Below are positions 1 to 64,000 of a stretch of DNA of 64,000 nucleotides, in pieces. The notes beneath the pieces were generated by a model. That model searched no databases and was not told the DNA's origin. It was given only the letters and a program-made list of their open reading frames with translations. The position numbers and the translations under genes are program-made. Source of the DNA: Pseudarthrobacter naphthalenicus. GTDB lineage: Bacteria > Actinomycetota > Actinomycetes > Actinomycetales > Micrococcaceae. Positions within the stretch are counted from its first letter, which is position 1, and every line of letters starts with the position of its first letter. The DNA is taken from contig NZ_JARESG010000001.1 of NCBI RefSeq assembly GCF_029076445.1, positions 62,001 through 126,000 of the forward strand. The letters are read 5' to 3'.

Positions 1-674
1 TCCCGCCCGCCAGCGAAGTTATCCTCGCCCTGGTGCGCGACTTCGGCCTGACAGCCTTCTGGATCTCGGTTGGTGAGACCATGATGGCCTGGTTCCTGGG
101 CCTGGTCATCGCCGTCACCCTGGCCGTGCTGCTGGGCTTCGTCATCGGCTCCAGCGACTTCCTCCGGAAAGCCACGAACTCCACCGTGGAATTCCTGCGG
201 CCCATCCCATCGGTGGCCCTGATTCCGCTGGCGGTGCTGCTCTTCGGCGTGAAGATCGAATCATCCCTGATGCTGATTACCTATGCCGCCTTCTGGCAGG
301 TCCTGATCCAGGTCCTTTACGGCGTGGCAGACATCGACATGGTGGCCAACAACACCGCAAAGACCTATGGGCTGGGCCGGATGGCGAGGATCCGCTACGT
401 CGTTTTCCCCACAGCCCTGCCCTACCTGATGACAGGCGTCCGTCTGGCCGCCACGGTGGCACTCGTCCTGGCCATCACCGCAGAACTGGTGATCGGCTCT
501 CCCGGTCTCGGCCGGGAAATCGCGCTCGCCCAGTCCGGCGGCGCCATCTCGGGCATGTACGCCTTGGTACTGGCCACCGGCCTGATTGGCGTGCTGATCA
601 ACGCGGTGATGCGGTTCATCGAGAAGAAAACCCTGTCCTGGCACTCCTCCGTCCGCTCCGAGGTGATCGTGTGA
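1..674 (+). CDS. ABC transporter permease, SsuC/TauC-like (5' end outside window)
   Basis: Membrane subunit of a BPD-type importer for a small organic solute of the sulfonate/nitrate/pyrimidine class. The frame is open from base 3, and the residues before the first in-window GTG (position 33) already read like the periplasmic start of such permeases (PPASEVILAL), so the true start lies upstream. About five membrane segments are visible. The EAA loop that contacts the ATPase is the stretch around KTYGLGRMARIRYVVFPTAL, roughly codons 110-130 after the GTG. The stop overlaps the next gene by 4 bases (GTGA), so the two permeases are translationally coupled. The substrate cannot be told from sequence and no binding protein lies in the window. 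Confidence 0.88.
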   Translation, partial: PPASEVILALVRDFGLTAFWISVGETMMAWFLGLVIAVTLAVLLGFVIGSSDFLRKATNSTVEFLRPIPSVALIPLAVLLFGVKIESSLMLITYAAFWQVLIQVLYGVADIDMVANNTAKTYGLGRMARIRYVVFPTALPYLMTGVRLAATVALVLAITAELVIGSPGLGREIALAQSGGAISGMYALVLATGLIGVLINAVMRFIEKKTLSWHSSVRSEVIV

Positions 675-1444
675 AAAGTCTGAAAACCCTCGGCTACGTC
701 CTGGCGCTGCCGGTCCTGCTGGTCCTGCTCTGGTGGGCCTCCACCCTCGGCACGGTGAACTTCTTCGTCCCCACTCCTGCAACCCTGGTCGCCAAGTTCG
801 GCGAGGTCTGGTTCGGCCCCCGCTTCTTTAGCGACGTGCTGCCCAGCGTTGGGCGGCTCCTGGTGGGGGTTGTGGCGGCGATCATCATCGGCGTCGTCGG
901 CGGCGTCCTGATCGGTTCCGTCAGATGGCTCCGGGCGCTGCTGGAACCCGCCCTGGAGTTCTTCCGCGCGATCCCGCCACCTGTCCTGGTTCCGGTTCTG
1001 ATCCTGCTGATGGGCATCACGGACTCCATGAAGGTGGCGGTGATCATTTCCGGCTGTGTGTGGCCTGTCCTGTTGAACACCATCGAAGGTGTCCGGGCCG
1101 TGGACGGGGTCCTCTCGGATTCGGCCCACACCTACGGGATCGACGGCTGGGCCCGCGTCCGGTACCTGGTGCTGCCTTCAGCCAGCCCGCAGATCATGGC
1201 CGGCGTGCGCCAGTCCCTGTCCCTGGGGCTGATCCTGATGGTCATCTCCGAAATGTTCGCCTCGTCCTCGGGGCTTGGCTTCACCATCGTCCAGTTCCAG
1301 CGGTCCTTTGCCATTCCGGAAATGTGGTCCGGCATTGTGGTGCTTGGTCTGCTGGGTGTAGCCATGTCGTTCATCTTCCAGTGGGCCGAGCGGAACATCC
1401 TGCGCTGGTACCACGGCCAGAAAGAGGTAGAAAATGCAGCCTGA
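671..1444 (+). CDS. ABC transporter permease, SsuC/TauC-like
   Basis: Second membrane subunit (257 aa) of the same importer. It has about six hydrophobic helices and a typical EAA loop (AHTYGIDGWARVRYLVLPSA) around residues 155-175. The GTG start overlaps the stop of the first permease, and the 3' end overlaps the ATPase gene by 11 bases, so all three form one operon. A pair of different permeases with one ATPase suggests a heterodimeric membrane channel. Family membership is clear; the transported compound (sulfonate, nitrate, taurine or thiamine-precursor type) is not. Confidence 0.9.
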   Translation: MKSLKTLGYVLALPVLLVLLWWASTLGTVNFFVPTPATLVAKFGEVWFGPRFFSDVLPSVGRLLVGVVAAIIIGVVGGVLIGSVRWLRALLEPALEFFRAIPPPVLVPVLILLMGITDSMKVAVIISGCVWPVLLNTIEGVRAVDGVLSDSAHTYGIDGWARVRYLVLPSASPQIMAGVRQSLSLGLILMVISEMFASSSGLGFTIVQFQRSFAIPEMWSGIVVLGLLGVAMSFIFQWAERNILRWYHGQKEVENAA

Positions 1445-2342
1445 GGCAACCCCGGCACCAGCCGGGAAGACACAGCCAGCCGGGAAGACTCTGCCGGACG
1501 CGATGCTCTCCGTGCGCGGCCTGAAGAAGGTGTACCAGACCGACGGCGGCGACATTGAGGCGGTGCGCAACCTGACCTTTGACCTGCGCGCCGGCGAACT
1601 GGCCTGCCTCGTGGGTCCTTCCGGCTCCGGCAAGACCACCCTCCTGAAGTGCATTTCCGGGCTGATGGCGCCCACCGAGGGCGAGGTGCTTTTGGACGGC
1701 AAACGCGTCTCGGGTCCGCCGAAGAAGATGGCCGTTGTCTTCCAGGAATACGGCCGCTCCCTTTTCCCATGGATGCGCGTCCGTGAAAACGTGGAACTGC
1801 CGCTGAAGAACCAGGGTGTGCCCAAGGCCGAACGGGACAAGCTGGTGGACGAGGCCCTTGAGGCGGTGGGCCTGGCCCACGTTCCGCGCTCCTACCCGTG
1901 GCAGCTTTCCGGCGGCATGCAGCAGCGCGTGGCCATCGCCCGGGCCATCGCGTATCAGCCGGAGGTGCTGCTGATGGACGAGCCCTTCGCCGCCGTGGAC
2001 GCACAGACCCGCGCGGATTTGGAGGACCTGATCCGCATGGTGTGGAAGAAGCTCGGAATCACGATCCTGTTCGTGACCCACGATATCGACGAATCCGTCT
2101 ACCTTGGCGAGCGCGTCATCATCCTGTCTTCCTCGCCCACGGTGGTCCAGGAGGATATCCTCATCGACCTTCCGGTGGACCGCGACCAGTTGGAGACCCG
2201 GTCCCTGCCGCGCTTCACCGAGCTCCGCCACCACGTCTACGAGCAGATCCAGCTGGCCAAGAAAGGCCACCGCCCGGCGGCAGCGGGCGAGGTTTCGGCG
2301 GCCCCGACCCAGGCCTCCGCCAGCCGGACCGACGTGGCGTAG
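1434..2342 (+). CDS. ABC transporter ATP-binding protein, SsuB/TauB-like
   Basis: Cytoplasmic ATPase (302 aa) powering the two upstream permeases. Walker A is GPSGSGKT at residues 61-68, the signature LSGGMQQR at 158-165, Walker B VLLMDEP at 178-184, and a switch histidine follows in FVTHDIDES. The first ~22 residues are a Pro/Ala/Gly/Lys-rich tail with an internal AGKTQP/AGKTLP duplication and are not part of the fold. The ATG lies inside the end of the permease gene behind AGAGGT-type purines. The last ~25 residues are Ala/Pro-rich and disordered. The gene is last in its operon and is followed by a strong terminator. Confidence 0.92.
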   Translation: MQPEATPAPAGKTQPAGKTLPDAMLSVRGLKKVYQTDGGDIEAVRNLTFDLRAGELACLVGPSGSGKTTLLKCISGLMAPTEGEVLLDGKRVSGPPKKMAVVFQEYGRSLFPWMRVRENVELPLKNQGVPKAERDKLVDEALEAVGLAHVPRSYPWQLSGGMQQRVAIARAIAYQPEVLLMDEPFAAVDAQTRADLEDLIRMVWKKLGITILFVTHDIDESVYLGERVIILSSSPTVVQEDILIDLPVDRDQLETRSLPRFTELRHHVYEQIQLAKKGHRPAAAGEVSAAPTQASASRTDVA

Positions 2343-2358
2343 CCCCCTGCGCACAACA

Positions 2359-2396
2359 AAAACACCCCGCCACGGACAATCCGTGGCGGGGTGTTT
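2359..2396. terminator. Bidirectional intrinsic terminator
   Basis: A perfect 15-bp stem (2362-2376 with 2380-2394) has a 3-nt loop and is flanked by AAA on the left and TTT on the right. It lies between the converging ABC ATPase and catalase genes, so it can end both transcripts. Confidence 0.9.
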
Positions 2397-2417
2397 CGGT
2401 TCTGCGGAAAGACCGAA

Positions 2418-3902
2418 CTAGCCGATCTTGTTGGCAGCCTCAGCGTCGGAGTCAACGGCGCCGGCACCCAGGTTGGCGCGCAGCTTCGCGCCGAGGTCGG
2501 CGTCAACGTTCGTCCAGTACTGGATGGCGCGTTCCTTGATGTCGGCGGTCTTCACGCCGCCCACGGCGCCGGTGATGGTGTCCAGCAGGCGGGCCTTGGC
2601 GCCGTCGTCGAACACTTCGCGGTACAGCGTGCCGGCCTGACCGAAGTCGCCGTCTTCGGCACGGAGCGAGTGTGCGGAAAGCGTCAGCTCGCCGTCGTTC
2701 TCCCAGCCACCTGCCGGGGAAGCCGGCTCAACAGCGGCGGGGCCGCCTACGGAGTTCGGCGCGTACACCGGAACAGAGGGGGCGTTGAAGCTGAAGCGTC
2801 CCTGGCCGTCCTGGCTGTAGTTGTTGACCTGGCTCTTGGGCAGGTTCACGGGGAGCTGGGCGTGGTTGGTGCCCACGCGGTAACGGTGTGCGTCTGCGTA
2901 GGAGAAGATGCGGGCCTGCAGCATCTTGTCCGGCGAGGCTGCGATGCCCGGCACGAAGTTCGAGGGCGCGAAGGTGGCCTGCTCGATCTGCGCGAAGTAG
3001 TTCTCCGGGTTCTTGTTCAGCTCCATGGTGCCCACGTGGATCAGCGGGTAGTCAGAGTGCGGCCACACCTTGGTGAGGTCGAACGGGTTGAAGCGGTACG
3101 TCTTGGCATCCTCGTAGGGCATGACCTGGACGTGCAGTTCCCAGGACGGGAAGTTGCCGGCGGCGATGTTTTCCTGCAGGTCGCGGATATAGAAGTCCGC
3201 GTCCGAGCCGGCCAGTTCCTCGGCCTGATCGCCGGTCATGGCCTTGACGCCCTGGTTGGACTTGAAGTGGTACTTGACCCAGAAGCGCTCGCCTTCGGCG
3301 TTGATCCACTGGTAGGTGTGCGAGCCGTAGCCCTGCATTTCACGCCAGGAAGCCGGCAGGCCGCGGTCGCCCATGAGCCAGGTGACCTGGTGCGCGGACT
3401 CGGGGGACAGGGTCCAGAAGTCCCACTGCATGTCGGCGTCACGCAGGTGGGTGCCCGGGAGGCGCTTCTGGGAGTGGATGAAGTCCGGGAACTTGATGCC
3501 GTCGCGGATGAAGAAGACAGGGGTGTTGTTGCCCACGAGGTCGTAGTTGCCCTCGGTGGTGTAGAACTTGACGGCGAAGCCGCGGGGATCGCGCCAGGTG
3601 TCGGGGGAGCCGCTCTCGCCGGCCACTGAGGAGAAGCGGATCAGCATGTCCGTCTCAACACCCGGCTGCAGGAACGCAGCCTTGGTGTACTTGGAAACGT
3701 CCGAGGTGGTCTTGAAGGTACCGAAAGCACCGCCGCCCTTGGCGTGCACAACGCGCTCCGGCACGCGCTCGCGGTTGAACTGGGCGAGCTTTTCGATCAG
3801 GTAGTGGTCAGTCAGGATGATGGCACCGTCGGCACCAACTGACTGGGAGTGCGCGTCGGACGTGACGGGGGCACCTGACTGGGTGGTTGAAATGGCAGTC
3901 AT
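2418..3902 (-). CDS. katA: Monofunctional heme catalase
   Basis: Splits hydrogen peroxide to water and oxygen in the cytoplasm. The 494 residues match the small-subunit clade 3 catalases. The distal histidine is H53 in the motif [16 protein letters not shown], the distal asparagine lies in GNNTPVFF near 125-126, and the proximal heme tyrosine is Y335 in [14 protein letters not shown]. The start is 7 bases after the stop of furA, so the two genes are almost certainly cotranscribed and catalase should be derepressed by peroxide through FurA. The C-terminal ~100 residues are the usual helical extension. No odd features are seen. Confidence 0.96.
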
Positions 3903-3909
3903 TGTTCTC

Positions 3910-4392
3910 CTATTTCTCTATTACTTGGTTACGTTCAGAAGGAAGTTGTTGGGACTGCTGGCAGTCCTGGCAGATGCCCTGGTACATGACATCGGCAATC
4001 TGGATGGTCATGGGCTTGGCATTCTCATCCCAGTGCGGCGTCAGGCAGGGTGCGTGCCCGACGGCGCATTCCACGTCTTCCACGCGGCCGCAGCTGATGC
4101 AGATGGCGTGGTGGTGGTTGTCGCCTACGCGGGTCTCGTACAGGGCCGGGGAGTGCGGCGGCTCGAACCGGCGCAGCATGTGCAGGTCCGTGAGGTCGCC
4201 CAGGACCACGTAAACGGACTGCGCAGTGAGTTCCGGGAGCTCGGCCCGGGCGGCAGCGAGGATGCTCTCCGCCGGTGAATGCGGGTGGTGTTCGACGGCG
4301 GCAAGCACGGCCAGCCGCTGCCTGGTCACCCGGCGGCCGTGGGACCGCAGGGCGGCAGCCCATGCTTCATGGCCCTCAAAGTGTTCCGTCAT
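3910..4392 (-). CDS. furA: Fur-family transcriptional regulator (FurA/PerR-like)
   Basis: Metal-dependent repressor of 160 aa. An N-terminal winged helix (about 15-80, with [20 protein letters not shown]) is followed by the Fur dimerisation part with the histidine cluster [11 protein letters not shown]. Two structural zinc pairs are present: C98/C101 and C141/C144. Position upstream of and 7 bp from a catalase, as in mycobacterial furA-katG, points to peroxide sensing rather than iron sensing. A 29-bp perfect palindrome sits 13 bp before the start codon and probably mediates autoregulation. Whether it responds to peroxide, iron or both is inferred from context only. Confidence 0.92.
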
Positions 4393-4405
4393 GCCTTCAG
4401 TATGC

Positions 4406-4434
4406 CACTTATTATGATCTCGTCATAATAAGTG
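4406..4434. promoter_or_regulatory. Likely FurA operator/promoter of furA-katA
   Basis: Perfect inverted repeat with 12-bp arms (4406-4417 and 4423-4434) around a 5-nt centre. It is strikingly AT-rich in a GC-rich neighbourhood. On the minus strand it contains CATAAT (4411-4416), a good -10 element placed about 18 nt before the furA start codon, so repressor binding would block RNA polymerase. Confidence 0.8.
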
Positions 4435-4565
4435 CGGGTTAACATCGGGCAAAGTTAAGGAACTCCTGGAGCGCGTTCACGGACTCGCCGGCCGAGCGGC
4501 CCAGGGCATGGACTTCCAGCCGCCCGGCCCGCACGGTGCGCGGCCGGTCCCATTAGGGTTGCGGG

Positions 4566-5837
4566 GTGGGGAAATTACTGGCAGACATCACGCCGCTGCG
4601 GGAGAGCCCGGCGTTCCGCCGCCTCTGGCTTGGCTCTGCCGTGGCCGCCGTGGGCAGTCAGCTCACCCTCGTGGCCGTCAGCCTCGAGGTCTACCGGCTC
4701 ACGCAGGACAGCTTCTACGTAGGCCTCCTCAGTGTTTTCGCGCTGGTGCCGCTGGTGTTCGGCGGCCTGCTGGGCGGTTCCATCGCCGATGCCCACAACC
4801 GCCGCACGGTGGTGCTGCTGGCCAGCTCAGTCCTTTGGCTGACTACCGGCCTGATTGCGCTCCAGTCCTGGCTGCACCTGGGAAACGTCTGGATCCTCTA
4901 CCTCCTGGTGGCCCTCCAAAGCGGCGCCCAGGCCATTAATCAGCCTGCGCGCAGCGCCATCATTCCCACACTCCTCCGCAAGGAACTGCTGCCCGCAGCC
5001 AACGCGCTCAACATGATCACCTTCGGGCTGGCCATGACCGTAGGCCCTCTGCTGGCCGGTGTCCTGGTGGCATGGGTGGGCTTCGCTTGGACGTACACCA
5101 TCGACCTCATGTGCTTTGTGTTTGTCCTATGGGCGGTGTTCCGGCTGCCGTCGATTCCACCCTCGGGGAATGCCGGCAGGGCCGGGATCCGGTCCGTCAT
5201 TGAAGGCTTCCGCTTCCTGGGTACGCGGCCCAACCTGCGGATGACCTTCATCATCGACCTCGTGGCCATGATCCTTTCCCAGCCCAGGGCGTTGATGCCG
5301 GCCATCGGTGCCCTGATGATCGGGGGCGGCGAATCAACGGTGGGCATCCTGCTCGCATCCACCGCCGTGGGCGCCTTCCTCGCCGGGCTCTTTTCCGGAC
5401 CCCTGGGGCGGGTGCGGTGGCAGGGGAGCGCAGTGGTGTGGTCCGTGATGGGTTGGGGTGCGTCCATTGCCGGCTTCGGTCTGGTGGTGCTCCTGGCGGG
5501 ACGGGCGCCCGACGGCGGCGCGACCTTGTGGCTGGTCCCCGCGGCGGTGTGCTGTGCCCTGGCCGGGATCGCCGACTCCATCAGTGCGGTATTCCGCAAC
5601 ACGATCCTGCAGGCGGCCGCACCTGACCACCTGCGGGGACGGCTCCAGGGCGTCTTCATTGTGGTGGTGGCCGGCGGTCCCCGGGTGGGCGACCTGCTGG
5701 CGGGCGGCGGGACTAAGATTTTAAGTGAGGGCTGGGTCCTGCTTCTGGGCGGGGCGTTGTGCGCTCTGGTGGCCTGGCTGGTCTCTCAGCTTCAGCCGGG
5801 CTTTCGAAAGTACGATGCCCATAGTCCGGTGCCGTAG
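4566..5837 (+). CDS. MFS transporter, EntS/DHA3-like exporter
   Basis: Integral membrane protein of 423 aa with about 12 helices. The MFS loop-2/3 motif is GGSIADAHNRRTVVL near residues 74-88. The pattern of an N-terminal PLRESPAFRRLWLGSAVAAVGSQ followed by SARSAIIPTLL-like loops fits the DHA3 group (EntS, MefA-like), which export siderophores or macrolides. The GTG start has no Shine-Dalgarno, but TAGGGT (4554-4559) stands 6 nt before it, as expected for a leaderless mRNA. The cargo is unknown. Being beside furA might hint at iron or redox, but the genes are divergently transcribed and a link is not shown. Confidence 0.85.
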   Translation: MGKLLADITPLRESPAFRRLWLGSAVAAVGSQLTLVAVSLEVYRLTQDSFYVGLLSVFALVPLVFGGLLGGSIADAHNRRTVVLLASSVLWLTTGLIALQSWLHLGNVWILYLLVALQSGAQAINQPARSAIIPTLLRKELLPAANALNMITFGLAMTVGPLLAGVLVAWVGFAWTYTIDLMCFVFVLWAVFRLPSIPPSGNAGRAGIRSVIEGFRFLGTRPNLRMTFIIDLVAMILSQPRALMPAIGALMIGGGESTVGILLASTAVGAFLAGLFSGPLGRVRWQGSAVVWSVMGWGASIAGFGLVVLLAGRAPDGGATLWLVPAAVCCALAGIADSISAVFRNTILQAAAPDHLRGRLQGVFIVVVAGGPRVGDLLAGGGTKILSEGWVLLLGGALCALVAWLVSQLQPGFRKYDAHSPVP

Positions 5838-5915
5838 GGTCCTGCCTCACCAGTGTGGCCTGAGTGCCGGCGTTGTCGGGGCGGCTGTGTTGGGGCGAGA
5901 TCGAGGAGCGGGGAC

Positions 5916-6785
5916 ATGCACAGGCATTACAACGGACTGAAGACTGCGGCGCTCTTCGGAGTGCTCTGGGCCGTGCTTCTGGGGCTGGGCGGCCTGATCG
6001 GGCTGAACACCCGCAGCGCGGCACCCATCTGGATCATGGCCCTGGTGGGGGTGGGCACCACAGCTTACGGCTACTGGAACAGCGACAAGATCGCCATCCG
6101 CTCCATGCAGGCCTACCCCGTGACCGAAGCCCAGGCGCCCCAGCTGTACCAGATTGTGCGCGAACTTTCTGCCCGGGCCAACCAGCCGATGCCGCGCATC
6201 TACCTCTCACCCACCATGAACCCGAACGCCTTCGCCACGGGCCGGAACCCCCGGAACGCGGCCGTCTGCTGCACCGAAGGGATCCTGCAGCTGCTGGACG
6301 CCCGGGAGCTGCGCGGGGTACTGGGGCACGAACTGATGCACGTCTATAACCGGGACATCCTGACGTCCTCGGTGGCAGCCGCGGTGGCCGGCGTGATCAC
6401 CTCAGTGGGCCAGATGCTGCTGTTCTTCGGCGGCGGTGACCGGCGGAACGCCAACCCGCTGGCCATGATCGTCATGGCGCTCCTGGCGCCCTTCGCAGCC
6501 TCCCTGATCCAGCTGGCCATCTCCCGGACCAGGGAGTACGACGCCGACGAGGACGGTTCGCAGCTCACCGGCGATCCGCTGGCGCTCGCCTCAGCCCTGC
6601 GCAAGATCGAACAGGGTGTTCGGATTGCGCCATTGCCGCAGGATCAGCGGCTGGTCAATACGTCTCACCTGATGATCGCCAACCCCTTCCGCGGCGGCGC
6701 CATGACCAAGCTGTTCGCGACCCACCCGCCCATGAGCGACCGCATCAACCGGCTGGAGCGGATGGCTGGCCGCCCCCTGCGGTGA
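5916..6785 (+). CDS. htpX: HtpX-like M48 zinc metalloprotease
   Basis: Membrane-bound protease that degrades misfolded membrane proteins. The 289-aa protein has two N-terminal hydrophobic helices (about 10-52), the zinc motif HELMH at 138-142, two more helices, and the third zinc ligand E207 in REYDADEDG. The ATG at 5916 is chosen because GAGGAG stands 7-12 bases before it and the protein then matches the usual HtpX start; a 21-codon extension from 5853 would add a Cys/Arg-rich peptide unlike the family. The gene lies 78 bp after the MFS gene. Confidence 0.93.
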
Positions 6786-6820
6786 CAGCAGCCGGCAAGG
6801 CGGCCGCCCGCCGTCGTCCG

Positions 6821-7312
6821 CTAGCTGCGGAAGTTGACGAACTGCAGGTCTGCCTCGTCAAAGTCCTTCAGCAGCGCCATCACGGACTGCAGGTCGTCAC
6901 GGGACTTCGAAGAAACGCGGAGCTCATCGCCCTGGATCTGGGACTTGACGCCCTTGGGCCCCTCATCCCGGATCAGCTTGTTGATTTTCTTGGCCAGGTC
7001 CTGCTCGATGCCTTCCTTGATGGTGGCTTCCAGCCGGAACTCCTTGCCGGACGCGTAGGGTTCACCGGTGTCCAGGGATTTCAGTGAGATGCCGCGGCGG
7101 ATCAGCTTGGACTGCAGCACGTCCAGCACAGCCATGACCCGTTCCTCGGAATTGGCCTTCATCAGGATCTTCTCGCCGCTGAAATCAACCTCGGCGCCCA
7201 CACCCTTGAAGTCGTAGCGCTGGACGAGTTCCTTCTGCGCCTGGTGCAGGGCGTTGGCCACTTCCTGCTTGTCCACTTTGCTTACGACGTCGAACGTTGA
7301 CTCGCCTGCCAT
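6821..7312 (-). CDS. yajQ: YajQ-family nucleotide-binding protein
   Basis: Cytoplasmic protein of 163 aa with two ferredoxin-like halves. Family members bind nucleotides such as cyclic di-GMP in Xanthomonas and tRNA in E. coli; which applies here is unknown. Motifs include AGESTFDVVSKVDKQEV at the start and the internal QRYDFKGVGAEVDFSG. The ATG at 7312 is preceded by GGAGAGTC, a clear ribosome-binding site; the longer frame from 7372 would add 20 residues not seen in the family. It converges with htpX without an obvious terminator between them. Confidence 0.93.
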   Translation of the reverse strand: MAGESTFDVVSKVDKQEVANALHQAQKELVQRYDFKGVGAEVDFSGEKILMKANSEERVMAVLDVLQSKLIRRGISLKSLDTGEPYASGKEFRLEATIKEGIEQDLAKKINKLIRDEGPKGVKSQIQGDELRVSSKSRDDLQSVMALLKDFDEADLQFVNFRS

Positions 7313-7513
7313 GACTCTCCTTGTGCTGATGGGTGCCCCCGCAATGGCTCCGGAGGGCGTTATTCTCTGCATTCCAGCCTAATACGGATCGGCTGTGACG
7401 CTACTGCGGACCGGCGCGGACGGATTCACAGTTCCCTCATAGCGGACGCCCGGCGGGAACGAAGCCATGCGAGGGAGAGTTGAACGAGTTGGAAGAAGCA
7501 CGAAAGGGAAGCA

Positions 7514-7768
7514 ATGAACAACAACGCCGTCCGTTACGTCACCCGGTCAACCGCCCTCGCCGCCGGAGCGGTTGCCACCGCCGCAACCTCCGTCGCGGCG
7601 GCCGCCCTGGCAGGTTACATCATGTTCAGCCCCGTTCCGGATGCCTCCGCCCGGATGAACGGCGTCAGCGAGGACCTGCGGCGGGCAGTCCAGCTGAACC
7701 AGATTACGGAAGAGCAGGCAGTGAAGTTCGAGGCAAAGCTGGCAGGACGCATTCTCGGCGAGGCCTGA
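7514..7768 (+). CDS. Small hypothetical membrane or secreted protein
   Basis: 84 aa, not recognised. The N-terminus is basic (NNNAVRYVTRS), followed by one very Ala-rich hydrophobic segment (about 13-38) that could be a signal anchor, then a short polar helix (SEDLRRAVQLNQITEEQAVKF). The start has a good ribosome-binding site (GAAAGGGAAGCA before ATG). A broad overlapping frame from 7480 has no such composition and is a shadow. It stands alone between yajQ and tRNA-Tyr, with 200 bp upstream and 180 bp downstream that hold no gene. Confidence 0.65.
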   Translation: MNNNAVRYVTRSTALAAGAVATAATSVAAAALAGYIMFSPVPDASARMNGVSEDLRRAVQLNQITEEQAVKFEAKLAGRILGEA

Positions 7769-7950
7769 GTGACCCGGTTTTCCCGCGGAACCGCGCGGCT
7801 TTCAGGGCCGGCTGCGATGGCGAACCGGCTCGATTCGATTCTTCGGCAGAAGTTCTGTAAAGTTGTCTTGCCCGCGGTTAGTGGAAGCGGAACGGCCCGG
7901 AAACGGACGTTCTGCAGACTGCAGCCGGGGGTGATCTTCTTTTGAAGTTC

Positions 7951-8032
7951 GGCAGATTACCCGAGCGGCCAAAGGGGGCTGACTGTAAATCAGCTGGCAA
8001 CGCCTACGGGGGTTCGAATCCCTCATCTGCCA
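7951..8032 (+). tRNA. tRNA-Tyr (GTA)
   Basis: Acceptor stem 7951-7957 pairs with 8025-8031, with discriminator A at 8032. Anticodon stem 7978-7982/7990-7994 presents GTA at 7985-7987. The variable arm is long, as in bacterial tRNA-Tyr, and the T-loop is GGTTCGAATCC. CCA is not encoded exactly. A terminator follows within 10 bases, so this is a single-gene unit. Confidence 0.97.
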
Positions 8033-8040
8033 CCCAAGGA

Positions 8041-8077
8041 AAAGCCTCCGGAACCACCAGGTTCCGGAGGCTTTTTT
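8041..8077 (+). terminator. Intrinsic terminator of tRNA-Tyr
   Basis: A perfect 15-bp stem (8041-8055 with 8060-8074), loop ACCA, running into six to seven T residues. Confidence 0.93.
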
Positions 8078-8297
8078 GTGCCTGGAAACCGGTGGGTCCG
8101 GCCCGTCCGCCTTTCCCCGCGGGACGGTCTATTCCCCTCGGCGTTACCGGGGGAATGGACCGTCAGCAGGGGAAAAGTCGCGGGCCAAGCCGGCTGAAAA
8201 CACCGTCGACAGGTCCTCCGGGCCGGGCGTAGTCTGGCAGCATCGGCGCATGTGCCCCGGTGCCCTGCGTCGATACACAATCGATGAAGGAGGACCA

Positions 8298-8729
8298 ATG
8301 AGTGCTGTACGTGAATTCATGACCACGGACGCCCGGTGCATCAAGGAAGGGCAGACGCTCGAAGATGCGGCACGGATGATGTTGGACCTGGATTGCGGAT
8401 CATTGCCGATCTGCGGCGATGACGGCAAGCTGCAGGGCATGATCACAGACCGCGACATCGTGCTGAAATGTGTCGCCGCCGGCCGCAGCCCCCGCGAGAT
8501 GATGGCCCGCGAACTCGCCTCGGGCAAGCCCTACTGGGTGGACGCTGATGCGAGCGTTGACGCTGCCATCGAGATGATGGAGACCCACCAGGTCCGGCGG
8601 CTCCCGGTGATTGCCGACCACAAACTGGTCGGCATCATCAGCCAGGGCGACATCGCCCGCAACTACACCGAAGACCGGGTGGGCGCCCTGGTGGAGCACA
8701 TCTCCGAACGCCATCACATGTCGGCCTAG
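8298..8729 (+). CDS. Tandem CBS-domain protein
   Basis: A 143-aa stand-alone CBS pair (about 1-60 and 72-130) of the type that senses adenine nucleotides or redox state. Typical motifs are MTTDARCIKEGQTLEDAARMM, GMITDRDIVLK and VRRLPVIADHKLVGIISQGDIA. The ATG at 8298 is set by a strong AAGGAGG at 8287-8293; upstream codons in this frame are not conserved-looking. Such proteins are common in Arthrobacter as universal-stress-type regulators, but no partner is encoded nearby and the ligand is unknown. Confidence 0.88.
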   Translation: MSAVREFMTTDARCIKEGQTLEDAARMMLDLDCGSLPICGDDGKLQGMITDRDIVLKCVAAGRSPREMMARELASGKPYWVDADASVDAAIEMMETHQVRRLPVIADHKLVGIISQGDIARNYTEDRVGALVEHISERHHMSA

Positions 8730-8761
8730 CAGACACGCCGCACTAATCAATTCCCTATAGC

Positions 8762-8810
8762 CTTGTTCGCGGCTCCCTGCCTTGCAGGTTCGGAACCGCG
8801 AACAAGTTTC
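8762..8810. terminator. Terminator between converging genes
   Basis: Stem of 15 bp with one mismatch (8762-8776 with 8792-8806), followed by TTTC on the plus side. It lies between the CBS gene and the LysM/sortase-like gene. Confidence 0.75.
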
Positions 8811-8813
8811 TGC

Positions 8814-9807
8814 TCAGTTCAGGGCGATCAGCAGCATCTGGTTGGTGCCGGGGATGCATGTCTGCAGGATGGCCCGCGGGAAGCCGCCGAACACCCGGAT
8901 GACGTCGTTTGTGGTGCCCGGGTTGGGCACCTGGCCCCTGGCTGTCACCTTGAAGGTGCCGTAGCCGGGAATGCTGACCGTTTCACCGACGCCGATTCCG
9001 GAGAAACGCGCCCAGCCGCCGCAGAAATCGTGCTCCGTGATGAAGAGTGAATACCCGTCATTTGGCGTGTAATGGATGGGCCCGATGCAGGCGTCAACCA
9101 TGGACTGTCCACCGGCACCTGCCACATAGATGGTCCGGACCGCCGGTGCGGCAGGAACCAGGGCCCCGGCCGCGGGAACCGCAGCCGGGGCCGGTGCCGG
9201 TGCAGCTTGCGCCGGGGCGGCGGCCTGGGCGGGTGCGGGGGCGGGTGCTGAAACCACGACGGCGGGACCGGTCAGTTTCAGGGTCTGCCCCGGGACGATC
9301 AAGCTGTAAGCACCGAGTCCGTTGGCCGCGAGCATGGCGTTCATGTCCACGCCGTGACGGGCCGCGATCCCGCCTACGGTGTCTCCCGGGACCACGGTAT
9401 AGACGTTGGTGTCGGTGGCCGGTGGCCGGTGGTGGTGCCGCAGCCGCCGGGGCCGGCGCTTCCGCCGGGGCGGCGGCTTCCGCTGGAATGGAAACGGGGT
9501 CAGCCGCAGCGGGGACGGCCGGGACCGCGGAGGGCGTCTCCGCGGGTGCCGCCACCACAGGTGCGGTGCCCTGCCCATCCGGTGCGTCCGCCGTCGTGAT
9601 TGCTCCTGCGGCCGAAGGTGCCCCGGGCGCGGTTGCCGCTGGTCCTATCAGAGCAGCGATGCTGAGTGTGGCAACGACGGCGGCGCCCGCCATGCCTCCC
9701 CACAGTTTCTTGTTGACCCGTTTTGGGCCCGTCACGAGGTCGGCCCTGGGGGCGTCTGTTTCGAAGCTTCGGCTGGGTGTGTTGTCGTTAGCGGTCGGCT
9801 GGTTCAT
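8814..9807 (-). pseudogene. Frameshifted secreted LysM / sortase-like protein
   Basis: Two overlapping frames give one protein if joined. The 5' frame (ATG 9807) encodes a polar N-terminus, one membrane or signal segment (KKLWGGMAGAAVVATLSIAAL) and a long Ala/Pro linker. The 3' frame encodes a LysM domain (NVYTVVPGDTVGGIAARHG...LIVPGQTLKL), another Ala/Pro linker and a C-terminal domain with ITEHDFCGGWARF and ILQTCIPGTNQMLLIAL, which resembles a sortase core (His and TLxTC cysteine) without the usual Arg. The break falls in a tandem GGTGGCC duplication (9414-9427); deleting one 7-bp unit restores a single frame. It could be a natural null allele, a reversible switch, or a sequencing error. 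Likely role: peptidoglycan-bound cell-surface protein. Confidence 0.75.
9414..9436. repeat. 7-bp tandem duplication at the frameshift
   Basis: GGTGGCC is repeated exactly at 9414-9420 and 9421-9427 and continues as GGTGG. Seven bases per unit means that gain or loss of one copy shifts the reading frame of the LysM gene. Confidence 0.85.
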
Positions 9808-10226
9808 AGGTGGCCCATCAAGGGTCGGCCCGGCCGGGTTTCGCGGCAATGCCACCACCGGATGCGGGACGGAGCAACGTGTGATGCGCTGTGGGGTCCC
9901 GGCCACGGCTGGAACCCCTCACCGCACGATGGGGGCGCCCGCTTTCAGGAAAACGGGAGCTCCGCAACGAAGCGGCATCACCCACCCCAGCGTTGGAGGA
10001 TGCGCCGGCAACTTTGTTCGGCCCTAGGAACTCCGAGTCTAGGAAGGCGGTGCCGTCCGGGCACGAGTAGGGGCTACCCTATTTTTTCCGCCGCCTACTT
10101 GGCCGGGCCGGCGCTTCCTACCCGGCACCGGTCCGGCCGCTACCGGGCTCCGACCCCCGCACCGCAAGCGGCGACCATGCCGGACGCCGAATTTGCCAGC
10201 TTGTTACTCGCGGGTAACAATTAGGC
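9808..10226. other. Intergenic region (419 bp) between divergent genes
   Basis: No credible gene. Near 10068-10087 there is a short 5-bp stem (TAGGG/CCCTA) followed on the plus strand by six T; read on the minus strand the same bases give an A-tract and TAGGGT that could be a promoter for the LysM gene with a ~260-nt leader. That leader was checked for the c-di-AMP (ydaO) riboswitch often found before actinobacterial cell-wall hydrolases; its conserved 3' motif is not visible. The right end carries a palindrome at 10201-10220. Confidence 0.5.
10201..10220. promoter_or_regulatory. Candidate repressor operator before thioesterase
   Basis: Inverted repeat TTGTTAC / GTAACAA (10201-10207 and 10214-10220) around six bases, ending 6 bp before the ATG at 10227. 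Size and symmetry suit a TetR-type repressor; no regulator gene is adjacent. Confidence 0.5.
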
Positions 10227-10781
10227 ATGCACCTGCTTCTGCGCACCCTCCTGATGCTGTTCACGTCCGCCCGCCGCCCGGCGCTGACCATCTGGGGCAC
10301 TTCGTCCCTGCCGCTGCGGGTCCTCCCGACCGACATCGACATTGCCATGCACGTCAATAACGGCATGTACTTCTCCCTGATGGACCTGGGCCGGTTCGAC
10401 CTTATGGTCCGCAGCGGGGTCTGGAAGCGGATGCGCCAGCGCCGGTGGAGCCCCGTCGCGGCGGGGGAGACCATCGCGTTCCGGAAATCCCTGCAGCTGT
10501 GGCAGCAGTACACCATTGAAACGAAGATCATCGGCCTTGATGCCAAGGCCATCTATTTCGAGCAGCGCATGGTGGCCGACGGCGAAATTTACGCGCGTGC
10601 CTACATCGCCACCCGCCTGGTCAGCAAGGGAAAACCCGTCAGCCAGGAGGAAATCCTGCGCGAATTCGGCACTCCGCCGGCGGACCTGGTGCTGCCGGAG
10701 TGGATCCACGAATGGCGTGAGACCAATGCCCTCCCGGGCAGCCGCACCCCGGCGCCGCACCTGTGGGACGCCACGGTCTGA
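10227..10781 (+). CDS. Hot-dog acyl-CoA thioesterase (THEM6/4HBT-like)
   Basis: 184 aa. The hot-dog helix carries DIDIAMHVNNGMYFSLMDLGRFD (about 36-58), the region holding the catalytic acidic residue in 4-hydroxybenzoyl-CoA thioesterase-like proteins. A hydrophobic N-terminus (HLLLRTLLMLF) may lie against the membrane. The enzyme probably hydrolyses acyl-CoA esters, but the acyl group is unknown. The ATG is 6 bp after a TTGTTAC palindrome and has only a weak TTAGG upstream. It stands alone; the next gene is on the opposite strand 18 bp away. Confidence 0.82.
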   Translation: MHLLLRTLLMLFTSARRPALTIWGTSSLPLRVLPTDIDIAMHVNNGMYFSLMDLGRFDLMVRSGVWKRMRQRRWSPVAAGETIAFRKSLQLWQQYTIETKIIGLDAKAIYFEQRMVADGEIYARAYIATRLVSKGKPVSQEEILREFGTPPADLVLPEWIHEWRETNALPGSRTPAPHLWDATV

Positions 10782-10799
10782 CCGCCGCGGCGGCGAGCG

Positions 10800-11636
10800 C
10801 TAGGTGCCGACGTCGCGCCTGCTGACGGCCACGGCCGCCAGGGCGACCAGCGCCGCCGAGAGGCCCCACAGCCACCCGGCCGCAGCCCAGTCCGCTCCGT
10901 TGGCCACCGGGACGTTCCCGTACGCCCAGTGATAGGGGCTCAGGCCGAGCAGCCACTCGAGGTCCGGGCTCTGCCTGCCAACAGCATTGAAGACGTATCC
11001 CAGAACGCCGACGGCGGCACCCGCGGCCAGCCCGTAGGTCTTCCGGCCGGACACCGCACCGGCGCACAGCGCGGCGGTGCCGGTCAGCAGCGACAGACCG
11101 GCAAACAGTACGGACGCACCAAAGAGATCCTCCGGGCGGATGTTGAGTTGGGCTGAATCGTTAAGCAGCCGCACCAGCCCAAAGACCAGGGCCGAGAGAA
11201 GCAGGACCCGGACCGCCAGGGCCAGGGCACGTTCCAGCACCACCTGGACCCGGGTCACCCCGTGGGCGAGGGTCAGTTCCAGCTGGCCGGATTCCTCGTC
11301 GCCGCCCACCGCGGCAGCGCCCCACCCCACCGACGCGATGGTCATCAGCAGGAAGCCGATCAGCCCGAAGACCGTTGCCTGGGTGTAGCCGGGACCGCTG
11401 GCGATCTGATCGTAATTGAGGGCCTTCATCATTTCGGGCGGCAGGGCATCGATCATGTCCTGCATCTGCGCACTCCCGCCAATGGACGGGTACAGGGGCA
11501 GGTACAGAAATATCGCCGCAGCCAGGCCGGCCGCCCACGCCAGGGTGGAGCGCCAGCTGTCGAAGAACGAGCGGCGGAAGAGCGGCAGGGTGGTGCTCAC
11601 TGCGCTCACTGCGCTCACTTGGCTCACTGTGCTCAC
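10800..11636 (-). CDS. ABC-2 type exporter permease
   Basis: Membrane subunit (278 aa) with about six hydrophobic helices, of the ABC-2/EfrA-like type that includes antibiotic and polyketide exporters. It is encoded directly after its ATPase, with a GTGA overlap (GTG at 11634-11636, upstream TGA at 11633-11635). The first 15 residues (STVSQVSAVSAVST) come from five 9-bp repeats, each beginning with an in-frame GTG, so the true start could be any of five codons. The hydrophobic core begins near residue 30. Cargo unknown. Confidence 0.85.
   Translation of the reverse strand: MSTVSQVSAVSAVSTTLPLFRRSFFDSWRSTLAWAAGLAAAIFLYLPLYPSIGGSAQMQDMIDALPPEMMKALNYDQIASGPGYTQATVFGLIGFLLMTIASVGWGAAAVGGDEESGQLELTLAHGVTRVQVVLERALALAVRVLLLSALVFGLVRLLNDSAQLNIRPEDLFGASVLFAGLSLLTGTAALCAGAVSGRKTYGLAAGAAVGVLGYVFNAVGRQSPDLEWLLGLSPYHWAYGNVPVANGADWAAAGWLWGLSAALVALAAVAVSRRDVGT
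11592..11636 (-). repeat. Five 9-bp repeats at the ABC-2 permease start
   Basis: Five consecutive 9-mers of the form GTGAGCNNN (minus strand) begin at the GTG start. Each adds V-S-x to the N-terminus and supplies a potential in-frame GTG start codon. Confidence 0.9.
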
Positions 11637-12631
11637 TTGGCGGACTCCTGTTGAACTGGCTTCCGATGGGTTGAAGCCCGGTGGCCGGAAACCCGGGGGC
11701 CCGGAGGAGGGGAGCCGGGCTCTCCGGGGCTGGAATACATCTGCAGCACCGATTCCTCCAGGTCAGGCTCCTCCAGGACCAGGTCCTTCAACTGCAGCGT
11801 GCTTAGGGCCTTCACCAGAGGCTGGATGGCGCCCGCCAGCGTGGCGGAGAGCGTGACCGTCCCGTTGGACTCCAGTACCTCCACGTGCCCGACGCCGGGC
11901 ACCGCACCCAGCAGCGCACCGGCGTCGTGCCCGGTGATCCCGGTGGCCGAGAACCGAAGGTGCCGGACGGCACCCTCCCGCAGCCCGCTGACAGATTCGA
12001 CGGCGATGATCTTGCCGTCCCGCAGGATGGCGACGGTATCCGCGGTCTGCTGGACCTCGCTGAGCACATGCGAACTGAGGAAAATGGTCTGCCCCTGCTG
12101 CCGGGCCTCGCGGACCATGGCATGGAACTCCTGCTGGACCAGCGGATCCAGGCCGCTGGTGGGTTCGTCGAGGACCAGCAGTTCAGGGCTGTGCATAAAC
12201 GCCTGGACCAGCCCGAGCTTCTGTTTGTTGCCCTTGGACAGCTTGCGGGTATGCCGGTCGAGGTCCAGGCCCAGCCGCTCGGCCAGCGCGTCGATCCTGC
12301 CGGGCGCCACCGGACCGCTGATGGCCTCGTAGTGGGAGAGAAGCTTGCGGCCTGTCACGCGGCCCTCGAGGAACAGCTCCCCGGGCAGGTAGCCGATCCG
12401 GCGCCGGAGCTCCGGTCCGCCCTGCCGCGGATCCTTGCCCAGCACCCGGACTTCCCCGGAGGTGGGGCGGATGATGTCCAGCAGGCAGCGCATGGTGGTG
12501 GTCTTGCCCGCGCCGTTCGGGCCGATGACCCCGAACACGGAGCCCGCCTCCACGCTGAAGTCCACGCCGTGCAGCACTTCCCGCCGGCCGAATTTCTTCG
12601 TGAGGGAACGGGTAGAGATTGCGTGGGCCAT
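11633..12631 (-). CDS. ABC exporter ATP-binding protein, DrrA/CcmA-like
   Basis: 332-aa ATPase for the downstream permease. Walker A GPNGAGKT is near residues 36-43, the signature reads LSKGNKQKLGLVQAF (a common variant in this family), and Walker B is LLVLDEPTSG. The DUF4162-like C-terminal domain (about 215-305) is typical of drug-resistance and self-protection exporters. The last ~30 residues are Pro/Gly/Ser-rich. The ATG has GGAGGGGTT just upstream. The pair probably exports a hydrophobic compound or lipid; no biosynthetic genes are near. Confidence 0.9.
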   Translation of the reverse strand: MAHAISTRSLTKKFGRREVLHGVDFSVEAGSVFGVIGPNGAGKTTTMRCLLDIIRPTSGEVRVLGKDPRQGGPELRRRIGYLPGELFLEGRVTGRKLLSHYEAISGPVAPGRIDALAERLGLDLDRHTRKLSKGNKQKLGLVQAFMHSPELLVLDEPTSGLDPLVQQEFHAMVREARQQGQTIFLSSHVLSEVQQTADTVAILRDGKIIAVESVSGLREGAVRHLRFSATGITGHDAGALLGAVPGVGHVEVLESNGTVTLSATLAGAIQPLVKALSTLQLKDLVLEEPDLEESVLQMYSSPGEPGSPPPGPRVSGHRASTHRKPVQQESAK

Positions 12632-12793
12632 AACCCCTCCTATGTTCGGCAGTCAGCGCCTGATGCCCCAACGTTATGCCCCGGGCCGTTATGTGTATAC
12701 GACCGCGCCGCCGAGATATTCCCGATGACGCGGGCAGCGAACAGGGCGCCTGCGGCCGGGACATCCGCCTGTGCCTCGCGTACCGTTGGAATC

Positions 12794-13234
12794 ATGGCAA
12801 CCGTAGATATCACAGGTGAACAGTTCGCATCGACCATCGAAGGCAACGATATTGTCCTGGTGGATTTCTGGGCTGAATGGTGCGGTCCCTGCAAGCAGTT
12901 CGGGCCCACGTACAGCGCTGTGTCGGAGAAGCACTCCGACGTCCTCTTCACCAAAGTGGACACCGAGGCCGAGCAGCAGCTTGCCGCCGAGGCCGGCATC
13001 ACGTCCATCCCCACCCTGATGGCCTTCCGCGAAAAGGTCCTGGTCTTCTCCCAGCCCGGTGCGTTGAATGCCCAGCAGCTGGAGCAGGTTGTGGACGCCG
13101 TCAAGGCCCTGGACATGGACGAGGTCCACGCCCACGTGGCGCGCTCGCAGGCGGAAGCCGCGCAGGCCGCCGCCGACCCTGCCGGTCCCAAGAGCAGCGG
13201 TCCGCAGGACGGCACGCAGATCCCTGACTTCTAA
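12794..13234 (+). CDS. Thioredoxin with C-terminal extension
   Basis: 146 aa. The thioredoxin fold occupies residues 1-108 with active site W29-C30-G-P-C33 and the cis-proline in SIPTLMAF. It reduces protein disulfides in the cytoplasm. About 38 extra residues (HAHVARSQAEAAQAAADP...) are polar, Ala-rich and probably disordered; they are beyond the usual ~110-aa length. TACCGT (12781-12786) lies 7 nt before the ATG, so the transcript may be leaderless. A much longer open frame through here on this strand is a shadow of the opposite ABC ATPase. Confidence 0.93.
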   Translation: MATVDITGEQFASTIEGNDIVLVDFWAEWCGPCKQFGPTYSAVSEKHSDVLFTKVDTEAEQQLAAEAGITSIPTLMAFREKVLVFSQPGALNAQQLEQVVDAVKALDMDEVHAHVARSQAEAAQAAADPAGPKSSGPQDGTQIPDF

Positions 13235-13248
13235 GCCCCACTTAACAG

Positions 13249-13311
13249 CAACGCGGGGTCACATTTAGCCCGATATCCTCGGTTTTTCGGGCTGAATGTG
13301 ACCCCGCGTTG
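13249..13311. repeat. Long palindrome between converging genes
   Basis: Arms of 24 bp (13249-13272 and 13288-13311) with one T-G wobble and a 15-nt loop. It starts 15 bp after the thioredoxin stop. There is no T-tract, so it differs from a classical terminator but may serve as one in both directions. Confidence 0.85.
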
Positions 13312-13325
13312 TGGTTTGCGGCGAG

Positions 13326-13604
13326 TTAGAGCCGTTCGATCTTGACCGGCTCGGCCAGCAGCGCGCTCAGGGATTCGTTAAGGTCCTGAACGGCGATGCC
13401 CTTGGAATGCTTCGTGAGGTCCTCCTCGGACGCCCACTGCTCCGTCAGGACCAGCTTCTCCTCGGTGGCTTCGGTCAGCTCGTACCGGATACAGCCGGGC
13501 TCGTTCACCACCTCGTCGATGGCTATTTCAAGGGCGAGCTTCACGCGGAAGAACTCGCCGTTGTTGGGGATGAACGTTGCCTGCAGGTCGATGGGTGCAC
13601 TCAT
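13326..13604 (-). CDS. Antibiotic biosynthesis monooxygenase-like (ABM) protein
   Basis: 92 aa with the dimeric alpha/beta-barrel ABM fold: FIPNNGEFFRVKLALEIAIDEVVNEPGCIRYELTEA and LVLTEQWASEEDLTKHSKG are the family hallmarks. Such proteins are small cofactor-free quinol monooxygenases or heme degraders (YgiN/IsdG group), and the substrate here is unknown. The ATG at 13604 has TATTGT 7 nt upstream, suggesting a leaderless message; the longer frame from 13673 would overlap the promoter of the divergent acyl-CoA synthetase. Confidence 0.83.
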   Translation of the reverse strand: MSAPIDLQATFIPNNGEFFRVKLALEIAIDEVVNEPGCIRYELTEATEEKLVLTEQWASEEDLTKHSKGIAVQDLNESLSALLAEPVKIERL

Positions 13605-13671
13605 GGATTTCACAATACCGGCCGGCGCGCGGATGCTTCTCCTCAGGTCCTGATGTTGGTAGCGTGCCAGC

Positions 13672-15348
13672 ATGCGCGCTTACACAGCCGGGGACACTGA
13701 CGTTCCGCTCCTTGAGGAAACCATCGGACAGAACTTCGAGCAGGTGGTGGCCCGTTTCCCTTTTCACGACGCGCTGATTGAGGCCGCGGCGGTCCCGGGC
13801 GGCGATGCCCGCCGCTGGAGCTACACGAAGATGAACGACGACGTCGATCGCCTGGCCCGTGCGCTCCTCGCCTCGGGCGTCGCCAAGGGTGACCGCGTGG
13901 GCATCTGGAGCCCGAACTGCGCCGAATGGACCCTGCTGCAGTACGCCACCGCCAAGGCCGGCGCCATCCTGGTCAACGTCAACCCGGCCTACCGCAGCCA
14001 CGAACTCGAGTTTGTGGTGAAGCAGAACGGCATGCGGATGCTGGTCACGGCACCGTCGGACCGCAACAGCGATTATGTGGGCATGGCACGCCAGGCGCTG
14101 GGCGCCTGCCCGGCCTTGCAGGAACTCGTTTTCCTGCCGGCCCCCGATGCGGACGGGCTCGACGCCGGCGTCCCCCAGCGTGAGGCGGAGCTGACGTACG
14201 CCGAGCTGCTCAAGCGGGCTGACGGCGTCGGACATTCCGGCCTGAAGGCGCGGATGGCTGAACTGGATGCGCACGATCCCATTAACCTGCAATACACCTC
14301 AGGCACCACCGGGTTTCCTAAGGGTGCCACGCTGACCCACCACAACATCCTGAACAACGGCTATTCCATCGGCGAACTGCTGGGCTACACGGAGCATGAC
14401 CGGGTGGTGATCCCGGTGCCGTTCTACCACTGCTTCGGGATGGTCATCGGGAACCTGGCCGCTCTCAGCCACGGCGCCGCCACCATCATTCCGGGGCGCG
14501 GGTTCACCCCGGCTGCCGCGCTGGAAGCCGTCCAGGACTTCGGCGGCACGTCCCTCTACGGGGTGCCCACCATGTTCATCGCCGAGCTCGCACTGCCCGA
14601 CTTCGCCTCGTACGACCTCTCCACGCTGCGCACCGGCGTGATGGCGGGGTCGCTGTGCCCCATCGAGGTGATGAACCGGGTCATCACCGAGATGAACATG
14701 AAGGACGTGGCCATTTGCTACGGAATGACCGAAACCTCGCCGGTATCCACCATGACCCGCGGCGGGGACACGATGGAGCAGCGGACCGAAACCGTTGGCC
14801 GCACCATGCCGCGGCTGGAAAGCCAGATCGTCGATCCCGGCTCGGGGGAGGTCATGGAACGCGGGGAAATCGGCGAGCTCTGCACCCGCGGGTACGCCGT
14901 GATGCAGGGATACTGGGACCAGCCCGAGAAAACAGCCGAAGCCATCGACGCGGACGGCTGGATGCACACCGGCGACCTCGCCCGGATGGATGAGGACGGT
15001 TACGTGGTGATCGAGGGCCGGATCAAGGACATGGTGATCCGCGGCGGCGAAAACATCTATCCGCGCGAGATCGAGGAGTTCCTCTACACCCACCCGGCCA
15101 TCCAGGACGTGCAGGTGATCGGGGTCCCGGATGACGCATACGGCGAGGAACTCATGGCCTGCATCATCCTCAAACCCGGTGCGGAGCGGTTGGACGAAGC
15201 CGCCATCGCCGAGTTCTGCCGCGGCAAGCTGGCGCACTACAAGATCCCCCGCTATGTGGACGTCCGCGAAAGCTTCCCGATGACCGTCTCCGGGAAGATC
15301 CGCAAGGTGGAGATGCGAGAGGAAGCCGTGGCCCGCCTGGGCCTCTAG
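13672..15348 (+). CDS. AMP-binding acyl-CoA synthetase (FadD-like)
   Basis: 558-aa ligase that activates a fatty or other carboxylic acid to its CoA thioester through an acyl-AMP. The P-loop YTSGTTGFPKGAT is at 208-220, the adenine motif is YGMTETSPV, the hinge region is GWMHTGDLARMDEDGYVVIEGRIKD, and the C-terminal catalytic lysine is K542 in TVSGKIRK. Length and motifs fit medium/long-chain FadD-type enzymes. TAGCGT (13660-13665) is exactly 6 nt before the ATG, with no Shine-Dalgarno: probable leaderless mRNA. Confidence 0.92.
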   Translation: MRAYTAGDTDVPLLEETIGQNFEQVVARFPFHDALIEAAAVPGGDARRWSYTKMNDDVDRLARALLASGVAKGDRVGIWSPNCAEWTLLQYATAKAGAILVNVNPAYRSHELEFVVKQNGMRMLVTAPSDRNSDYVGMARQALGACPALQELVFLPAPDADGLDAGVPQREAELTYAELLKRADGVGHSGLKARMAELDAHDPINLQYTSGTTGFPKGATLTHHNILNNGYSIGELLGYTEHDRVVIPVPFYHCFGMVIGNLAALSHGAATIIPGRGFTPAAALEAVQDFGGTSLYGVPTMFIAELALPDFASYDLSTLRTGVMAGSLCPIEVMNRVITEMNMKDVAICYGMTETSPVSTMTRGGDTMEQRTETVGRTMPRLESQIVDPGSGEVMERGEIGELCTRGYAVMQGYWDQPEKTAEAIDADGWMHTGDLARMDEDGYVVIEGRIKDMVIRGGENIYPREIEEFLYTHPAIQDVQVIGVPDDAYGEELMACIILKPGAERLDEAAIAEFCRGKLAHYKIPRYVDVRESFPMTVSGKIRKVEMREEAVARLGL

Positions 15349-15377
15349 TACACCTCCGGGACTTGCAGTTTGGCGGG

Positions 15378-16382
15378 TCAGTGCCGGCGGTGGTCCTGGA
15401 TGGTCATCCGCGGACCATAGGTGGGTTTACGGAAGCCGCTCAGATACAGCATCCGCACCACGCGCTGCCGGTGCCCGGCCCACGGCTCCAACAGGGCCAG
15501 CATCCCGGCGTCGTCCGTCCGCCGGCTGGTCAGGGCGGCGCCCACGTAGGCGGCAAGGTGATAGTCGCCCACCGCAATCGAGTCCGGGCAGCCGTGGGTC
15601 CGCTGCACCACTTCGGCCGCGGTCCACACACCGATGCCGGGGATGACCCGCAGCTTTTCGGCCGCCTCCAAAGCCGGGAGGGCAGACAGGCGTTCAAGCG
15701 CGACGGCGGACTGCAGCGCCCGCATGACCGTCGCCGAGCGCTGCGGGCCGACTCCGGCCTGGTGCCACTCCCAGGAGGGGATGCGCAGCCACTGCTCCGG
15801 GGTGGGCTGAACGCGGAGACCTTCGGGTGCCGCCGCGCCGGCCGCAGGTGCGGCGGCGCCGAAGCGGTACATCAGGTACCGGTAGCCGCGGCGGGCTTCG
15901 ATGACGGTGACCTTCTGCTCCAGGATGGTGGGCACGAGGCAGTCGACCATGCGCCCGGTGGAGGGCAGGCGGACCGCCGGGTTCCGGCGTCGGGCCTCAC
16001 GGACCATGCGGGGAAGGGTGGCGTGGAAGGCCGGTTCGTCGAATGCCGTCCAATCGTCGCCCGCGCCCAGCAGCCGCGGCACGCCGGCGAGCCCGGCGGC
16101 TGCACCGGGGCCCCAGGCCTGGGCGTCAACGGCGCCGCCGTCAGCGCCGCCGCCCCCCGCGCCGCCGTCAGCGCCGGCATTGGTGAGGCGCAGCGTCACC
16201 GGGCCATCCGGCGTCGTAAAGGCGCTCCACATTCCGTCCGGGCGGAATGAAAACGACGGATCCCCCGTGCCCCGCAGGAGCGTGCCCAGGGTCTGGCGCA
16301 GGCTGTAGGGGCCGTCCGGATGCCACCGGAGGGACGCGTCCGCGGCGGCGGCCAGCCGGGCGGGAGCGTCAGCAATGGTCAT
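15378..16382 (-). CDS. HhH-GPD DNA glycosylase (AlkA-like)
   Basis: 334 aa. The C-terminal half has the helix-hairpin-helix plus catalytic Asp pattern: VIPGIGVWTAAEVVQRTHG followed by SIAVGDYHLAAYVG (D in GDYHL). This is the 3-methyladenine glycosylase II fold for removing alkylated bases. The N-terminal half is poorly conserved and holds a Gly/Ala-rich insert (GADGGAGGGGADGG, about 70-85). No Ada-type methyltransferase domain is fused. The -10 position has GACGAT 6 nt before the start, a weaker version of the leaderless pattern. Confidence 0.85.
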   Translation of the reverse strand: MTIADAPARLAAAADASLRWHPDGPYSLRQTLGTLLRGTGDPSFSFRPDGMWSAFTTPDGPVTLRLTNAGADGGAGGGGADGGAVDAQAWGPGAAAGLAGVPRLLGAGDDWTAFDEPAFHATLPRMVREARRRNPAVRLPSTGRMVDCLVPTILEQKVTVIEARRGYRYLMYRFGAAAPAAGAAAPEGLRVQPTPEQWLRIPSWEWHQAGVGPQRSATVMRALQSAVALERLSALPALEAAEKLRVIPGIGVWTAAEVVQRTHGCPDSIAVGDYHLAAYVGAALTSRRTDDAGMLALLEPWAGHRQRVVRMLYLSGFRKPTYGPRMTIQDHRRH

Positions 16383-16511
16383 GCCTTCATCGTCCCACGG
16401 CGGGCTGACAACAGAGCTCCGGGAGCCCCTTACGGACCCCGGGGACCGGGACTAGACTCCAAGTGGCGCGGGGCGTCCGCGCCTTCCCATTCGCATTCAA
16501 AGGAGCATGCA

Positions 16512-16904
16512 ATGGCCGGAGTTGTGCATTTCGAGATTCCCACCGCCGACAAAGAACGGGCCAACACCTTCTACCAAAGCGCGTTCGGCTGGACCCTCGT
16601 CCCGATGCAGGGGATGGACTATACGAGCGCAATCACCACGCCCTCGGACGACCAGACAGGCATGCCCAGCGCGCCAGGGGCCATCAACGGGGCCCTGTTC
16701 CCGCGCACGGACAGCCTCACATCGCCCATCATCACCATTGATGTGGATGATGTTGACGCGGCACTGAAGCAGATTGAAACGGCCGGCGGCCAGGTGGCCC
16801 AGCCCAAAGCCGCCGTTCCGGGCATGGGCTGGTTCGCCTACTTCAAAGACACAGAGGGCAACATCATGGGCCTCTGGCAGACGGATTCCTCGGCCGCAAT
16901 CTGA
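16512..16904 (+). CDS. VOC-superfamily protein
   Basis: 130-aa vicinal-oxygen-chelate fold protein, glyoxalase/bleomycin-resistance type. It has two beta-alpha-beta-beta-beta units starting VVHFEIPTADKERANTFYQSAFGW and ITIDVDDVDAALKQIETAGG, and ends with GWFAYFKDTEGNIMGLWQ, where the conserved Glu of the metal site lies in EGN. Likely a cytoplasmic metalloprotein with unknown substrate. The start is set by AAAGGAG (16498-16504). Confidence 0.87.
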   Translation: MAGVVHFEIPTADKERANTFYQSAFGWTLVPMQGMDYTSAITTPSDDQTGMPSAPGAINGALFPRTDSLTSPIITIDVDDVDAALKQIETAGGQVAQPKAAVPGMGWFAYFKDTEGNIMGLWQTDSSAAI

Positions 16905-16947
16905 CGGCGGGGCAGAGCCCGTCACGGCAGGCGGTAGCTTTGTATCT

Positions 16948-18333
16948 ATGAAGTACGCGCAGTCCGTCCTGGACCTCATCGGAAACACGCCGCTCATCAA
17001 GCTCAACCACGTGACGGAAGGCATCAAAGCCACCGTCCTGGTCAAGCTGGAATACATCAATCCCGGCGGCTCCATCAAGGACCGCATCGCGGTGAAGATG
17101 ATCGAGGAGGCCGAACGGACCGGCAAACTGCTGCCCGGCGGAACCATCGTGGAGCCCACGTCGGGCAACACCGGCGTGGGGCTGGCGCTCGTGGCCCAGC
17201 AAAAGGGCTACAAATGCATCTTTGTGGTGCCCGACAAAGTGGGCGAGGACAAGCGCGCCGTGCTTCAGGCCTACGGCGCCGAGGTAGTGGTCACGCCCAC
17301 CTCCGTTCCCCCGGACAGCCCGCAGAGCTACTACGGCGTCTCGGACCGGCTCGTGCGCGAAATCCCCGGCGCTTACAAGCCCGACCAGTTCTCCAATCCG
17401 GCCGCGCCGCGCAGCCACTACGAGACCACCGGCCCGGAAATCTGGCGCGACACGGACGGCCGCATCACCCACTGCGTGATCGGCGCCGGCACCGGCGGCA
17501 CCATCACCGGCACCGGCAGGTTCCTCAAAGAGGCTTCCGCGGACCGTGCCGAGGCCGACGGCGGCGTGGTCAGGATCATCGGGGCGGACCCCGCGGGTTC
17601 GGTCTACTCCGGCGGAACCGGACGCCCGTACTTCGTCGAAGGCGTGGGCGAGGACATGTGGCCGGACAACTACGACAAGTCCGTGCCGGACCAGGTGATT
17701 GCCGTCAGCGACGCCGACTCGTTCGAGATGACCCGCAGGCTGGCCCGCGAGGAAGGCCTGCTGGTGGGCGGCTCCTCGGGCATGGCCGTGGTGGCAGCCC
17801 TCCAGGCCGCGCGTGAGCTCCCCGAAAGCGCCGTCATGGTGGTCATCCTCCCGGACTCCGGCCGCGGCTACCTGGCCAAGATCTTCAACGACCAGTGGAT
17901 GCGCTCCTACGGCTTCCTCTCCGCCGGCGAGGAAGCGTCCGTGGGCGAGGTCATCAAAACCAAGAACGGCGAATTGCCGGACCTGGTCCACATCCACCCG
18001 AACGAGACGGTCCGCGATGTCATCAACATCATGAACGAGTTCGGCGTCAGCCATATCCCGGTCCTCTCGCAGGAACCGCCCGTGGTGATGGGCGAGGTCC
18101 TCGGCGCCGTGGACGAGCGCACCCTGACATCCAAGCTGTTCCGCGGCGAGGCGAAGCTCACGGACAAGGTCTCCGAGCACATGGGGGAGCGGCTCCCGGT
18201 CATCGGTTCACTGGAAAGCATCTCCGCAGCCCGCGCGATGCTTTCCGACGCGGACACCCTGATGGTCACCTTCGTCGGCGCGCCCGTGGGTATCCTCACC
18301 CGCCACGACCTCCTCGCCTACCTCAGCAACTAA
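16948..18333 (+). CDS. cbs: Cystathionine beta-synthase
   Basis: PLP enzyme that joins serine and homocysteine to cystathionine, the first step of transsulfuration toward cysteine. 461 aa: catalytic fold type II domain 1-325 with the PLP lysine K44 in GGSIKDRIA and the phosphate loop GTGGT; then a CBS-domain pair (about 340-460) that in animals binds AdoMet. There is no N-terminal heme domain. Next to metB (49 bp gap), so the two cystathionine-handling genes are probably one operon. TAGCTT stands 7 nt before the ATG. Confidence 0.94.
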   Translation: MKYAQSVLDLIGNTPLIKLNHVTEGIKATVLVKLEYINPGGSIKDRIAVKMIEEAERTGKLLPGGTIVEPTSGNTGVGLALVAQQKGYKCIFVVPDKVGEDKRAVLQAYGAEVVVTPTSVPPDSPQSYYGVSDRLVREIPGAYKPDQFSNPAAPRSHYETTGPEIWRDTDGRITHCVIGAGTGGTITGTGRFLKEASADRAEADGGVVRIIGADPAGSVYSGGTGRPYFVEGVGEDMWPDNYDKSVPDQVIAVSDADSFEMTRRLAREEGLLVGGSSGMAVVAALQAARELPESAVMVVILPDSGRGYLAKIFNDQWMRSYGFLSAGEEASVGEVIKTKNGELPDLVHIHPNETVRDVINIMNEFGVSHIPVLSQEPPVVMGEVLGAVDERTLTSKLFRGEAKLTDKVSEHMGERLPVIGSLESISAARAMLSDADTLMVTFVGAPVGILTRHDLLAYLSN

Positions 18334-18382
18334 CAGGCCAGGCGGGGCAACCTGCCGCCACCCCGCCACGAAAGGATTACCC

Positions 18383-19546
18383 ATGTCTGCTTCTGAAAAC
18401 CAGGGCTTCAACACCCGCGCCGTCCACGCCGGCCAGGCCTTCGAACCCCGCACCGGTGCTGTGGTGCCCCCCGTGCACTTCAGCTCCACCTACGCCCAGG
18501 ACGGCATCGGCGGCCTCCGCGACGGCTACGAATACGGCCGCGGCACCAACCCCACGCGTGACGCCCTGCAGGAGCAGCTCGCGGCGCTCGAGGGCGGCAC
18601 CCACGCCTATTCCTTCAGCTCCGGCCTCGCCGCGGAGGACTCCCTGATCCGGGCGCTGACCCGGCCCGGAGACCACATCGTTCTGGGCAACGACGCCTAC
18701 GGCGGCACCTACCGGCTCATCAGCCGGGTCTTGGGCGACTGGGGGATCGGCAACACCCCCGTGGACATGGCGGACCTGGATGCGGTGAGCAAAGCCGTGG
18801 CCGCGAACAAGACCCGCTTCGTCTGGGTGGAGACCCCTTCCAACCCGCTGATGAAAATCACCGACATCGAGGCGCTCGCCAAGGTGGCGCACGACGCCGG
18901 TGCCCTCCTGGTGGTGGACAACACCTTCGCGTCGCCCTACCTGCAGAACCCGCTCGCCCTGGGTGCCGACGTCGTGGTGCACTCCACCACGAAGTACATC
19001 GGCGGCCACTCCGACGTGGTGGGCGGCGCCATTGTGGTCAAGGATGCGGAGCTCGCCGAGAAGATCGGCTTTGTGCAGTTCGCCGTGGGTGCCGTGTCCG
19101 GGCCCATGGATGCCTTCCTCACCACCCGCGGCCTGAAGACGCTCGGCGTGCGCATGGACCGGCACAGCGACAACGGCCAGGCCGTCGCCGAATGGCTGCT
19201 GCAGCGTCCCGAGGTGGAGGCGGTGCTGTACCCGGGCCTGCCTTCCCACCCCGGCCATGACCTGGCGAAGAAGCAGATGAAGAAGTTCGGCGGCATGGTG
19301 TCCGTCCAGTTCAAGGGCGGCGAGGCGGCGGCCCGGACCGTCGCGGAGAACACCTCGGTGTTTACGCTGGCGGAATCCCTCGGCGGCATCGAATCGCTGA
19401 TGAACTACCCCTCGGAGATGACCCACGCCTCGGTCAAGGGCACCGAGTTGGCCGTCCCGGTCAACCTGATCCGACTTTCCTGCGGCATCGAAGACGTGGA
19501 GGACCTCATCGCGGACCTGGAGCACGCGTTTACGTTCCTGAAGTAA
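18383..19546 (+). CDS. metB: Cystathionine gamma-synthase (or gamma-lyase)
   Basis: 387-aa Cys/Met-metabolism PLP enzyme, fold type I. The PLP lysine is K204 in HSTTKYIGGHSD; YGRGTNPTRDAL and VETPSNPLMKITD are typical. The MetB/MetC family cannot be split reliably by sequence; adjacency to cbs could favour gamma-lyase function (reverse transsulfuration), whereas annotation convention is metB. Translation starts with a good AAAGGAT site before ATG. The stop is followed within 3 bases by a long palindrome. Confidence 0.92.
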   Translation: MSASENQGFNTRAVHAGQAFEPRTGAVVPPVHFSSTYAQDGIGGLRDGYEYGRGTNPTRDALQEQLAALEGGTHAYSFSSGLAAEDSLIRALTRPGDHIVLGNDAYGGTYRLISRVLGDWGIGNTPVDMADLDAVSKAVAANKTRFVWVETPSNPLMKITDIEALAKVAHDAGALLVVDNTFASPYLQNPLALGADVVVHSTTKYIGGHSDVVGGAIVVKDAELAEKIGFVQFAVGAVSGPMDAFLTTRGLKTLGVRMDRHSDNGQAVAEWLLQRPEVEAVLYPGLPSHPGHDLAKKQMKKFGGMVSVQFKGGEAAARTVAENTSVFTLAESLGGIESLMNYPSEMTHASVKGTELAVPVNLIRLSCGIEDVEDLIADLEHAFTFLK

Positions 19547-19548
19547 CC

Positions 19549-19609
19549 CGCGAGAGAGCACTTCGCGCTAGTCGCGCAGCGAAACACCACCGCGAAGTGC
19601 TCACTCGCG
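19549..19609. repeat. Long palindrome after metB
   Basis: Arms of 19 bp with one mismatch (19549-19567 and 19591-19609) and a 23-nt loop, directly after the metB stop. No T-tract. Confidence 0.82.
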
Positions 19610-19621
19610 TTCCCCGAAAGA

Positions 19622-19648
19622 AGCTGGCTTTCTTGAAGAAAGTTAGCT
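19622..19648. promoter_or_regulatory. Operator over the promoter of the HxlR-MFS operon
   Basis: Perfect 15-bp core palindrome CTTTCTTGAAGAAAG (19628-19642) with matching AGCT flanks (19622-19625, 19645-19648). Its right end touches TAGGGT (19648-19653), the likely -10 element 6 nt before the start codon. A binding repressor, most simply the HxlR protein itself, would block this promoter. Confidence 0.7.
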
Positions 19649-19659
19649 AGGGTGCCTTT

Positions 19660-20151
19660 ATGGCACTCCGATCCGACTGGTCCCAACGCACCTGCAGCCT
19701 GGCACGGGGCCTCGATGTCCTCGGCGATCCGTGGACCCTGCTGGTGCTCCGCGAGGTCTTCTTTGGCAACGGGCGCTTCGACGCCATGAAGTCCCGGCTG
19801 GCGGTGGCCGACTCCGTGCTCACCAAGCGCCTGGCCACGCTCGTGGAATCCGGGCTGCTGGCCAAAAAGGCCTACGACGACGGCGGACGGCCGCGTCAGG
19901 AGTACGTCCTGACCACCAAGGGGGAGGACGCCCTCCCCGTCCTCAATGCCGTGGCCATCTGGTCCGAAAAGCATTTGCCCGCGCCTTCCGGGCAGGCCCA
20001 CATGTATGTGGTCCACTCCGGCTGCGGCCGGCGGACCGGCTCCGCGGACACCTGCACCCACTGCGGGGAGCGGCTCACGGCCGCCAACACCAGCTGGCAC
20101 AGCCTCACCCGGTCGGACGCTCCCGTGGAACTCGCCACGGCCGGCGCATGA
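19660..20151 (+). CDS. HxlR-family transcriptional regulator
   Basis: 163 aa. The winged helix is at about 10-105, with the family signature CSLARGLDVLGDPWTLLVLREVFFG and the N-terminal cysteine C12 that in redox-sensing relatives (HypR, QorR) is the sensor. The C-terminus carries an extra Cys cluster, SGCG...CTHC (about 120-140), that may bind zinc. The gene overlaps the following MFS gene by ATGA, so it most likely controls that transporter and itself through the palindrome upstream. Transcript probably leaderless. Confidence 0.88.
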   Translation: MALRSDWSQRTCSLARGLDVLGDPWTLLVLREVFFGNGRFDAMKSRLAVADSVLTKRLATLVESGLLAKKAYDDGGRPRQEYVLTTKGEDALPVLNAVAIWSEKHLPAPSGQAHMYVVHSGCGRRTGSADTCTHCGERLTAANTSWHSLTRSDAPVELATAGA

Positions 20152-21473
20152 CTGCCACCGGATCGCGCCAGCGGCGCCGCCTGCACCCCGCTTGGACCGT
20201 TGCCACCGTGGCCTTCCTGGCACTGGTGGGTGCCGCCGGATTCCGGGCCGCCCCGGGCGTGCTGATGGTCCCGCTGCAGCAGGAATTCGGCTGGTCCACC
20301 ACGGTCCTCTCCGCTGCCGTGAGCATCAACCTGGTGCTGTTCGGCCTGACTGCTCCGTTCGCCGCCGCCCTGATGGAGCGGTTCGGCATCCGCGCCGTCA
20401 CGGCCACCGCCCTGGTGATGATCGGCGCCGGCAGCGCCCTGACCGTGCTGGTCAGCCAGTCCTGGCAGATCCTCCTGACCTGGGGGCTGCTGATCGGCCT
20501 GGGCACGGGCTCCATGGCCCTCGTCTTCGCGGCCACCATCGCCAACACCTGGTTCGCCAAAAGTCGGGGCCTCGTGATCGGGATCCTCACCGCCGGCAGT
20601 GCCGCAGGCCAGCTCGTCTTCCTGCCCTTCATCGCCATGCTGGCCCAGGATCCAGGCTGGCGTCAGGCCTCCCTGTTGATTGCCGCCGGCGCGCTCGCGG
20701 TGGTACCGCTGGTGCTGAAGTTCCTCAAAAACTCACCGGCCGACGTCGGCGCTTTGCCTTACGGCGCAACGGAGCCTGCGGAGGAAACGGCTGAGCCCGC
20801 TGCCGCGGCTGTGCCGGACAGCGGCCGCAGCAAAAACGCCGCGGTTCGCGCGCTCCAGGTCCTCAAACGGGCCAGCCGGGTGCGCACCTTCTGGGCGCTG
20901 GTTGCCGGCTTCGCGATCTGCGGCGCCACCACGAACGGCCTGATCGGCACCCACTTCATCCCCTCCGCGCACGACCACGGGATGCCGGAAACCACCGCGG
21001 CCGGGCTGCTCGCCGTCGTCGGGATCTTTGACATCCTGGGGACCATCGCCTCCGGCTGGCTGACCGACCGTTACAACCCCAAAGTCCTGCTGGCCGTTTA
21101 TTACCAGTTCCGCGGGATCGGGCTGCTGGTGCTGCCGCTGCTGCTGAGCGCCACCGTCCAGCCGAGCATGATCGTGTTTGTGGTGATTTACGGCCTGGAC
21201 TGGGTGGCCACGGTGCCGCCCACCGCAGCCATCTGCCGCAAGACGTTCGGGGCGGACGGCAGCGTGGTGTTCGGCTGGGTCTTCGCGGCCCATCAGCTCG
21301 GCGCGGCCGCGGCCGCCCTTGGCGCCGGTGCCATCCGGGACGCAACCGGGCAATACACCTACGCCTGGTTCGGCGCGGCGGCCATGTGCACCATCGCCGC
21401 CGTCATCAGCGCAACGATCCGCAGGGACAAGTCTGACAAGGATCCCGCACCCGTCCCGGTGGCCGCAGCCTGA
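20148..21473 (+). CDS. MFS transporter (OFA/YbfB-like)
   Basis: 441-aa membrane protein with 12 helices in two halves, joined by a cytoplasmic loop with AEETAEPAAAAVPDSGRSKN (about 205-230). Motif GWLTDRYNPKVLL marks the second half. The start ATG is shared with the HxlR stop (ATGA overlap), giving one operon. The pattern resembles monocarboxylate/oxalate-formate type MFS members, although substrate or drug export cannot be decided. Control by an HxlR regulator favours stress-inducible export or uptake of a reactive compound. Confidence 0.87.
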   Translation: MTATGSRQRRRLHPAWTVATVAFLALVGAAGFRAAPGVLMVPLQQEFGWSTTVLSAAVSINLVLFGLTAPFAAALMERFGIRAVTATALVMIGAGSALTVLVSQSWQILLTWGLLIGLGTGSMALVFAATIANTWFAKSRGLVIGILTAGSAAGQLVFLPFIAMLAQDPGWRQASLLIAAGALAVVPLVLKFLKNSPADVGALPYGATEPAEETAEPAAAAVPDSGRSKNAAVRALQVLKRASRVRTFWALVAGFAICGATTNGLIGTHFIPSAHDHGMPETTAAGLLAVVGIFDILGTIASGWLTDRYNPKVLLAVYYQFRGIGLLVLPLLLSATVQPSMIVFVVIYGLDWVATVPPTAAICRKTFGADGSVVFGWVFAAHQLGAAAAALGAGAIRDATGQYTYAWFGAAAMCTIAAVISATIRRDKSDKDPAPVPVAAA

Positions 21474-21492
21474 CCCTCCGCCGGCCCGGCGT

Positions 21493-21558
21493 CCCAACTA
21501 GGTAGCGCTAACTGTCGTTTCGGGCCCTCAAAACGACCGTTAGCGCTACCTACTTGGG
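21493..21558. repeat. Dispersed palindrome, copy 1
   Basis: 28-bp arms (21493-21520 and 21531-21558) with two mismatches and a 10-nt loop, between converging MFS and APC genes. Its left arm is identical over 28 bp to 36994-37021, so it belongs to a dispersed family. Confidence 0.9.
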
Positions 21559-21572
21559 GGAGTGGGCGGGGA

Positions 21573-23102
21573 TTAGTTGGGGGAGCGGACGCTGGGTGGC
21601 GCGGCGGCGGGCTGACCCGTGAAGTACCCGCGCGTGGAGGGCAGGAACCGGCAGACAACGGCGAGGACCACTCCCAAAGCAAGCAGGACCACGCCGCTGA
21701 CGAACGCCCCGCCCACACCGAAAATCTGTGTGTCGCCGTAGGCCGGATCCCACATCTGAACGGCCGAGATGAAAAACGCTGCAGTGAGGATCAGGGCGCC
21801 AATGAGGGGAAGGGCACCCCGGAACCAGAAGTTGCGGGCCGATGCGCGGAGCGTGCCCCGGAAATACCAGACGCAGGCGAAACCGGTCAGGGCGTAGTAG
21901 AAGGCGATGAACAGGCTGATGGCACTGATCGAATCGGCCAGCAGGTTTTCGCTCAGGATGCTCATGGCCACGTAGTACGCCACGGCGGCAACGCCCATGA
22001 CCTGGGTGGAGAAGCCAGGGGTCTGGTTGCGGGGGTGGACTTCGCCGAACTTCGGCGGCAGCGCCCCGTGCACCCCCATGGAGAGCGTGCCGCGGGCCGT
22101 GGGCAGGATGGTGGTCTGCGTGGAGGACAGGACCGACGCCAGGACCGCCACGATGATCAGCCAGCCCCAGGGACCCAGGACCACGTCCTTCATGGCCAGG
22201 AACACATCGCTGTGGTTCGCCTCGTTGCCCAGGCCGATGCCCTCGGTGCCCACCGTCGCGTACATCATCACCAGCAGGGCCACCGAGACGTAGATGGCCA
22301 CCAGGACAAAGGCGGAGATGACGGCGCCGCGGCCCGGCGTGGTGGCCGGGTTTTCGGTCTCCTCGTTCACCGCCAGGCAGGTGTCCCAGCCCCAGTAAAT
22401 GAACAGCGCCAGCAGTGAGCCGTGCACCACCGCGCCGGGATCGGCGAAGGCGCCGGCCGGGTTGAACCACTCAAAATCAAAGGCCTGACCCTCAGGGGCA
22501 CCGCCCGCGATCCTGGCAATGATGGCTAGCGCAAATATCCCCAGCGACACGTACTGCACGTAGGTCAGGACGCGCTGGACGTGCTCACCCAGCCTGATGC
22601 CCCGGTAGTTCACCAGGGTCATAAAGGCAATAAACAGCACCCCGGTGACCGTGACCACCAGCTTGTTCTGGGCCAGCGAACCGTCGCCGATCAGCAGCCA
22701 CAGGTACTGCCCGGCCACCTGCGCCAGGTTGGCCAGGACCACGATGCCGGCCAGGGCAACGCCCCAGCCGCCCAGCCAGCCGGCCCAGGGCCCGAACGCC
22801 CGTCGGGACCAGGTGAACGTGGTGCCGCAGTCCGGCATGGCGCCGTTCAACTCGCGGAACGCATACGCGATGAAGAGGACCGGTACGAAGCCGAGGATCA
22901 GGATCAGGGGGGTGTAGTTGCCGTTCACGGCCACGATCAGGCCCAGGGTGGCCGCGAGCGAATACACGGGCGCCGTTGAAGCCAGGCCCAGCATGACCGA
23001 GTCGCCGAGGTCCAGGATTCCTGCCCGGAGCCCCTTCGCCGGGACGGCACCACCGGCTCCGCCGCCTGAACCGCCGCCCGCCGTCGTGGTTTCCGCGCTC
23101 AT
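21573..23102 (-). CDS. APC-superfamily amino acid/polyamine permease
   Basis: 509-aa secondary transporter with about 12-14 helices, starting LRAGILDLGDSVMLGLASTAPVYSLAATLG (helix 1 with the unwound substrate segment). A Gly-rich tail (TTTAGGGSGGGAGG) precedes the first helix; ATG 23102 is chosen because the longer frame reads through the upstream ligase gene. It is third in an operon with a GspS-type ligase and a YgiB-like protein (31-bp gap), so it may move the amine, amino acid or product handled by that ligase. Substrate unproven. Confidence 0.88.
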   Translation of the reverse strand: MSAETTTAGGGSGGGAGGAVPAKGLRAGILDLGDSVMLGLASTAPVYSLAATLGLIVAVNGNYTPLILILGFVPVLFIAYAFRELNGAMPDCGTTFTWSRRAFGPWAGWLGGWGVALAGIVVLANLAQVAGQYLWLLIGDGSLAQNKLVVTVTGVLFIAFMTLVNYRGIRLGEHVQRVLTYVQYVSLGIFALAIIARIAGGAPEGQAFDFEWFNPAGAFADPGAVVHGSLLALFIYWGWDTCLAVNEETENPATTPGRGAVISAFVLVAIYVSVALLVMMYATVGTEGIGLGNEANHSDVFLAMKDVVLGPWGWLIIVAVLASVLSSTQTTILPTARGTLSMGVHGALPPKFGEVHPRNQTPGFSTQVMGVAAVAYYVAMSILSENLLADSISAISLFIAFYYALTGFACVWYFRGTLRASARNFWFRGALPLIGALILTAAFFISAVQMWDPAYGDTQIFGVGGAFVSGVVLLALGVVLAVVCRFLPSTRGYFTGQPAAAPPSVRSPN

Positions 23103-23133
23103 GGTGCCACCGGGCCGGGACGTGTCAGGGGGC

Positions 23134-24345
23134 TCATAGGGCGATACCTGTCTTAGTGGAGTGGGCGGCCGCCGAGAGCGGCGCCGGGGCGTCGATGGTG
23201 TTGGGCACAAAACGGCAGAAGTAGTCGGTGATGGGGCCATCTGATTCGCGGATTCCGCAACCAACGGACTCGCCGTCCACCACCCAGAGGCCCAGGACGG
23301 GGTGGTTGCCGTCGAAGTCCGGCAGGGCATGAAACTGCTGGTAGCACCAGCCTTCGCGGCCGTAGCCGCCCGGCTGCTCCAGGTTGATCCCGGCCGCGTG
23401 GATTTTGATGTTGTCACCCTCGCGGCCGTGCAACGGCTTCGCCACCCACTCCTTCAGCGGCCCGCGTTCGTTGAGATAGGCCGGCAGGAGGTTGGGGTGG
23501 TCCGGATAGAGGTGCCACAGCGCGGCGAGCAGGGCCTTGTTGGAGAGCAGCATCTTCCAGGCGGGCTCCACCCAGCGGGGATTGTGTGCCCGCTCCAGGA
23601 GGCGGTGCCCGAACGGCTCCTTCATCATCAGTTCCCACGGGTACAGCTTGAACATGGTGCTGATCATGTAGTTGTCCAGGTCCACAAAGCGGTTGAGGTT
23701 CGGATCCCAGCCGATGTCGGACATGTTGATGCCGATGGTGGTCCAGCCAGCCTGGCTGGCCACGTCGCGCATGTAGGCGGCTGTCATCCAGTCCTCGCCT
23801 GATTCCTCAGCCTCGGAATGGGCAACGTGCAGGGTGCTCATCCCGGTGCGGTACTGCATTTTCTTCCACTGCCGGATCAGGGCCTCATGGATCCCGTTCC
23901 ACTGATCCTTCTCCGGGAATACGTCCTGCAGCCAGAACCACTGGGCGACGGCGGCCTCGATCAGCCCCGTGGGGGTGTCAGCGTTGTACTCCAGCATCTT
24001 GGCCGGGCCGCCCTGACCGTCGTAGATGAAGTCGAAGCGCCCATAGATGTCCATATCCCCGGCCTGCAGCGATTCGGCGGCGAGCTCCAGGGCCTGAGGG
24101 CCTATGCCGATGTTCCCCATGGCGCCGGTGGCCAGGAACTTCGCGGCCTCCAGGCACATCCGGTGCATGTCCTCGGCCTGGATCTCCAGGGACTCCACTT
24201 CATCGACGGTGAATTCGTAATAGGCGGATTCGTTCCAGTACTCGATCTTCCGGCCGTCCGGCATGGTGGTGGTGGAGAAAACCAGGCCCTGCTCTTCGAT
24301 CTTCTGCTTCCAGTCAGGCCTGGGCTCCGATATCAACCGCTTCAC
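23134..24345 (-). CDS. Glutathionylspermidine synthase-like ATP-grasp ligase (YgiC/YjfC family)
   Basis: 403 aa, ligase domain only, without the CHAP amidase half found in E. coli Gss. Conserved family segments include YGRFDFIYDGQGGPAKMLEYNADTPT (nucleotide/Mg site), DNYMISTMFKLYPWELMMKEPFG, and GREGDNIKIHAAG with the ATP-binding Lys. It probably forms an amide bond between a carboxyl group and an amine; actinobacteria make mycothiol rather than glutathione, so the substrate is open. The GTG start lies 2 bp after the stop of the YgiB-like gene. Confidence 0.88.
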   Translation of the reverse strand: MKRLISEPRPDWKQKIEEQGLVFSTTTMPDGRKIEYWNESAYYEFTVDEVESLEIQAEDMHRMCLEAAKFLATGAMGNIGIGPQALELAAESLQAGDMDIYGRFDFIYDGQGGPAKMLEYNADTPTGLIEAAVAQWFWLQDVFPEKDQWNGIHEALIRQWKKMQYRTGMSTLHVAHSEAEESGEDWMTAAYMRDVASQAGWTTIGINMSDIGWDPNLNRFVDLDNYMISTMFKLYPWELMMKEPFGHRLLERAHNPRWVEPAWKMLLSNKALLAALWHLYPDHPNLLPAYLNERGPLKEWVAKPLHGREGDNIKIHAAGINLEQPGGYGREGWCYQQFHALPDFDGNHPVLGLWVVDGESVGCGIRESDGPITDYFCRFVPNTIDAPAPLSAAAHSTKTGIAL

Positions 24346-24347
24346 GC

Positions 24348-24923
24348 CTAGCCCCCCGTGCTTCCGCCCTTGGAGCTGCTGCCAAAGCCGCCCCTGCTGA
24401 CCGTTCCGCCCTTGCTGCTGTACCCGGTGGAGGCTTTGGCTCCGCTTGGCACCGTCCTGGTGAAGTTGGGCGCCGTTGACCGGTTCTGGCCCACCGCGGG
24501 CACGCTGGCGCCGCGGGAGTAGAAGTACCAGGCATAGAGTGCCCCGCTGCGGCCCGCCGAGCTGTTGCACTGGGCATCTTCCACGCGCTCGCCGGTCTCA
24601 TCGTTAAAGCAGACCTGCGCGTACTCGGGCTCATCCTCGTTGCTGGCCACGATGGCGGTGATGGTTCCGGCGAGGAGTGCGGTCACACCAAGACCCACGA
24701 CGACGGTGCGGCGCTGGGACCGCTTCTTGCGGGCGGCCATCTCCTGCACCTGGCGCTCGCGGTCACGAGCGAACGGATCCACCGGTGTGACAGGTTCGTT
24801 CAGGAGTTCGGGGCGCAGTTCCGGCTTGGGCACCTGCCACGGCGGGGGCTTGGGCGCATCCTTGGCGTTGTCCCCACCGCCGGCTTGGTCCGCGCCGTCG
24901 GTATGATCTTTACCTTCGTCCAT
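24348..24923 (-). CDS. YgiB-like (DUF1190-type) membrane-anchored protein
   Basis: 191 aa. A Pro-rich cytoplasmic N-terminus is followed by a basic RKKRSQRR stretch, one helix (VVVGLGVTALLAGTITAIVA, about 86-105), and an outer part with CFNDETGERVEDAQC (two Cys) and YAWYFYSRGASVPAVGQ, ending in a Ser/Gly-rich tail. The features and the neighbouring GspS-type ligase match the ygiB-ygiC pair of enterobacteria. The ATG at 24923 has GGGGGGAT upstream. Function unknown; the assignment rests on residue pattern plus context. Confidence 0.7.
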   Translation of the reverse strand: MDEGKDHTDGADQAGGGDNAKDAPKPPPWQVPKPELRPELLNEPVTPVDPFARDRERQVQEMAARKKRSQRRTVVVGLGVTALLAGTITAIVASNEDEPEYAQVCFNDETGERVEDAQCNSSAGRSGALYAWYFYSRGASVPAVGQNRSTAPNFTRTVPSGAKASTGYSSKGGTVSRGGFGSSSKGGSTGG

Positions 24924-25099
24924 GACATCCCCCCTCGGTAGTCGATGATGAAAATCGGGCTGAAAGTGGGCGCCACGGTGCGCCGCCAATCCTGAAGTCA
25001 GCCTAGCCGCTGCCCCGCCCGGCTGCGACACTCCGGCCGGGCGGAAGTCCCCGCCCGGCCCGCCACCTGAACACTGGGCCGGGAACTTACACTGGAGCC

Positions 25100-25753
25100 A
25101 TGGAAACCGCGTCAGTGCTTGCCGTTTGCCGGGTCTACCAGCTCCTCCCCGACGAGGGACCAGTCGGGGTGACTGCCATCGACAAGCGCCCGGTGGAGGG
25201 CCCGGTTCGTGTCCATTCCCTGGGTGTCCACGGGGACGTCCAGGCGGACAGGATCAACCACGGCGGCGAGGACCAGGCCGTCTACGCCTACTCCCAGGCA
25301 GACGCCGAGTACTGGGCCGGTGAGCTCCAGCGCGACCTTCCGCCCGGTTTCTTCGGCGAAAACCTGCGCGTGGCGGGCATCGAAACCACCGGCGCCGTCA
25401 TCGGCGAACGCTGGAAGATCGGACTCGACGTCGAACTGGAAGTCACGTCACCGCGCACGCCATGCGCTGCATTCCAGCGGCGCATGGGCGAGCCAAGGTT
25501 CGTCAAACGCTTCACCGAGGCAGGACGAGTGGGCGCATACCTCCGGGTAGTGCGGCCCGGGACCATCCAGGCCGGCGACCACATCCACCGCCTGTTCGTT
25601 CCACGGCACGGCATCACGATCGGAAAGTGGTTCAGCGCACCCGACCTCGAATCGATGGAGGCGTTGCGGGACGCCGAGGCGGACGGCGAGATCCGGCTGC
25701 AGCCCGAGTATCAGGAGAAATTCGAGCGTTTGCAGCGGCAACTGGCACGGTAG
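25100..25753 (+). CDS. MOSC-domain protein (YiiM-like)
   Basis: 217 aa. The MOSC beta-barrel spans about 30-165 with the conserved cysteine C122 in TSPRTPCAAFQRRMG, which in this family handles sulfur or molybdenum cofactor in amidoxime-reducing enzymes. HGDVQADRINHGGEDQAVYAY and GFFGENLRV are YiiM hallmarks. There is no ferredoxin domain, so electrons must come from elsewhere. TACACT (25088-25093) is exactly 6 nt before the ATG: probable leaderless transcript. Confidence 0.86.
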   Translation: METASVLAVCRVYQLLPDEGPVGVTAIDKRPVEGPVRVHSLGVHGDVQADRINHGGEDQAVYAYSQADAEYWAGELQRDLPPGFFGENLRVAGIETTGAVIGERWKIGLDVELEVTSPRTPCAAFQRRMGEPRFVKRFTEAGRVGAYLRVVRPGTIQAGDHIHRLFVPRHGITIGKWFSAPDLESMEALRDAEADGEIRLQPEYQEKFERLQRQLAR

Positions 25754-26168
25754 CAGCCCGCTGAAACCCCCTCCCGCGGCACCCGCAAAAGCGGTGTGCG
25801 CAAGCTCACCGCCGCCGTCGTGCGTTCAAATTAGCACCCCGGCGCCTGCGTACCCTACACTTGAAATATCCCCCACTCCGGAAATCCCTTATTCCTGCCC
25901 AATTTTTGAGGCAGGACTGGCAAGTGTTGGGGCCCGCACAAGCGATGCGGGCATTTTCATAGGGAGAGCCGGCTAAAGAAAACGCTGTACAGACTGCTGG
26001 GATAGCAGCCAAGAGATGCAGCGGGAAGTCCTGCCACGGGATTGCGAAAGCGCCGGACTTCCAGTGACCGGCCGGTCAATGTATGCCCGGCACCCACGGC
26101 ACACGTACTGCGGCTCCGCTCACCTCGGGTTGTGCCGCCTGGCCCCCTATGGATGAGGAAATTTCCCT
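25754..26168 (+). promoter_or_regulatory. Long structured leader of the DEAD-box helicase gene
   Basis: 415 bp without a convincing gene. A likely promoter near 25825-25860 would give a 5' leader of about 300 nt. It can fold several hairpins: 25894-25899/25910-25915 (CCTGCC/GGCAGG), then 25932-25938/25946-25952 (GCCCGCA/TGCGGGC) followed by ATTTTCAT, which looks like an attenuator, then a stem near 26025-26060 (AAGTCC/GGACTT). Long leaders with attenuation are common for cold-shock RNA helicases; this one fits no riboswitch known to me. Confidence 0.5.
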
Positions 26169-28397
26169 ATGCCCGAAAATCAGAATGACGCTGCTACCGA
26201 AACGGTAAGCGCCGACACCGCCGCCGTCGAGTTCACTGAGGCCGCTGTTCCCGCAGCAGAGCCCGCCGCTGACGAAGCGCCCGTGACCGAAGCGCCGGTT
26301 GCCGAAGAAGCGCCCGTGACCGAAGCGCCGGTTGCCGAAGAAGCGTCCGCCGCTGAAGCCGCTCCCGCCAAGGCCGAAGAAGCGCCCGCCGCTGAAGCTG
26401 CCCCCGCCAAGGCCGAAGATGACGACGAAAACGCCATCAAGTTCGCCGACCTCGGCATTGACGGCCGTGTCCTGGCCGCCCTGCAGGATGTCGGCTACGA
26501 AAAGCCTTCCCCCATCCAGGCAGCAACCATCCCGCTGCTGCTTGAAGGCCGCGACGTCGTGGGCCTCGCCCAGACCGGCACCGGTAAGACTGCAGCATTC
26601 GCAGTACCGGCACTGTCCCGCCTGGCCGAGCTCCACGACCTCAACGGCCCGTCCCGCAAGACCCAGGCCCTGGTCCTGGCTCCCACCCGCGAGCTGGCGC
26701 TTCAGGTTGCCGAGGCTTTCACCTCGTACGCCAAGCACATCGATGACTTCACCGTCCTCCCCGTCTACGGCGGTTCCGCCTACGGCCCCCAGCTTGCCGG
26801 CCTGCGCCGCGGCGCCCAGGTTGTTGTCGGTACCCCGGGCCGTGTGATCGACCACATTTCCAAGGGTTCCCTGGACCTGTCCGAGCTTCAGTACCTGGTG
26901 CTGGACGAGGCTGACGAGATGCTGCGCATGGGCTTCGCCGAAGACGTGGAGCAGATCTTCCAGCAGACCCCCTCGGACCGCCAGGTGGCACTGTTCTCCG
27001 CCACCATGCCGAGCCAGATCCGCCGCATGTCCAAGCAGTACCTGAACAACCCGGCCGAGATCTCGGTGAAGTCCAAGACCACCACCGGCGCCAACACCCG
27101 CCAGCGGTACCTGCAGGTCATGGGCCCGCACAAGCTGGACGCGCTGACCCGCATCCTTGAGGTTGAAGAGTTCGACGGCGTCATCGCCTTCGTCCGCACC
27201 AAGATGGCTACCGAGGACCTGGCTGACAAGCTGAAGTCCCGCGGTTTCCTGGCCGCCGCCATCAACGGCGACATCCCGCAGCAGCAGCGCGAGCGCACTG
27301 TTGACGCGCTGAAGGAAGGCCGCATCGACATCCTGGTGGCCACCGACGTCGCCGCCCGTGGCCTTGACGTGGAGCGCATCAGCCACGTGGTCAACTACGA
27401 CATCCCGCACGACACCGAGTCCTACGTCCACCGCATCGGCCGCACCGGCCGGGCAGGCCGTTCCGGCGACGCCATCCTGTTCATGACGCCGCGGGAGAAG
27501 TACCTGCTGCGTTCCATCGAGAAGGCAACCCGGCAGCCGGTGGAGCAGATGCACCTGCCCACCGCCGAGACCGTGAACACGCTGCGCCTGGGCAAGTTCG
27601 CCGAGAAGATCACCGAGACCCTCGAATCAGAGGACGTCTCGGCGTTCCGCGACCTCATCGCGTCCTACGAGCAGGAGCACAACGTTCCGGCCGCGGAGAT
27701 CGCCGCCGCACTGGCCGTTATGGCCCAGGGCGGACAGCCGCTGCTGGTCAAGGAACTGCCAGCAGCTCCTGAGTACCAGAAGCGCGAGCGCGCCAAGGAC
27801 GGCTTCGGCTCACGTGGCCCGACCCGCACGCTCACCGAGGGCAACGCCACCTACCGGATCGCCGTCGGACGCCGTCAGCGTGTGATGCCGGGCTCCATCG
27901 TCGGTGCCATTGCCAACGAAGGCGGCATTTCCTCGGCCCAGATCGGCGGCATCGACATCCGCTCGGATCACTCCCTCGTGGAGCTCCCGGCGGACCTGAG
28001 CCCCGAGCAGCTGCGCGCCCTGTCCCGCACCCGGATCGGCGGCGAGCTGATTCACCTCGAGCTGGACAACGGCCGCAAGCCCTCCGGTGGCGGCGAGCGT
28101 GGCGGCTACCAGGGCAGCCGTGGCGGCGACCGCGGCGGTTACTCCGGTGGCGGCGGAGGCAACTTCAAAGGCAACGGCGGGTTCAAGAAGGACTTCCGCA
28201 AGAACGACGGCGAGCGTTCCTCCGCTGACCGTGGTGGCCGCTCGTACAGCGACCGTTCCGAGCGCAGCGTTGGTGCCGACAGCGGCTCCAGCCGCGGCCA
28301 GGCCAGCGATTCCCGCTTCGGCGGCCACGGCGACGGCTCACGCAAGCCCCGCACCGAAGGCAGCCAGGGCGGTTTTAACCGCAAGGGCAAGTGGTAA
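26169..28397 (+). CDS. deaD: DEAD-box ATP-dependent RNA helicase (DeaD/CsdA type)
   Basis: 742-aa helicase that unwinds structured RNA in ribosome assembly and RNA decay, typically cold-induced. Residues 1-85 are an acidic Ala/Glu/Pro repeat region. The core has Walker A AQTGTGKT (134-141), DEAD (246-249), SAT (277-279) and HRIGRTGRAGRSG (motif VI). After it comes a DbpA-type RNA-binding domain (TYRIAVGRRQRVMPGSIVGA, about 560-630). The tail (about 635-742) is rich in RGG/GGY/SDR repeats that bind RNA and may drive condensates. Start has GAGGAAAT upstream. Confidence 0.96.
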   Translation: MPENQNDAATETVSADTAAVEFTEAAVPAAEPAADEAPVTEAPVAEEAPVTEAPVAEEASAAEAAPAKAEEAPAAEAAPAKAEDDDENAIKFADLGIDGRVLAALQDVGYEKPSPIQAATIPLLLEGRDVVGLAQTGTGKTAAFAVPALSRLAELHDLNGPSRKTQALVLAPTRELALQVAEAFTSYAKHIDDFTVLPVYGGSAYGPQLAGLRRGAQVVVGTPGRVIDHISKGSLDLSELQYLVLDEADEMLRMGFAEDVEQIFQQTPSDRQVALFSATMPSQIRRMSKQYLNNPAEISVKSKTTTGANTRQRYLQVMGPHKLDALTRILEVEEFDGVIAFVRTKMATEDLADKLKSRGFLAAAINGDIPQQQRERTVDALKEGRIDILVATDVAARGLDVERISHVVNYDIPHDTESYVHRIGRTGRAGRSGDAILFMTPREKYLLRSIEKATRQPVEQMHLPTAETVNTLRLGKFAEKITETLESEDVSAFRDLIASYEQEHNVPAAEIAAALAVMAQGGQPLLVKELPAAPEYQKRERAKDGFGSRGPTRTLTEGNATYRIAVGRRQRVMPGSIVGAIANEGGISSAQIGGIDIRSDHSLVELPADLSPEQLRALSRTRIGGELIHLELDNGRKPSGGGERGGYQGSRGGDRGGYSGGGGGNFKGNGGFKKDFRKNDGERSSADRGGRSYSDRSERSVGADSGSSRGQASDSRFGGHGDGSRKPRTEGSQGGFNRKGKW
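26274..26417 (+). repeat. In-frame tandem repeats in the helicase N-terminus
   Basis: Two identical 33-bp units (26274-26306, 26307-26339; peptide EAPVTEAPVAE) followed by two near-identical 39-bp units (26340-26378, 26379-26417; peptide EAxAAEAAPAKAE). All are multiples of three, so copy changes keep the frame and only lengthen the acidic linker. Confidence 0.92.
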
Positions 28398-28419
28398 ACG
28401 CCTAGTTTGACGCGATTCC

Positions 28420-28456
28420 CCGAGGGGCCGGCTTTCGAGCCGGCCCCTCGGTGTTT
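28420..28456 (+). terminator. Intrinsic terminator of the helicase gene
   Basis: A perfect 14-bp GC-rich stem (28420-28433 with 28438-28451), tetraloop TTCG, then TGTTTAA. Confidence 0.9.
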
Positions 28457-28600
28457 AAGACCGACGGCGGCTTGTTGTGTTCGCTTCGTCACACGTGTTC
28501 GCGAACGCGGGCTCCGCCGGTCCCCGAGCAGGTCCCAGGGGGCTGTTTGGCGCCCGAATCCGGGGGTTTTTCCGGCCTTTGGCCGCGCGTGGACCCCGAT

Positions 28601-28629
28601 TTGTTGGTGGCCAAATCTTCCGGTAGAGT
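28601..28629 (+). promoter_or_regulatory. Promoter of the tRNA-Thr/tRNA-Met unit
   Basis: TTGTTG (28601-28606) and TAGAGT (28624-28629) are separated by 17 bp; the -10 ends 11 nt before the tRNA-Thr 5' end. Confidence 0.75.
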
Positions 28630-28640
28630 ATTTACTCGTT

Positions 28641-28712
28641 GCCCCCCTAGCTCAGTGGTAGAGCGCGTTCTTGGTAAGAACGAGGTCACCGGATCGATTC
28701 CGGTGGGGGGCT
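28641..28712 (+). tRNA. tRNA-Thr (GGT)
   Basis: Acceptor GCCCCCC (28641-28647) pairs with 28705-28711, discriminator T at 28712. Anticodon arm 28666-28670/28678-28682 presents GGT at 28673-28675. T-loop is GATCGATTC; no CCA encoded. Confidence 0.96.
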
Positions 28713-28773
28713 CTGAATGAGGGCCTGTGTCAAGGCGGTTTTGACCGGCTTGATGCAGGTTTTTCTCATTCGT

Positions 28774-28847
28774 GGCGGTGTAGCTCAGTTGGTTAGAGCG
28801 CACGACTCATAATCGTGAGGTCGGGAGATCGAGCCTCCCCACCGCTA
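28774..28847 (+). tRNA. tRNA-Met (CAT), elongator type
   Basis: Acceptor 28774-28780 pairs with 28840-28846, with one G-T pair at the end. Anticodon stem 28801-28805 closes a loop with CAT at 28808-28810. It begins with a paired base, so it is not the initiator; a lysidine-modified Ile tRNA is the alternative. It is 61 bp after tRNA-Thr, probably cotranscribed. Confidence 0.93.
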
Positions 28848-28853
28848 CAGGCT

Positions 28854-28888
28854 AAGCCCCCGGAATCCTTCAGATTCCGGGGGCTTTC
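28854..28888 (+). terminator. Terminator of the tRNA unit
   Basis: A perfect 14-bp stem (28854-28867 with 28873-28886), 5-nt loop, then TCTT. Confidence 0.9.
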
Positions 28889-29099
28889 TTGTTGGCGGGA
28901 CGGGGCATCCTCACCAACGAACCCTGCAGGTCCCGGGGTCGGTGACGTGGGCTGGGTCCCGGTTGCCCGCGGCCAGAAGCAGGGTGAAGGAGGCGCCTTC
29001 GCGGCTGGGCGTAGAAATCCGGGTCCATGGCTGCGACGGTTGGACGTGACAAGTGTGGCTTTTCGCCGTAGCTTGGCAGCATCCGGCGAGGGGGTGGCA

Positions 29100-29882
29100 G
29101 TGGACGTCCTGGCAGAGGTGCTGGCTCCGTTCAAGTGGCTGGTGTCCGCCCTGATGGTCTGGTTCCACGATGCCCTAAGCGGCCTCGGCCTGCCCGCTGC
29201 CAACGGCTGGACCTGGACCCTCGCCATCATCGGGCTGGTCCTGGTCATCCGTGCCGCCTTGATTCCCGTGTTCCTGAGACAGGTCGACGCCCAACGCCGG
29301 ATGCGGCGCCTGCAGCCGGACCTGAAAAAGTTACAGGACAAGTACAAGGGCAAAACGGATCAGCTTTCCCGGCAGGCCATGGCCCAGGAGCAGATGGCCC
29401 TGTACAAGGAGCATGGCACCAATCCGTTCTCCGCCTGCCTGCCGATGCTTATCCAGGTGCCGTTCTTCCTGGCCCTCTTCCAGGTCCTGTCCGGCATCAC
29501 CTCCGCGGCCAGACAGGACCAGGGCATCGGCGCGATGAGCCATCAGCAGGTGGTGCAGTTCGACGCGTCGAGCATTCACGGCGCCCCGCTGTCAGCATCG
29601 GTCCTGCACCAGGTCGGGGGTGATCAGGCGGCGGTCACAGTCCTCACCGTGGTGATGATCCTGGTCATGACGGCCGCACAGTTCCTGACCCAGCGACGGA
29701 TCATGGCCAGAAGCCTGCCCGACGAGTCCGCAGATAATCCCTTGCTCCGGCAGCAGAGGATGTTCCTGTACGTCCTGCCGCTCATCTTCGGAGTGGGCGG
29801 CATCCTCTTCCCGATCGGCGTCCTGGTCTACTGGACCACCACCAACCTTTGGACCTTGGCGCAGCAGTTCTTCGTGAAGTGA
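29100..29882 (+). CDS. yidC: YidC/Oxa1-family membrane protein insertase paralogue
   Basis: 260 aa with five hydrophobic helices. The conserved groove arginine is R51 in LVIRAALIPVFLRQ; the cytoplasmic coiled hairpin RRMRRLQPDLKKLQDKYKGK follows. It inserts proteins into the membrane. The main yidC of actinobacteria lies beside rpmH/rnpA near the origin; none of those genes is here, so this is probably a second copy. GTG 29100 is chosen for GAGGGGG 7 nt upstream; GTG 29094 is also possible. An open frame reaching back to 28815 overlaps tRNA-Met and is not used. The stop codon forms part of a 16-bp palindrome. Confidence 0.87.
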   Translation: MDVLAEVLAPFKWLVSALMVWFHDALSGLGLPAANGWTWTLAIIGLVLVIRAALIPVFLRQVDAQRRMRRLQPDLKKLQDKYKGKTDQLSRQAMAQEQMALYKEHGTNPFSACLPMLIQVPFFLALFQVLSGITSAARQDQGIGAMSHQQVVQFDASSIHGAPLSASVLHQVGGDQAAVTVLTVVMILVMTAAQFLTQRRIMARSLPDESADNPLLRQQRMFLYVLPLIFGVGGILFPIGVLVYWTTTNLWTLAQQFFVK

Positions 29883-29936
29883 GTGGCGGGCTCTCGGCGT
29901 TATGGACGGAGCTTAGCGCGGAGAGCCCGCCACTCA
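29880..29936. repeat. Long palindrome containing the yidC stop codon
   Basis: Perfect 16-bp arms (29880-29895 and 29921-29936) with a 25-nt loop; the TGA stop is the first triplet of the left arm. No T-tract follows. Confidence 0.85.
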
Positions 29937-30003
29937 GCGCGCGCCAAACCTGTCCAGCACCGCAAACCTATCCAACACCGCACGACGGCGGCACAATAGG
30001 CGG

Positions 30004-30564
30004 ATGGGCCAGCTCATCTACACAGGAATCGCCTCCCTCGATGGTTACGTGGCGGACCGGGACGGCAACTTCAGCTGGAGCGAACCTGACCGGGAAGTCC
30101 ACACCTTCGTCAACGACCTCGAGCGGGACGTGGACACGTACCTGTTCGGCCGCCGGATGTACGAGGTCATGGCGGTCTGGGAAACCTTCGGCAGCACGCC
30201 GGGTGCGCCGGAGTACATCCAGGACTACGGCCGGATCTGGCTGGGGGCAGACAAAGTTGTCTACTCTTCAACCCTCGAAACCGTCACCACGGCCCGGACC
30301 AGGATCGAGCGGACCTTCGATGCCGGCGCGGTCCGGAAACTGAAGGACGGTACTGACGGAAAGATCAGCGTCGGCGGATCCACCCTCGCCGCGGCGGCCC
30401 TGCAGGCCGGGCTCGTGGACGAGTGCCAGCTGTTCCTCAACCCGGTGGCCGTTGGCGGCGGCCTGAGGTTCCTGCCCGACGGCCTGACCCTCAAGCTTGA
30501 ACTGCTGGAGGAACGCCGGTTCGGCAACGGCGTGGTCTATCTGAGATACCGCACCCTCGCCTGA
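30004..30564 (+). CDS. DHFR-fold (RibD C-terminal type) reductase
   Basis: 186-aa member of the dihydrofolate reductase-like fold shared with RibD and YyaP/YwjB proteins: LIYTGIASLDGYVADRDGNFSW at the start, LFGRRMYEVMAVWE, and GKISVGGSTLAAAALQAGLVDECQLFLNPVAVGGGLRFL for the NADPH site. It is not the cell's true DHFR, which is folA at 45.8 kb. Substrate unknown. CACAAT (29992-29997) is 6 nt before the ATG, so it is likely leaderless. Confidence 0.85.
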   Translation: MGQLIYTGIASLDGYVADRDGNFSWSEPDREVHTFVNDLERDVDTYLFGRRMYEVMAVWETFGSTPGAPEYIQDYGRIWLGADKVVYSSTLETVTTARTRIERTFDAGAVRKLKDGTDGKISVGGSTLAAAALQAGLVDECQLFLNPVAVGGGLRFLPDGLTLKLELLEERRFGNGVVYLRYRTLA

Positions 30565-30599
30565 CTGCGTGGAACGCCGCATGGGGGCAGAATGGGGGC

Positions 30600-31256
30600 A
30601 TGACCCGCATCGTTATCATCGGCGGCCACGGCAAAGTGGCCCTCCACCTGTCCACGCTCCTCGCCACCGAAGGCCACAGCGTCACCTCCATCATCCGGAA
30701 CCCGGAGCACGCCGCGGACGTCGCGGCCACGGGAGCAACGCCGTCGGTCCTGGACGTTGAAAACTCGACGACGGCGGAGATCGCCGATGCGATCAGCGGC
30801 CACGACGCCGTGGTCTGGTCCGCCGGGGCCGGGGGAGGCAACCCGGAGCGCACCTACGCGGTGGACCGGGACGCGGCCATCCGGTCCATGGACGCGGCGG
30901 TGAAGGCCGGCGTGCAGCGTTACGTCATGGTGTCCTACCTGGGCGCCGGCCCGGACCACGGCGTCCCGGCGGACAACCCCTTCTTCGCCTACGCCGAGGC
31001 CAAGGCGGCGGCGGATGAATACCTGCGCGGCACACCCCTTGCCTGGACCATCCTGGGCCCGGGCAGCCTGACGGACCAGCCGGCCAGCGGCCTGATTGAA
31101 GTCAACCCGCCGCGGGACGGGAACGGGGCCACCTCCCGCAGCAACACGGCCAGCGTGGCAGCCGCGGTCCTGGACCTGCGCCAAACGGCCGGGCGGACCA
31201 TTGAGTTCCGCGACGGCACCCTGCCCATCGCAGCGGCACTGGGGCCGCTACCGTAG
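30600..31256 (+). CDS. NAD(P)-binding SDR-like protein (YwnB/YhfK type)
   Basis: 218 aa with an atypical short-chain dehydrogenase Rossmann fold: RIVIIGGHGKVALHLSTLLATEGHSV at the N-terminus binds NAD(P). The region GAGPDHGVPADNPFFAYAEAKAAADEYLR supplies the Tyr-less, Lys-containing motif seen in NmrA-like sensors. It may be a redox sensor or an oxidoreductase. CAGAAT (30588-30593) stands 6 nt before the ATG. It lies 35 bp after the DHFR-fold gene. Confidence 0.85.
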   Translation: MTRIVIIGGHGKVALHLSTLLATEGHSVTSIIRNPEHAADVAATGATPSVLDVENSTTAEIADAISGHDAVVWSAGAGGGNPERTYAVDRDAAIRSMDAAVKAGVQRYVMVSYLGAGPDHGVPADNPFFAYAEAKAAADEYLRGTPLAWTILGPGSLTDQPASGLIEVNPPRDGNGATSRSNTASVAAAVLDLRQTAGRTIEFRDGTLPIAAALGPLP

Positions 31257-31384
31257 CCCGAATCCGCCGCAGAGGAGCGCTGGTGATTCCGCCACGGACA
31301 GGTGCCGGGCGGATAAACTGAGGCGGGCGGCAGGCGCCTCCGGCCAGGTGGCGGGACAGGCCGCCCCGCCGGGGAAGCAGGCAC

Positions 31385-32955
31385 ATGGATCAGTTGGCAC
31401 TCATCATCGGACTCCTCCTGGCCACGGTGGTGGCCGTCGGCGTGGGGGACCGCCTCCGGCTGCCGTACCCGGTGCTGATGCTGATTCTGGCGGCTGCCCT
31501 CACCTTCATTCCGGGGTTCCCGGACCTGGAGATCTCCCCTGAGCTGATCCTGCCCCTCTTCCTGCCGCCGCTGCTCTTCGCCACCGCCCAGCGCAGCTCG
31601 TGGGCCGTTTTCCGGGTCCGCTGGCGGACGCTGCTTTTGCTGGCCGTCGCGCTTGTGGTCATCACCACGGCCGTCGTGGCGGGGGCTGCCTGGCTGATGA
31701 TTCCGGGCATCGGCATTCCGGCGGCGATAGCCCTGGGCTCCATGGTGGCCCCGCCGGACCCGGTTGCCGTTGAATCCGTGGCGGGCCGGGTGCACATGCC
31801 GCGCCGGCTGATCACCGTGCTCCAGAGCGAGGGCCTCTTCAACGATGCTGCCGCCATTGTCATCTTCCAGGCGGCGGTGGCTGCGGCGGTGGGCGGCACG
31901 GAGCTGGGGCCCGACGTCGTCCTGAAGTTTGTCATTGGAGCCGCTGTAGCCGTGCTGGTTGGCATCGGCATGGGCTGGCTCACTGCCCTGATCACCCGCC
32001 TGGTGGGCTCGATGGTGGCGCGCAGTGCCGTGACGCTCGTGGTTCCGTTCGCCGCGTACATCCTGGCCGAGGAGGTCCACGCCTCCGGCGTGATCGCAGT
32101 TGTGGTCACCGCCTTGGAGATCAAGCGCCATTCCCGGCCGGAGGACGCAGCCGAACGGATCACCCGGACCGCCTTCTGGGACGTGGTGGAACTGCTGGTG
32201 ACCGGACTGGCTTTCGGACTGGTGGGACTCGAAATCCGGCACGTCATCCAGGACGAAGGCAAGGATATGTGGGGCATGCTGGGTGTGGCGGCGCTCGTCT
32301 GCGTCCTGGTGTTCGCGGTGCGGTTCCTCTGGCTGGGCGTACTCGCGTTGGGCGCAGGAAACGGGAGAACCTCCTGCAGCCCAGCTCCGCCAAGGAAGTC
32401 CTGATCCTGACCTGGTGCGGCATGCGCGGACTGGCCACCCTGGCCCTCGCACTGGCACTGCCCCTGACGCTGGCTGATGGAACACCGTTCCCGGCGCGGG
32501 ACTACATGCTGGTGATCGCCTGCGCCGTGCTCCTGGCCACGCTGGTCCTGCCCGGCCTGACGCTGCCGTGGCTGATGCGGGCGCTCAATGCCTCAAACGA
32601 CGGGTCCGAGGAGCGTGATGCAGCCCGCCTCCTGGCCCAACGAGCCCAGTCCGCCGCCGTGTCCGCACTGAGGCAGCATGACCTGATGAAGGACCTGCCG
32701 CCCGAAAAAGTAGCCCTGGTCAAGGCAAAAATGAGCCGCCTGCACGCTGAACTCCTCGACGGCAGCCTCCCGAACGAATCCGTGGCCGACCTTAGGGTCC
32801 GTGGCCGCGGGCTGGCCATCGCCGTCCAGACCATTGCCCTGGATGCTGCCCGGCAGGAAGTGGTTCAGGCACGCAACGAGCCTGACATGGACCCCGAGGT
32901 GGCGGACAGGGTGCTGCGCCAACTGGACCTGCGGACCATGATCATGCCTGAATGA
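31385..32955 (+). pseudogene. Frameshifted CPA1-type Na+/H+ antiporter (NhaP-like)
   Basis: The first frame (ATG 31385, GGGAAGCAGG upstream) encodes about ten antiporter helices with VAPPDPVAVESV and SEGLFNDAAAIVIF, the CPA1 ion-site hallmarks, and runs out of frame near 32345-32360 into GNGRTSCSP and a TGA at 32404. The rest, ENLLQPSSAKEVLILTWCGMRGLATLALALALP plus a cytoplasmic tail, continues in the next frame to 32955. One base missing between 32356 and 32357 explains it. The product is about 520 aa when joined. Could be a real lesion or a sequencing error in a G/A-rich run. Confidence 0.85.
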
Positions 32956-32999
32956 GGGTGCAGAAATAAGGGTGCAGAGCCGCCGTGAGGGCTGACGCG

Positions 33000-34166
33000 T
33001 CAGGAACGCCGGGCCGCGAGCACCAGGTCCAGCGCATTGGCCTCAACAAAGTCCAGCGCATGCCGGACCGCCCCGATGGTCACAATCGCGTCGCCCAGCG
33101 GGGACACGGTGACGCGGGGGACTGTCGCGGTGAAACGCGGAAGCCACGCCGCGATGCCGGGGACCAGGGCCCCGGCCGAACCGGCCACGGCCCCGCCGAT
33201 CACCACCTGCTCCGGGTTCAGCAGGACAGCCAGCGACGCCACAACCCGCGCCATCCGCTCGGCAAGCCGGCCCAGGACTGCCGCCGCGGCGGGGTCGCCC
33301 CCGGCGGCGGCAGCGAAGACCTCCGGCGCCTCAAGCGGGCGCCCCGTGGCGGCCAGATACCACTCCCGGGCCAGCACTGCCATGCCGGCTGAGCTGCCCA
33401 CCCCTTCCACCAGGTCCAGGTAGCCCATTTCGCCTGCAGCGCCGGAGAGCCCGTGCAGGAGCCGTCCGGATTCGATGATCCCGGCACCGATGCGCTCGCT
33501 GGCGAGCAGCACCACCAGGTCGTCCACGCCGGACCCGGTGCCGCGCCAGCGTTCGCCCAGGGCCGCGAGGTTGGCATCGTTCTCCAGCAGCACCGTCCAC
33601 CCGTGCAGGTCCTTCAGGGCGGCCCGGAGGCCGACGTCGAACAAGCGCCAGAAAGGCCGTGTCACCAGGACATTGCCGGCCCGGTCCACCGGCGCCGCCA
33701 GGCCGGCACTTACTGCCAGGACGTCCCCGGAAGCCGCGCCCGCTTCTGCCAGGGCGGCCCGGCAGGCCTGATCCACAATCTCGATGCGCTCCGCCGCCGG
33801 AATCTCGGGGATCCGGAAGCTCCTGCTTGCCCTTGCGATGATGTTTCCACGAAGGTCGGCAACGGCGGCCGTGGTGGTGGCCGCCCCGATGTCGATCCCC
33901 AGGACAACGCCCGCCCGCGGATTCAGCTCGAACCGGCGGGCGGGCCGGCCCTTCTGCTGGCCGGACTGGCGGTCAGCTTCCAGTTCCCTGATCCAGCCCC
34001 GCTGGATCAGGTCCTCACAGACCGCGATGACCGAGGCCCGGGTCAGTCCTGTCCACGCCATCAGGTCTGAACCCGTGCCCACGTCCGCGGCGCGCAGGTA
34101 GGACAGGACGGCGTTCGCATTGAGGCGTCGCAGCAGTCGGGGGCTGGGTGCGCCGGTGTGCCTCAT
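33000..34166 (-). CDS. ROK-family transcriptional regulator
   Basis: 388 aa. N-terminal winged helix (about 12-65, GSDLMAWTGLTRASVIAVCEDLIQRGWIREL), then a ROK sugar-kinase-like domain with the phosphate motif GIDIGAATTTAAVADLRGNI and IGAGIIESGRLLHGLSGAAGEMGY. The zinc-binding CxCGxxGC cluster normal in ROK proteins is absent (EGVGSSAGMAVL instead), so sugar binding may be altered. Divergent from the alpha-glucosidase, with a palindrome between them: it probably represses that gene until an oligosaccharide is present. Confidence 0.88.
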   Translation of the reverse strand: MRHTGAPSPRLLRRLNANAVLSYLRAADVGTGSDLMAWTGLTRASVIAVCEDLIQRGWIRELEADRQSGQQKGRPARRFELNPRAGVVLGIDIGAATTTAAVADLRGNIIARASRSFRIPEIPAAERIEIVDQACRAALAEAGAASGDVLAVSAGLAAPVDRAGNVLVTRPFWRLFDVGLRAALKDLHGWTVLLENDANLAALGERWRGTGSGVDDLVVLLASERIGAGIIESGRLLHGLSGAAGEMGYLDLVEGVGSSAGMAVLAREWYLAATGRPLEAPEVFAAAAGGDPAAAAVLGRLAERMARVVASLAVLLNPEQVVIGGAVAGSAGALVPGIAAWLPRFTATVPRVTVSPLGDAIVTIGAVRHALDFVEANALDLVLAARRS

Positions 34167-34215
34167 GCGTCCTTGACCTCCAGATTCAGCCGTCCCATAA
34201 TTGGTAAGGGAGTAT

Positions 34216-34234
34216 ATTTAGTAACTATCTAAAT
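34216..34234. promoter_or_regulatory. Candidate ROK operator
   Basis: ATTTAG / CTAAAT inverted repeat (34216-34221, 34229-34234) in a distinctly AT-rich patch of the 100-bp region between the divergent ROK regulator and alpha-glucosidase genes. Confidence 0.6.
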
Positions 34235-34285
34235 TGTACCCACCCTACCCGGAACCATCACCCCAAGATGAAAAGGATCATCCCC

Positions 34286-36004
34286 TTGCCCACCACTGCC
34301 ACGCTGGCAACCCTGTCCGAATCTGACCTTCCGGCCGATCCCAACTGGTGGCGCCAAGCCGCCGTGTACCAGATCTACCCGCGCAGCTTTTCTGATTCCA
34401 ACGGTGACGGCCTGGGGGACATCAAGGGCATTACCGCCAAGGTCCCGTACTTGAAAGCCTTGGGCATCGACGCCGTATGGCTCAGCCCGTTCTACCCGTC
34501 AGCACTGGCGGACGGCGGCTATGACGTGGACGACTACCGCGACGTTGATCCCAAGCTCGGCACCCTGGCGGACTTTGATGAGATGGCCAAGGCCCTGCAC
34601 AGCGCAGGCATCAAACTGATCGCCGATATCGTCCCCAACCACTCGTCCAACCGGCACGAATGGTTCCGCGAGGCGCTGGCCTCCCCGAAGGGGTCCGCCG
34701 CCCGCGACCGCTACATCTTCCGCGACGGCCTCGGCGAGAACGGTGAGCTGCCGCCGTCGGACTGGGACTCGGTCTTTGGCGGACCCGCCTGGGAGCGCAT
34801 CACCGAACCCGACGGCACGCCCGGCCAGTGGTACATGCACATCTTCGCCAAGGAACAGCCGGACCTGAACTGGTCCAACCGCGAGGTCCGCGACGACTTC
34901 CTGAAGACGCTGCGCTTCTGGTCCGACCGCGGTGTGGACGGCTTCCGCGTGGACGTGGCCCATGCGCTCACCAAGGACCTGACCGAGCCGCTGCTGTCCA
35001 AGCTGGAACTGACCCGTGAAGGCCAGCTGGAGGACGGCTTCGAAGACGGTTCCCATCCGTTCTGGGACCGCGACGACGTTCACGACATCTACGCCGAATG
35101 GCGCGAAGTGTTCAACGAATACAATCCGCCCCGCACCGCCGTCGCCGAGGCCTGGGTCCACGCCACCCGCCGCGCCCGCTACGCCAGCCCGCAGGGCCTG
35201 GGCCAGGCGTTCAACTTCGACCTCCTCCAGGCCGACTTCGACGCCGAGGAATTCCGCGAAATCATCACCCGCAACCTGGCCGAGGCCAAGGAGAGCGGGG
35301 CGTCCTCCACCTGGGTTTTCTCCAACCACGACGTGGTCCGGCATGCCACCCGCTACGGGCTGCCCAAGCCGGCAAAGGGCCCCGAAGGTAAAGAGATGGC
35401 CACTCAGGACGGGAAGGCCTGGCTGTTGGCCGGCGGCCCCAAGGACCAGCTGGACACGGAGCTCGGCGAGCGGCGCGCGCGGGCTGCGACCCTGCTGATG
35501 CTTGCCGTGCCCGGCTCCGCCTACCTGTACCAGGGCGAGGAGCTCGGCCTGCAGGAAGTGGCGGAGATCCCGGATTCCGAACGCCAGGACCCCACGTTCT
35601 TCCGGAACAAGGGTGTGGAGGTGGGCCGCGACGGCTGCCGGGTTCCGCTGCCGTGGACGGTTGAGGGGACCTCGTTCGGCTTCGGCGAGGACGGCGCGCA
35701 CCTGCCGCAGCCGGACTGGTTCAGCCGGTACGCCGTCGAGGCGCAGGACGGCACGGAGAATTCCACGCTGGAGCTGTACCGCAGGGCGCTGAAGCTCCGC
35801 CGGGAACTGCAGTCGGCGGAAGAACTGGAATGGCTGGACACCGGTAATCCCGACGTCCTGCACTTCAGCCGGCCCAGCGGCTGGCAGTCCGTGACCAACT
35901 TCGGGGACACCGCCGTCGAGCTTCCCGCCGGCAACGTCCTGGTCAGCAGTTCCCCGCTGGAGGACGGCAAACTGCCGGGCAACACCACCGTGTGGCTGCG
36001 CTGA
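34286..36004 (+). CDS. GH13 alpha-glucosidase
   Basis: Hydrolyses alpha-glucosidic bonds of maltose or sucrose-type oligosaccharides. 572 aa from the TTG at 34286, chosen because AAGGA (34273-34277) stands 8 nt before it; an ATG six codons earlier (34268) lacks any ribosome-binding site. GH13 regions: IADIVPNH, GFRVDVAH (nucleophile D223), AVAEAWV (acid/base E288), FSNHDV (D349). There is no signal peptide, so it acts inside the cell on imported sugars. It is controlled by the divergent ROK gene, and the aldo-keto reductase follows 46 bp later. Confidence 0.93.
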   Translation: MPTTATLATLSESDLPADPNWWRQAAVYQIYPRSFSDSNGDGLGDIKGITAKVPYLKALGIDAVWLSPFYPSALADGGYDVDDYRDVDPKLGTLADFDEMAKALHSAGIKLIADIVPNHSSNRHEWFREALASPKGSAARDRYIFRDGLGENGELPPSDWDSVFGGPAWERITEPDGTPGQWYMHIFAKEQPDLNWSNREVRDDFLKTLRFWSDRGVDGFRVDVAHALTKDLTEPLLSKLELTREGQLEDGFEDGSHPFWDRDDVHDIYAEWREVFNEYNPPRTAVAEAWVHATRRARYASPQGLGQAFNFDLLQADFDAEEFREIITRNLAEAKESGASSTWVFSNHDVVRHATRYGLPKPAKGPEGKEMATQDGKAWLLAGGPKDQLDTELGERRARAATLLMLAVPGSAYLYQGEELGLQEVAEIPDSERQDPTFFRNKGVEVGRDGCRVPLPWTVEGTSFGFGEDGAHLPQPDWFSRYAVEAQDGTENSTLELYRRALKLRRELQSAEELEWLDTGNPDVLHFSRPSGWQSVTNFGDTAVELPAGNVLVSSSPLEDGKLPGNTTVWLR

Positions 36005-36050
36005 TGCCGGTTCCGGATCCGGCAGCGGTGCGGGGCAGGGGCGCCGCCTG

Positions 36051-36992
36051 ATGCAGGAGCTCATTTACGGCTGCATGGGCCTGGGCGGCAGCTGGTCCGA
36101 CGAGCCGCACGGCGCCAGCCATGTGGACGAGGCCGCTGCCGCCGTCGGGGCCGCCCTGGCCGCGGGGATCACCCTGTTCGACCATGCGGACATTTACCGC
36201 GGCGGCAAGTCCGAGGCCGTGTTCGGTGAGGTCCTGGCGTCGGACGCGGGGCTCCGCGACCGGATCCGGCTGCAGACCAAATGCGGGATCCGGCTCAATG
36301 AACGCGGGCTGGCCACGCACTATGACCTCAGCCGGGACGCCATCCTGGAGCGGGTGCGCGGCAGCCTGAAGCGGCTGCAGACGGAGTACGTGGACGTCCT
36401 GCTGCTGCACCGCCCCGACCCGCTGACGGACCTCGGGGAGGTGGCTGCCGCCGTCGGGCAGTTGCTCGCCGAAGGCAAAGTCCGGCAGGTGGGCGTGTCC
36501 AACATGTCCGGCGCGCAGATACGGGCACTGCAGGACCGGCTGGACGTGCCCGTGGTGGCCAACCAGCTCGAGATGAGCCTGCTCAAGCGGGCCTGGCTGG
36601 AGAGCCAGGTCCTGGTCAACCATCCGGACTCGCTGGATTACAGCTTTCCGCACGGCACCCTGGAGTACTGCGCCGGCAACGGGGTAACGCTCCAGGCGTA
36701 CGGCGCGCTGGCGCGGGGGCTGTACACGGGCGCGGCAGCGGAAGACCCGACGTCGGCCGAGACTTCCACGGCGGTCCTCATCCGGGAGCTGGCCGGCACC
36801 TACGCCACCACGGGGGAGTCCGTCCTCCTGGGCTGGCTGATGAAGCATCCGGCCGGGATCGCGCCCGTTATCGGCACCGTGAATCCTGCCCGGATCGCCG
36901 CCTGCGCCGACGCTGCCCGCGTGGCGCAGGCCATGACCCGGGCCGACTGGTACGGGCTGTGGATCGCAGCCCGGGGAACCAACCTCCCCTAA
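36051..36992 (+). CDS. Aldo-keto reductase (YdhF-like)
   Basis: 313-aa TIM-barrel NADPH reductase. The catalytic tetrad is visible: D44 and Y49 in DHADIYRGGKSE, K77 in LQTKCGIR, H120 in LLLHRPDP. QVGVSNMSGAQI and APVIGTVNPARI contact the cofactor. Substrate unknown; its place after the alpha-glucosidase suggests a role in sugar use, but that is only context. The start ATG has no clear ribosome-binding site and may rely on coupling to the upstream gene. Confidence 0.88.
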   Translation: MQELIYGCMGLGGSWSDEPHGASHVDEAAAAVGAALAAGITLFDHADIYRGGKSEAVFGEVLASDAGLRDRIRLQTKCGIRLNERGLATHYDLSRDAILERVRGSLKRLQTEYVDVLLLHRPDPLTDLGEVAAAVGQLLAEGKVRQVGVSNMSGAQIRALQDRLDVPVVANQLEMSLLKRAWLESQVLVNHPDSLDYSFPHGTLEYCAGNGVTLQAYGALARGLYTGAAAEDPTSAETSTAVLIRELAGTYATTGESVLLGWLMKHPAGIAPVIGTVNPARIAACADAARVAQAMTRADWYGLWIAARGTNLP

Positions 36993-36993
36993 C

Positions 36994-37053
36994 CCCAACT
37001 AGGTAGCGCTAACTGTCGTTTTGAAGGTCCATAACGACAGTTAGCGCTACCTA
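36994..37053. repeat. Dispersed palindrome, copy 2
   Basis: Perfect 21-bp arms (37000-37020 and 37033-37053), 12-nt loop, starting a few bases after the aldo-keto reductase stop. Positions 36994-37021 equal 21493-21520 base for base. Confidence 0.9.
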
Positions 37054-37147
37054 CATTTCAACGGCCGGGACGCTATTGTTCGTATTGGTCATCACACGGG
37101 CCGGTCCTGCTTAGCGCTCGCGGGGCCCGGCCGGATACGGTAGAAGC

Positions 37148-38011
37148 ATGACGTCTACCATCGCCGCCGAGACCATCCGGCCCGAACGCAACATCCCCGC
37201 AGAGATCGCCCGTTCGTGGCTCCTGGTCAATGCCATGAAGCCCGAACTGTTCGACCAGTCGGCTGTCTCCCGCGCCGACTCGATCATCCTGGACATTGAA
37301 GACGCGGTGGACCCCTCGCAGAAGGACCAGGCGCGCGGGCACGTCATTGACTGGCTGACCGGCGGCGGGAAGGCCTGGGTCCGCATCAATGACGCCACCA
37401 GCCCGTTCTGGGCCGACGACCTCGCCGGACTGCGCGGCACCCCCGGCCTGCTCGGCGTGATGCTCGCCAAGACCGAGTCCGCTGACCAGGTGACCGAAAG
37501 CTTCCACCGGATGGACGGCAAGATCCCCGTCATTCCGCTGGTGGAATCCGCCGTGGGCATCGAGGAAGCCAACAACATCGCCAAGGCCCAGGGAGCATTC
37601 CGCCTCGCCTTCGGCTCCGGTGACTTCCGCCGTGACACCGGCATGGCGGCCACCGCCGAGGCCATGGCCTACCCCCGTGCCAAGCTGGTCGTGGCCAGCC
37701 GCGTGGGTAACCTGCCGGGCCCCATCGACGGTCCCACCGTCGGCACCAACCACCCCATCCTGCGCGAGCAGACCGGCATCACGGTGATGATGGGCATGAC
37801 CGGCAAGCTGTGCCTGGCCATCGACCAGACCCCGGTGATCAACGAGGTCATCAGCCCCACACCGTCCGACGTTGCCTGGGCCACGGACTTCATGAACGAC
37901 TTCGAGGCCAACGGCCGGGTCATCCGCGACGGCTCGGACCTGCCCCGCCTGGGCCGCGCCGAAAAGATCATGAAGCTCGCCGTGGCGTTTGGCGTTCAGC
38001 CCGCGCTGTGA
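37148..38011 (+). CDS. CitE-like HpcH/HpaI aldolase-family protein
   Basis: 287-aa TIM-barrel lyase related to the citrate lyase beta subunit and malyl/citramalyl-CoA lyases. SIILDIEDAVDPSQKDQAR carries the Mg-binding Asp/Glu, and VIPLVESAVGIEEANNIA the second acidic ligand. No citD/citF genes are nearby, so it is probably a stand-alone CoA-ester lyase (CitE-like) rather than part of citrate lyase. TACGGT (37136-37141) is exactly 6 nt before the ATG. Confidence 0.86.
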   Translation: MTSTIAAETIRPERNIPAEIARSWLLVNAMKPELFDQSAVSRADSIILDIEDAVDPSQKDQARGHVIDWLTGGGKAWVRINDATSPFWADDLAGLRGTPGLLGVMLAKTESADQVTESFHRMDGKIPVIPLVESAVGIEEANNIAKAQGAFRLAFGSGDFRRDTGMAATAEAMAYPRAKLVVASRVGNLPGPIDGPTVGTNHPILREQTGITVMMGMTGKLCLAIDQTPVINEVISPTPSDVAWATDFMNDFEANGRVIRDGSDLPRLGRAEKIMKLAVAFGVQPAL

Positions 38012-38019
38012 CGAGTTGC

Positions 38020-38075
38020 GTGAGGCCCGCGCCACGTCCTTCCGCGCCCGCGGCGGAACGTGGAGCGGGCCTCAC
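38020..38075. repeat. Long imperfect palindrome after the CitE-like gene
   Basis: Outer arms of 11 bp match perfectly (38020-38030 and 38065-38075); a second stem inside (38032-38037 with 38058-38063) and a GC-rich tip make a ~56-nt hairpin. Begins 9 bp after the stop. No T-tract. Confidence 0.78.
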
Positions 38076-38115
38076 TGCATCCTGGGTCTGTCCCCACGCT
38101 CGGTAGACTGGCACG

Positions 38116-38340
38116 GTGCTGAACGAATTCTGGAACACCGCGCCCACCGCCTACAAGGTCACCGTCTTCTGTGCCATGGGGCTGATCGGCGTCGGAATCA
38201 TCCTGAACCTGATCGGCAACACGTCCGGAAACCAGGGCCTGGCCACAGCCTCGCTGCCGGTCATCGGTGCCGGGCTGGTCCTGCACATCGTGGGAATTGT
38301 GGTGCGCGGCCAGACGATCCGCAAGAACCTTAAGCGGTAG
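38116..38340 (+). CDS. Small membrane protein (DUF3188-like)
   Basis: 74 aa with two hydrophobic helices (about 15-35 and 45-63) and a basic C-terminus (GQTIRKNLKR). It resembles the DUF3188 small membrane proteins of actinobacteria; that match is from memory and tentative. GTG start with TAGACT (38104-38109) 6 nt upstream: leaderless. Its last 11 bp overlap the end of the SulP gene on the other strand. Function unknown. Confidence 0.72.
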   Translation: MLNEFWNTAPTAYKVTVFCAMGLIGVGIILNLIGNTSGNQGLATASLPVIGAGLVLHIVGIVVRGQTIRKNLKR

Positions 38341-40006
38341 CTGCCGCTGCGTTCCGAAGGACATGGCTGCGGGCGTGTTCCACGGCGGCCGGCAAGTCCT
38401 CGAACAGGTGCTTGTGGTGGCGCAGGGAACGGATCACGCCAACATTTGTCACCAGGGCAAGATGATCCGGCCGGACGCCCTTCAGCAACACCGTGATGCC
38501 GCGCAGTTCCAGGGCGGAGATGACTTCCACGAGGGCGTGCGCACCGGTTGCGTCGAGCATCCGTAGCTGGGAGAGCCTGATGATGGCCACCTGCACGTCC
38601 CTGACCTGGCTGATTTCCTGAAGAATGCGCTCCGCGGCGCCGAAGAACATGGCCCCGTCCAGCCGGAAGACGGCAATGTGTTCATCCCCTGCAGCGGGTG
38701 GCCCGGCAATGTCCTCACGCTGCACACTGCTGAGGGACGCGAACTTCCGCAGCGTGAAAAGTGCCGCCGCGGCCAGCCCGATCTGGATCGCCACGATCAG
38801 GTCGAACGCCACGGTGATGATTGCCGTCAGGACGAAGACGGCCGCATCCGAGCGGGTGGAGCGCAGGATCGCGGCCACCGTGCGTTGGGACACCATCCGC
38901 GTTGCCGTGACCATCAGCACGCCGCCCAGGGCCGCGAGCGGGATGCTGCCCACCAGCCCGGCAGCCAGGTAGACAATGCCCAGCAGGACCACGGCATGGA
39001 CCGCGGCGGACAGGCGCGTCTTCGCCCCTGAGCGCACATTCACGGCGGTCCGGGCGATGGCCCCGGTGGCCGGCATCCCGCCGAACAGTCCGGCAGCGAT
39101 GGAGGCCAGGCCCTGGCCGGTCAGTTCGCGGTCCGGGATGTAGGCCCCGCTCGGCGTCCCGTCCGGACCGGCCATCCCGCCGGCGACGCGGGCCGAGAGC
39201 AAAGATTCAATCGCGGCAAGGGCAGCGATGGCGACGGCGGGCATCGCCAAGGCACCGAGGGATGCCGGGTCCATGGCCGGCAGTGAGGGGGAGGGCAGGG
39301 AGTGCGGCAGCGCACCGATCCGGGGCACGTCCAGCCGCAGAAGTTCGGCAGCCGCCGTCGCCAGGAGCACCGCGAGCAGGCTTGCCGGCAGGGCCCGGAA
39401 GTATTTCTGCACCAGCACCATTACGACGGCGACTCCCGCCACGAGTGCGAGGGTCAGCAGGACGGTGGGTGCTTCAGCCCGGGATGCGGCCTCGATGGCC
39501 GCCAGCAGGGTGTTGTGACCCGGAGTCCCGGCGGTTCCGGTGGCCAGGGGCACCTGCTGGAGGAAGATGATGGCGGCGATGCCCAGCGTGAAGCCTTCCA
39601 CCACCGGCCAGGGGATGAAGGCCACGGCTTTCCCGAGGCCGCTGATGCCGAGCAGGCAGACCATGACCCCGGCCATCAGGGACAGCAGGGCCACACTCCC
39701 GGTGCCGTGGACTGCCACCACCGGCGCCAGGACCACCACCATGGCCCCGGTCGGTCCCGAGACCTGGACGTGGGAGCCGCCCATGACGGCGGCCACCAGC
39801 CCGGCCACGATCGCCGTGATCAGTCCTGCTTCAGCACCCACCCCGGAGCTGACTCCGAAGGCCAGGGCCAGGGGGAGCGCCACGATCCCCACGGTGATCC
39901 CGGCGAATACGTCAGTCCGCCATGACTGCCGGAGACCGGCATAGTCCGCCCTGGACGGCAGGAAGCGGGCGAGCCCGGTTGCACTCCGGCGCAGGTCGGT
40001 GCTCAC
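38330..40006 (-). CDS. SulP-family anion transporter with STAS domain
   Basis: 558 aa. About 12-14 helices (SulP fold, residues 25-430) carry sulfate, bicarbonate or related anions; the motifs GAEAGLITAIVAGLVAAVMGGSHVQVSGPTGAM and ASIAAGLFGGMPATGAIARTAVNVRSGAKT are typical. The cytoplasmic STAS domain (about 440-550) ends in LRGITVLLKGVRPDHLALVTNVG. Its GTG start overlaps the ArsR stop (GTGA). Control by an ArsR-type repressor is unusual for a sulfate carrier; bicarbonate or another anion is possible. Confidence 0.88.
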   Translation of the reverse strand: MSTDLRRSATGLARFLPSRADYAGLRQSWRTDVFAGITVGIVALPLALAFGVSSGVGAEAGLITAIVAGLVAAVMGGSHVQVSGPTGAMVVVLAPVVAVHGTGSVALLSLMAGVMVCLLGISGLGKAVAFIPWPVVEGFTLGIAAIIFLQQVPLATGTAGTPGHNTLLAAIEAASRAEAPTVLLTLALVAGVAVVMVLVQKYFRALPASLLAVLLATAAAELLRLDVPRIGALPHSLPSPSLPAMDPASLGALAMPAVAIAALAAIESLLSARVAGGMAGPDGTPSGAYIPDRELTGQGLASIAAGLFGGMPATGAIARTAVNVRSGAKTRLSAAVHAVVLLGIVYLAAGLVGSIPLAALGGVLMVTATRMVSQRTVAAILRSTRSDAAVFVLTAIITVAFDLIVAIQIGLAAAALFTLRKFASLSSVQREDIAGPPAAGDEHIAVFRLDGAMFFGAAERILQEISQVRDVQVAIIRLSQLRMLDATGAHALVEVISALELRGITVLLKGVRPDHLALVTNVGVIRSLRHHKHLFEDLPAAVEHARSHVLRNAAAATA

Positions 40007-40383
40007 GAGGCCGACTCGGAGGAGAGGTGGCCGCCGGGCAGTTGCTGTGCCAGCCGGAGTTGTTCGTTGGAGTCGGCGAGGCCGTCCAGCAGGAACGTGC
40101 GGGCGATGGCCAGCAGTTGCGAAACACCCGGGTGCGCCAGCCTGTAGGTCACCGCATTGGCGCTCCGTACCGACGTCACCACCTTGTGCCTGCGCAGCGT
40201 GGCCAGGTGCTGGGACAGGTGGGAGGCCTCCAGCCCGGTTTCACTCAGGAGGTAGCTCACCGCGGCGGTGTTTTCCGGCGCGGCGGCGAGGAGCTCCAAA
40301 ATGCGGATTCTGGCAGGGTGGGCCAGCGCCTTGAACAGGTTGGCCTTGATCTCGTACAGCGGAGCCTGGGCGGGAGACAACAT
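40003..40383 (-). CDS. ArsR/SmtB-family regulator
   Basis: 126-aa winged helix with LFKALAHPARIRILELLAAAPENTAAVSYLLSETGLEASHLSQHLATLRRHKVV. The protein has no cysteine at all, so it cannot be a thiol-based metal sensor and must respond to something else. ATG 40383 follows GAGGAG with 8-9 nt spacing; a frame from 40410 adds nine codons without a site. It lies directly before the SulP gene (4-base overlap), with two overlapping inverted repeats upstream. Confidence 0.87.
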   Translation of the reverse strand: MLSPAQAPLYEIKANLFKALAHPARIRILELLAAAPENTAAVSYLLSETGLEASHLSQHLATLRRHKVVTSVRSANAVTYRLAHPGVSQLLAIARTFLLDGLADSNEQLRLAQQLPGGHLSSESAS

Positions 40384-40419
40384 GGGCAGTTCTCCTCTGT
40401 GACCCTGCAAGAGGCCACT

Positions 40420-40442
40420 TGATGGAATGATGAATCCATCAT
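40420..40442. promoter_or_regulatory. Operator of the ArsR-SulP operon
   Basis: Two overlapping inverted repeats: TGATGGA/TCCATCA (40420-40426, 40435-40441) and ATGATG/CATCAT (40427-40432, 40437-40442). Size and AT-rich composition fit an ArsR-family dimer site. Confidence 0.65.
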
Positions 40443-40496
40443 ATCAGGGGGGCGCAAGACCTCGCCGGGATGCAGGGGAACGATAGGCTTGAGGCC

Positions 40497-40964
40497 ATGA
40501 CTATCAATCCGGACCTGCAGGGCCGCAGCTACCCTGCCGCAGAGGTGTACGACGTCGGCCGCGAGAAAATCCGCGAGTTCGCCCGGGCCGTCAAGGCAAC
40601 GCACCCAGCCCACTTCGACGTCGAGGCCGCCAAGGCCCTCGGCCACACCGACCTGGTGGCGCCCCCCACCTTCGCCATCATCATCGCGCAGCGCGCCGAC
40701 GCACAGCTGATCGAGGACCCGGACGCCGGCATCGACTTCACCCGCGTGGTCCACGCCGACCAGCGCTTCATCCACCACCGCCCGATTTTCGCCGGGGACA
40801 GGCTGGTGGCGGAACTGCACGTGGACGGCGTGCGCGCCATGGGCGGCGGCGCCATGATCACCACCCGCGCGGAAATCTTCGCGCTGACGGATGGTGGAGC
40901 CGAGCCGCGCGAAGCCGTCGCCACCACCACTTCATCCATCCTGGTCCGCGGAGAGGGACAATAA
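40497..40964 (+). CDS. MaoC-type hydratase N-terminal partner (HadA/HadC-like)
   Basis: 155-aa hot-dog protein starting YPAAEVYDVGREKIREFARAVKATHPAHFDVEAAKALGHTDLVAPPTF. It lacks the full hydratase motif and normally pairs with the catalytic subunit encoded next (2-bp gap), like mycobacterial HadA/HadB in fatty-acid synthase II. TAGGCT is 7 nt before the ATG. In many actinobacteria this pair stands just before murB, as here, without mycolic-acid synthesis, so it may serve general acyl chain dehydration. Confidence 0.86.
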   Translation: MTINPDLQGRSYPAAEVYDVGREKIREFARAVKATHPAHFDVEAAKALGHTDLVAPPTFAIIIAQRADAQLIEDPDAGIDFTRVVHADQRFIHHRPIFAGDRLVAELHVDGVRAMGGGAMITTRAEIFALTDGGAEPREAVATTTSSILVRGEGQ

Positions 40965-40966
40965 CC

Positions 40967-41404
40967 ATGAGCCCCAGCTTCCACGAACTCAGCGCCGGCC
41001 AGGACATCGGCAGCCGCACTATCGCCGTCACCCGCACGGACCTCGTCAAGTACGCCGGCGCGTCCGGCGACTTCAACCCCATCCACTGGAACGAAGCCTT
41101 CGCCACCGGAGTGGAACTGCCCGGCGTCATCGCCCACGGTATGTTCACCATGGGGGCCGCAGTGCAGCTGGTGACCGACTGGGCAGGTGACCCTGCCGCC
41201 GTCGTGGACTTCCAGACCCGCTTCACCAAACCGGTCCTGGTCACCGACACCACGGGCACCGACGAGCCCGGTGCCACCATCGAGGTGAGCGGCGCCATTG
41301 GAAAGCTCGACGCCGATGCGGGAACCGCGCGCGTGGACCTCACCGTCGTTTCCGCGGGGCAGAAAGTCCTGATGAAGGCCCAGGCCGTCGTTCGGCTGTC
41401 CTGA
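40967..41404 (+). CDS. MaoC-type dehydratase (HadB-like catalytic subunit)
   Basis: 145 aa. The hydratase-2 motif YAGASGDFNPIHWNEAFA (about 28-46) supplies the catalytic Asp and His. It probably dehydrates (3R)-hydroxyacyl thioesters together with the preceding protein. ATG with AGGGACAATAACC upstream, 2 bp after the neighbouring stop. Substrate chain length unknown. Confidence 0.88.
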   Translation: MSPSFHELSAGQDIGSRTIAVTRTDLVKYAGASGDFNPIHWNEAFATGVELPGVIAHGMFTMGAAVQLVTDWAGDPAAVVDFQTRFTKPVLVTDTTGTDEPGATIEVSGAIGKLDADAGTARVDLTVVSAGQKVLMKAQAVVRLS

Positions 41405-41447
41405 CCGTACCCCGGGGGTTCGCCGGAATTCCCGATAGTGTGGACGC

Positions 41448-42515
41448 GTGACTTCCATTCTGCTCTCCCACCTGACCACGGCCGCCGTCGGGGGCCCTGC
41501 CGGCAAATATGTTGAAGCCCGGACCGAGGCCGAGATCATCGACGCAGTCCGCACCGCCGACGCCGCGGGGGAGCCGCTCCTGATCATCGGGGGCGGCTCC
41601 AACCTGCTGATTTCCGACGACGGGTTCCCCGGCACCGTGGTAAAGATCGCCTCGGAGGGGTTCGCTGTCAACGCCGAGGACTCCTGCGGCGGTGTGGCCG
41701 TGGTGGTGCAGGCGGGGCACAACTGGGACGCCCTGGTGCAGCACGCTGTCCTGCACGCCTGGTCCGGGATCGAGGCGCTCTCCGGAATCCCCGGCGCCAC
41801 CGGGGCCACGCCCGTGCAGAACGTTGGCGCCTACGGCTCGGACGTTTCGCAGACCATCGCCGCGGTCCGCACGTGGGACCGGACCCGGAATGCGGTGCAG
41901 ACCTTCACCAACTCGGAGCTGAAGTTTGGCTACCGCGATTCCCTTCTGAAGCAGACCACCGTGGACGGCTCACCGCGCTACGTGGTGCTGACCGTTGAGT
42001 TCCAGCTGCCCATTGGCCGGATGAGTGCGCCCATCCGCTACGCCGAACTGGCCCGATCCCTGGGCGTTGAACCCGGCAAGCGGGCCTACTCCAATGATGT
42101 CCGGCGTGAAGTGCTGCGACTGCGCGCCTCCAAGGGCATGGTGCTGGACCCTGGGGACCGGGACACCTATTCCACCGGTTCCTTCTTCACCAACCCGGTC
42201 GTTCCCGTTGACGTGGCCGCCACCCTGCCTGACTCGGCGCCGCAGTATCCTGCCGGTGTTGACGGGATGGTCAAGCTCTCCGCGGCCTGGCTGATCGACC
42301 AGGCGGGATTCGGAAAGGGCTACGGCCTGGAACCGGACAGTGCCTCGGGCGGCCGGGCCGCGTTGTCCACGAAGCACACCCTGGCCATCACCAACCGCGG
42401 CTCAGCCAGCGCCAAGGACATGCTGGCGATCGCACGCGAGGTGCGGGGCGGCGTCGTCGAACGCTTTGGCATTGAACTGCACCCCGAACCGCTGCTGATC
42501 GGGCTGACGCTCTAA
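41448..42515 (+). CDS. murB: UDP-N-acetylenolpyruvoylglucosamine reductase
   Basis: FAD enzyme that makes UDP-MurNAc for peptidoglycan in the cytoplasm. 355 aa: FAD-binding GGGSNLL near 48-54, IPGATGATPVQNVGAYG, the catalytic serine in YSTGSFFTNPV, and the C-terminal glutamate in GIELHPEPLLIG. A VASRKGMVL-like stretch (LRASKGMVLDPGDRD) marks a type I enzyme. GTG start with TAGTGT (41436-41441) exactly 6 nt upstream: leaderless. Confidence 0.95.
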   Translation: MTSILLSHLTTAAVGGPAGKYVEARTEAEIIDAVRTADAAGEPLLIIGGGSNLLISDDGFPGTVVKIASEGFAVNAEDSCGGVAVVVQAGHNWDALVQHAVLHAWSGIEALSGIPGATGATPVQNVGAYGSDVSQTIAAVRTWDRTRNAVQTFTNSELKFGYRDSLLKQTTVDGSPRYVVLTVEFQLPIGRMSAPIRYAELARSLGVEPGKRAYSNDVRREVLRLRASKGMVLDPGDRDTYSTGSFFTNPVVPVDVAATLPDSAPQYPAGVDGMVKLSAAWLIDQAGFGKGYGLEPDSASGGRAALSTKHTLAITNRGSASAKDMLAIAREVRGGVVERFGIELHPEPLLIGLTL

Positions 42516-42578
42516 TCCCGGAGCAGCCGGCGGCCAGCCGGACTCCAGCCCATAGCCGGCGGCATTTAGGATGAGGGC

Positions 42579-43676
42579 ATGGCAGCGAACCGGGTAAGCC
42601 GCAAGGTCATGGGCAGGCTCCGGCTGGCCTCGCAGGGTCTGCTTGGGCCCGGGCTGGGGTCGGTAGCGGAGGCTGTCCGCTGGATGACCGCCACCCAGGC
42701 GCAGGACCTGCAGGCGTCGCTGCTCGCCATCGGCCTCCGGGTGCCCGGCGCCGGGCTCTCTGATGTTCGGGCCGCCCTCGACGCCGGGAGTATTGTCCGG
42801 TCCTGGCCGATGCGCGGCACGCTGCACCTGGTGGCCCCGGAGGATCTGCGGTGGATGCTGGACCTCACCGCGGAACGTCTTCACCGCGTGGTCGCCGGCA
42901 GGCACCGGGAATTGGACATCACGTGGGCGGACATCGAGAAGTGCCGCGATGTGGCGTTGGAGCATTTGGCCGGCGGCGGTTCAGTCAGCCGCAACGAACT
43001 CTTTGCCATCCTTGAGGCCGCAGGGCAGCCCACCACAGGCCAGCGGGGTTACCACATCCTGGGGTCGCTGTGCCGTCACGCATGGCTGGTCCAGGGCCCG
43101 CTCGCGGGAAACCAGCAACTCCTGGTGGCGTTCGATGAGTGGATACCGGTTTCGCGGACGCTCGAGCGGCAGGAGGCCATCGCCGAGTTCGTACTGCGCT
43201 ATTTCCACAGTCACGGGCCCGCCACTGTCCGTGATTTTGCCTGGTGGACGCAGCTTCCCCTCCCGGAGGTGCGGGCGGCGTTGGAACAGGTCGGAGGTCA
43301 GCTGGTGGACCTTGAGTTCGCCGGGGCCACCTACTGGATGTCGCCGAAGACCGCGTCACTGCTCGACGACGGCGTGCCCGGCCAACGGTCCGTGCTCCTG
43401 CTGCCCGGCTTTGATGAGTTCCTCCTCGGTTACCAGGACCGGAGCCTGGTCCTGGCGCCGGAGCACGCCGACGCGATCGTCCCCGGCGGCAACGGCGTGT
43501 TCAAGAAGACCATCGTGGCCGGGGGAGAAGTGATCGGCACCTGGGCTATGGCCGGCACGGGCAGAAGCGCCGCCGTCGTGCCTGAACTCTTCGACGAAAG
43601 CGCGCCGCTCGGTGCCGCTGCGGAGCTGGCGTTGGCCAAGGCCGCCGAACGTTACCTCACCTTCCTCAACACCTGA
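42579..43676 (+). CDS. HTH_42 winged-helix protein (AlkZ/YcaQ-like)
   Basis: 365 aa of the winged-helix DNA-binding family that includes the DNA glycosylases AlkZ and YcaQ, which free alkylated or crosslinked bases. MTATQAQDLQ near residues 34-43 provides a Q-x-Q like the catalytic motif of AlkZ; SWPMRGTLHLVAPEDL is conserved. A DNA repair role is probable but not proven, since some relatives protect antibiotic producers from their own DNA-damaging product. TAGGAT is 6 nt before the ATG. Confidence 0.8.
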   Translation: MAANRVSRKVMGRLRLASQGLLGPGLGSVAEAVRWMTATQAQDLQASLLAIGLRVPGAGLSDVRAALDAGSIVRSWPMRGTLHLVAPEDLRWMLDLTAERLHRVVAGRHRELDITWADIEKCRDVALEHLAGGGSVSRNELFAILEAAGQPTTGQRGYHILGSLCRHAWLVQGPLAGNQQLLVAFDEWIPVSRTLERQEAIAEFVLRYFHSHGPATVRDFAWWTQLPLPEVRAALEQVGGQLVDLEFAGATYWMSPKTASLLDDGVPGQRSVLLLPGFDEFLLGYQDRSLVLAPEHADAIVPGGNGVFKKTIVAGGEVIGTWAMAGTGRSAAVVPELFDESAPLGAAAELALAKAAERYLTFLNT

Positions 43677-43749
43677 CGCCGGAACGGCCGGGAGCCCGCC
43701 GCCGCACGGACGTCACCATAACAACGCAGCCGAGGCGCACCTCTCCGGG

Positions 43750-44085
43750 CTAGCCGCGCCGGTGCTGCCACTGCCAGGCATGCCAGAACATGAGGCCCAT
43801 GAAGGTCAAGAGTCCGACGAATACACCCGGCTCGGCAAATGAAAACAGGAAGTAAGCCATGCTGACGCGGTCAGTCATTGAAACAGACAAAGGAGCGTTC
43901 AAAAGGACTGCGACTCCACCGACAACCAGCACTGTGACCACCAGCCACAGCACCCCGATGAACGGGTTCAACTTCAGGCTGGATCTGACAACACCTTCAA
44001 CTGGTCCCTCGTCCGCTGCCGCCAGCGGGTTGCCATCCCCGTCCACTTCGTGAAATCCAACTAGTCCAGACTGGTTCTGGTTCAT
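43750..44085 (-). CDS. Hypothetical membrane protein
   Basis: 111 aa, not recognised. A polar N-terminus (HEVDGDGNPLAAADEGPVEG) precedes two helices (about 42-64 and 77-101) and a C-terminal HAWQWQHRRG. The start has GGAGGGGGAACGC upstream. Base composition is less GC-rich than its neighbours, as is the region to its right, which might indicate acquired DNA. It lies downstream of asd on the same strand but 200 bp away with hairpins between. Confidence 0.62.
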   Translation of the reverse strand: MNQNQSGLVGFHEVDGDGNPLAAADEGPVEGVVRSSLKLNPFIGVLWLVVTVLVVGGVAVLLNAPLSVSMTDRVSMAYFLFSFAEPGVFVGLLTFMGLMFWHAWQWQHRRG

Positions 44086-44107
44086 GCGTTCCCCCTCCGC
44101 TGTCCAG

Positions 44108-44123
44108 CAGCCTAGTTAGGCTG
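44108..44123. repeat. Short perfect palindrome
   Basis: CAGCCTA / TAGGCTG (44108-44114, 44117-44123) around two bases, 22 bp upstream of the hypothetical gene's start on its strand. It could be an operator or a weak terminator. Confidence 0.45.
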
Positions 44124-44216
44124 TGAAAGCACCAGCCTAACTGCCTTCACGAGCGAAAACGCGGGACGTTCAACGAACCTCGACCTTAATTGACGCGTGA
44201 TCTGTTGGAGCAGGAA

Positions 44217-44276
44217 AGCGGCCCTTACCCGCATGAGCGGTGCCGGGTAGCACCGTTCCTGCGGGTCAGGGCCGCT
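44217..44276 (-). terminator. Long hairpin after asd
   Basis: 17-bp arms with one mismatch (44217-44233, 44260-44276) plus an inner stem (CGGTGC/GCACCG). It begins 18 bp past the asd stop. No run of T; a factor-independent terminator of unusual form or an mRNA-stabilising structure. Confidence 0.6.
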
Positions 44277-44293
44277 GGTGAGCCGGTGGGGCG

Positions 44294-45436
44294 TTACAGG
44301 TTCCCGGTGGCGATGTTGAGCATGCGGCGCAGCGGCTCGGCGGCACCCCACAGGAGCTGGTCGCCCACGGTGAACGCGCTGATGTATTCCGGGCCCATCT
44401 CCATCTTGCGGATGCGGCCCACGGGGATGTCCAGGGTGCCGGAGGCGGCCACGGGGGTCAGGCCGGCCATGGAGTCTTCCTTGGTGTTCGGGATGACCTT
44501 GGCCCACTCGTTGTCATTGGCGAGGAGCGTTTCGATCTCGGCCACGGACAGGTCTTCGCGGAGCTTGAGGGTCAGGGCCTGGGAGTGGGAGCGCATGGCA
44601 CCGATCCGGATGCAGAGTCCGTCCATGATGATCCGGTTCTCATCGGAAGTGCCCAGGATCTTGTTGGTCTCAACCCCGGCCTTCCACTCTTCCTTGGACT
44701 GTCCATTGCCCAGGTCCGCGTCGATCCAGGGGATCAGGGAGCCGGCCAGCGGCACGCCGAACTGGGTGGCGTCGATGTCGGTGCGCTGGTGGGCCAGGAC
44801 TTTGCGGTCTATTTCGAGGATGGCCGACGCCGGGTCGTCCAGTTCCGAGCTGACCTCGGCGTTGAGCGTGCCGAACTGGCTGAGCAGCTCACGCATGTGC
44901 CGGGCGCCGCCGCCGGAGGCTGCCTGGTAGGTCATCGAGGTGCCCCATTCGACCAGGCCGTTCTTGAACAGCCCGCCCAGGCCCATGAGCATGCAGGAGA
45001 CGGTGCAGTTGCCGCCGATGAAGTCCTTGGTGCCGTTGACCAGGCCCTTGTCGATGACGTCGCGGTTGATCGGGTCCAGAACGATGATGGAGTCGTCGTT
45101 CATGCGCAGGGTGGAGGCGGCGTCGATCCAGAGGCCGTCCCAGCCGCGGCCGCGCAGTTCGGTGTGCACGCGCTTGGTGTAGTCGCCGCCCTGGGCGGTG
45201 ACGATAATGGGCAGCTTGGCCAGCGCGTCGACGTCGTACGCGTCCTCAAGCTTGCCGGCGCTGCCTTCTGCTGTTCCAGCCAGTGAGGGGGCGGCACCTC
45301 CCGCGTTGGACGTGGAGAAGAACACCGGGTTGATGTTGGCGAAGTCGCCCTCGTCCTGCATGCGCTGCATGAGGACGGAGCCGACCATGCCGCGCCATCC
45401 GACCAGGCCGACGGAGGGGGTAGCTGCTGTAGTCAT
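44294..45436 (-). CDS. asd: Aspartate-semialdehyde dehydrogenase
   Basis: NADPH-dependent step in lysine (diaminopimelate), threonine and methionine synthesis. 380 aa: [14 protein letters not shown] nucleotide site near 13-26, and catalytic cysteine C144 in [15 protein letters not shown]. Length and motif match the enterobacterial class rather than the shorter mycobacterial class (which has NPNCTT). It is not next to ask, as it is in many actinobacteria. TAAACT (45443-45448, minus strand) is 6 nt before the ATG: leaderless. Confidence 0.94.
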
Positions 45437-45552
45437 TCGTACAGTTTAGACTTCGGGACCGGCACCGCGCAGTCGGTTACGTCACGGACGCCGGTAGCCG
45501 CGCACCGGGACCTTGGCCCGCTCCTGGTTCGGGCGGAACGCCGTTCTTGCCG

Positions 45553-45771
45553 CTACCCCCGGTTGGACTCCTCAAGCACGGCAGCCTTCCGCGCCCGCAG
45601 CGCAAAGAAGGCGCCGAATGTGAAGACCTGCGTCACCACAACCAGCACAATGGCCCCGGCGATCTTGTTGCCGCCCAGGATCATGGTCAGGCCAACAATG
45701 GCGGAGAGCAGCGCGAGCAGCGGCAGGAGCATGTAGCCCAGCACAAACAGTGTTTCCGGTTTTTTCAACAT
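45553..45771 (-). CDS. Small two-helix membrane protein in the thyA-folA operon
   Basis: 72 aa: MLKKPETLFVLGYMLLPLLA with two helices (about 8-30 and 36-57) and a charged end. The ATG lies 1 bp after the folA stop region, so it is the last gene of the operon. The longer frame back into folA is a shadow. Function unknown. Confidence 0.68.
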   Translation of the reverse strand: MLKKPETLFVLGYMLLPLLALLSAIVGLTMILGGNKIAGAIVLVVVTQVFTFGAFFALRARKAAVLEESNRG

Positions 45772-45772
45772 C

Positions 45773-46357
45773 TCAGCCCTGCGTCCTAACCCATTTGGTA
45801 AACCTGTACCGCGTCCCGTTCGCTGCCGTGAGCCACCCGTCCGGCGGGACGGAGGCGGCCGCCTCCCACGTCTCGTCGAGCTCGGGAGCGTAGGTGTCGC
45901 CGGTGGCCTCCATATCGATGGTGGTGACCACGGCGACGTTGGCGAGTTCGGTGGACTGGCGGAACACTTCGCCGCCGCCCAGGATCCAGACTGTCTCGCC
46001 GCCGTCGACGAACTGCGACTCCAGGAGCGCATCATCCAGGGAGGGAACCACGACGGCGCCCTCCGCCTCAGGTGATTCGCCCCAGGTCTTCTGCCGGGTG
46101 ATCACAATGTTCGTGCGGCCGGGCAGCGGGCGGTACTTGTCCGGGAAGGACAGCCATGTCTTGCGGCCCATGATCACCGGATGCCCGGTGGTGAGCCGGG
46201 TGAAATGCTTCATATCTTCGGGCAGGTTCCACGGCATGTCGCCGTCCTTGCCTATCACGCCGCCGGAGGTCTGGGCCCAGACGAGGCCGACGCCGGTGAC
46301 GGTACCGGCCAGCTCCTCGGTGAAGGCCTGCGGGTCTGCTGTGTTCTCGGTGCTCAT
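45773..46357 (-). CDS. folA: Dihydrofolate reductase
   Basis: Reduces dihydrofolate to tetrahydrofolate with NADPH. 194 aa: [29 protein letters not shown] supplies the catalytic Asp and folate pocket, VIMGRKTW and [12 protein letters not shown] the NADPH site. About 20 extra N-terminal residues precede the fold. Its ATG overlaps the thyA stop (ATGA), so it is translationally coupled to the enzyme that makes its substrate. Confidence 0.96.
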
Positions 46358-47157
46358 ACGGCGATCGGGGCCTTGATTGTGGGGTGGTGCCGGTAGCCCA
46401 CCACTTCGAAATCGTCCAGGGTGTAGTCGAAGATCGACGCCGGCTTCCGGGTGATCTTCAGCTGCGGGTACTCATACGGGTCACGGTCCAACTGCTTCAA
46501 AACCTGGTCCATGTGGTTCTCATAGATGTGGACGTCACCGCCGGTCCAGACAAACTCGCCAGGTTCCAGGCCAACCTGCTGCGCAACCATGCAGGTCAGC
46601 AGTGCGTAGGAGGCAATGTTGAAGGGCACACCCAGGAACATGTCAGCGGAGCGCTGGTACAGCTGGCAGGACAGTTTGCCGTCCGCCACGTAGAACTGGA
46701 AGAACGCGTGGCACGGCGGCAGCGCCATGTCCTTGAGCTCGGAGACATTCCAGGCGGAGACGATGTGCCGGCGCGAATCCGGGTTGGATTTCAGGTTCTC
46801 CACCAGTTCGGCGATCTGATCGATGTGTCCGCCGTCAGGGGTGGGCCAGCTGCGCCACTGGACTCCGTACACGGGGCCAAGTTCGCCCTCGGCGTCGGCC
46901 CATTCGTTCCAAATGGTCACACCCTGGTCCTGCATCCACTTCACGTTCGACTCGCCGCGCAGGAACCACAGGAGTTCCACCGCGACGGACTTGAAATGTA
47001 CCCGCTTGGTGGTGATCAGCGGGAAGCTTTGGCTGAGGTCGAAGCGGATTTGGCGGCCAAAAACGCTGGTGGTTCCGGTGCCCGTCCGGTCCGATTTGTG
47101 GGTGCCATGGGCCAGGACGTCACGGAGGAGGTCTTCATAGGGCGTCGGGATGCTCAC
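46354..47157 (-). CDS. thyA: Thymidylate synthase
   Basis: Methylates dUMP to dTMP with methylene-tetrahydrofolate. 267 aa; catalytic C149 in [13 protein letters not shown], and [13 protein letters not shown] and [14 protein letters not shown] for substrate binding. GTG start with TAGACT (47164-47169) exactly 6 nt upstream and no ribosome-binding site: leaderless first gene of the thyA-folA operon. Confidence 0.97.
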
Positions 47158-47241
47158 GGCTAAAGTCTACCGGGACGGCCGGCGCGACGGGTGTGGGCTT
47201 GCATCGCCCCGGTGAACTAGGCCGACGTCAGCCCATACGTT

Positions 47242-48210
47242 TCAGTCGTCGAACGGCTTGAACTGTTCCACTGCCACAATGCGTTGCTTGTGGTTGGTTG
47301 CCACGTGGCAGATCACCAGTTCGCCGGGGGACAGGTAGGGGTCCGCGTCCGGCAGGAGGGCGCGCAGCCGCCCCGGCATGTGCTTTCCCAGCTGGGCCAG
47401 GACGGTGGGAAGGGCCGGCCGGTGGGTGCAGACGGCCACCGGCTGCTGCTTTTCCAGAAGGGACTCAATGACGGCGCCCGTCTTCTTGGGCGTGCGGGCA
47501 TGACGGTGCTCCGTCAGCGCATCCACCAGCTTGACTTTGGCCCCGGACGCCCTCAGGTACGGCGCTACCGTGGACACGCAGCGCCGCCAGGGGCTGGTGA
47601 CCACGCGGGGCGGCTGCCAGGCCTGCAGCAGCCGGCCCACCGCCTGCGCCTGCCGGACGCCGGTGGCCGCCAAGGGCCGCTCGCCCTCCGCCTTCGTCCA
47701 GGATGAGCGCGGCTTGGCCTTGGCATGACGCACCACAATGAGGGGCCAGGTATCCAGCTGGTCGTTTTTGTGGGCGGCCCTCAAATGGTCCAGCGGGACC
47801 ACGTCGGACGGGTTGGACAGCATTCCCGCGGCGGTTTCCGGGGCACACCAGACGACCCGGTCCACCTCCTTGCCGTCCGGGACGAGCTTGGCCCCGTTGA
47901 CTTTGACCGCCCAGTAATGGACCACCTTAAGGCCGGAGGGAACGTGGTAGTGGATGGGCGGCAGGGGAATGCCCAACGGTGCTGACAGCCCGATCTCCTC
48001 GCGCACCTCACGTGCGGCGCACTCGGGAATAGTCTCCCCGGCGTCGATCTTGCCCTTTGGCCAGGACCAATCGTCGTACCGGGGCCGGTGGATCAGGAGG
48101 ACCTCAAGGCCGTTCGAGTTGATCCGCCAGGGAATGGCCCCGGCCGCGACCACCGCGACTGCTTCGCCGGGATGGTCAGTCTGGTCTGCTACGAGGATGT
48201 CGCTCGACAA
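47242..48210 (-). CDS. mutT1: Nudix hydrolase fused to histidine phosphatase (MutT1 type)
   Basis: 322 aa. The N-terminal Nudix box GKIDAGETIPECAAREVREEIGL (53-75) is followed by a histidine-phosphatase domain with RHAK at 161-164 and THRPALPT near 262. Mycobacterial MutT1 removes 8-oxo-dGTP and diadenosine polyphosphates, and that role is likely here. TTG start, 8 bp after the ppk stop: same operon, linking polyphosphate metabolism with nucleotide sanitation. Confidence 0.92.
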   Translation of the reverse strand: MSSDILVADQTDHPGEAVAVVAAGAIPWRINSNGLEVLLIHRPRYDDWSWPKGKIDAGETIPECAAREVREEIGLSAPLGIPLPPIHYHVPSGLKVVHYWAVKVNGAKLVPDGKEVDRVVWCAPETAAGMLSNPSDVVPLDHLRAAHKNDQLDTWPLIVVRHAKAKPRSSWTKAEGERPLAATGVRQAQAVGRLLQAWQPPRVVTSPWRRCVSTVAPYLRASGAKVKLVDALTEHRHARTPKKTGAVIESLLEKQQPVAVCTHRPALPTVLAQLGKHMPGRLRALLPDADPYLSPGELVICHVATNHKQRIVAVEQFKPFDD

Positions 48211-48218
48211 CGCCGGCC

Positions 48219-50468
48219 CTACCGCCGGCTCAGGCTGCGCTGGCGGTCACGCGATGCCAGCAGCCACGACTGGATGTCCTCGAGGGGCGTTCCGTCCTCG
48301 GAGATGTGGTGACGGTTCCACTGGCCCTCGTTGTCCAGGTGCCAGCTGGCCGTCTCCGGATCCATGTACCGCCGCAGCAGGTCAAGGACGTAGGTGATGT
48401 CGTCCGCGTTGGCCAGCTGGACCAGGGCCTCCACCCTGCGGTCCAGGTTGCGGTGCATCATGTCGGCGGAGCCGATGTAAACCACCGGGTCACCGCCGTT
48501 GGCGAACGCGAACACCCGCGAGTGCTCCAGGAAACGGCCCAGTACTGAACGCACCGTGATGTTCTCGCTGAGGCCCGGAACGCCGGGGCGCAGGGAGCAG
48601 ATGCCGCGCACAATGATGTCCACCATCACGCCGGCCTGGGAGGCCCGGTAGAGGGAGTCGATAATGGCCTCGTCCACCATGGAGTTGACCTTGATTTGGA
48701 CCCTGGCTGCCAGCCCGGCGCGTGCGTTCCGGATCTCGGTTTCGATCCGGTCGATCAGCCCGGAACGGACGGAGCGCGGGGCCACGAGCAGGCGCTTGAA
48801 CGTGGACTTGGGCGCGTAGCCGGACAGCTGGTTGAACAGCTTGGACAGGTCCTCGCCCACCTGCTCATTGGCGGTCAGCAGGCCAAGGTCCTCGTAGTAG
48901 CGGGCGGTGCGGGGGTGATAGTTGCCGGTGCCGATGTGGCAGTAGCGGCGAAGCCCGTCCACTTCCTGCCGGACCACGAGCGATAACTTGCAGTGCGTTT
49001 TCAATCCCACGATGCCGTAGACCACGTGGACACCGGCCTGTTCAAGCTTGCGCGCCCAGGAGATGTTGGCCTGTTCATCGAACCTGGCCTTGATCTCCAC
49101 CAGCGCCAGCACCTGCTTGCCTGCCTCGGCTGCGTCGATCAGGGCGTCAACGATGGGGGAGTCCCCGGACGTGCGGTACAGGGTCTGCTTGATGGCCTGG
49201 ACCTTGGGGTCCGCTGCCGCCTGTTCCAGGAACGCCTGCACCGAGGTGGAGAAGGAGTCGTACGGGTGGTGGAGCAGGATGTCGCGCCGGCGCATGGCCG
49301 AGAAGACGTTGGCGGCCTTGGACGTCTCAGACTCGTTGAGGAACCGGGACGTGTGGGGCATGTGCTTCGGGTAATGAAGGTCCGCACGGTCAATTCCGGC
49401 GATGACGGACAGCCCGCGGAGGTCCAGCGGTGCGGGAAGCGAATAGACCTCCGACTCCTCCACACCGAGTTCGCGGATCAGCAGCGCACGGATGTTCGGG
49501 TTGATGTCGTTGCTGACCTCGAGGCGGACCGGCGGCCCGAAACGGCGGCGCAGCAGTTCCTTTTCGAGGGCCTGCAGCAGGTTCTCGGCATCGTCCTCTT
49601 CGACTTCGAGGTCCTCGTTGCGGGTGACTCGGAAGATGTGGTGCTCCAACACCTCCATGCCGGCGAACAGCTTGTCCAGGTGGACGGCGATGACCTCTTC
49701 GAGGGCGATGAAGCGTGCCACGCGCCCGGCAATGGCACCGGCGCGCGGCCCGTCGATGGAAATCAGGCGCGGAAGCTGGTCCGGAACCTTCAGCCGGGCG
49801 AAGAGCTCCTTATCGCTGACCGGGTTGCGCACCACCACGGCGAGGTTCAGGGACAGCCCCGAAATGTAAGGGAAGGGGTGGGCGGGATCGACGGCGAGCG
49901 GCGTCAGGATGGGGAAGACCTTCTCGGCGAACATGGCGCTGAGCTGCTGCTTGGCGGCGTCGTCGAGTTCATCCCAGTGCATCAGGTGGATGTGCTCGTA
50001 GGCGAGGGCCGGCCGGATCTGCTCCGCGTAGACCTGGGCGTGGCGCTGTTGGAGGCGGTGTGCTTCGTCGCCGATCTTTTCCAGGACCTCCACGGGGCTG
50101 AGGCCGGCAGGGGACGGCACCGCGAGGCCGGTGGCGATGCGCCGCTTAAGGCCGGCCACCCGGACCATGAAAAATTCGTCCAGGTTGGACGCGAAGATGG
50201 ACAGGAACGCAACGCGTTCCAGAAGGTGGAGGGTGGGGTCCTCGGCCAGCTCCAGGACACGGGAGTTGAAGGCCAGCCAGCTCAGCTCGCGGTCCAGGAA
50301 ACGGTCCGGCCGGATGTCTCCTTCCGGCACCAGGCTGGGCGCAAACTCGGGAATGTCGATCCGGTCCTGCGTGGCGCGCGAAGCCGGCACCTCGGATGAG
50401 CCAAAGCGGGCCCGTGCCGGTGCTGACGCGCCCTCAGACGTGGCTGTTCCCACGGGTTCCGGTTTCAT
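48219..50468 (-). CDS. ppk: Polyphosphate kinase 1
   Basis: Makes polyphosphate from ATP. 749 aa with the four PPK1 domains: N-terminal [22 protein letters not shown], head domain, then two phospholipase D-like lobes. The phosphorylated histidine is H492 in [13 protein letters not shown], with [20 protein letters not shown] following. The first ~45 residues are disordered. Start chosen at ATG 50468 with GAGGAGACACC upstream. It is followed by mutT1 in one operon. Confidence 0.95.
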
Positions 50469-50616
50469 GGTGTCTCCTCTTACCTGGCGCTTAATGCTGG
50501 CCCACGGCCGGCGCGGTTCCCTACCAACCTTACAAGCAATCAGGGCCCGCGGACCCGGCACTTCGGGCAAGCGGGGGCCTTTCGTCCGGCGAGTGGGATA
50601 ACTCGGCCTTGGGGGC

Positions 50617-51588
50617 CTAGGGGGTGGTTACCGGCCCGTACTGGACGTCCATGTCCCAACGCGTGAAACCCAAGCCGCGGTAGAGCGAGACGGCCGGCGC
50701 ATTGTCCGCGTCCGTGTACAACATAACGGCGTGCAGTCCCAGGCCCTGAAGGTACCTGATTCCGGCGACGGTGAGCGCCTTGCCCAGACCCAGGCCCTGC
50801 GCGGCCGGGGTCACGCCCACCGCGTACACTTCACCGATCGCCGGGTGTGCGCCGTGCCGCGGGTGGACCTTAGTCCAATGGAAGCCCAGCAGCTGGCCGT
50901 CCCCGTCCACGGCGAGCAGGAAGCCGGCGGGATCAAACCAGTCCTCTGCCATCCGGGCCTCCAGGTCCCCGCGGGTCAACGAACCCTGTTCAGGGTGATG
51001 GGCAAACGCCGCGCGGTTCGCCGCCAGCCAGCCCTCCTCATCCTGGCCGGGCACGAAGGCGCGGAGCGTGACGCCGTCCGGAAGGCCGACGTCGGGCAGT
51101 TCGGCGGTGGCAGTGGTCAGCCTCATCTTCCAAAGCTCCCGCACGGGCCCGTAGCCGTACCGGGCGGCGAGGTCCGCCGCCGCCTCATGGTTGCCGTGCG
51201 ACCACGCCTTCAGGCCAGTCAGGCCCCGCTCGGACTTCAGCGCGCCCACCAGCCGGTCCGCCACCCCTTTGTTGCGGTAGCTGGGGTGGACGGCAATCTC
51301 CAGGACGCCGCTGCCGTCGGCTTCCTCCACCACCACGGCGAACCCGGCCAAGTCCTGGCCGGAGGAAGGGTCCGAGTCCTCATCCGGGGCGTAGAGGGCG
51401 AGGGTCAGCAGGGAATGCTCGGCCGAATCCGCGGCGCGGAGCGTCATCACGGTCTGCTCCGAAAGTGACGGGTTGCCGTCGGATTCCTCGGCGGCTGTAA
51501 GGAGCCCCAGGCAATCATTCAGCAATTGCTTGTCCACGGGGCCGTGGACAACAAGGACGGGCCATTTCTCCGGGTGCGCAGGACTCAT
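50617..51588 (-). CDS. mshD: Mycothiol synthase
   Basis: Acetylates Cys-GlcN-Ins with acetyl-CoA, the last step of mycothiol, the actinobacterial glutathione substitute. 323 aa with two GNAT domains: [21 protein letters not shown] (N-terminal, inactive in the mycobacterial enzyme) and [23 protein letters not shown] (C-terminal, active). Next to glnR as in mycobacteria (Rv0818/Rv0819). TAGCCT (51595-51600) lies 6 nt before the ATG: leaderless. Confidence 0.93.
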
Positions 51589-51627
51589 GAAGCTAGGCTA
51601 TACGGCCGGACCGGAACGTGCCCCGAT

Positions 51628-51656
51628 TTGATGGCGCCCCGGCCGTTACGTATAAT
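51628..51656 (+). promoter_or_regulatory. Strong promoter of a small RNA
   Basis: TTGATG (51628-51633), 17-bp spacer, perfect TATAAT (51651-51656). It faces away from mshD and toward no protein gene on this strand; the transcript would start near 51663 and stop at the terminator 51760-51795. Confidence 0.85.
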
Positions 51657-51662
51657 CGTTAC

Positions 51663-51795
51663 CTCACCCGTCGGGAGACCGGCGGATGCGAGGGGGATCC
51701 ACCAGTGGGGTGGCCTCGATACGTTCGACCCGTATGTCCTCCACAAGCAGGCAAAAACTAAAGCCCCGGACCACCTGATGTGGTCCGGGGCTTTT
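51663..51795 (+). ncRNA. Candidate structured small RNA (about 133 nt)
   Basis: Bounded by a consensus promoter and an intrinsic terminator, with no open frame of note. It folds into three local hairpins before the terminator: 51668-51674/51679-51685 with GAGA (GNRA) tetraloop; 51689-51693/51714-51718 enclosing 51699-51703/51709-51713; and 51719-51723/51731-51735 with loop TTCGACC. The third, followed by seven bases and an unpaired A, looks like a tRNA T-arm, but no D-arm or good anticodon arm exists. I know no family with this layout. Target or role unknown; it lies between mshD and glnR, both on the other strand. Confidence 0.72.
51760..51795. terminator. Bidirectional terminator of small RNA and glnR
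   Basis: Perfect 15-bp stem (51760-51774, 51780-51794), 5-nt loop, TTTT on the plus side and, read on the minus strand, TTTAGTTTTTG. Ends the small RNA and the glnR message. Confidence 0.93.
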
Positions 51796-51818
51796 GCGTT
51801 AAAGCTCGACGGCGGCGC

Positions 51819-52517
51819 TCAGGCTTCCGTCAGTTCGTCCTCTTGCTGGCGTACCAGGGTGAGTCGGTACCCCACGTTCCGGACAGTGCTGATCAGGTTT
51901 TCGTGGTCGGCGCCGAGTTTGGCGCGGAGGCGGCGGACATGGACGTCGACGGTGCGGGTGCCGCCGTAATAGTCGTAGCCCCACACCTCCGTGAGCAGTT
52001 GCTGGCGGGTGAACACCCGGCCGGGGTGCTGGGCCAGGTATTTGAGGAGTTCGAACTCCTTGAAGGTCAGGTTCAGCGGCGCACCGTTCACGCGGGCCGT
52101 GTAGCTGGCCTCGTCGATAACCACGCCTGCTGCCCGGATCTCCGTGGGGGCATCGGCCTGTTCCGGGACAGCCCGTGCCACGGAAAGCCTGATGCGCGCC
52201 TCCACCTCGGCCGGCCCGGCGGAGTCGAGCACAATATCGTCCACCGCCCAGGCCGACGAAACGGCAGCCATGCCGCCTTCGGTCAGGATCAGTACCAGCG
52301 GGGCGCTCAGTCCGGTGGCTTTGAGCAACTGGGTGAGCGAACGGGCACCCACCAGGTCCTTGCGGGCATCGAGCAGCACGATGTCGCAGGGGTCGGTTTC
52401 CAGCAGGGCGGTCGGCTCAGCGGCGAGGATATGCACGCGGTGATTCAGTAATTCGAGGGCAGGCAGAATGTCCACCGATGACCCGGTGCTGTTCGTCAAT
52501 AGCAGGATGTGCGACAT
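51819..52517 (-). CDS. glnR: GlnR-type OmpR-family regulator of nitrogen metabolism
   Basis: Orphan response regulator, 232 aa. The atypical receiver (1-115) starts [23 protein letters not shown] and keeps D50 and R52 in LLDARKDL, which in known GlnR proteins hold the dimer together without phosphorylation; TEGGMAAV and [14 protein letters not shown] are GlnR hallmarks. The C-terminal winged helix (about 135-225) has [31 protein letters not shown]. It activates ammonium assimilation genes (glnA, amtB) in relatives. GGAGGAACA precedes ATG 52517, ruling out the longer frame. Confidence 0.92.
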
Positions 52518-52817
52518 TGTTCCTCCAAGGGGCGTCCGCGCATCTTCGGGCGACTGAACCGGGTTCTCACCGGCCGGAACCAGCTCCCTGCCACGATTTA
52601 GTCCGCCGAAGATCTGTCCGGCCGGCAACCGTTGCTGGAAGCGTAGCTGAACTTTGAGTATACCGAACGGCGTTCCCGCGAACAGGGATTCCTTCGCTGC
52701 GGACCTTCGTTTTGCGACATATCCGAGTCACATAAGGCAGGATTGTGCCGTGGGGCAGAACGCCCTCCCGCGGAGGGCAAGGCCGCCGGGTTATAGCCAG
52801 AATGGGAATGCAACCAA
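52518..52817. other. Intergenic region between glnR and a membrane protein gene
   Basis: 300 bp with no gene. Divergent promoters must lie here; GGTATACTC (minus strand, near 52656) is a possible -10 for glnR. No palindrome or terminator stands out apart from a short CCCGCGGAGGG repeat near 52772. Confidence 0.45.
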
Positions 52818-53621
52818 TTGAGTGCAGAGTCGAAGCGGCGGACCGGGATCAGCGCGGACGGGGACGAACACGCGCCGGCGCGGTCACTGGGCTCGTGGGT
52901 TATTGGCCTGATAGGCATTGCGGGGCTAGCAGCCCTCATCGCCGGTGTGTACATCTCGCGGGAGGCCCTGGTCGGCGTCGCGAGTGCCATCGCCGTGGCG
53001 GTAGGAATCGGCTGGCCGCACTTCCTCCGCATCCCGGCCAAGAAGACGCTCGCCACGGTCATCGCCCTGCCCGGCGTAGGGTCCGCGATGGCCGCCGGCC
53101 TGGTCCCGGCACCGGGATACCTTGACTGGACGCCGGCCTTCATCGCGCTGGGAATGATGGCCGTGTTTGTGGTGCAGCTGATCCGCGGGACCGGCCAGGC
53201 CCAGCGGCTGGAGTCCACGCTGGGCTGCTGCGCCGGCGTGCTCCTGTCCTGCCTTGGCGCGGGATGGATTGCCGGTGCCCGCTTCAACGGGGTCCGCGAA
53301 ATGATGCTGGTGGCGGCCGTCAGTGCAGCGGTCGCCCTGTGCGCCGGCCTGATCCGCTGGCCGGACCGGGTGGTTGCTCCACTGGGGATCGTCCTCGCGG
53401 GCCTGGCGGGCCCGCTTGCCGGGCTGGTCTTTTCCGATCTTGCCGTGCTGCCCGCCGCGATCTTCGGGGTGGTGGTCGGCGCGGTCCTGGTCAGTTTCCG
53501 CCGGCTCGTCACACTCCGCGGTGCTCCGCTGAATCTCGCCGCGGCCCTTAGCATGGGTCTGGCGCCTGTGTCCGCTGTGGGCTCCCTTGCTTACTTCATA
53601 GACAAACTACTTATCTACTAA
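52818..53621 (+). CDS. Hypothetical multi-pass membrane protein
   Basis: 267 aa with about eight helices, preceded by a short polar N-terminus (KRRTGISADGDEHAPARS). Not recognised; the regular helices of Ala/Gly/Val composition (LGIVLAGLAGPLAGLVFSDL and similar) suggest a permease-like or scaffold membrane protein of actinobacteria. TTG is the first codon in frame that gives a full N-terminus; no ATG or GTG precedes it without a stop. It ends 16 bp before a 37-codon membrane protein gene, probably the same operon. Confidence 0.66.
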   Translation: MSAESKRRTGISADGDEHAPARSLGSWVIGLIGIAGLAALIAGVYISREALVGVASAIAVAVGIGWPHFLRIPAKKTLATVIALPGVGSAMAAGLVPAPGYLDWTPAFIALGMMAVFVVQLIRGTGQAQRLESTLGCCAGVLLSCLGAGWIAGARFNGVREMMLVAAVSAAVALCAGLIRWPDRVVAPLGIVLAGLAGPLAGLVFSDLAVLPAAIFGVVVGAVLVSFRRLVTLRGAPLNLAAALSMGLAPVSAVGSLAYFIDKLLIY

Positions 53622-53637
53622 CGGTTAGGATGGCATC

Positions 53638-53751
53638 ATGTCCGTACTTGCATTTGAAATTTTCTTCCTTGTCCTGCTCGGCGTCGCGAGCCTTTCCATG
53701 GCCTGGTTTGCCGGCTTTGTTGTTTACCGTCTTTTCAAAGGCCAGAAGTAA
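53638..53751 (+). CDS. 37-residue membrane peptide
   Basis: ATG 53638 to TAA 53751. One hydrophobic helix (FEIFFLVLLGVASLSMAWF) with a basic end (YRLFKGQK). AGGATGG upstream of the ATG is a fair ribosome-binding site. Too short for usual gene callers, but the sharp composition (one helix, basic tail) and position in a run of plus-strand genes 16 bp after the membrane protein make it credible. Function unknown. Confidence 0.62.
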   Translation: MSVLAFEIFFLVLLGVASLSMAWFAGFVVYRLFKGQK

Positions 53752-53788
53752 ACCGTCCCTCCGTTAGCGATTTCCTGAGGTAATTGTT

Positions 53789-54415
53789 GTGCCGATTGAG
53801 ATTCCTACAGATCTGACTCCGGAACTTGTTCCGCTGTCCTGGCTCATTGGTGAGTGGGAAGGCAGCGGCCGGCTTGGCACCGGTGATGAGGATTCCGAAC
53901 ACTTCGTCCAGCACGTTTCCTTCACACACAACGGCTTGCCGTACCTGCAGTACCGTGCGGAGAGCTGGCTGGCGGACGAGGACGGAACGCGTTTGCGTCC
54001 CCTCACTGTCGAGACCGGTTTCTGGGCGCTTGAGCGCAAGCAGCTGGACGCCGACGGCGGCCCGGGCCTGGTCCCGGCGGACATTGTTCCGGCGCTTAAG
54101 AGCGCTGACGAGGTTGAGGCCCTGCGCAATAAGGACGGCGGCTTCGATATCTCTGTGTCCATCGCGCATCCCGGCGGTATCTCCGAGCTGTACTACGGTC
54201 AGATCAAGGGCCCGCAGATCCAGCTCACCACCGACATGGTGATGCGGGGAGGCCACTCGAAGGAGTACAGCGCCGCGACGCGCATCTTCGGCTTGGTCGA
54301 CGGCAACCTGCTCTGGCGCTGGGACGTCGCCGCCGGCGGGGCCGAGGGCGCGGCAGCCAAGCCCGGCAGCGGCCTCGAGGCCCACGCATCGGCGTTCCTG
54401 AAGAAAGTCTCCTGA
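53789..54415 (+). CDS. Nitrobindin-family heme-binding protein (FABP-like)
   Basis: 208-aa beta-barrel of the THAP4/nitrobindin family: GEWEGSG (21-27) is the conserved first turn, and ESWLADEDGTRLRPLTVETGFW and HSKEYSAATRIFGLVDGNLLWRWDVA complete the barrel. Relatives bind ferric heme and detoxify peroxynitrite or carry nitric oxide. Two Asp/Gly/Ala-rich inserts (about 90-115 and 180-195) are longer than usual. GTG start with GAGGT upstream, 37 bp after the small peptide gene. Confidence 0.87.
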   Translation: MPIEIPTDLTPELVPLSWLIGEWEGSGRLGTGDEDSEHFVQHVSFTHNGLPYLQYRAESWLADEDGTRLRPLTVETGFWALERKQLDADGGPGLVPADIVPALKSADEVEALRNKDGGFDISVSIAHPGGISELYYGQIKGPQIQLTTDMVMRGGHSKEYSAATRIFGLVDGNLLWRWDVAAGGAEGAAAKPGSGLEAHASAFLKKVS

Positions 54416-54504
54416 CCGGGCCACAGTCGCACTGGCCATCAGTAGACTTAGCTTCCTCAGTCCCGTCTCACGGCTCCGGCCGTGCCAGTGAACCAGGGAG
54501 CATC

Positions 54505-55227
54505 ATGGCGGCACCGCAGAACACCACTGACTACAGCGACCTGAAGGCCGTGTTCTTCAACGGAACGCTTAAGAGGTCGCCGGAAACCAGCAACACCGGA
54601 GGCCTGATTGAGGTCAGCCGCCGCATCATGGAAAAGCACGGCGTCAGCACACAGGTGATCAGGACCGTGGATCACGACATCGCCAGCGGCGTGTACCCGG
54701 ACATGACCGATCACGGCTGGGCAACCGACGAGTGGCCGGCTCTGTACCCTGCCGTTCAAGAAGCGGACATCGTGGTGGTGGCCGGACCCATCTGGCTCGG
54801 CGATAACTCCTCGCAGACCAAAAAGCTCATAGAGCGGCTCTATGCCCACTCCGGCCAGCTCAACAGCAAGGGCCAGTGGGCGTTCTACCCCAAGGTCGGC
54901 GGCTGCCTCATCACCGGCAACGAGGACGGCATCAAGCACTGTTCCATGAACGTCCTTTACAGCCTGCAGCACATCGGCTTCACCATCCCGCCGCAAGCGG
55001 ACGCCGGCTGGATCGGCCCCGTGGGCCCCGGCCCCAGCTACCTGGACGAGGGTTCCGGCGGTCCGGAGTCAGACTTCACCAACCGCAACACCACCTTCAT
55101 GACCTGGAACCTGCTGCATCTTGCCCGGATGCTCAAAGATGCCGGCGGGATTCCCGCATACGGCAACCTGCCCGAAGAATGGACGGCCGGCACCCGTTTC
55201 GATTTCGAAAACCCGGAATACCGCTAA
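54505..55227 (+). CDS. Flavodoxin-like NADPH-dependent FMN reductase
   Basis: 240 aa with a flavodoxin/FMN-reductase Rossmann-type fold: KAVFFNGTLKRSPETSNTGGLIEVSRRIME binds the FMN phosphate, VVVAGPIWLGDNSSQTKKLIERL the isoalloxazine ring. It may supply reduced flavin or reduce quinones/metals. ATG preceded by CAGGGAGCATC. The stop is followed at once by a 54-bp tandem repeat. Confidence 0.82.
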   Translation: MAAPQNTTDYSDLKAVFFNGTLKRSPETSNTGGLIEVSRRIMEKHGVSTQVIRTVDHDIASGVYPDMTDHGWATDEWPALYPAVQEADIVVVAGPIWLGDNSSQTKKLIERLYAHSGQLNSKGQWAFYPKVGGCLITGNEDGIKHCSMNVLYSLQHIGFTIPPQADAGWIGPVGPGPSYLDEGSGGPESDFTNRNTTFMTWNLLHLARMLKDAGGIPAYGNLPEEWTAGTRFDFENPEYR

Positions 55228-55232
55228 TCCCC

Positions 55233-55340
55233 ACCCGCACCCTGACCTCGCAAGCTCGGCCAGGGAACCCGGCGGGCGTGGCCCCAACCCGCACCCTGAC
55301 CTCGCAAGCTCGGCCAGGGAACCCGGCGGGCGTGGCCTTA
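55233..55340. repeat. Two 54-bp tandem direct repeats
   Basis: Copy 1 55233-55286 and copy 2 55287-55340 agree except for the last few bases. Each holds CTCGCAAGCTCGGCCAGGGA. AACCCGGAATAC occurs on both sides (near 55209 and 55330), as if the block arose by duplication or insertion. Confidence 0.9.
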
Positions 55341-55379
55341 ACCCGGAATACTCACTGACTAAAGGACGTTGCCCCCAGT

Positions 55380-56462
55380 ATGACTACCCCCAGCCCATTC
55401 CTGTCGCGCCCCGGCGCCGTCGAGGCCGCCGGCGCGGACGCCGGAGTTGCCGATCACTACGGTGAGCCGCTCCGCGAGCAGCGCGCCCTCGCAGCCGGAA
55501 CCGCCGTCGTCGATCTCTCCCATCGCGGTGTGGTGACCGTCAGCGGTCCGGACCGGCTGTCGTGGCTGAACACACTTTCCTCCCAGCAGGTCACCGGCCT
55601 GCAGCCGCGGGAATCCACCGAACTGCTCCTGCTGAGCGTTCAGGGCCGCATCGAGTTTGATGCCCGGGTAGTGGACGACGGCGGGACCACCTGGCTGATC
55701 GTTGAGGCCGCCGAGGCTGCGCCGCTGGCTGAGTGGCTGAACAGGATGAAGTTCATGCTCCGCGTGGAAGTTGCCGATGTCTCCGACGAATGGGCTGTGC
55801 TCGGGTCCACCAAGGAGGTGGCGGAGTGGTCCGGTCTGCTCGCCTGGCGCGATCCGTGGCCGCACGTGGGTGCCGGTGGCTACTCGTATTCTGTGGTTCC
55901 CGAAGAAGGGCACCCCGGACTGGAACGGCCGTGGATCGAATACCTGGTGCCCGCCGCTGAGCTGGAGCGGACTGTAGGGGACCGCCCGCTGGCCGGGATG
56001 CTGGCCGCCGAAGCCCTCCGCATCGCTGCCTGGCGGCCCCGCCTGGGCGCTGAAACCGACGACAAAACCATTCCGCACGAACTGGACCTCCTCCGTACAG
56101 CCGTGCACCTGGCGAAGGGCTGCTACAAGGGCCAGGAGACCATCGCACGGGTCCACAACCTGGGCCACCCGCCGCGGCGGCTGGTGTTCCTGCAGCTGGA
56201 CGGCTCACAACACACCATGCCTGCGCCGGGCAGCCAGGTCCTCCTGGGTGAGCGGAAAGTAGGCACCGTCACCTCCGTGGCGCAGCACTACGAAATGGGA
56301 CCCATTGCCCTGGCGGTCATCAAACGTTCCGTAGCTCCGGACGAAATACTGACCGTCCTGGACGGTGAAGAGCCCTACACCGCCGCGCAGGAAGTGATTG
56401 TTGCCCCCGACGCCGGCCAGGTAGTCGGGCGGCAGACCGGATTCCTGAGGGGGACCCGCTGA
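55380..56462 (+). CDS. ygfZ: YgfZ/GcvT-like folate-binding protein
   Basis: 360 aa. Tetrahydrofolate-binding fold of the glycine-cleavage T-protein, with the YgfZ signature KGCYKGQETIAR near residues 240-251. YgfZ uses folate to help repair or build iron-sulfur clusters. Other family parts are DLSHRGVVTVSGPDRLSWLNTLSSQQ and GTVTSVAQHYEMGPIALAVIKR. It shares one base with the ankyrin gene after it (TGATG). Confidence 0.9.
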   Translation: MTTPSPFLSRPGAVEAAGADAGVADHYGEPLREQRALAAGTAVVDLSHRGVVTVSGPDRLSWLNTLSSQQVTGLQPRESTELLLLSVQGRIEFDARVVDDGGTTWLIVEAAEAAPLAEWLNRMKFMLRVEVADVSDEWAVLGSTKEVAEWSGLLAWRDPWPHVGAGGYSYSVVPEEGHPGLERPWIEYLVPAAELERTVGDRPLAGMLAAEALRIAAWRPRLGAETDDKTIPHELDLLRTAVHLAKGCYKGQETIARVHNLGHPPRRLVFLQLDGSQHTMPAPGSQVLLGERKVGTVTSVAQHYEMGPIALAVIKRSVAPDEILTVLDGEEPYTAAQEVIVAPDAGQVVGRQTGFLRGTR

Positions 56463-56857
56463 TGACTGAAAACCCCGTGCCCGACGAGGAAACCCTCGCG
56501 CTGGCAGAGAAACTGTTCCAGGCCGCCCGGGACGGGGACACCGTGCTGCTGGCTGCCTACCTTGATGTCGGCGCCCCGGCATCCATGACAAACTCGGCCG
56601 GGGACTCGCTCCTGATGCTCGCTGCCTACCACGGGCATGCCGAGACGGTGCAGCTGCTCCTTCGGCACGGGGCGGACGCCGACACCGCCAACGACCGCGG
56701 CCAGACGCCGCTGGCCGGCGCAGCATTTAAGGGCTACCCGGATGTTGCCAAAGTCCTTCTGGCGGCCGGCGCTGATCCGGACGCCGGTACACCCTCGGCC
56801 CGCGCAGCGGCCCACATGTTCGCCCGGACTGAAATACTCGACCTGTTGGGAGCCTGA
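56462..56857 (+). CDS. Ankyrin-repeat protein
   Basis: 131 aa, about three ankyrin repeats: DGDTVLLAAYLDVGAP, AGDSLLMLAAYHGHAETVQLLLRHGADAD, RGQTPLAGAAFKGYPDVAKVLLAAGADPDAG. Intracellular protein-binding module with unknown partner; coupled translation with ygfZ suggests work on or with that protein. In this phylum ankyrin proteins often accompany catalases, but here katA is far away. Confidence 0.87.
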   Translation: MTENPVPDEETLALAEKLFQAARDGDTVLLAAYLDVGAPASMTNSAGDSLLMLAAYHGHAETVQLLLRHGADADTANDRGQTPLAGAAFKGYPDVAKVLLAAGADPDAGTPSARAAAHMFARTEILDLLGA

Positions 56858-56860
56858 CGC

Positions 56861-58384
56861 TTGGAAAATGTAGCAAGGCCGTGGCCAGCACTCTGGTCCC
56901 TCGTGATCGGGTTCTTCATGATCCTGATCGACACCACCATCGTCTCCGTGGCGAATCCCCGGATCATGGAAGGCCTCAACGCGGACATCAATTCCGTCAT
57001 CTGGGTAACCAGCGCGTACCTTCTTGCTTACGCCGTCCCCCTGCTTATCACGGGCAGGCTGGGCGACCGCTTCGGGCCCAAGAAGCTTTACCTTTCAGGG
57101 CTGGTGCTCTTCACCCTCGCCTCGCTCTGGTGCGGCCTGTCGGGTGACATCAGTACCCTGATCATGGCCCGCGTCCTGCAGGGCCTCGGCGCGGCCATCA
57201 TGACGCCGCAGACCATGGCAGTCATTACCCGGATCTTTCCGCCGGACCGCCGCGGCGCAGCCATGGGCATCTGGGGAGCCACGGCAGGTGTAGCCACCTT
57301 GGTGGGACCCATCCTGGGCGGCGTCCTGGTGGACGGCCTGGGCTGGGAGTGGATCTTCTTCATCAACATTCCGGTCGGCGTCGTCGGCTTCATCCTTGCG
57401 TGGCGCTTCGTTCCCTCGCTGACAACCCACCCGCACAAGTTCGACATCCCGGGTGTTCTGCTCAGCGCCGCCGGCCTGTTTCTGCTGGTCTTCGGCATCC
57501 AGGAGGGCGAGACCTACAACTGGGGCACCATCACCGGGCCCATCACAGTCTGGGGCCTGATCATCAGCGGCATAGCCGTGCTGGTGGTTTTCGTGCTGTG
57601 GCAGCGGTTCAACAAGGGCGAACCCCTCCTGCCGCTGGGACTCTTCAAGGACCGCAACTTCTCCCTGGCCAACATCGGCATCACCACGGTGGGGTTCGCC
57701 ATCACGTCCTTCACCCTCCCGCTGATCTTCTACTACCAGGTGGTCCGCGGCCTGACGCCCACCCAGTCCGCGTTGATGATGGTCCCCATGGCCGTTATTT
57801 CAGGCGGCCTGGCACCCGTCGTGGGAAAGATCATCGACCGTGTCAATCCGAAGTTCATCACCGCCACGGGCCTGGTCCTGATGTCGGTGGCCCTCTTCTG
57901 GAACTCGGCACTCATGCACCCGGACACCCCCATCTGGCTGTTCCTGCTGCCGAGCGCCGTCCTCGGGTTCGCCAACGCCGGCATCTGGGCCCCGCTGAGC
58001 ACTACGGCCACCCGGAACCTTCCGCCGCGGCAGGCCGGTGCCGGCTCAGGCGTCTATAACACCACCCGGCAGATCGGCGCGGTCCTGGGCAGCGCCGCGA
58101 TAGCCGTGCTGATCCAGGCAAGGCTTGCAGCCGAGCTGCCACCGGCACCCGGAGCCCCTGGCGGCGCCAGCCCCATGTCGTTCGGCGGGACGCTGCCCGA
58201 AGCACTGCACGACGGATTCTCCACCGCCATGGGCCAGTCAATCCTGCTTCCCGCGGCCGTTATCCTGCTGGGCGCGGCTGTGGCACTGTTCTTCGCCAAG
58301 CCCCAGGCCGTGAACGGCTGGACCGGGCAGGCTGCGGCCCCCAGGGCAGAGGCGACGGCGGACGGCGGCCGCCGGGCGGATTAG
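56861..58384 (+). CDS. MFS drug exporter, DHA2 (EmrB/QacA) type
   Basis: 507 aa with about 14 helices. Motif A GRLGDRFGPKKLYL and motif D1 MILIDTTIVSVANPRI (an acidic residue in helix 1, as in drug:H+ antiporters) identify DHA2. The TTG start at 56861 has GGGAGCC upstream and lies 3 bp after the ankyrin stop. Likely exports a toxic compound. No regulator gene is adjacent. Confidence 0.88.
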   Translation: MENVARPWPALWSLVIGFFMILIDTTIVSVANPRIMEGLNADINSVIWVTSAYLLAYAVPLLITGRLGDRFGPKKLYLSGLVLFTLASLWCGLSGDISTLIMARVLQGLGAAIMTPQTMAVITRIFPPDRRGAAMGIWGATAGVATLVGPILGGVLVDGLGWEWIFFINIPVGVVGFILAWRFVPSLTTHPHKFDIPGVLLSAAGLFLLVFGIQEGETYNWGTITGPITVWGLIISGIAVLVVFVLWQRFNKGEPLLPLGLFKDRNFSLANIGITTVGFAITSFTLPLIFYYQVVRGLTPTQSALMMVPMAVISGGLAPVVGKIIDRVNPKFITATGLVLMSVALFWNSALMHPDTPIWLFLLPSAVLGFANAGIWAPLSTTATRNLPPRQAGAGSGVYNTTRQIGAVLGSAAIAVLIQARLAAELPPAPGAPGGASPMSFGGTLPEALHDGFSTAMGQSILLPAAVILLGAAVALFFAKPQAVNGWTGQAAAPRAEATADGGRRAD

Positions 58385-58459
58385 CCCGGCGGCGGCCCTG
58401 CCGGGGGCGGCCCTGCCCGGCGGCGGTGGTAGCGCCGTGCGGTGGTAGCGCCGGGGGCT

Positions 58460-59176
58460 TCAGCCCAGTTGGACGCTGGTGTGGATGCCGCCGGCGGTCA
58501 GGCCAAGTTGTCGGGCCAGCGCTACGGCGCCGGTGTTGCTGACTTCCGCCCGCCACTGGATGGTCAGGCCGGCGGCAAGTGCTTCGTGGGCGGCGATCGA
58601 GGCTGCCAGGGACCCCAGCCCGCGGCGCCTCCACTCGGGGTCCACCAGAACTCCCAAGTGGGCCAGCAGGCCCTCCCATTCGGCGTAGGCACCGCACGCC
58701 ACCGGGACCCGCCGGCCGTCCACCTCATGCACAATGGTGTACCGGTTTTCCAGCTCGGACAGGCCCACCTCGTTGACGTCATCCGGCGGGCACAGCCCTT
58801 CCAGCTCGATCGCCTCGGGATTGCCGTGGGAAACAGTCAGCTCCTCGGACGGCTGGCGGAGCGGCAGGTCGTCGGCGAAGAACAGGGCCGCGGCACCCAG
58901 TCCGTGGCCTCCGTGGGACCGCGTCAGGGTCAGGAGGGTCACGTGCTGGGCCATCTCGTCATCCGGAATACCGGCTGCGGCATCAATGAGCCATTGCGGA
59001 CCCACCAGGGCGGAGCTGCCGAAGAGCCTGATGAACTCCACCGTCCTGACCGCTTCGTCGGCCCGGACCACCCGCTCGCCGGAGGCCAGGGACGTACCGA
59101 AAGCCTCGTCGTCGAGCCCCAGGTGCCGGGCCCACGCGAGCTGGATAATGGCGGCGGAACCGGGGTCAAGAGTCAT
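58460..59176 (-). CDS. GNAT-family N-acetyltransferase
   Basis: 238 aa; acetyl-CoA binding motif GVLVDPEWRRRGLGSLAASIAAHEAL near 175-200 (R/Q-x-x-G-x-G/A). The N-terminal half (about 1-120) has no recognised domain and starts DPGSAAIIQLAWARHLGL, a pattern seen in other actinobacterial GNATs. Substrate unknown. TAGGCT (59183-59188, minus strand) is 6 nt before the ATG. Confidence 0.82.
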   Translation of the reverse strand: MTLDPGSAAIIQLAWARHLGLDDEAFGTSLASGERVVRADEAVRTVEFIRLFGSSALVGPQWLIDAAAGIPDDEMAQHVTLLTLTRSHGGHGLGAAALFFADDLPLRQPSEELTVSHGNPEAIELEGLCPPDDVNEVGLSELENRYTIVHEVDGRRVPVACGAYAEWEGLLAHLGVLVDPEWRRRGLGSLAASIAAHEALAAGLTIQWRAEVSNTGAVALARQLGLTAGGIHTSVQLG

Positions 59177-59202
59177 ATTCCCAGCCTAGGCGGTTGTGCG
59201 GC

Positions 59203-60228
59203 TCAGCCGAACAGGACCGCCGCCTCGTCATAGCGGTTCTGGGGGACGGTTTTGAGCTGGCCCAGGGCCTTCTCGAAGCCGACGTGCTCGATGTCTGTGC
59301 CCTTGAGCGCCACCATGGTCCCCCAGTAACCCTCCACCACCGAATCAATGGCGGCCATGCCCAGCCGGGTGGCCAGGACGCGGTCGAACGCGGAGGGAAC
59401 GCCGCCGCGCTGGATGTGGCCGAGGATGGTGGCCCTGGTTTCGATGCCGGTGCGGGCTTCGAGTTCGGGGGCGAGCTGGTCCGCGATGCCGCCCAGGCGG
59501 GGCCGGCCGAAGGTGTCCAGGCCGCGCTCGGAGTGGGGGGTTTCCATGTGTTCGGGAACGAAGCCTTCGGCCACCACCACCAGGGGCGCGCGGCCGCGGT
59601 CATGGGCTTCCTGGACCCACTCCGTGATCTGTTCGATGCTGACTTTTTGTTCCGGGATCAGGATGGCGTGCGCGCCGGCGGCCATGCCTGCGTGCAGGGC
59701 GATCCAGCCCACGTGGCGGCCCATGACTTCTGCGATCATGCAGCGGTGGTGGGACTCGCCGGTGGTGCGGAGCCGGTCGATGGCTTCGGTGGCGATCTGG
59801 ACGGCGGTGTCGAAGCCAAAGGTGTAGTCGGTGGCGTCGAGATCGTTGTCCACGGTTTTGGGAACGCCCACGATTTTGAGCCCGGCGTCGGTGAGGCGTT
59901 TCGCGGCGGCCAGGGTTCCTTCGCCGCCGATAGCGATGATGGCGTCGATGCCGAGGCGGTCCATGTGGGCCTTGATGACCTCCGGGCCGCCGCCGTTTTC
60001 GAAGGGGTTGGTGCGGGAGGTGCCCAAGATGGTGCCGCCCTGCTTGGCGATGCCGCGGACCATGGTGCGGGGGATGTTGATGATGTCGCCTTCAACCACG
60101 CCGCGCCAGCCGTCCAGGAAGCCCACGAATTCGTGGCCGTGGATGGCGATGCCTTTGAGGACCGCGCCGCGGATCACGGCGTTCAGCCCGGGGCAGTCCC
60201 CACCGCTGGTGAGAATTCCAATTTTCAT
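59203..60228 (-). CDS. pfkA: ATP-dependent 6-phosphofructokinase (group III)
   Basis: Glycolytic enzyme, 341 aa: SGGDCPGLNAVIRG at 8-21, IGGEGTLAAAKR with G104, and GVPKTVDNDLDATDYTFGFDTAV with K124. Gly at 104 predicts ATP rather than PPi as phosphate donor, while Lys at 124 is normal for PPi enzymes; this mixture is known in actinobacterial group III enzymes. ATG 60228 is clearly the start, though the frame is open back to 60624. Confidence 0.94.
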   Translation of the reverse strand: MKIGILTSGGDCPGLNAVIRGAVLKGIAIHGHEFVGFLDGWRGVVEGDIINIPRTMVRGIAKQGGTILGTSRTNPFENGGGPEVIKAHMDRLGIDAIIAIGGEGTLAAAKRLTDAGLKIVGVPKTVDNDLDATDYTFGFDTAVQIATEAIDRLRTTGESHHRCMIAEVMGRHVGWIALHAGMAAGAHAILIPEQKVSIEQITEWVQEAHDRGRAPLVVVAEGFVPEHMETPHSERGLDTFGRPRLGGIADQLAPELEARTGIETRATILGHIQRGGVPSAFDRVLATRLGMAAIDSVVEGYWGTMVALKGTDIEHVGFEKALGQLKTVPQNRYDEAAVLFG

Positions 60229-60362
60229 GTCTCTGCTCAAATCCTGGTGTGAAGGGGGTAACGGGCAGAGCGCCACGCTGAGCTCACCTAGATTGTAGTC
60301 GGCCGTGTGCGTTACGACACAAACCGGTGACAATCGGTAACTACTTCGGGCGATGTGCCGAA

Positions 60363-60397
60363 GCCCCCGTCCGGGAGGGGTTCTCCGGAACGGGGGC
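60363..60397. terminator. Hairpin after the PspC gene
   Basis: GCCCCCG/CGGGGGC (60363-60369, 60391-60397) with a further CCGG/CCGG inside. No T-tract; may end the PspC operon message. Confidence 0.5.
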
Positions 60398-60428
60398 CAG
60401 CTTTGAAGGGGGAGATGAAGATGCCTGG

Positions 60429-60680
60429 TCAGCTGATGGAGCGGCGGTCCAGGAATTTCTCCAAGAGGATGGCGTTGCCCTGGTCCGGGAGGACCAGCCA
60501 CGCCGCAAGGTAGAACACGACGGCGGGCCCCGGCAGGAGGCAGAAGACCAGGAAAGCGATCCGCACGAAGGCCACATCCACGTTGAGCTTGGCCGCGACG
60601 CCGCCGCACACGCCGCCCAGCCACCGTTCGGGACCGCGTTTCAGGCCGAAGCCCCTGACGATGCTGAAGAACTTATCCAT
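60429..60680 (-). CDS. Short PspC-domain membrane protein
   Basis: 83 aa, essentially one PspC domain: ERWLGGVCGGVAAKLNVDVAFVRIAFLVFCLLPGPAVVFYLAAWLVLPDQG. In actinobacteria PspC proteins act in envelope-stress sensing. Last gene of a three-gene minus-strand operon; 3 bp after the preceding stop. Confidence 0.87.
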   Translation of the reverse strand: MDKFFSIVRGFGLKRGPERWLGGVCGGVAAKLNVDVAFVRIAFLVFCLLPGPAVVFYLAAWLVLPDQGNAILLEKFLDRRSIS

Positions 60681-60683
60681 GGT

Positions 60684-60977
60684 TCAAGACTTCCGTGTTG
60701 TGGGATGGTTGTCACGTTTACGGGCCGAGAGCAGGCCGCCGATGACGAGCGCCGCACCCGCCCCGATCATGAGCCCGATCAGCACATAGGTGCCGTTCAG
60801 GGTCACAACACCCAGCTGGGCCACGATGATCAGGGCCGCAAGTGCCAGGACTATGAGGCTCCAAACGATGGTGCCCACGCGGGCGGAGGGCTGCTGCGGC
60901 GCGTCGGCCGCGGAGGAGGTTCCCGGCGTCGTGCTTTCCGGGCTGGACGAATCCGGTGCCGGATCAAAGCTGCTCAT
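60684..60977 (-). CDS. Small two-helix membrane protein
   Basis: 97 aa: a Ser/Pro/Asp-rich cytoplasmic part, then helices at about 33-55 and 61-82, and a basic end (KRDNHPTTRKS). Start ATG 60977 with AAGGAAAC upstream. The gene lies 1 bp after the PspC/toast-rack gene, so it probably works with it. Not recognised. Confidence 0.7.
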   Translation of the reverse strand: MSSFDPAPDSSSPESTTPGTSSAADAPQQPSARVGTIVWSLIVLALAALIIVAQLGVVTLNGTYVLIGLMIGAGAALVIGGLLSARKRDNHPTTRKS

Positions 60978-60978
60978 G

Positions 60979-62544
60979 TCAGTTTCCTTCCTGAATCGTG
61001 ATGTTGCTGAAGGTGCCGTCAATCTGAACGATCAGGCTGGCTCCGCCTTTATCGGTGTTGTACTTGCTTTCGCGGGCGGTGACGCCGCTGTGGCTCTGGG
61101 TGCCTTCGTGGACGTTGCCCATGGTCATATCGGCCCGGACCGTTACGGGGACGTTGGCCGGGATGACCACGGTGACGTTGCTGGCTGTGACGTCAAGGGG
61201 AACCACGACGTCGGAAGGCAGGGGCGCGGTGACGTTCAGGTCGGTGAGGTCAAGGGTGCCGCGCCCTGCGGTGACGTTGTAGCCGTCCTTGGCCTGTTCG
61301 ATGCTGACCGGTGTCCAGCTGACGTCGGTGAAGCGGACCCGGTCGCCATTGCCCACCACGTTGTAGACGCCCCCGGTGATCAGGGCAATCACCGCGAAGA
61401 GGCTGAGGATGCCGGCCGTCCTTCCGCGGAGGCCCGCGATGAGGATGCCCAGGCCCACCACGGCGGCGCCGCTGGCCCAGACGACGGCGTTGGCGGAGGG
61501 GCCCAGGTCAATCACGTTGACAGCATCCAGGGCTTTCAGGCCGCCACCCACCAGGAGCGCTGCTCCGGCGGTAACCGCCACGGCGGGGGCGCCGGGGCCG
61601 GAGGGACGCGGGCGGGGAGCCCGGGCAGGGCCCTGCGGCTGGTAGCCGCCGTAGCCGCCGCCCCCGTAGCTGCCGCCGTCGTAATTGCTGCCGCCGTAGC
61701 TGCCGGCGCCGTACGTGTCGCCGCCTGGGAACGTGGCACCCGTGGCTGGTGTGGTCCCCCCGGTCGAGGTGGGGGTGTACGGCGCATTTGCTGCCGAGCC
61801 CGTATCTGTCCCGGCATAGGAAGACGTGTAGGGGCTCGCGGGGTACTGCGGGGAGTATGGGCCTGCGTAGGCAGCATCGCCGCCGGCCGACCGGGGTGTG
61901 GCATTCATGGGAGCTCCGTTCCGGGCCTTGTTCCTTTGGGTCAGGTAGTAGATGAGGTAGATGGCGCCGCCCACCCAGAAAACGGTCCAGAGGAATCCGC
62001 CGAAGCCGTTATGGCTCCAGCCCCAGAATCCGCCGCCGAGGCCGGTGAGTCCGAGCACCGTAGTGATCAGTGCGCCGGTCATGCCGCTGGACCAGCGGCC
62101 GGCGCCGGCTTCCTGGACGTGGATGCGGCCGTCGGGTTCGGGCAGGAGTGCCCAGGCCAGGCCGTAGAGCAGGACGCCGATTCCGGCGAAGACGGTCAGG
62201 ACGATGAAGATGCCGCGGACGATCAGCGGGTCGATGCCCATCCGGTGTGCGATGCCGCTCGCAACGCCGCCAATCCAGCGGTCGCGGCCGCGGTAGATGC
62301 CGTGGCTGCGGATCCAGGGGAAGAAGTCGGTTGGCTGGCCGGGTGCCTGCGGGCCGGCCTGCTGGGCTGCCGGGGGCGGCGGGAGGAGGGGCTCGGTGGG
62401 CTGGTCCTGTCCGCGGGGCGGGAGGGGCTCGGTGGGTTGGTCCTGTCCGCGGGGCGGGAGGGGCTCGGTGGGCTGGTTCTGTCCGCGGGGCGGAACAGGT
62501 TCGGCGGGTTGGTCGTCGTCGGGGGTGGGGGTCTGCGAGTTCAT
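60979..62544 (-). CDS. PspC and LiaF-like (toast-rack) envelope-stress protein
   Basis: 521 aa. N-terminal Pro-rich repeats (12-55), a PspC domain (about 70-135, RDRWIGGVASGIAHRMGIDPLIVRGIFIVLTV), further helices and a Tyr/Gly-rich linker, then the C-terminal toast-rack domain (about 395-521) of repeated beta strands (GTLDLTDLNVTAPLPSDVVVPLDVTASNVTVVIPANVPV) as in LiaF-type proteins. LiaF-like proteins restrain a paired histidine kinase; the kinase is encoded divergently 124 bp away. ATG 62544. Confidence 0.86.
   Translation of the reverse strand: MNSQTPTPDDDQPAEPVPPRGQNQPTEPLPPRGQDQPTEPLPPRGQDQPTEPLLPPPPAAQQAGPQAPGQPTDFFPWIRSHGIYRGRDRWIGGVASGIAHRMGIDPLIVRGIFIVLTVFAGIGVLLYGLAWALLPEPDGRIHVQEAGAGRWSSGMTGALITTVLGLTGLGGGFWGWSHNGFGGFLWTVFWVGGAIYLIYYLTQRNKARNGAPMNATPRSAGGDAAYAGPYSPQYPASPYTSSYAGTDTGSAANAPYTPTSTGGTTPATGATFPGGDTYGAGSYGGSNYDGGSYGGGGYGGYQPQGPARAPRPRPSGPGAPAVAVTAGAALLVGGGLKALDAVNVIDLGPSANAVVWASGAAVVGLGILIAGLRGRTAGILSLFAVIALITGGVYNVVGNGDRVRFTDVSWTPVSIEQAKDGYNVTAGRGTLDLTDLNVTAPLPSDVVVPLDVTASNVTVVIPANVPVTVRADMTMGNVHEGTQSHSGVTARESKYNTDKGGASLIVQIDGTFSNITIQEGN
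62404..62511 (-). repeat. 36-bp tandem repeats in the PspC gene
   Basis: Three in-frame units encode QPxEPxPPRGQ(N/D) (62476-62511, 62440-62475, 62404-62439), and a fourth partial unit follows. Copy changes would alter only linker length. Confidence 0.88.
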
Positions 62545-62668
62545 ACTTCGATCCTGCCGCGAGCGGCGGGCGGCCTCTATTGGGGACCACCCTGACTCGT
62601 CCCTGAGTCGCCCCCGGTTCCAGCCGCAACCGGGTCCGGGGGCCCCTGATCCGTGCTTGGATTGACTC

Positions 62669-64000
62669 ATGACCACCGCACTTACCCGCCCTCCGCTGGT
62701 CCGCAGCCCCGACCGCGTCATCGCGGGCGTCTGCGCCGGCCTGGCGGATCATCTGGGCTGGCCCGTGCGAAGCGTCAGGATCGGCATGGTCCTCGCCTCG
62801 CTCGCCGGCGGTGCGGGGCTGGCTTTCTACGCGTGGCTGTGGATCATGGTTCCCACCGCGGACGAAAACGCCCGGCGCAACGCCCGTCGCCCGGCGTCGC
62901 CCATTGCTCCCGCCGTGAGCCTCATGCCCCCGGCCGCGACGGCACCGCCGTTTACCGGCCGTGCGCCGTCTGCTCCGTTGTGGGGAACGCCCGACGCCGG
63001 TGCTTCCGCGGCGGGGGTGCCGTCCGGTCCGAACGCTGCCGGTGCTGTTCTCCCGTCCGCAGCCGCACAGCCCGGACCTGTTCCACTGCCGGGCCCGCTT
63101 CCGCCTGCCGACGGCCGCGCTGCCGGCAGCAATCCGCCGTGGTTCAGCACCCGCGGAGTGCGCTATGGCAAGGAGATCCTGCTGGGAGCCGGCCTGCTGC
63201 TCGTGGCCGGCATCATGATCGCCCAGCTTCTGGGCGTGGACGTGCCGCTGGGGACCCTTATTCCTGCGGCCGCCGTGCTCAGCGGTGCGGCCATCGCCTG
63301 GATGCAACTCGACGAAAACCGCCGGGCCGGTCTGGTGGACAAAACCAAGGCCGACCAGGCCGGAGGCTGGGGTCGCGTGGCCGCCGGCCTGGCGCTGGTG
63401 GTGGCCGGTGTGCTGGTCATGGTGTCCGGCTCCGGATCCTGGGAGCAGACCTGGGTGGCGCTGCTGGCATCGGTGGCCGTCCTGGGCGGCGTGGTGGTGG
63501 TGCTGTTGCCTTGGGCACTGAAATTCTGGCGGGACCTGGAAGCCGAGCGCTCGGGCCGGATCCGCGAAACAGAGCGTGCCGAGATCGCGGCCCACCTGCA
63601 CGACTCCGTCCTGCAGACCCTTGCCCTGATCCAGCGGCGTGCAGGTAATGAGCACGACGTAGTCCGTCTGGCCAGGGCCCAGGAGCGTGAACTGCGGGGC
63701 TGGCTGTTCCAAGACCCGGGCAAGGAAGCGGGCCAGCTTTCAGACCGGATCAAGGCCACTGCTGCCGAAGTGGAGGACCTCCTGGGCAACGCCGTGGAGG
63801 TGGTCAGCGTGGGGGACGCCGCCATGACAGAAGCCCATGAAGCACTCGTCCAGGCCAGCCGGGAGGCCATGCTGAACGCGTCCCGGCACGGCGGCGGAAC
63901 CGTCTCCGTCTACCTGGAAGTATCGGATGGCCGGGCCGACGTCTTCGTCAAGGACCGGGGCCCGGGCTTCGATCTCAGCGAGGTGCCCGAGGACCGCCTG
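62669..64000 (+). CDS. PspC-domain histidine kinase (3' end outside window)
   Basis: Open to the end of the window (444 codons). PspC domain at about 8-70 (VRSPDRVIAGVCAGLADHLGWPVRSVRIGM), a Pro/Ala-rich linker (70-155), four further helices (about 165-285), then a HisKA_3 phosphoacceptor HLHDSVLQTLALIQRR near 311 and the beginning of the ATPase domain with N-box EAMLNASRHGGG. This is a LiaS/NarL-type sensor kinase; its response regulator is expected just downstream. Divergent from the PspC/LiaF-like operon. Confidence 0.9.
   Translation, partial: MTTALTRPPLVRSPDRVIAGVCAGLADHLGWPVRSVRIGMVLASLAGGAGLAFYAWLWIMVPTADENARRNARRPASPIAPAVSLMPPAATAPPFTGRAPSAPLWGTPDAGASAAGVPSGPNAAGAVLPSAAAQPGPVPLPGPLPPADGRAAGSNPPWFSTRGVRYGKEILLGAGLLLVAGIMIAQLLGVDVPLGTLIPAAAVLSGAAIAWMQLDENRRAGLVDKTKADQAGGWGRVAAGLALVVAGVLVMVSGSGSWEQTWVALLASVAVLGGVVVVLLPWALKFWRDLEAERSGRIRETERAEIAAHLHDSVLQTLALIQRRAGNEHDVVRLARAQERELRGWLFQDPGKEAGQLSDRIKATAAEVEDLLGNAVEVVSVGDAAMTEAHEALVQASREAMLNASRHGGGTVSVYLEVSDGRADVFVKDRGPGFDLSEVPEDRL

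Follow-up and report, generated by a model that had tools for sequence, protein, structure and literature searches.

A conserved anticodon-less tRNA-like RNA in Actinobacteria, a candidate alanine carrier outside translation

Introduction

What is encoded between mshD and glnR in Pseudarthrobacter naphthalenicus? The region lies within a stretch of 64,000 nucleotides (contig NZ_JARESG010000001.1, positions 62,001 to 126,000), hereafter the window. A preliminary description had proposed a structured small RNA there, running from promoter to terminator, made of three compact hairpins, lacking an open frame and a known family, and possibly involved in nitrogen or thiol control. We find that the element is real and conserved, and we ask what its conserved part resembles, where it occurs, which genes accompany it, and what it may do.

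The locus and its transcription signals

The RNA is flanked by two genes of the minus strand: mshD, encoding mycothiol synthase (50617..51588; NCBIfam TIGR03448), in divergent orientation, and a gene for a glnR-type OmpR-family regulator (51819..52517; Pfam GlnR_1st PF21695), in convergent orientation. The proposed promoter, TTGATG-17 bp-TATAAT, was recovered by a consensus scan at 51628..51656 of the plus strand with 10 of 12 consensus matches. Since the scan found one such site in 5 kb and 0.6 would be expected from shuffles, the match is weak taken alone. TATAGT/TATAAT-type boxes recur among the genus copies of the RNA, and a promoter with at least 8 of 12 matches accompanies 68 of 135 copies in the family Micrococcaceae, against 1 of 135 in mononucleotide shuffles. 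Among 28 rows outside the family (four of the 28 being viral contigs) the count is 5, against 2 in shuffles, and promoters are not evident there. Conservation of the promoter in relatives, whose absence had been named as a ground for refutation, is seen in about half of the copies within the family and is not evident beyond it.

The 5' leader (51663..51691, plus strand) contains the hairpin previously reported to carry a GNRA tetraloop, here a GAGA loop at about 51668-51685; in relatives the leader varies in sequence and length. The 15-bp terminator is also where it had been placed, with 15 pairs at 51760..51794. In the consensus scan it appears for the minus strand alone, the side of glnR; read on the plus strand, the hairpin ends in TTTT and satisfies a looser rule, so that either strand may use it. 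Terminators are present in 105 of 135 family copies (8 of 135 in shuffles) and in 9 of the 28 rows outside the family (1 in shuffles; the same four viral contigs included). The absence of an open frame does not hold literally, for a mechanical ORF list contains frames of 47 aa from 51618 and 147 aa from 51526 that cross the element; the leader length differs between relatives. The RNA has no match to an Rfam family, as had been supposed: at gathering level the whole window yields three ordinary tRNAs only, all away from the RNA, and at E<=10 none of the fifteen matches on the element attains its own family's gathering score. An Arthrobacter transcriptome study mentions four small RNAs, on regions named plas1 to plas3 (PMC6696678).

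A predicted tRNA mimic without an anticodon arm

Alignment of the copies delimits a unit of 52 nt on the plus strand (51692..51743), from G1 to a discriminator A73 in tRNA numbering. The 5' strand of its acceptor stem, GGGGGAU (G1-U7, 51692..51698), shows no variation across the 28 distinct copies of alignment A2. It is followed by a D-like hairpin, CCACC-AGUGG-GGUGG (51699..51713), with double changes among relatives, by a 5-nt joint, CCUCG (51714..51718), in place of the anticodon arm and variable loop of a tRNA, and by a T-arm, AUACG-UUCGACC-CGUAU (51719..51735), with double changes in three of its five stem pairs. The 3' strand of the acceptor stem, GUCCUCC (51736..51742), places U70 (51740) opposite G3 (51694), and A73 and C74 follow at 51743..51744, the window copy encoding CAA. 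The core is therefore predicted to be a tRNA mimic that has a 7-bp acceptor stem, a D-like hairpin, a 5-bp T-stem with a TTCRA loop and a discriminator A, with CCA encoded in some copies, and that lacks the anticodon arm. The unit measures 51-53 nt across the 160 distinct copies listed. ARAGORN calls no tRNA at the element, and RF00005 gives no match at gathering level or at E<=10.

This structure is evident from comparison and not from energy. The 133-nt segment folds better than all 200 of its shuffles (z -4.1), much of this signal being the terminator; taken by itself, the 55-nt core has no stability beyond that of its shuffles (z -0.08; 87 of 200 equally stable), and yet 46 of the 52 core positions are invariant in a 24-row genus alignment. 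In the minimum-energy fold of the core, another 4-bp hairpin displaces the T-stem. The three compact hairpins of the preliminary description can all be drawn, the T-arm one outside the minimum-energy fold, and what falls away is their independence: two of them, closed by the 7-bp stem, make up a single tRNA-like three-way junction, and the first belongs to the variable leader. An extra helix, CGAGG/CCUCG, was considered and dropped; the joint is altered in 2 of 24 genus copies with no matching change.

Conservation and covariation

A blastn search of 59 relatives, the genome of the window included, gave matches in 26, of which 24 are copies of the RNA; the matches in the other two genomes (G009 and G011) cover the terminator end only. 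The conserved run extends from G1 through A73 and C74, and the base after C74 is variable, as are the sequence and length of leader and terminator. RNAalifold, given 28 distinct copies, returned the identical acceptor/D/T fold unaided. In alignment A2, all 476 of 476 cells are paired and four pairs are doubly changed; when other lineages are added (alignment A3, 40 distinct rows, itself fitted to the structure), 99.4% of 680 cells are paired and 6 of 17 pairs are doubly changed, values that no slid version reaches. The search for compensatory changes in relatives, which had been proposed, thus found them. A3 scores 0.190 for covariation, where shuffles score 0.073 and slid versions no higher than 0.065, while the count of further pair types shows no excess (150 of 500 shuffles reach it). 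The seven acceptor pairs are uninformative on covariation because they never vary. In Pseudonocardia, the T-stem reads UCAGG/CCUGA or UCAGG/CCUGU and the acceptor is unchanged.

The T-arm-like TTCGACC loop noted at the outset stands: UUCRAYY, which corresponds to the tRNA T-loop rule, occurs in 158 of the 160 distinct copies listed. The two exceptional copies, both from family f19, combine a UGCGAWU T-loop with an unusual D-loop.

Distribution of the RNA

How widespread is this RNA? Allowing as many as 3 mismatches, a T-arm pattern finds it in 96 of 295 Micrococcaceae genomes and in 11 of 32 genera, and a reversed control pattern was found in 0 rows of the same family genome scan. Covariance model R1 matched 16 of 347 genomes of the order, all within the family, under the stricter filters that apply when a whole-genome covariance-model search spans more than 40 genomes, as the search of the class described below also did. 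A contig scan of 84,980 species returned at least 117 stretches. Among the matches listed beyond Micrococcaceae are at least 21 copies in Pseudonocardia, Gordonia, Williamsia, a Rhodococcus MAG and a Kitasatospora-labelled contig; three further copies outside the family are L227 (family f54) and L228 and L229 (family f19). Within the family, the place between mshD and glnR is the usual one: both genes flank the RNA in 176 of 223 rows listed, a count in which genomes are repeated and all taxa included.

Several individual loci deserve mention. In Arthrobacter sp. Br18 (L171), and also in L169 and L177, the RNA and pieces of glnR are apparently duplicated in tandem, with several partial glnR matches; the two RNA copies of L171 are spaced 746 bases apart. 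Gordonia desulfuricans (L157) has two copies, separated by 3.7 kb and unlike in their loops and tails, and an LPG synthase gene lies between them. Copies in contigs labelled Vibrio cholerae, Sporosarcina and Acidobacteria (L115, L188, L164) have Micrococcaceae-like neighbours, and the copy in the Kitasatospora-labelled contig (L129) has Williamsia-like neighbours; all four probably reflect contamination or mislabelling. Four viral contigs carry short tRNA-like stretches (L217:2329-2386, L218:3972-4025, L219:2499-2552 and L220:1035-1092) with a GGGGGAU start, a T-loop, a ATCCTCCA end and scant space for an anticodon arm, the unit being identical in L218 and L219. These stretches are candidates for phage mini-tRNAs or tRNA remnants.

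Alanine identity and the 3' end

The acceptor carries A73, G2-C71, G3.U70 and G4-C69. The bacterial acceptor-stem set for alanine consists of these same elements, and the core determinant G20 is listed as well (PMC9976931). Because the acceptor features match the listed acceptor-stem set, G20 lying outside the comparison, the RNA is a candidate substrate of alanyl-tRNA synthetase (AlaRS). The invariance of the acceptor is partly imposed by the search pattern, and positions 70 and 74 are the freer ones. U70 is found in 160 of 160 distinct copies listed under a pattern that fixed G3 and permitted C70, and C74, which was not part of the pattern, likewise in 160 of 160. The full CCA is encoded in 72 of the 160 copies listed (55 of 136 in the family and 17 of 24 elsewhere). 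Duplicates, recognised by identical 30-nt flanks, and the four viral contigs had been removed from the 160 beforehand; the 136 family rows include Arthrobacter cryoconiti and mislabelled contigs.

Partner genes outside the family

Which genes accompany the RNA when it leaves the mshD-glnR context? Neither of the two lies within 3 kb in 24 listed copies outside the family. Instead, 21 of these 24 copies have a partner gene within 3 kb, encoding a short AlaRS, an LPG synthase and/or an esterase: short AlaRS at 13, LPG synthase at 14 and esterase at 12, with L226 counted for L143. Within the named-lineage subset listed (Pseudonocardia, Gordonia, Williamsia, Rhodococcus and the Kitasatospora-labelled contig), 18 of 21 copies have a partner within 3 kb, and L142, L183 and L205 have none in view. 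In L227, L228 and L229 the short AlaRS gene is 112-131 nt from the RNA. The orientation of the RNA varies: it is found downstream of LPG synthase, upstream of the esterase and divergent from AlaRS. Pfam searches of ten partner proteins assigned tRNA-synt_2c to residues 6-462 in both short AlaRS tested, LPG_synthase_C to four proteins and Esterase to four. Within Micrococcaceae, Arthrobacter cryoconiti (L211) has the RNA, a hairpin with a T-run, and the genes for an LPG synthase of 838 aa and an esterase of 429 aa on the same strand, in that order; Rfam places a SAM-IV riboswitch upstream of this RNA (L211:2147-2266, minus strand). Nothing was found in support of a role in nitrogen or thiol control, and since the neighbours change outside the family, we dropped this part of the preliminary description.

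The short alanyl-tRNA synthetase

The short AlaRS is a catalytic-only protein of about 465 aa. It was detected in 6 of 374 genomes of the class, and the RNA in 4 of these 6. Outside the family, the RNA occurs among the 374 genomes only where the short AlaRS does, save for one weak 29-bit match in G917, a genome without the enzyme, which was taken as chance. Three of the six genomes (G455, G516 and G846) had been in the query alignment A4, and the G846 copy in model R2; among the independent enzyme genomes G905, G376 and G925, the RNA is present in one of three. In G376 and G925, no RNA was found by genome search or, with filters off, within about 7.5 kb of the enzyme gene. The short AlaRS gene of G925 adjoins that of an LPG synthase with no recognisable RNA (L240:7864-11468); perhaps a more divergent RNA, or ordinary tRNA-Ala, is used there. 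A plasmid search with the short AlaRS returned 70 records, all below 60% identity, and the best 20 of the 70, where annotated, are ordinary alanine--tRNA ligases.

Identity to the Rhodococcus enzyme is 57-77% for four short AlaRS, and the three compared with the AlaRS of the window's genome are 32-34% identical to it. Aligned to E. coli AlaRS, the short enzymes keep motif 2 in 13 of 13 and the alanine-binding residues N217 in 11 of 13 and D235 in 13 of 13. At the positions that read G3.U70, Asn is found in 9 of 11 and Asp in 10 of 12 readable sequences; the reading covers 13 of 17 loci, with sequences picked by the motif 2 or D235 region. The Rhodococcus and Gordonia hirsuta enzymes (L141, L226) have A/S and E there. 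An Asn and an Asp of AlaRS read G3.U70 (PMC12945691, PMC10036535), and the Tupanvirus mini-AlaRS, which lacks both residues, still requires G3:U70 and charges acceptor-stem RNA (PMC10036535).

Enzymes within Micrococcaceae

Does the family have the same enzymes? No short AlaRS was found in 149 family genomes with the query that was positive in the class search. In the genome of the window this query detects a single AlaRS, whose frame spans 922 aa, and nothing of the short type. The same genome encodes two LPG-synthase proteins, and the gene for one of these immediately follows that of an esterase of the linked-cluster kind; with this pair and the second synthase elsewhere, it holds parts for lipid alanylation that are unlinked to the RNA. 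The RNA is likewise unlinked to partner enzymes at the family loci examined, A. cryoconiti excepted. Among 295 family genomes, 77 have both the RNA and an LPG synthase, 19 the RNA only, 91 the LPG synthase only and 108 neither, an association with a Fisher p of 1.2e-8 that ignores kinship and has long LysX-like frames mixed in. Given the 19 RNA-only and 91 LPG-only genomes, the link is loose in the family. The RNA-positive genomes with no detected LPG synthase amount to 19 of 96 overall and 13 of 21 in one genus; the former, together with the 2 of 6 short-AlaRS genomes that lack the RNA, disfavours a strict link between RNA and enzymes.

Function of the RNA

What might such an RNA do? Its conservation, the compensatory pairs, the alanine identity nucleotides, the C74 and CCA end, and the linkage to AlaRS, LPG synthase and esterase together point to an RNA devoted to carrying alanine for the modification of lipids. 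We therefore lean, with somewhat better than even confidence, to the reading that this 52-nt anticodon-less RNA is charged with alanine by AlaRS and passes it, by way of an aminoacyltransferase of the MprF/LPG-synthase type, to membrane lipids and not to the ribosome. Transcription would run from promoter to terminator; by tRNA rules, RNase P would cut before G1 and remove the leader, and the 3' end would be trimmed or receive CCA. By the identity rules, alanylation would proceed through G3.U70, by the short AlaRS where present and otherwise by the sole AlaRS found in the window's genome. As the gene linkage suggests, LPG synthase may then transfer the alanine to phosphatidylglycerol or diacylglycerol, and the esterase may remove it from the lipid. 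Lacking an anticodon, the RNA should be unable to decode. Corynebacterium is known to have an alanyl-diacylglycerol synthase (PMC10580965). On a broader scale, we put at only just above even the chance that Actinobacteria possess an aminoacylation line outside translation, in which a half-tRNA without anticodon, an AlaRS of about 465 residues charging by G3.U70 alone, and a membrane transferase and esterase would add and remove lipid alanine, the Micrococcaceae RNA being charged by the housekeeping AlaRS with no private synthetase.

The main rival is a role in the cell wall: in Micrococcaceae, the same alanylated mini-tRNA would feed Fem/MurM-type transferases that build alanine-containing peptidoglycan cross-bridges. 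Arthrobacter has Lys-Ala cross-bridges, and all 30 RNA-positive genomes tested have FemAB-family matches, including 16 with no detected LPG synthase. However, such matches also occur in 14 of 16 RNA-negative genomes tested, so that FemAB was rejected as a discriminating partner, and it is LPG synthase that accompanies the RNA by linkage in other lineages and in A. cryoconiti; we regard this role as unlikely. The charged RNA might instead alanylate a small molecule, by analogy with ascamycin biosynthesis, where the truncated AlaRS-like protein AcmF transfers alanine from Ala-tRNA-Ala and the alpha/beta hydrolase AcmE removes it (PMC12945691). A truncated AlaRS and a hydrolase thus recur in both settings. 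AcmF, however, is a transferase that has lost its ATP-site residues (PMC12945691), whereas motif 2 is intact in the short AlaRS read, which also retain the N that binds alanine in 11 of 13 cases and the corresponding D in all 13, and the third linked partner here is LPG synthase; such a product would seem improbable.

An uncharged tRNA mimic that binds and regulates AlaRS, as a decoy or in the manner of the thrS operator, itself a known tRNA mimic (PMC9976931), would account for an RNA near short AlaRS genes. Its orientation to the partners varies, however, both neighbours in the window are on the opposite strand, and the listed copies, all 160 with C74 and 72 with CCA, suggest a genuine acceptor end, so we give a regulator just as low a probability as a small-molecule pathway. 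Could the RNA be a message-free relative of tmRNA that enters stalled ribosomes with SmpB? The tRNA-like domain of tmRNA shares with it the acceptor stem, G3.U70, A73, CCA and the lack of an anticodon arm, and is charged by AlaRS via G3.U70 (PMC3968760). Unlike tmRNA, the RNA is a stand-alone unit of 51-53 nt (52 nt in the window) with a D-like hairpin and without message or tag frame, long H2 helix, pseudoknots or an Rfam tmRNA match, and it is linked to lipid-type enzymes; we think this kinship very improbable. Just as little credence goes to control of nitrogen or mycothiol by an ordinary small RNA that acts through base pairing. The promoter, the terminator and the mshD and glnR neighbours would agree with it; the conserved portion, however, is paired and tRNA-like, and the 24 listed copies outside the family stand apart from both genes.

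Relation to known systems and significance

That AlaRS charges minihelices through G3.U70 was established in classic work in vitro, and much of the thinking on an origin of tRNA as an acceptor half is built on it. How does the lipid-alanylation reading relate to natural systems? With tRNA-Ala the RNA shares the acceptor-stem identity set, the T-loop rule and, in most copies, GG in the D-like loop, but it has no anticodon arm with which to decode and escapes tRNA searches. Bacterial Y RNAs, which go with an Rsr/Ro partner, also contain a tRNA-like module; Rfam gives no match at the RNA to any family. With MprF, the AlaDAG synthase and LysX the proposed pathway shares an LPG_synthase_C transferase and a hydrolase-type neighbour. 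These systems are described with ordinary tRNA, whereas the proposed pathway would have its own mini-RNA together with a distinct short AlaRS; a dedicated paralogous synthetase is known for the LysX pathway (PMC2922099, PMC10580965). The Tupanvirus mini-AlaRS and a 461-residue fragment of E. coli AlaRS resemble the short AlaRS in length and in having the catalytic and tRNA-recognition domains only, but here a natural bacterial enzyme is paired with a natural mini-RNA by gene linkage. We recognised no description of an anticodon-less bacterial alanine tRNA in the literature searched, a search that left subscription papers mostly outside and does not establish absence from print; the available part of a review of non-canonical tRNAs likewise has none (PMC7609411).

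If the lipid-alanylation reading is true, evolution has put G3.U70 to practical use, with a minimal synthetase and an RNA made of acceptor and T-arm. The cell would possess a dedicated amino-acid carrier to which the ribosome is blind, so that protein synthesis and the modification of membranes would compete less, and the RNA would open a new way to study the alanylated lipids of Actinobacteria.
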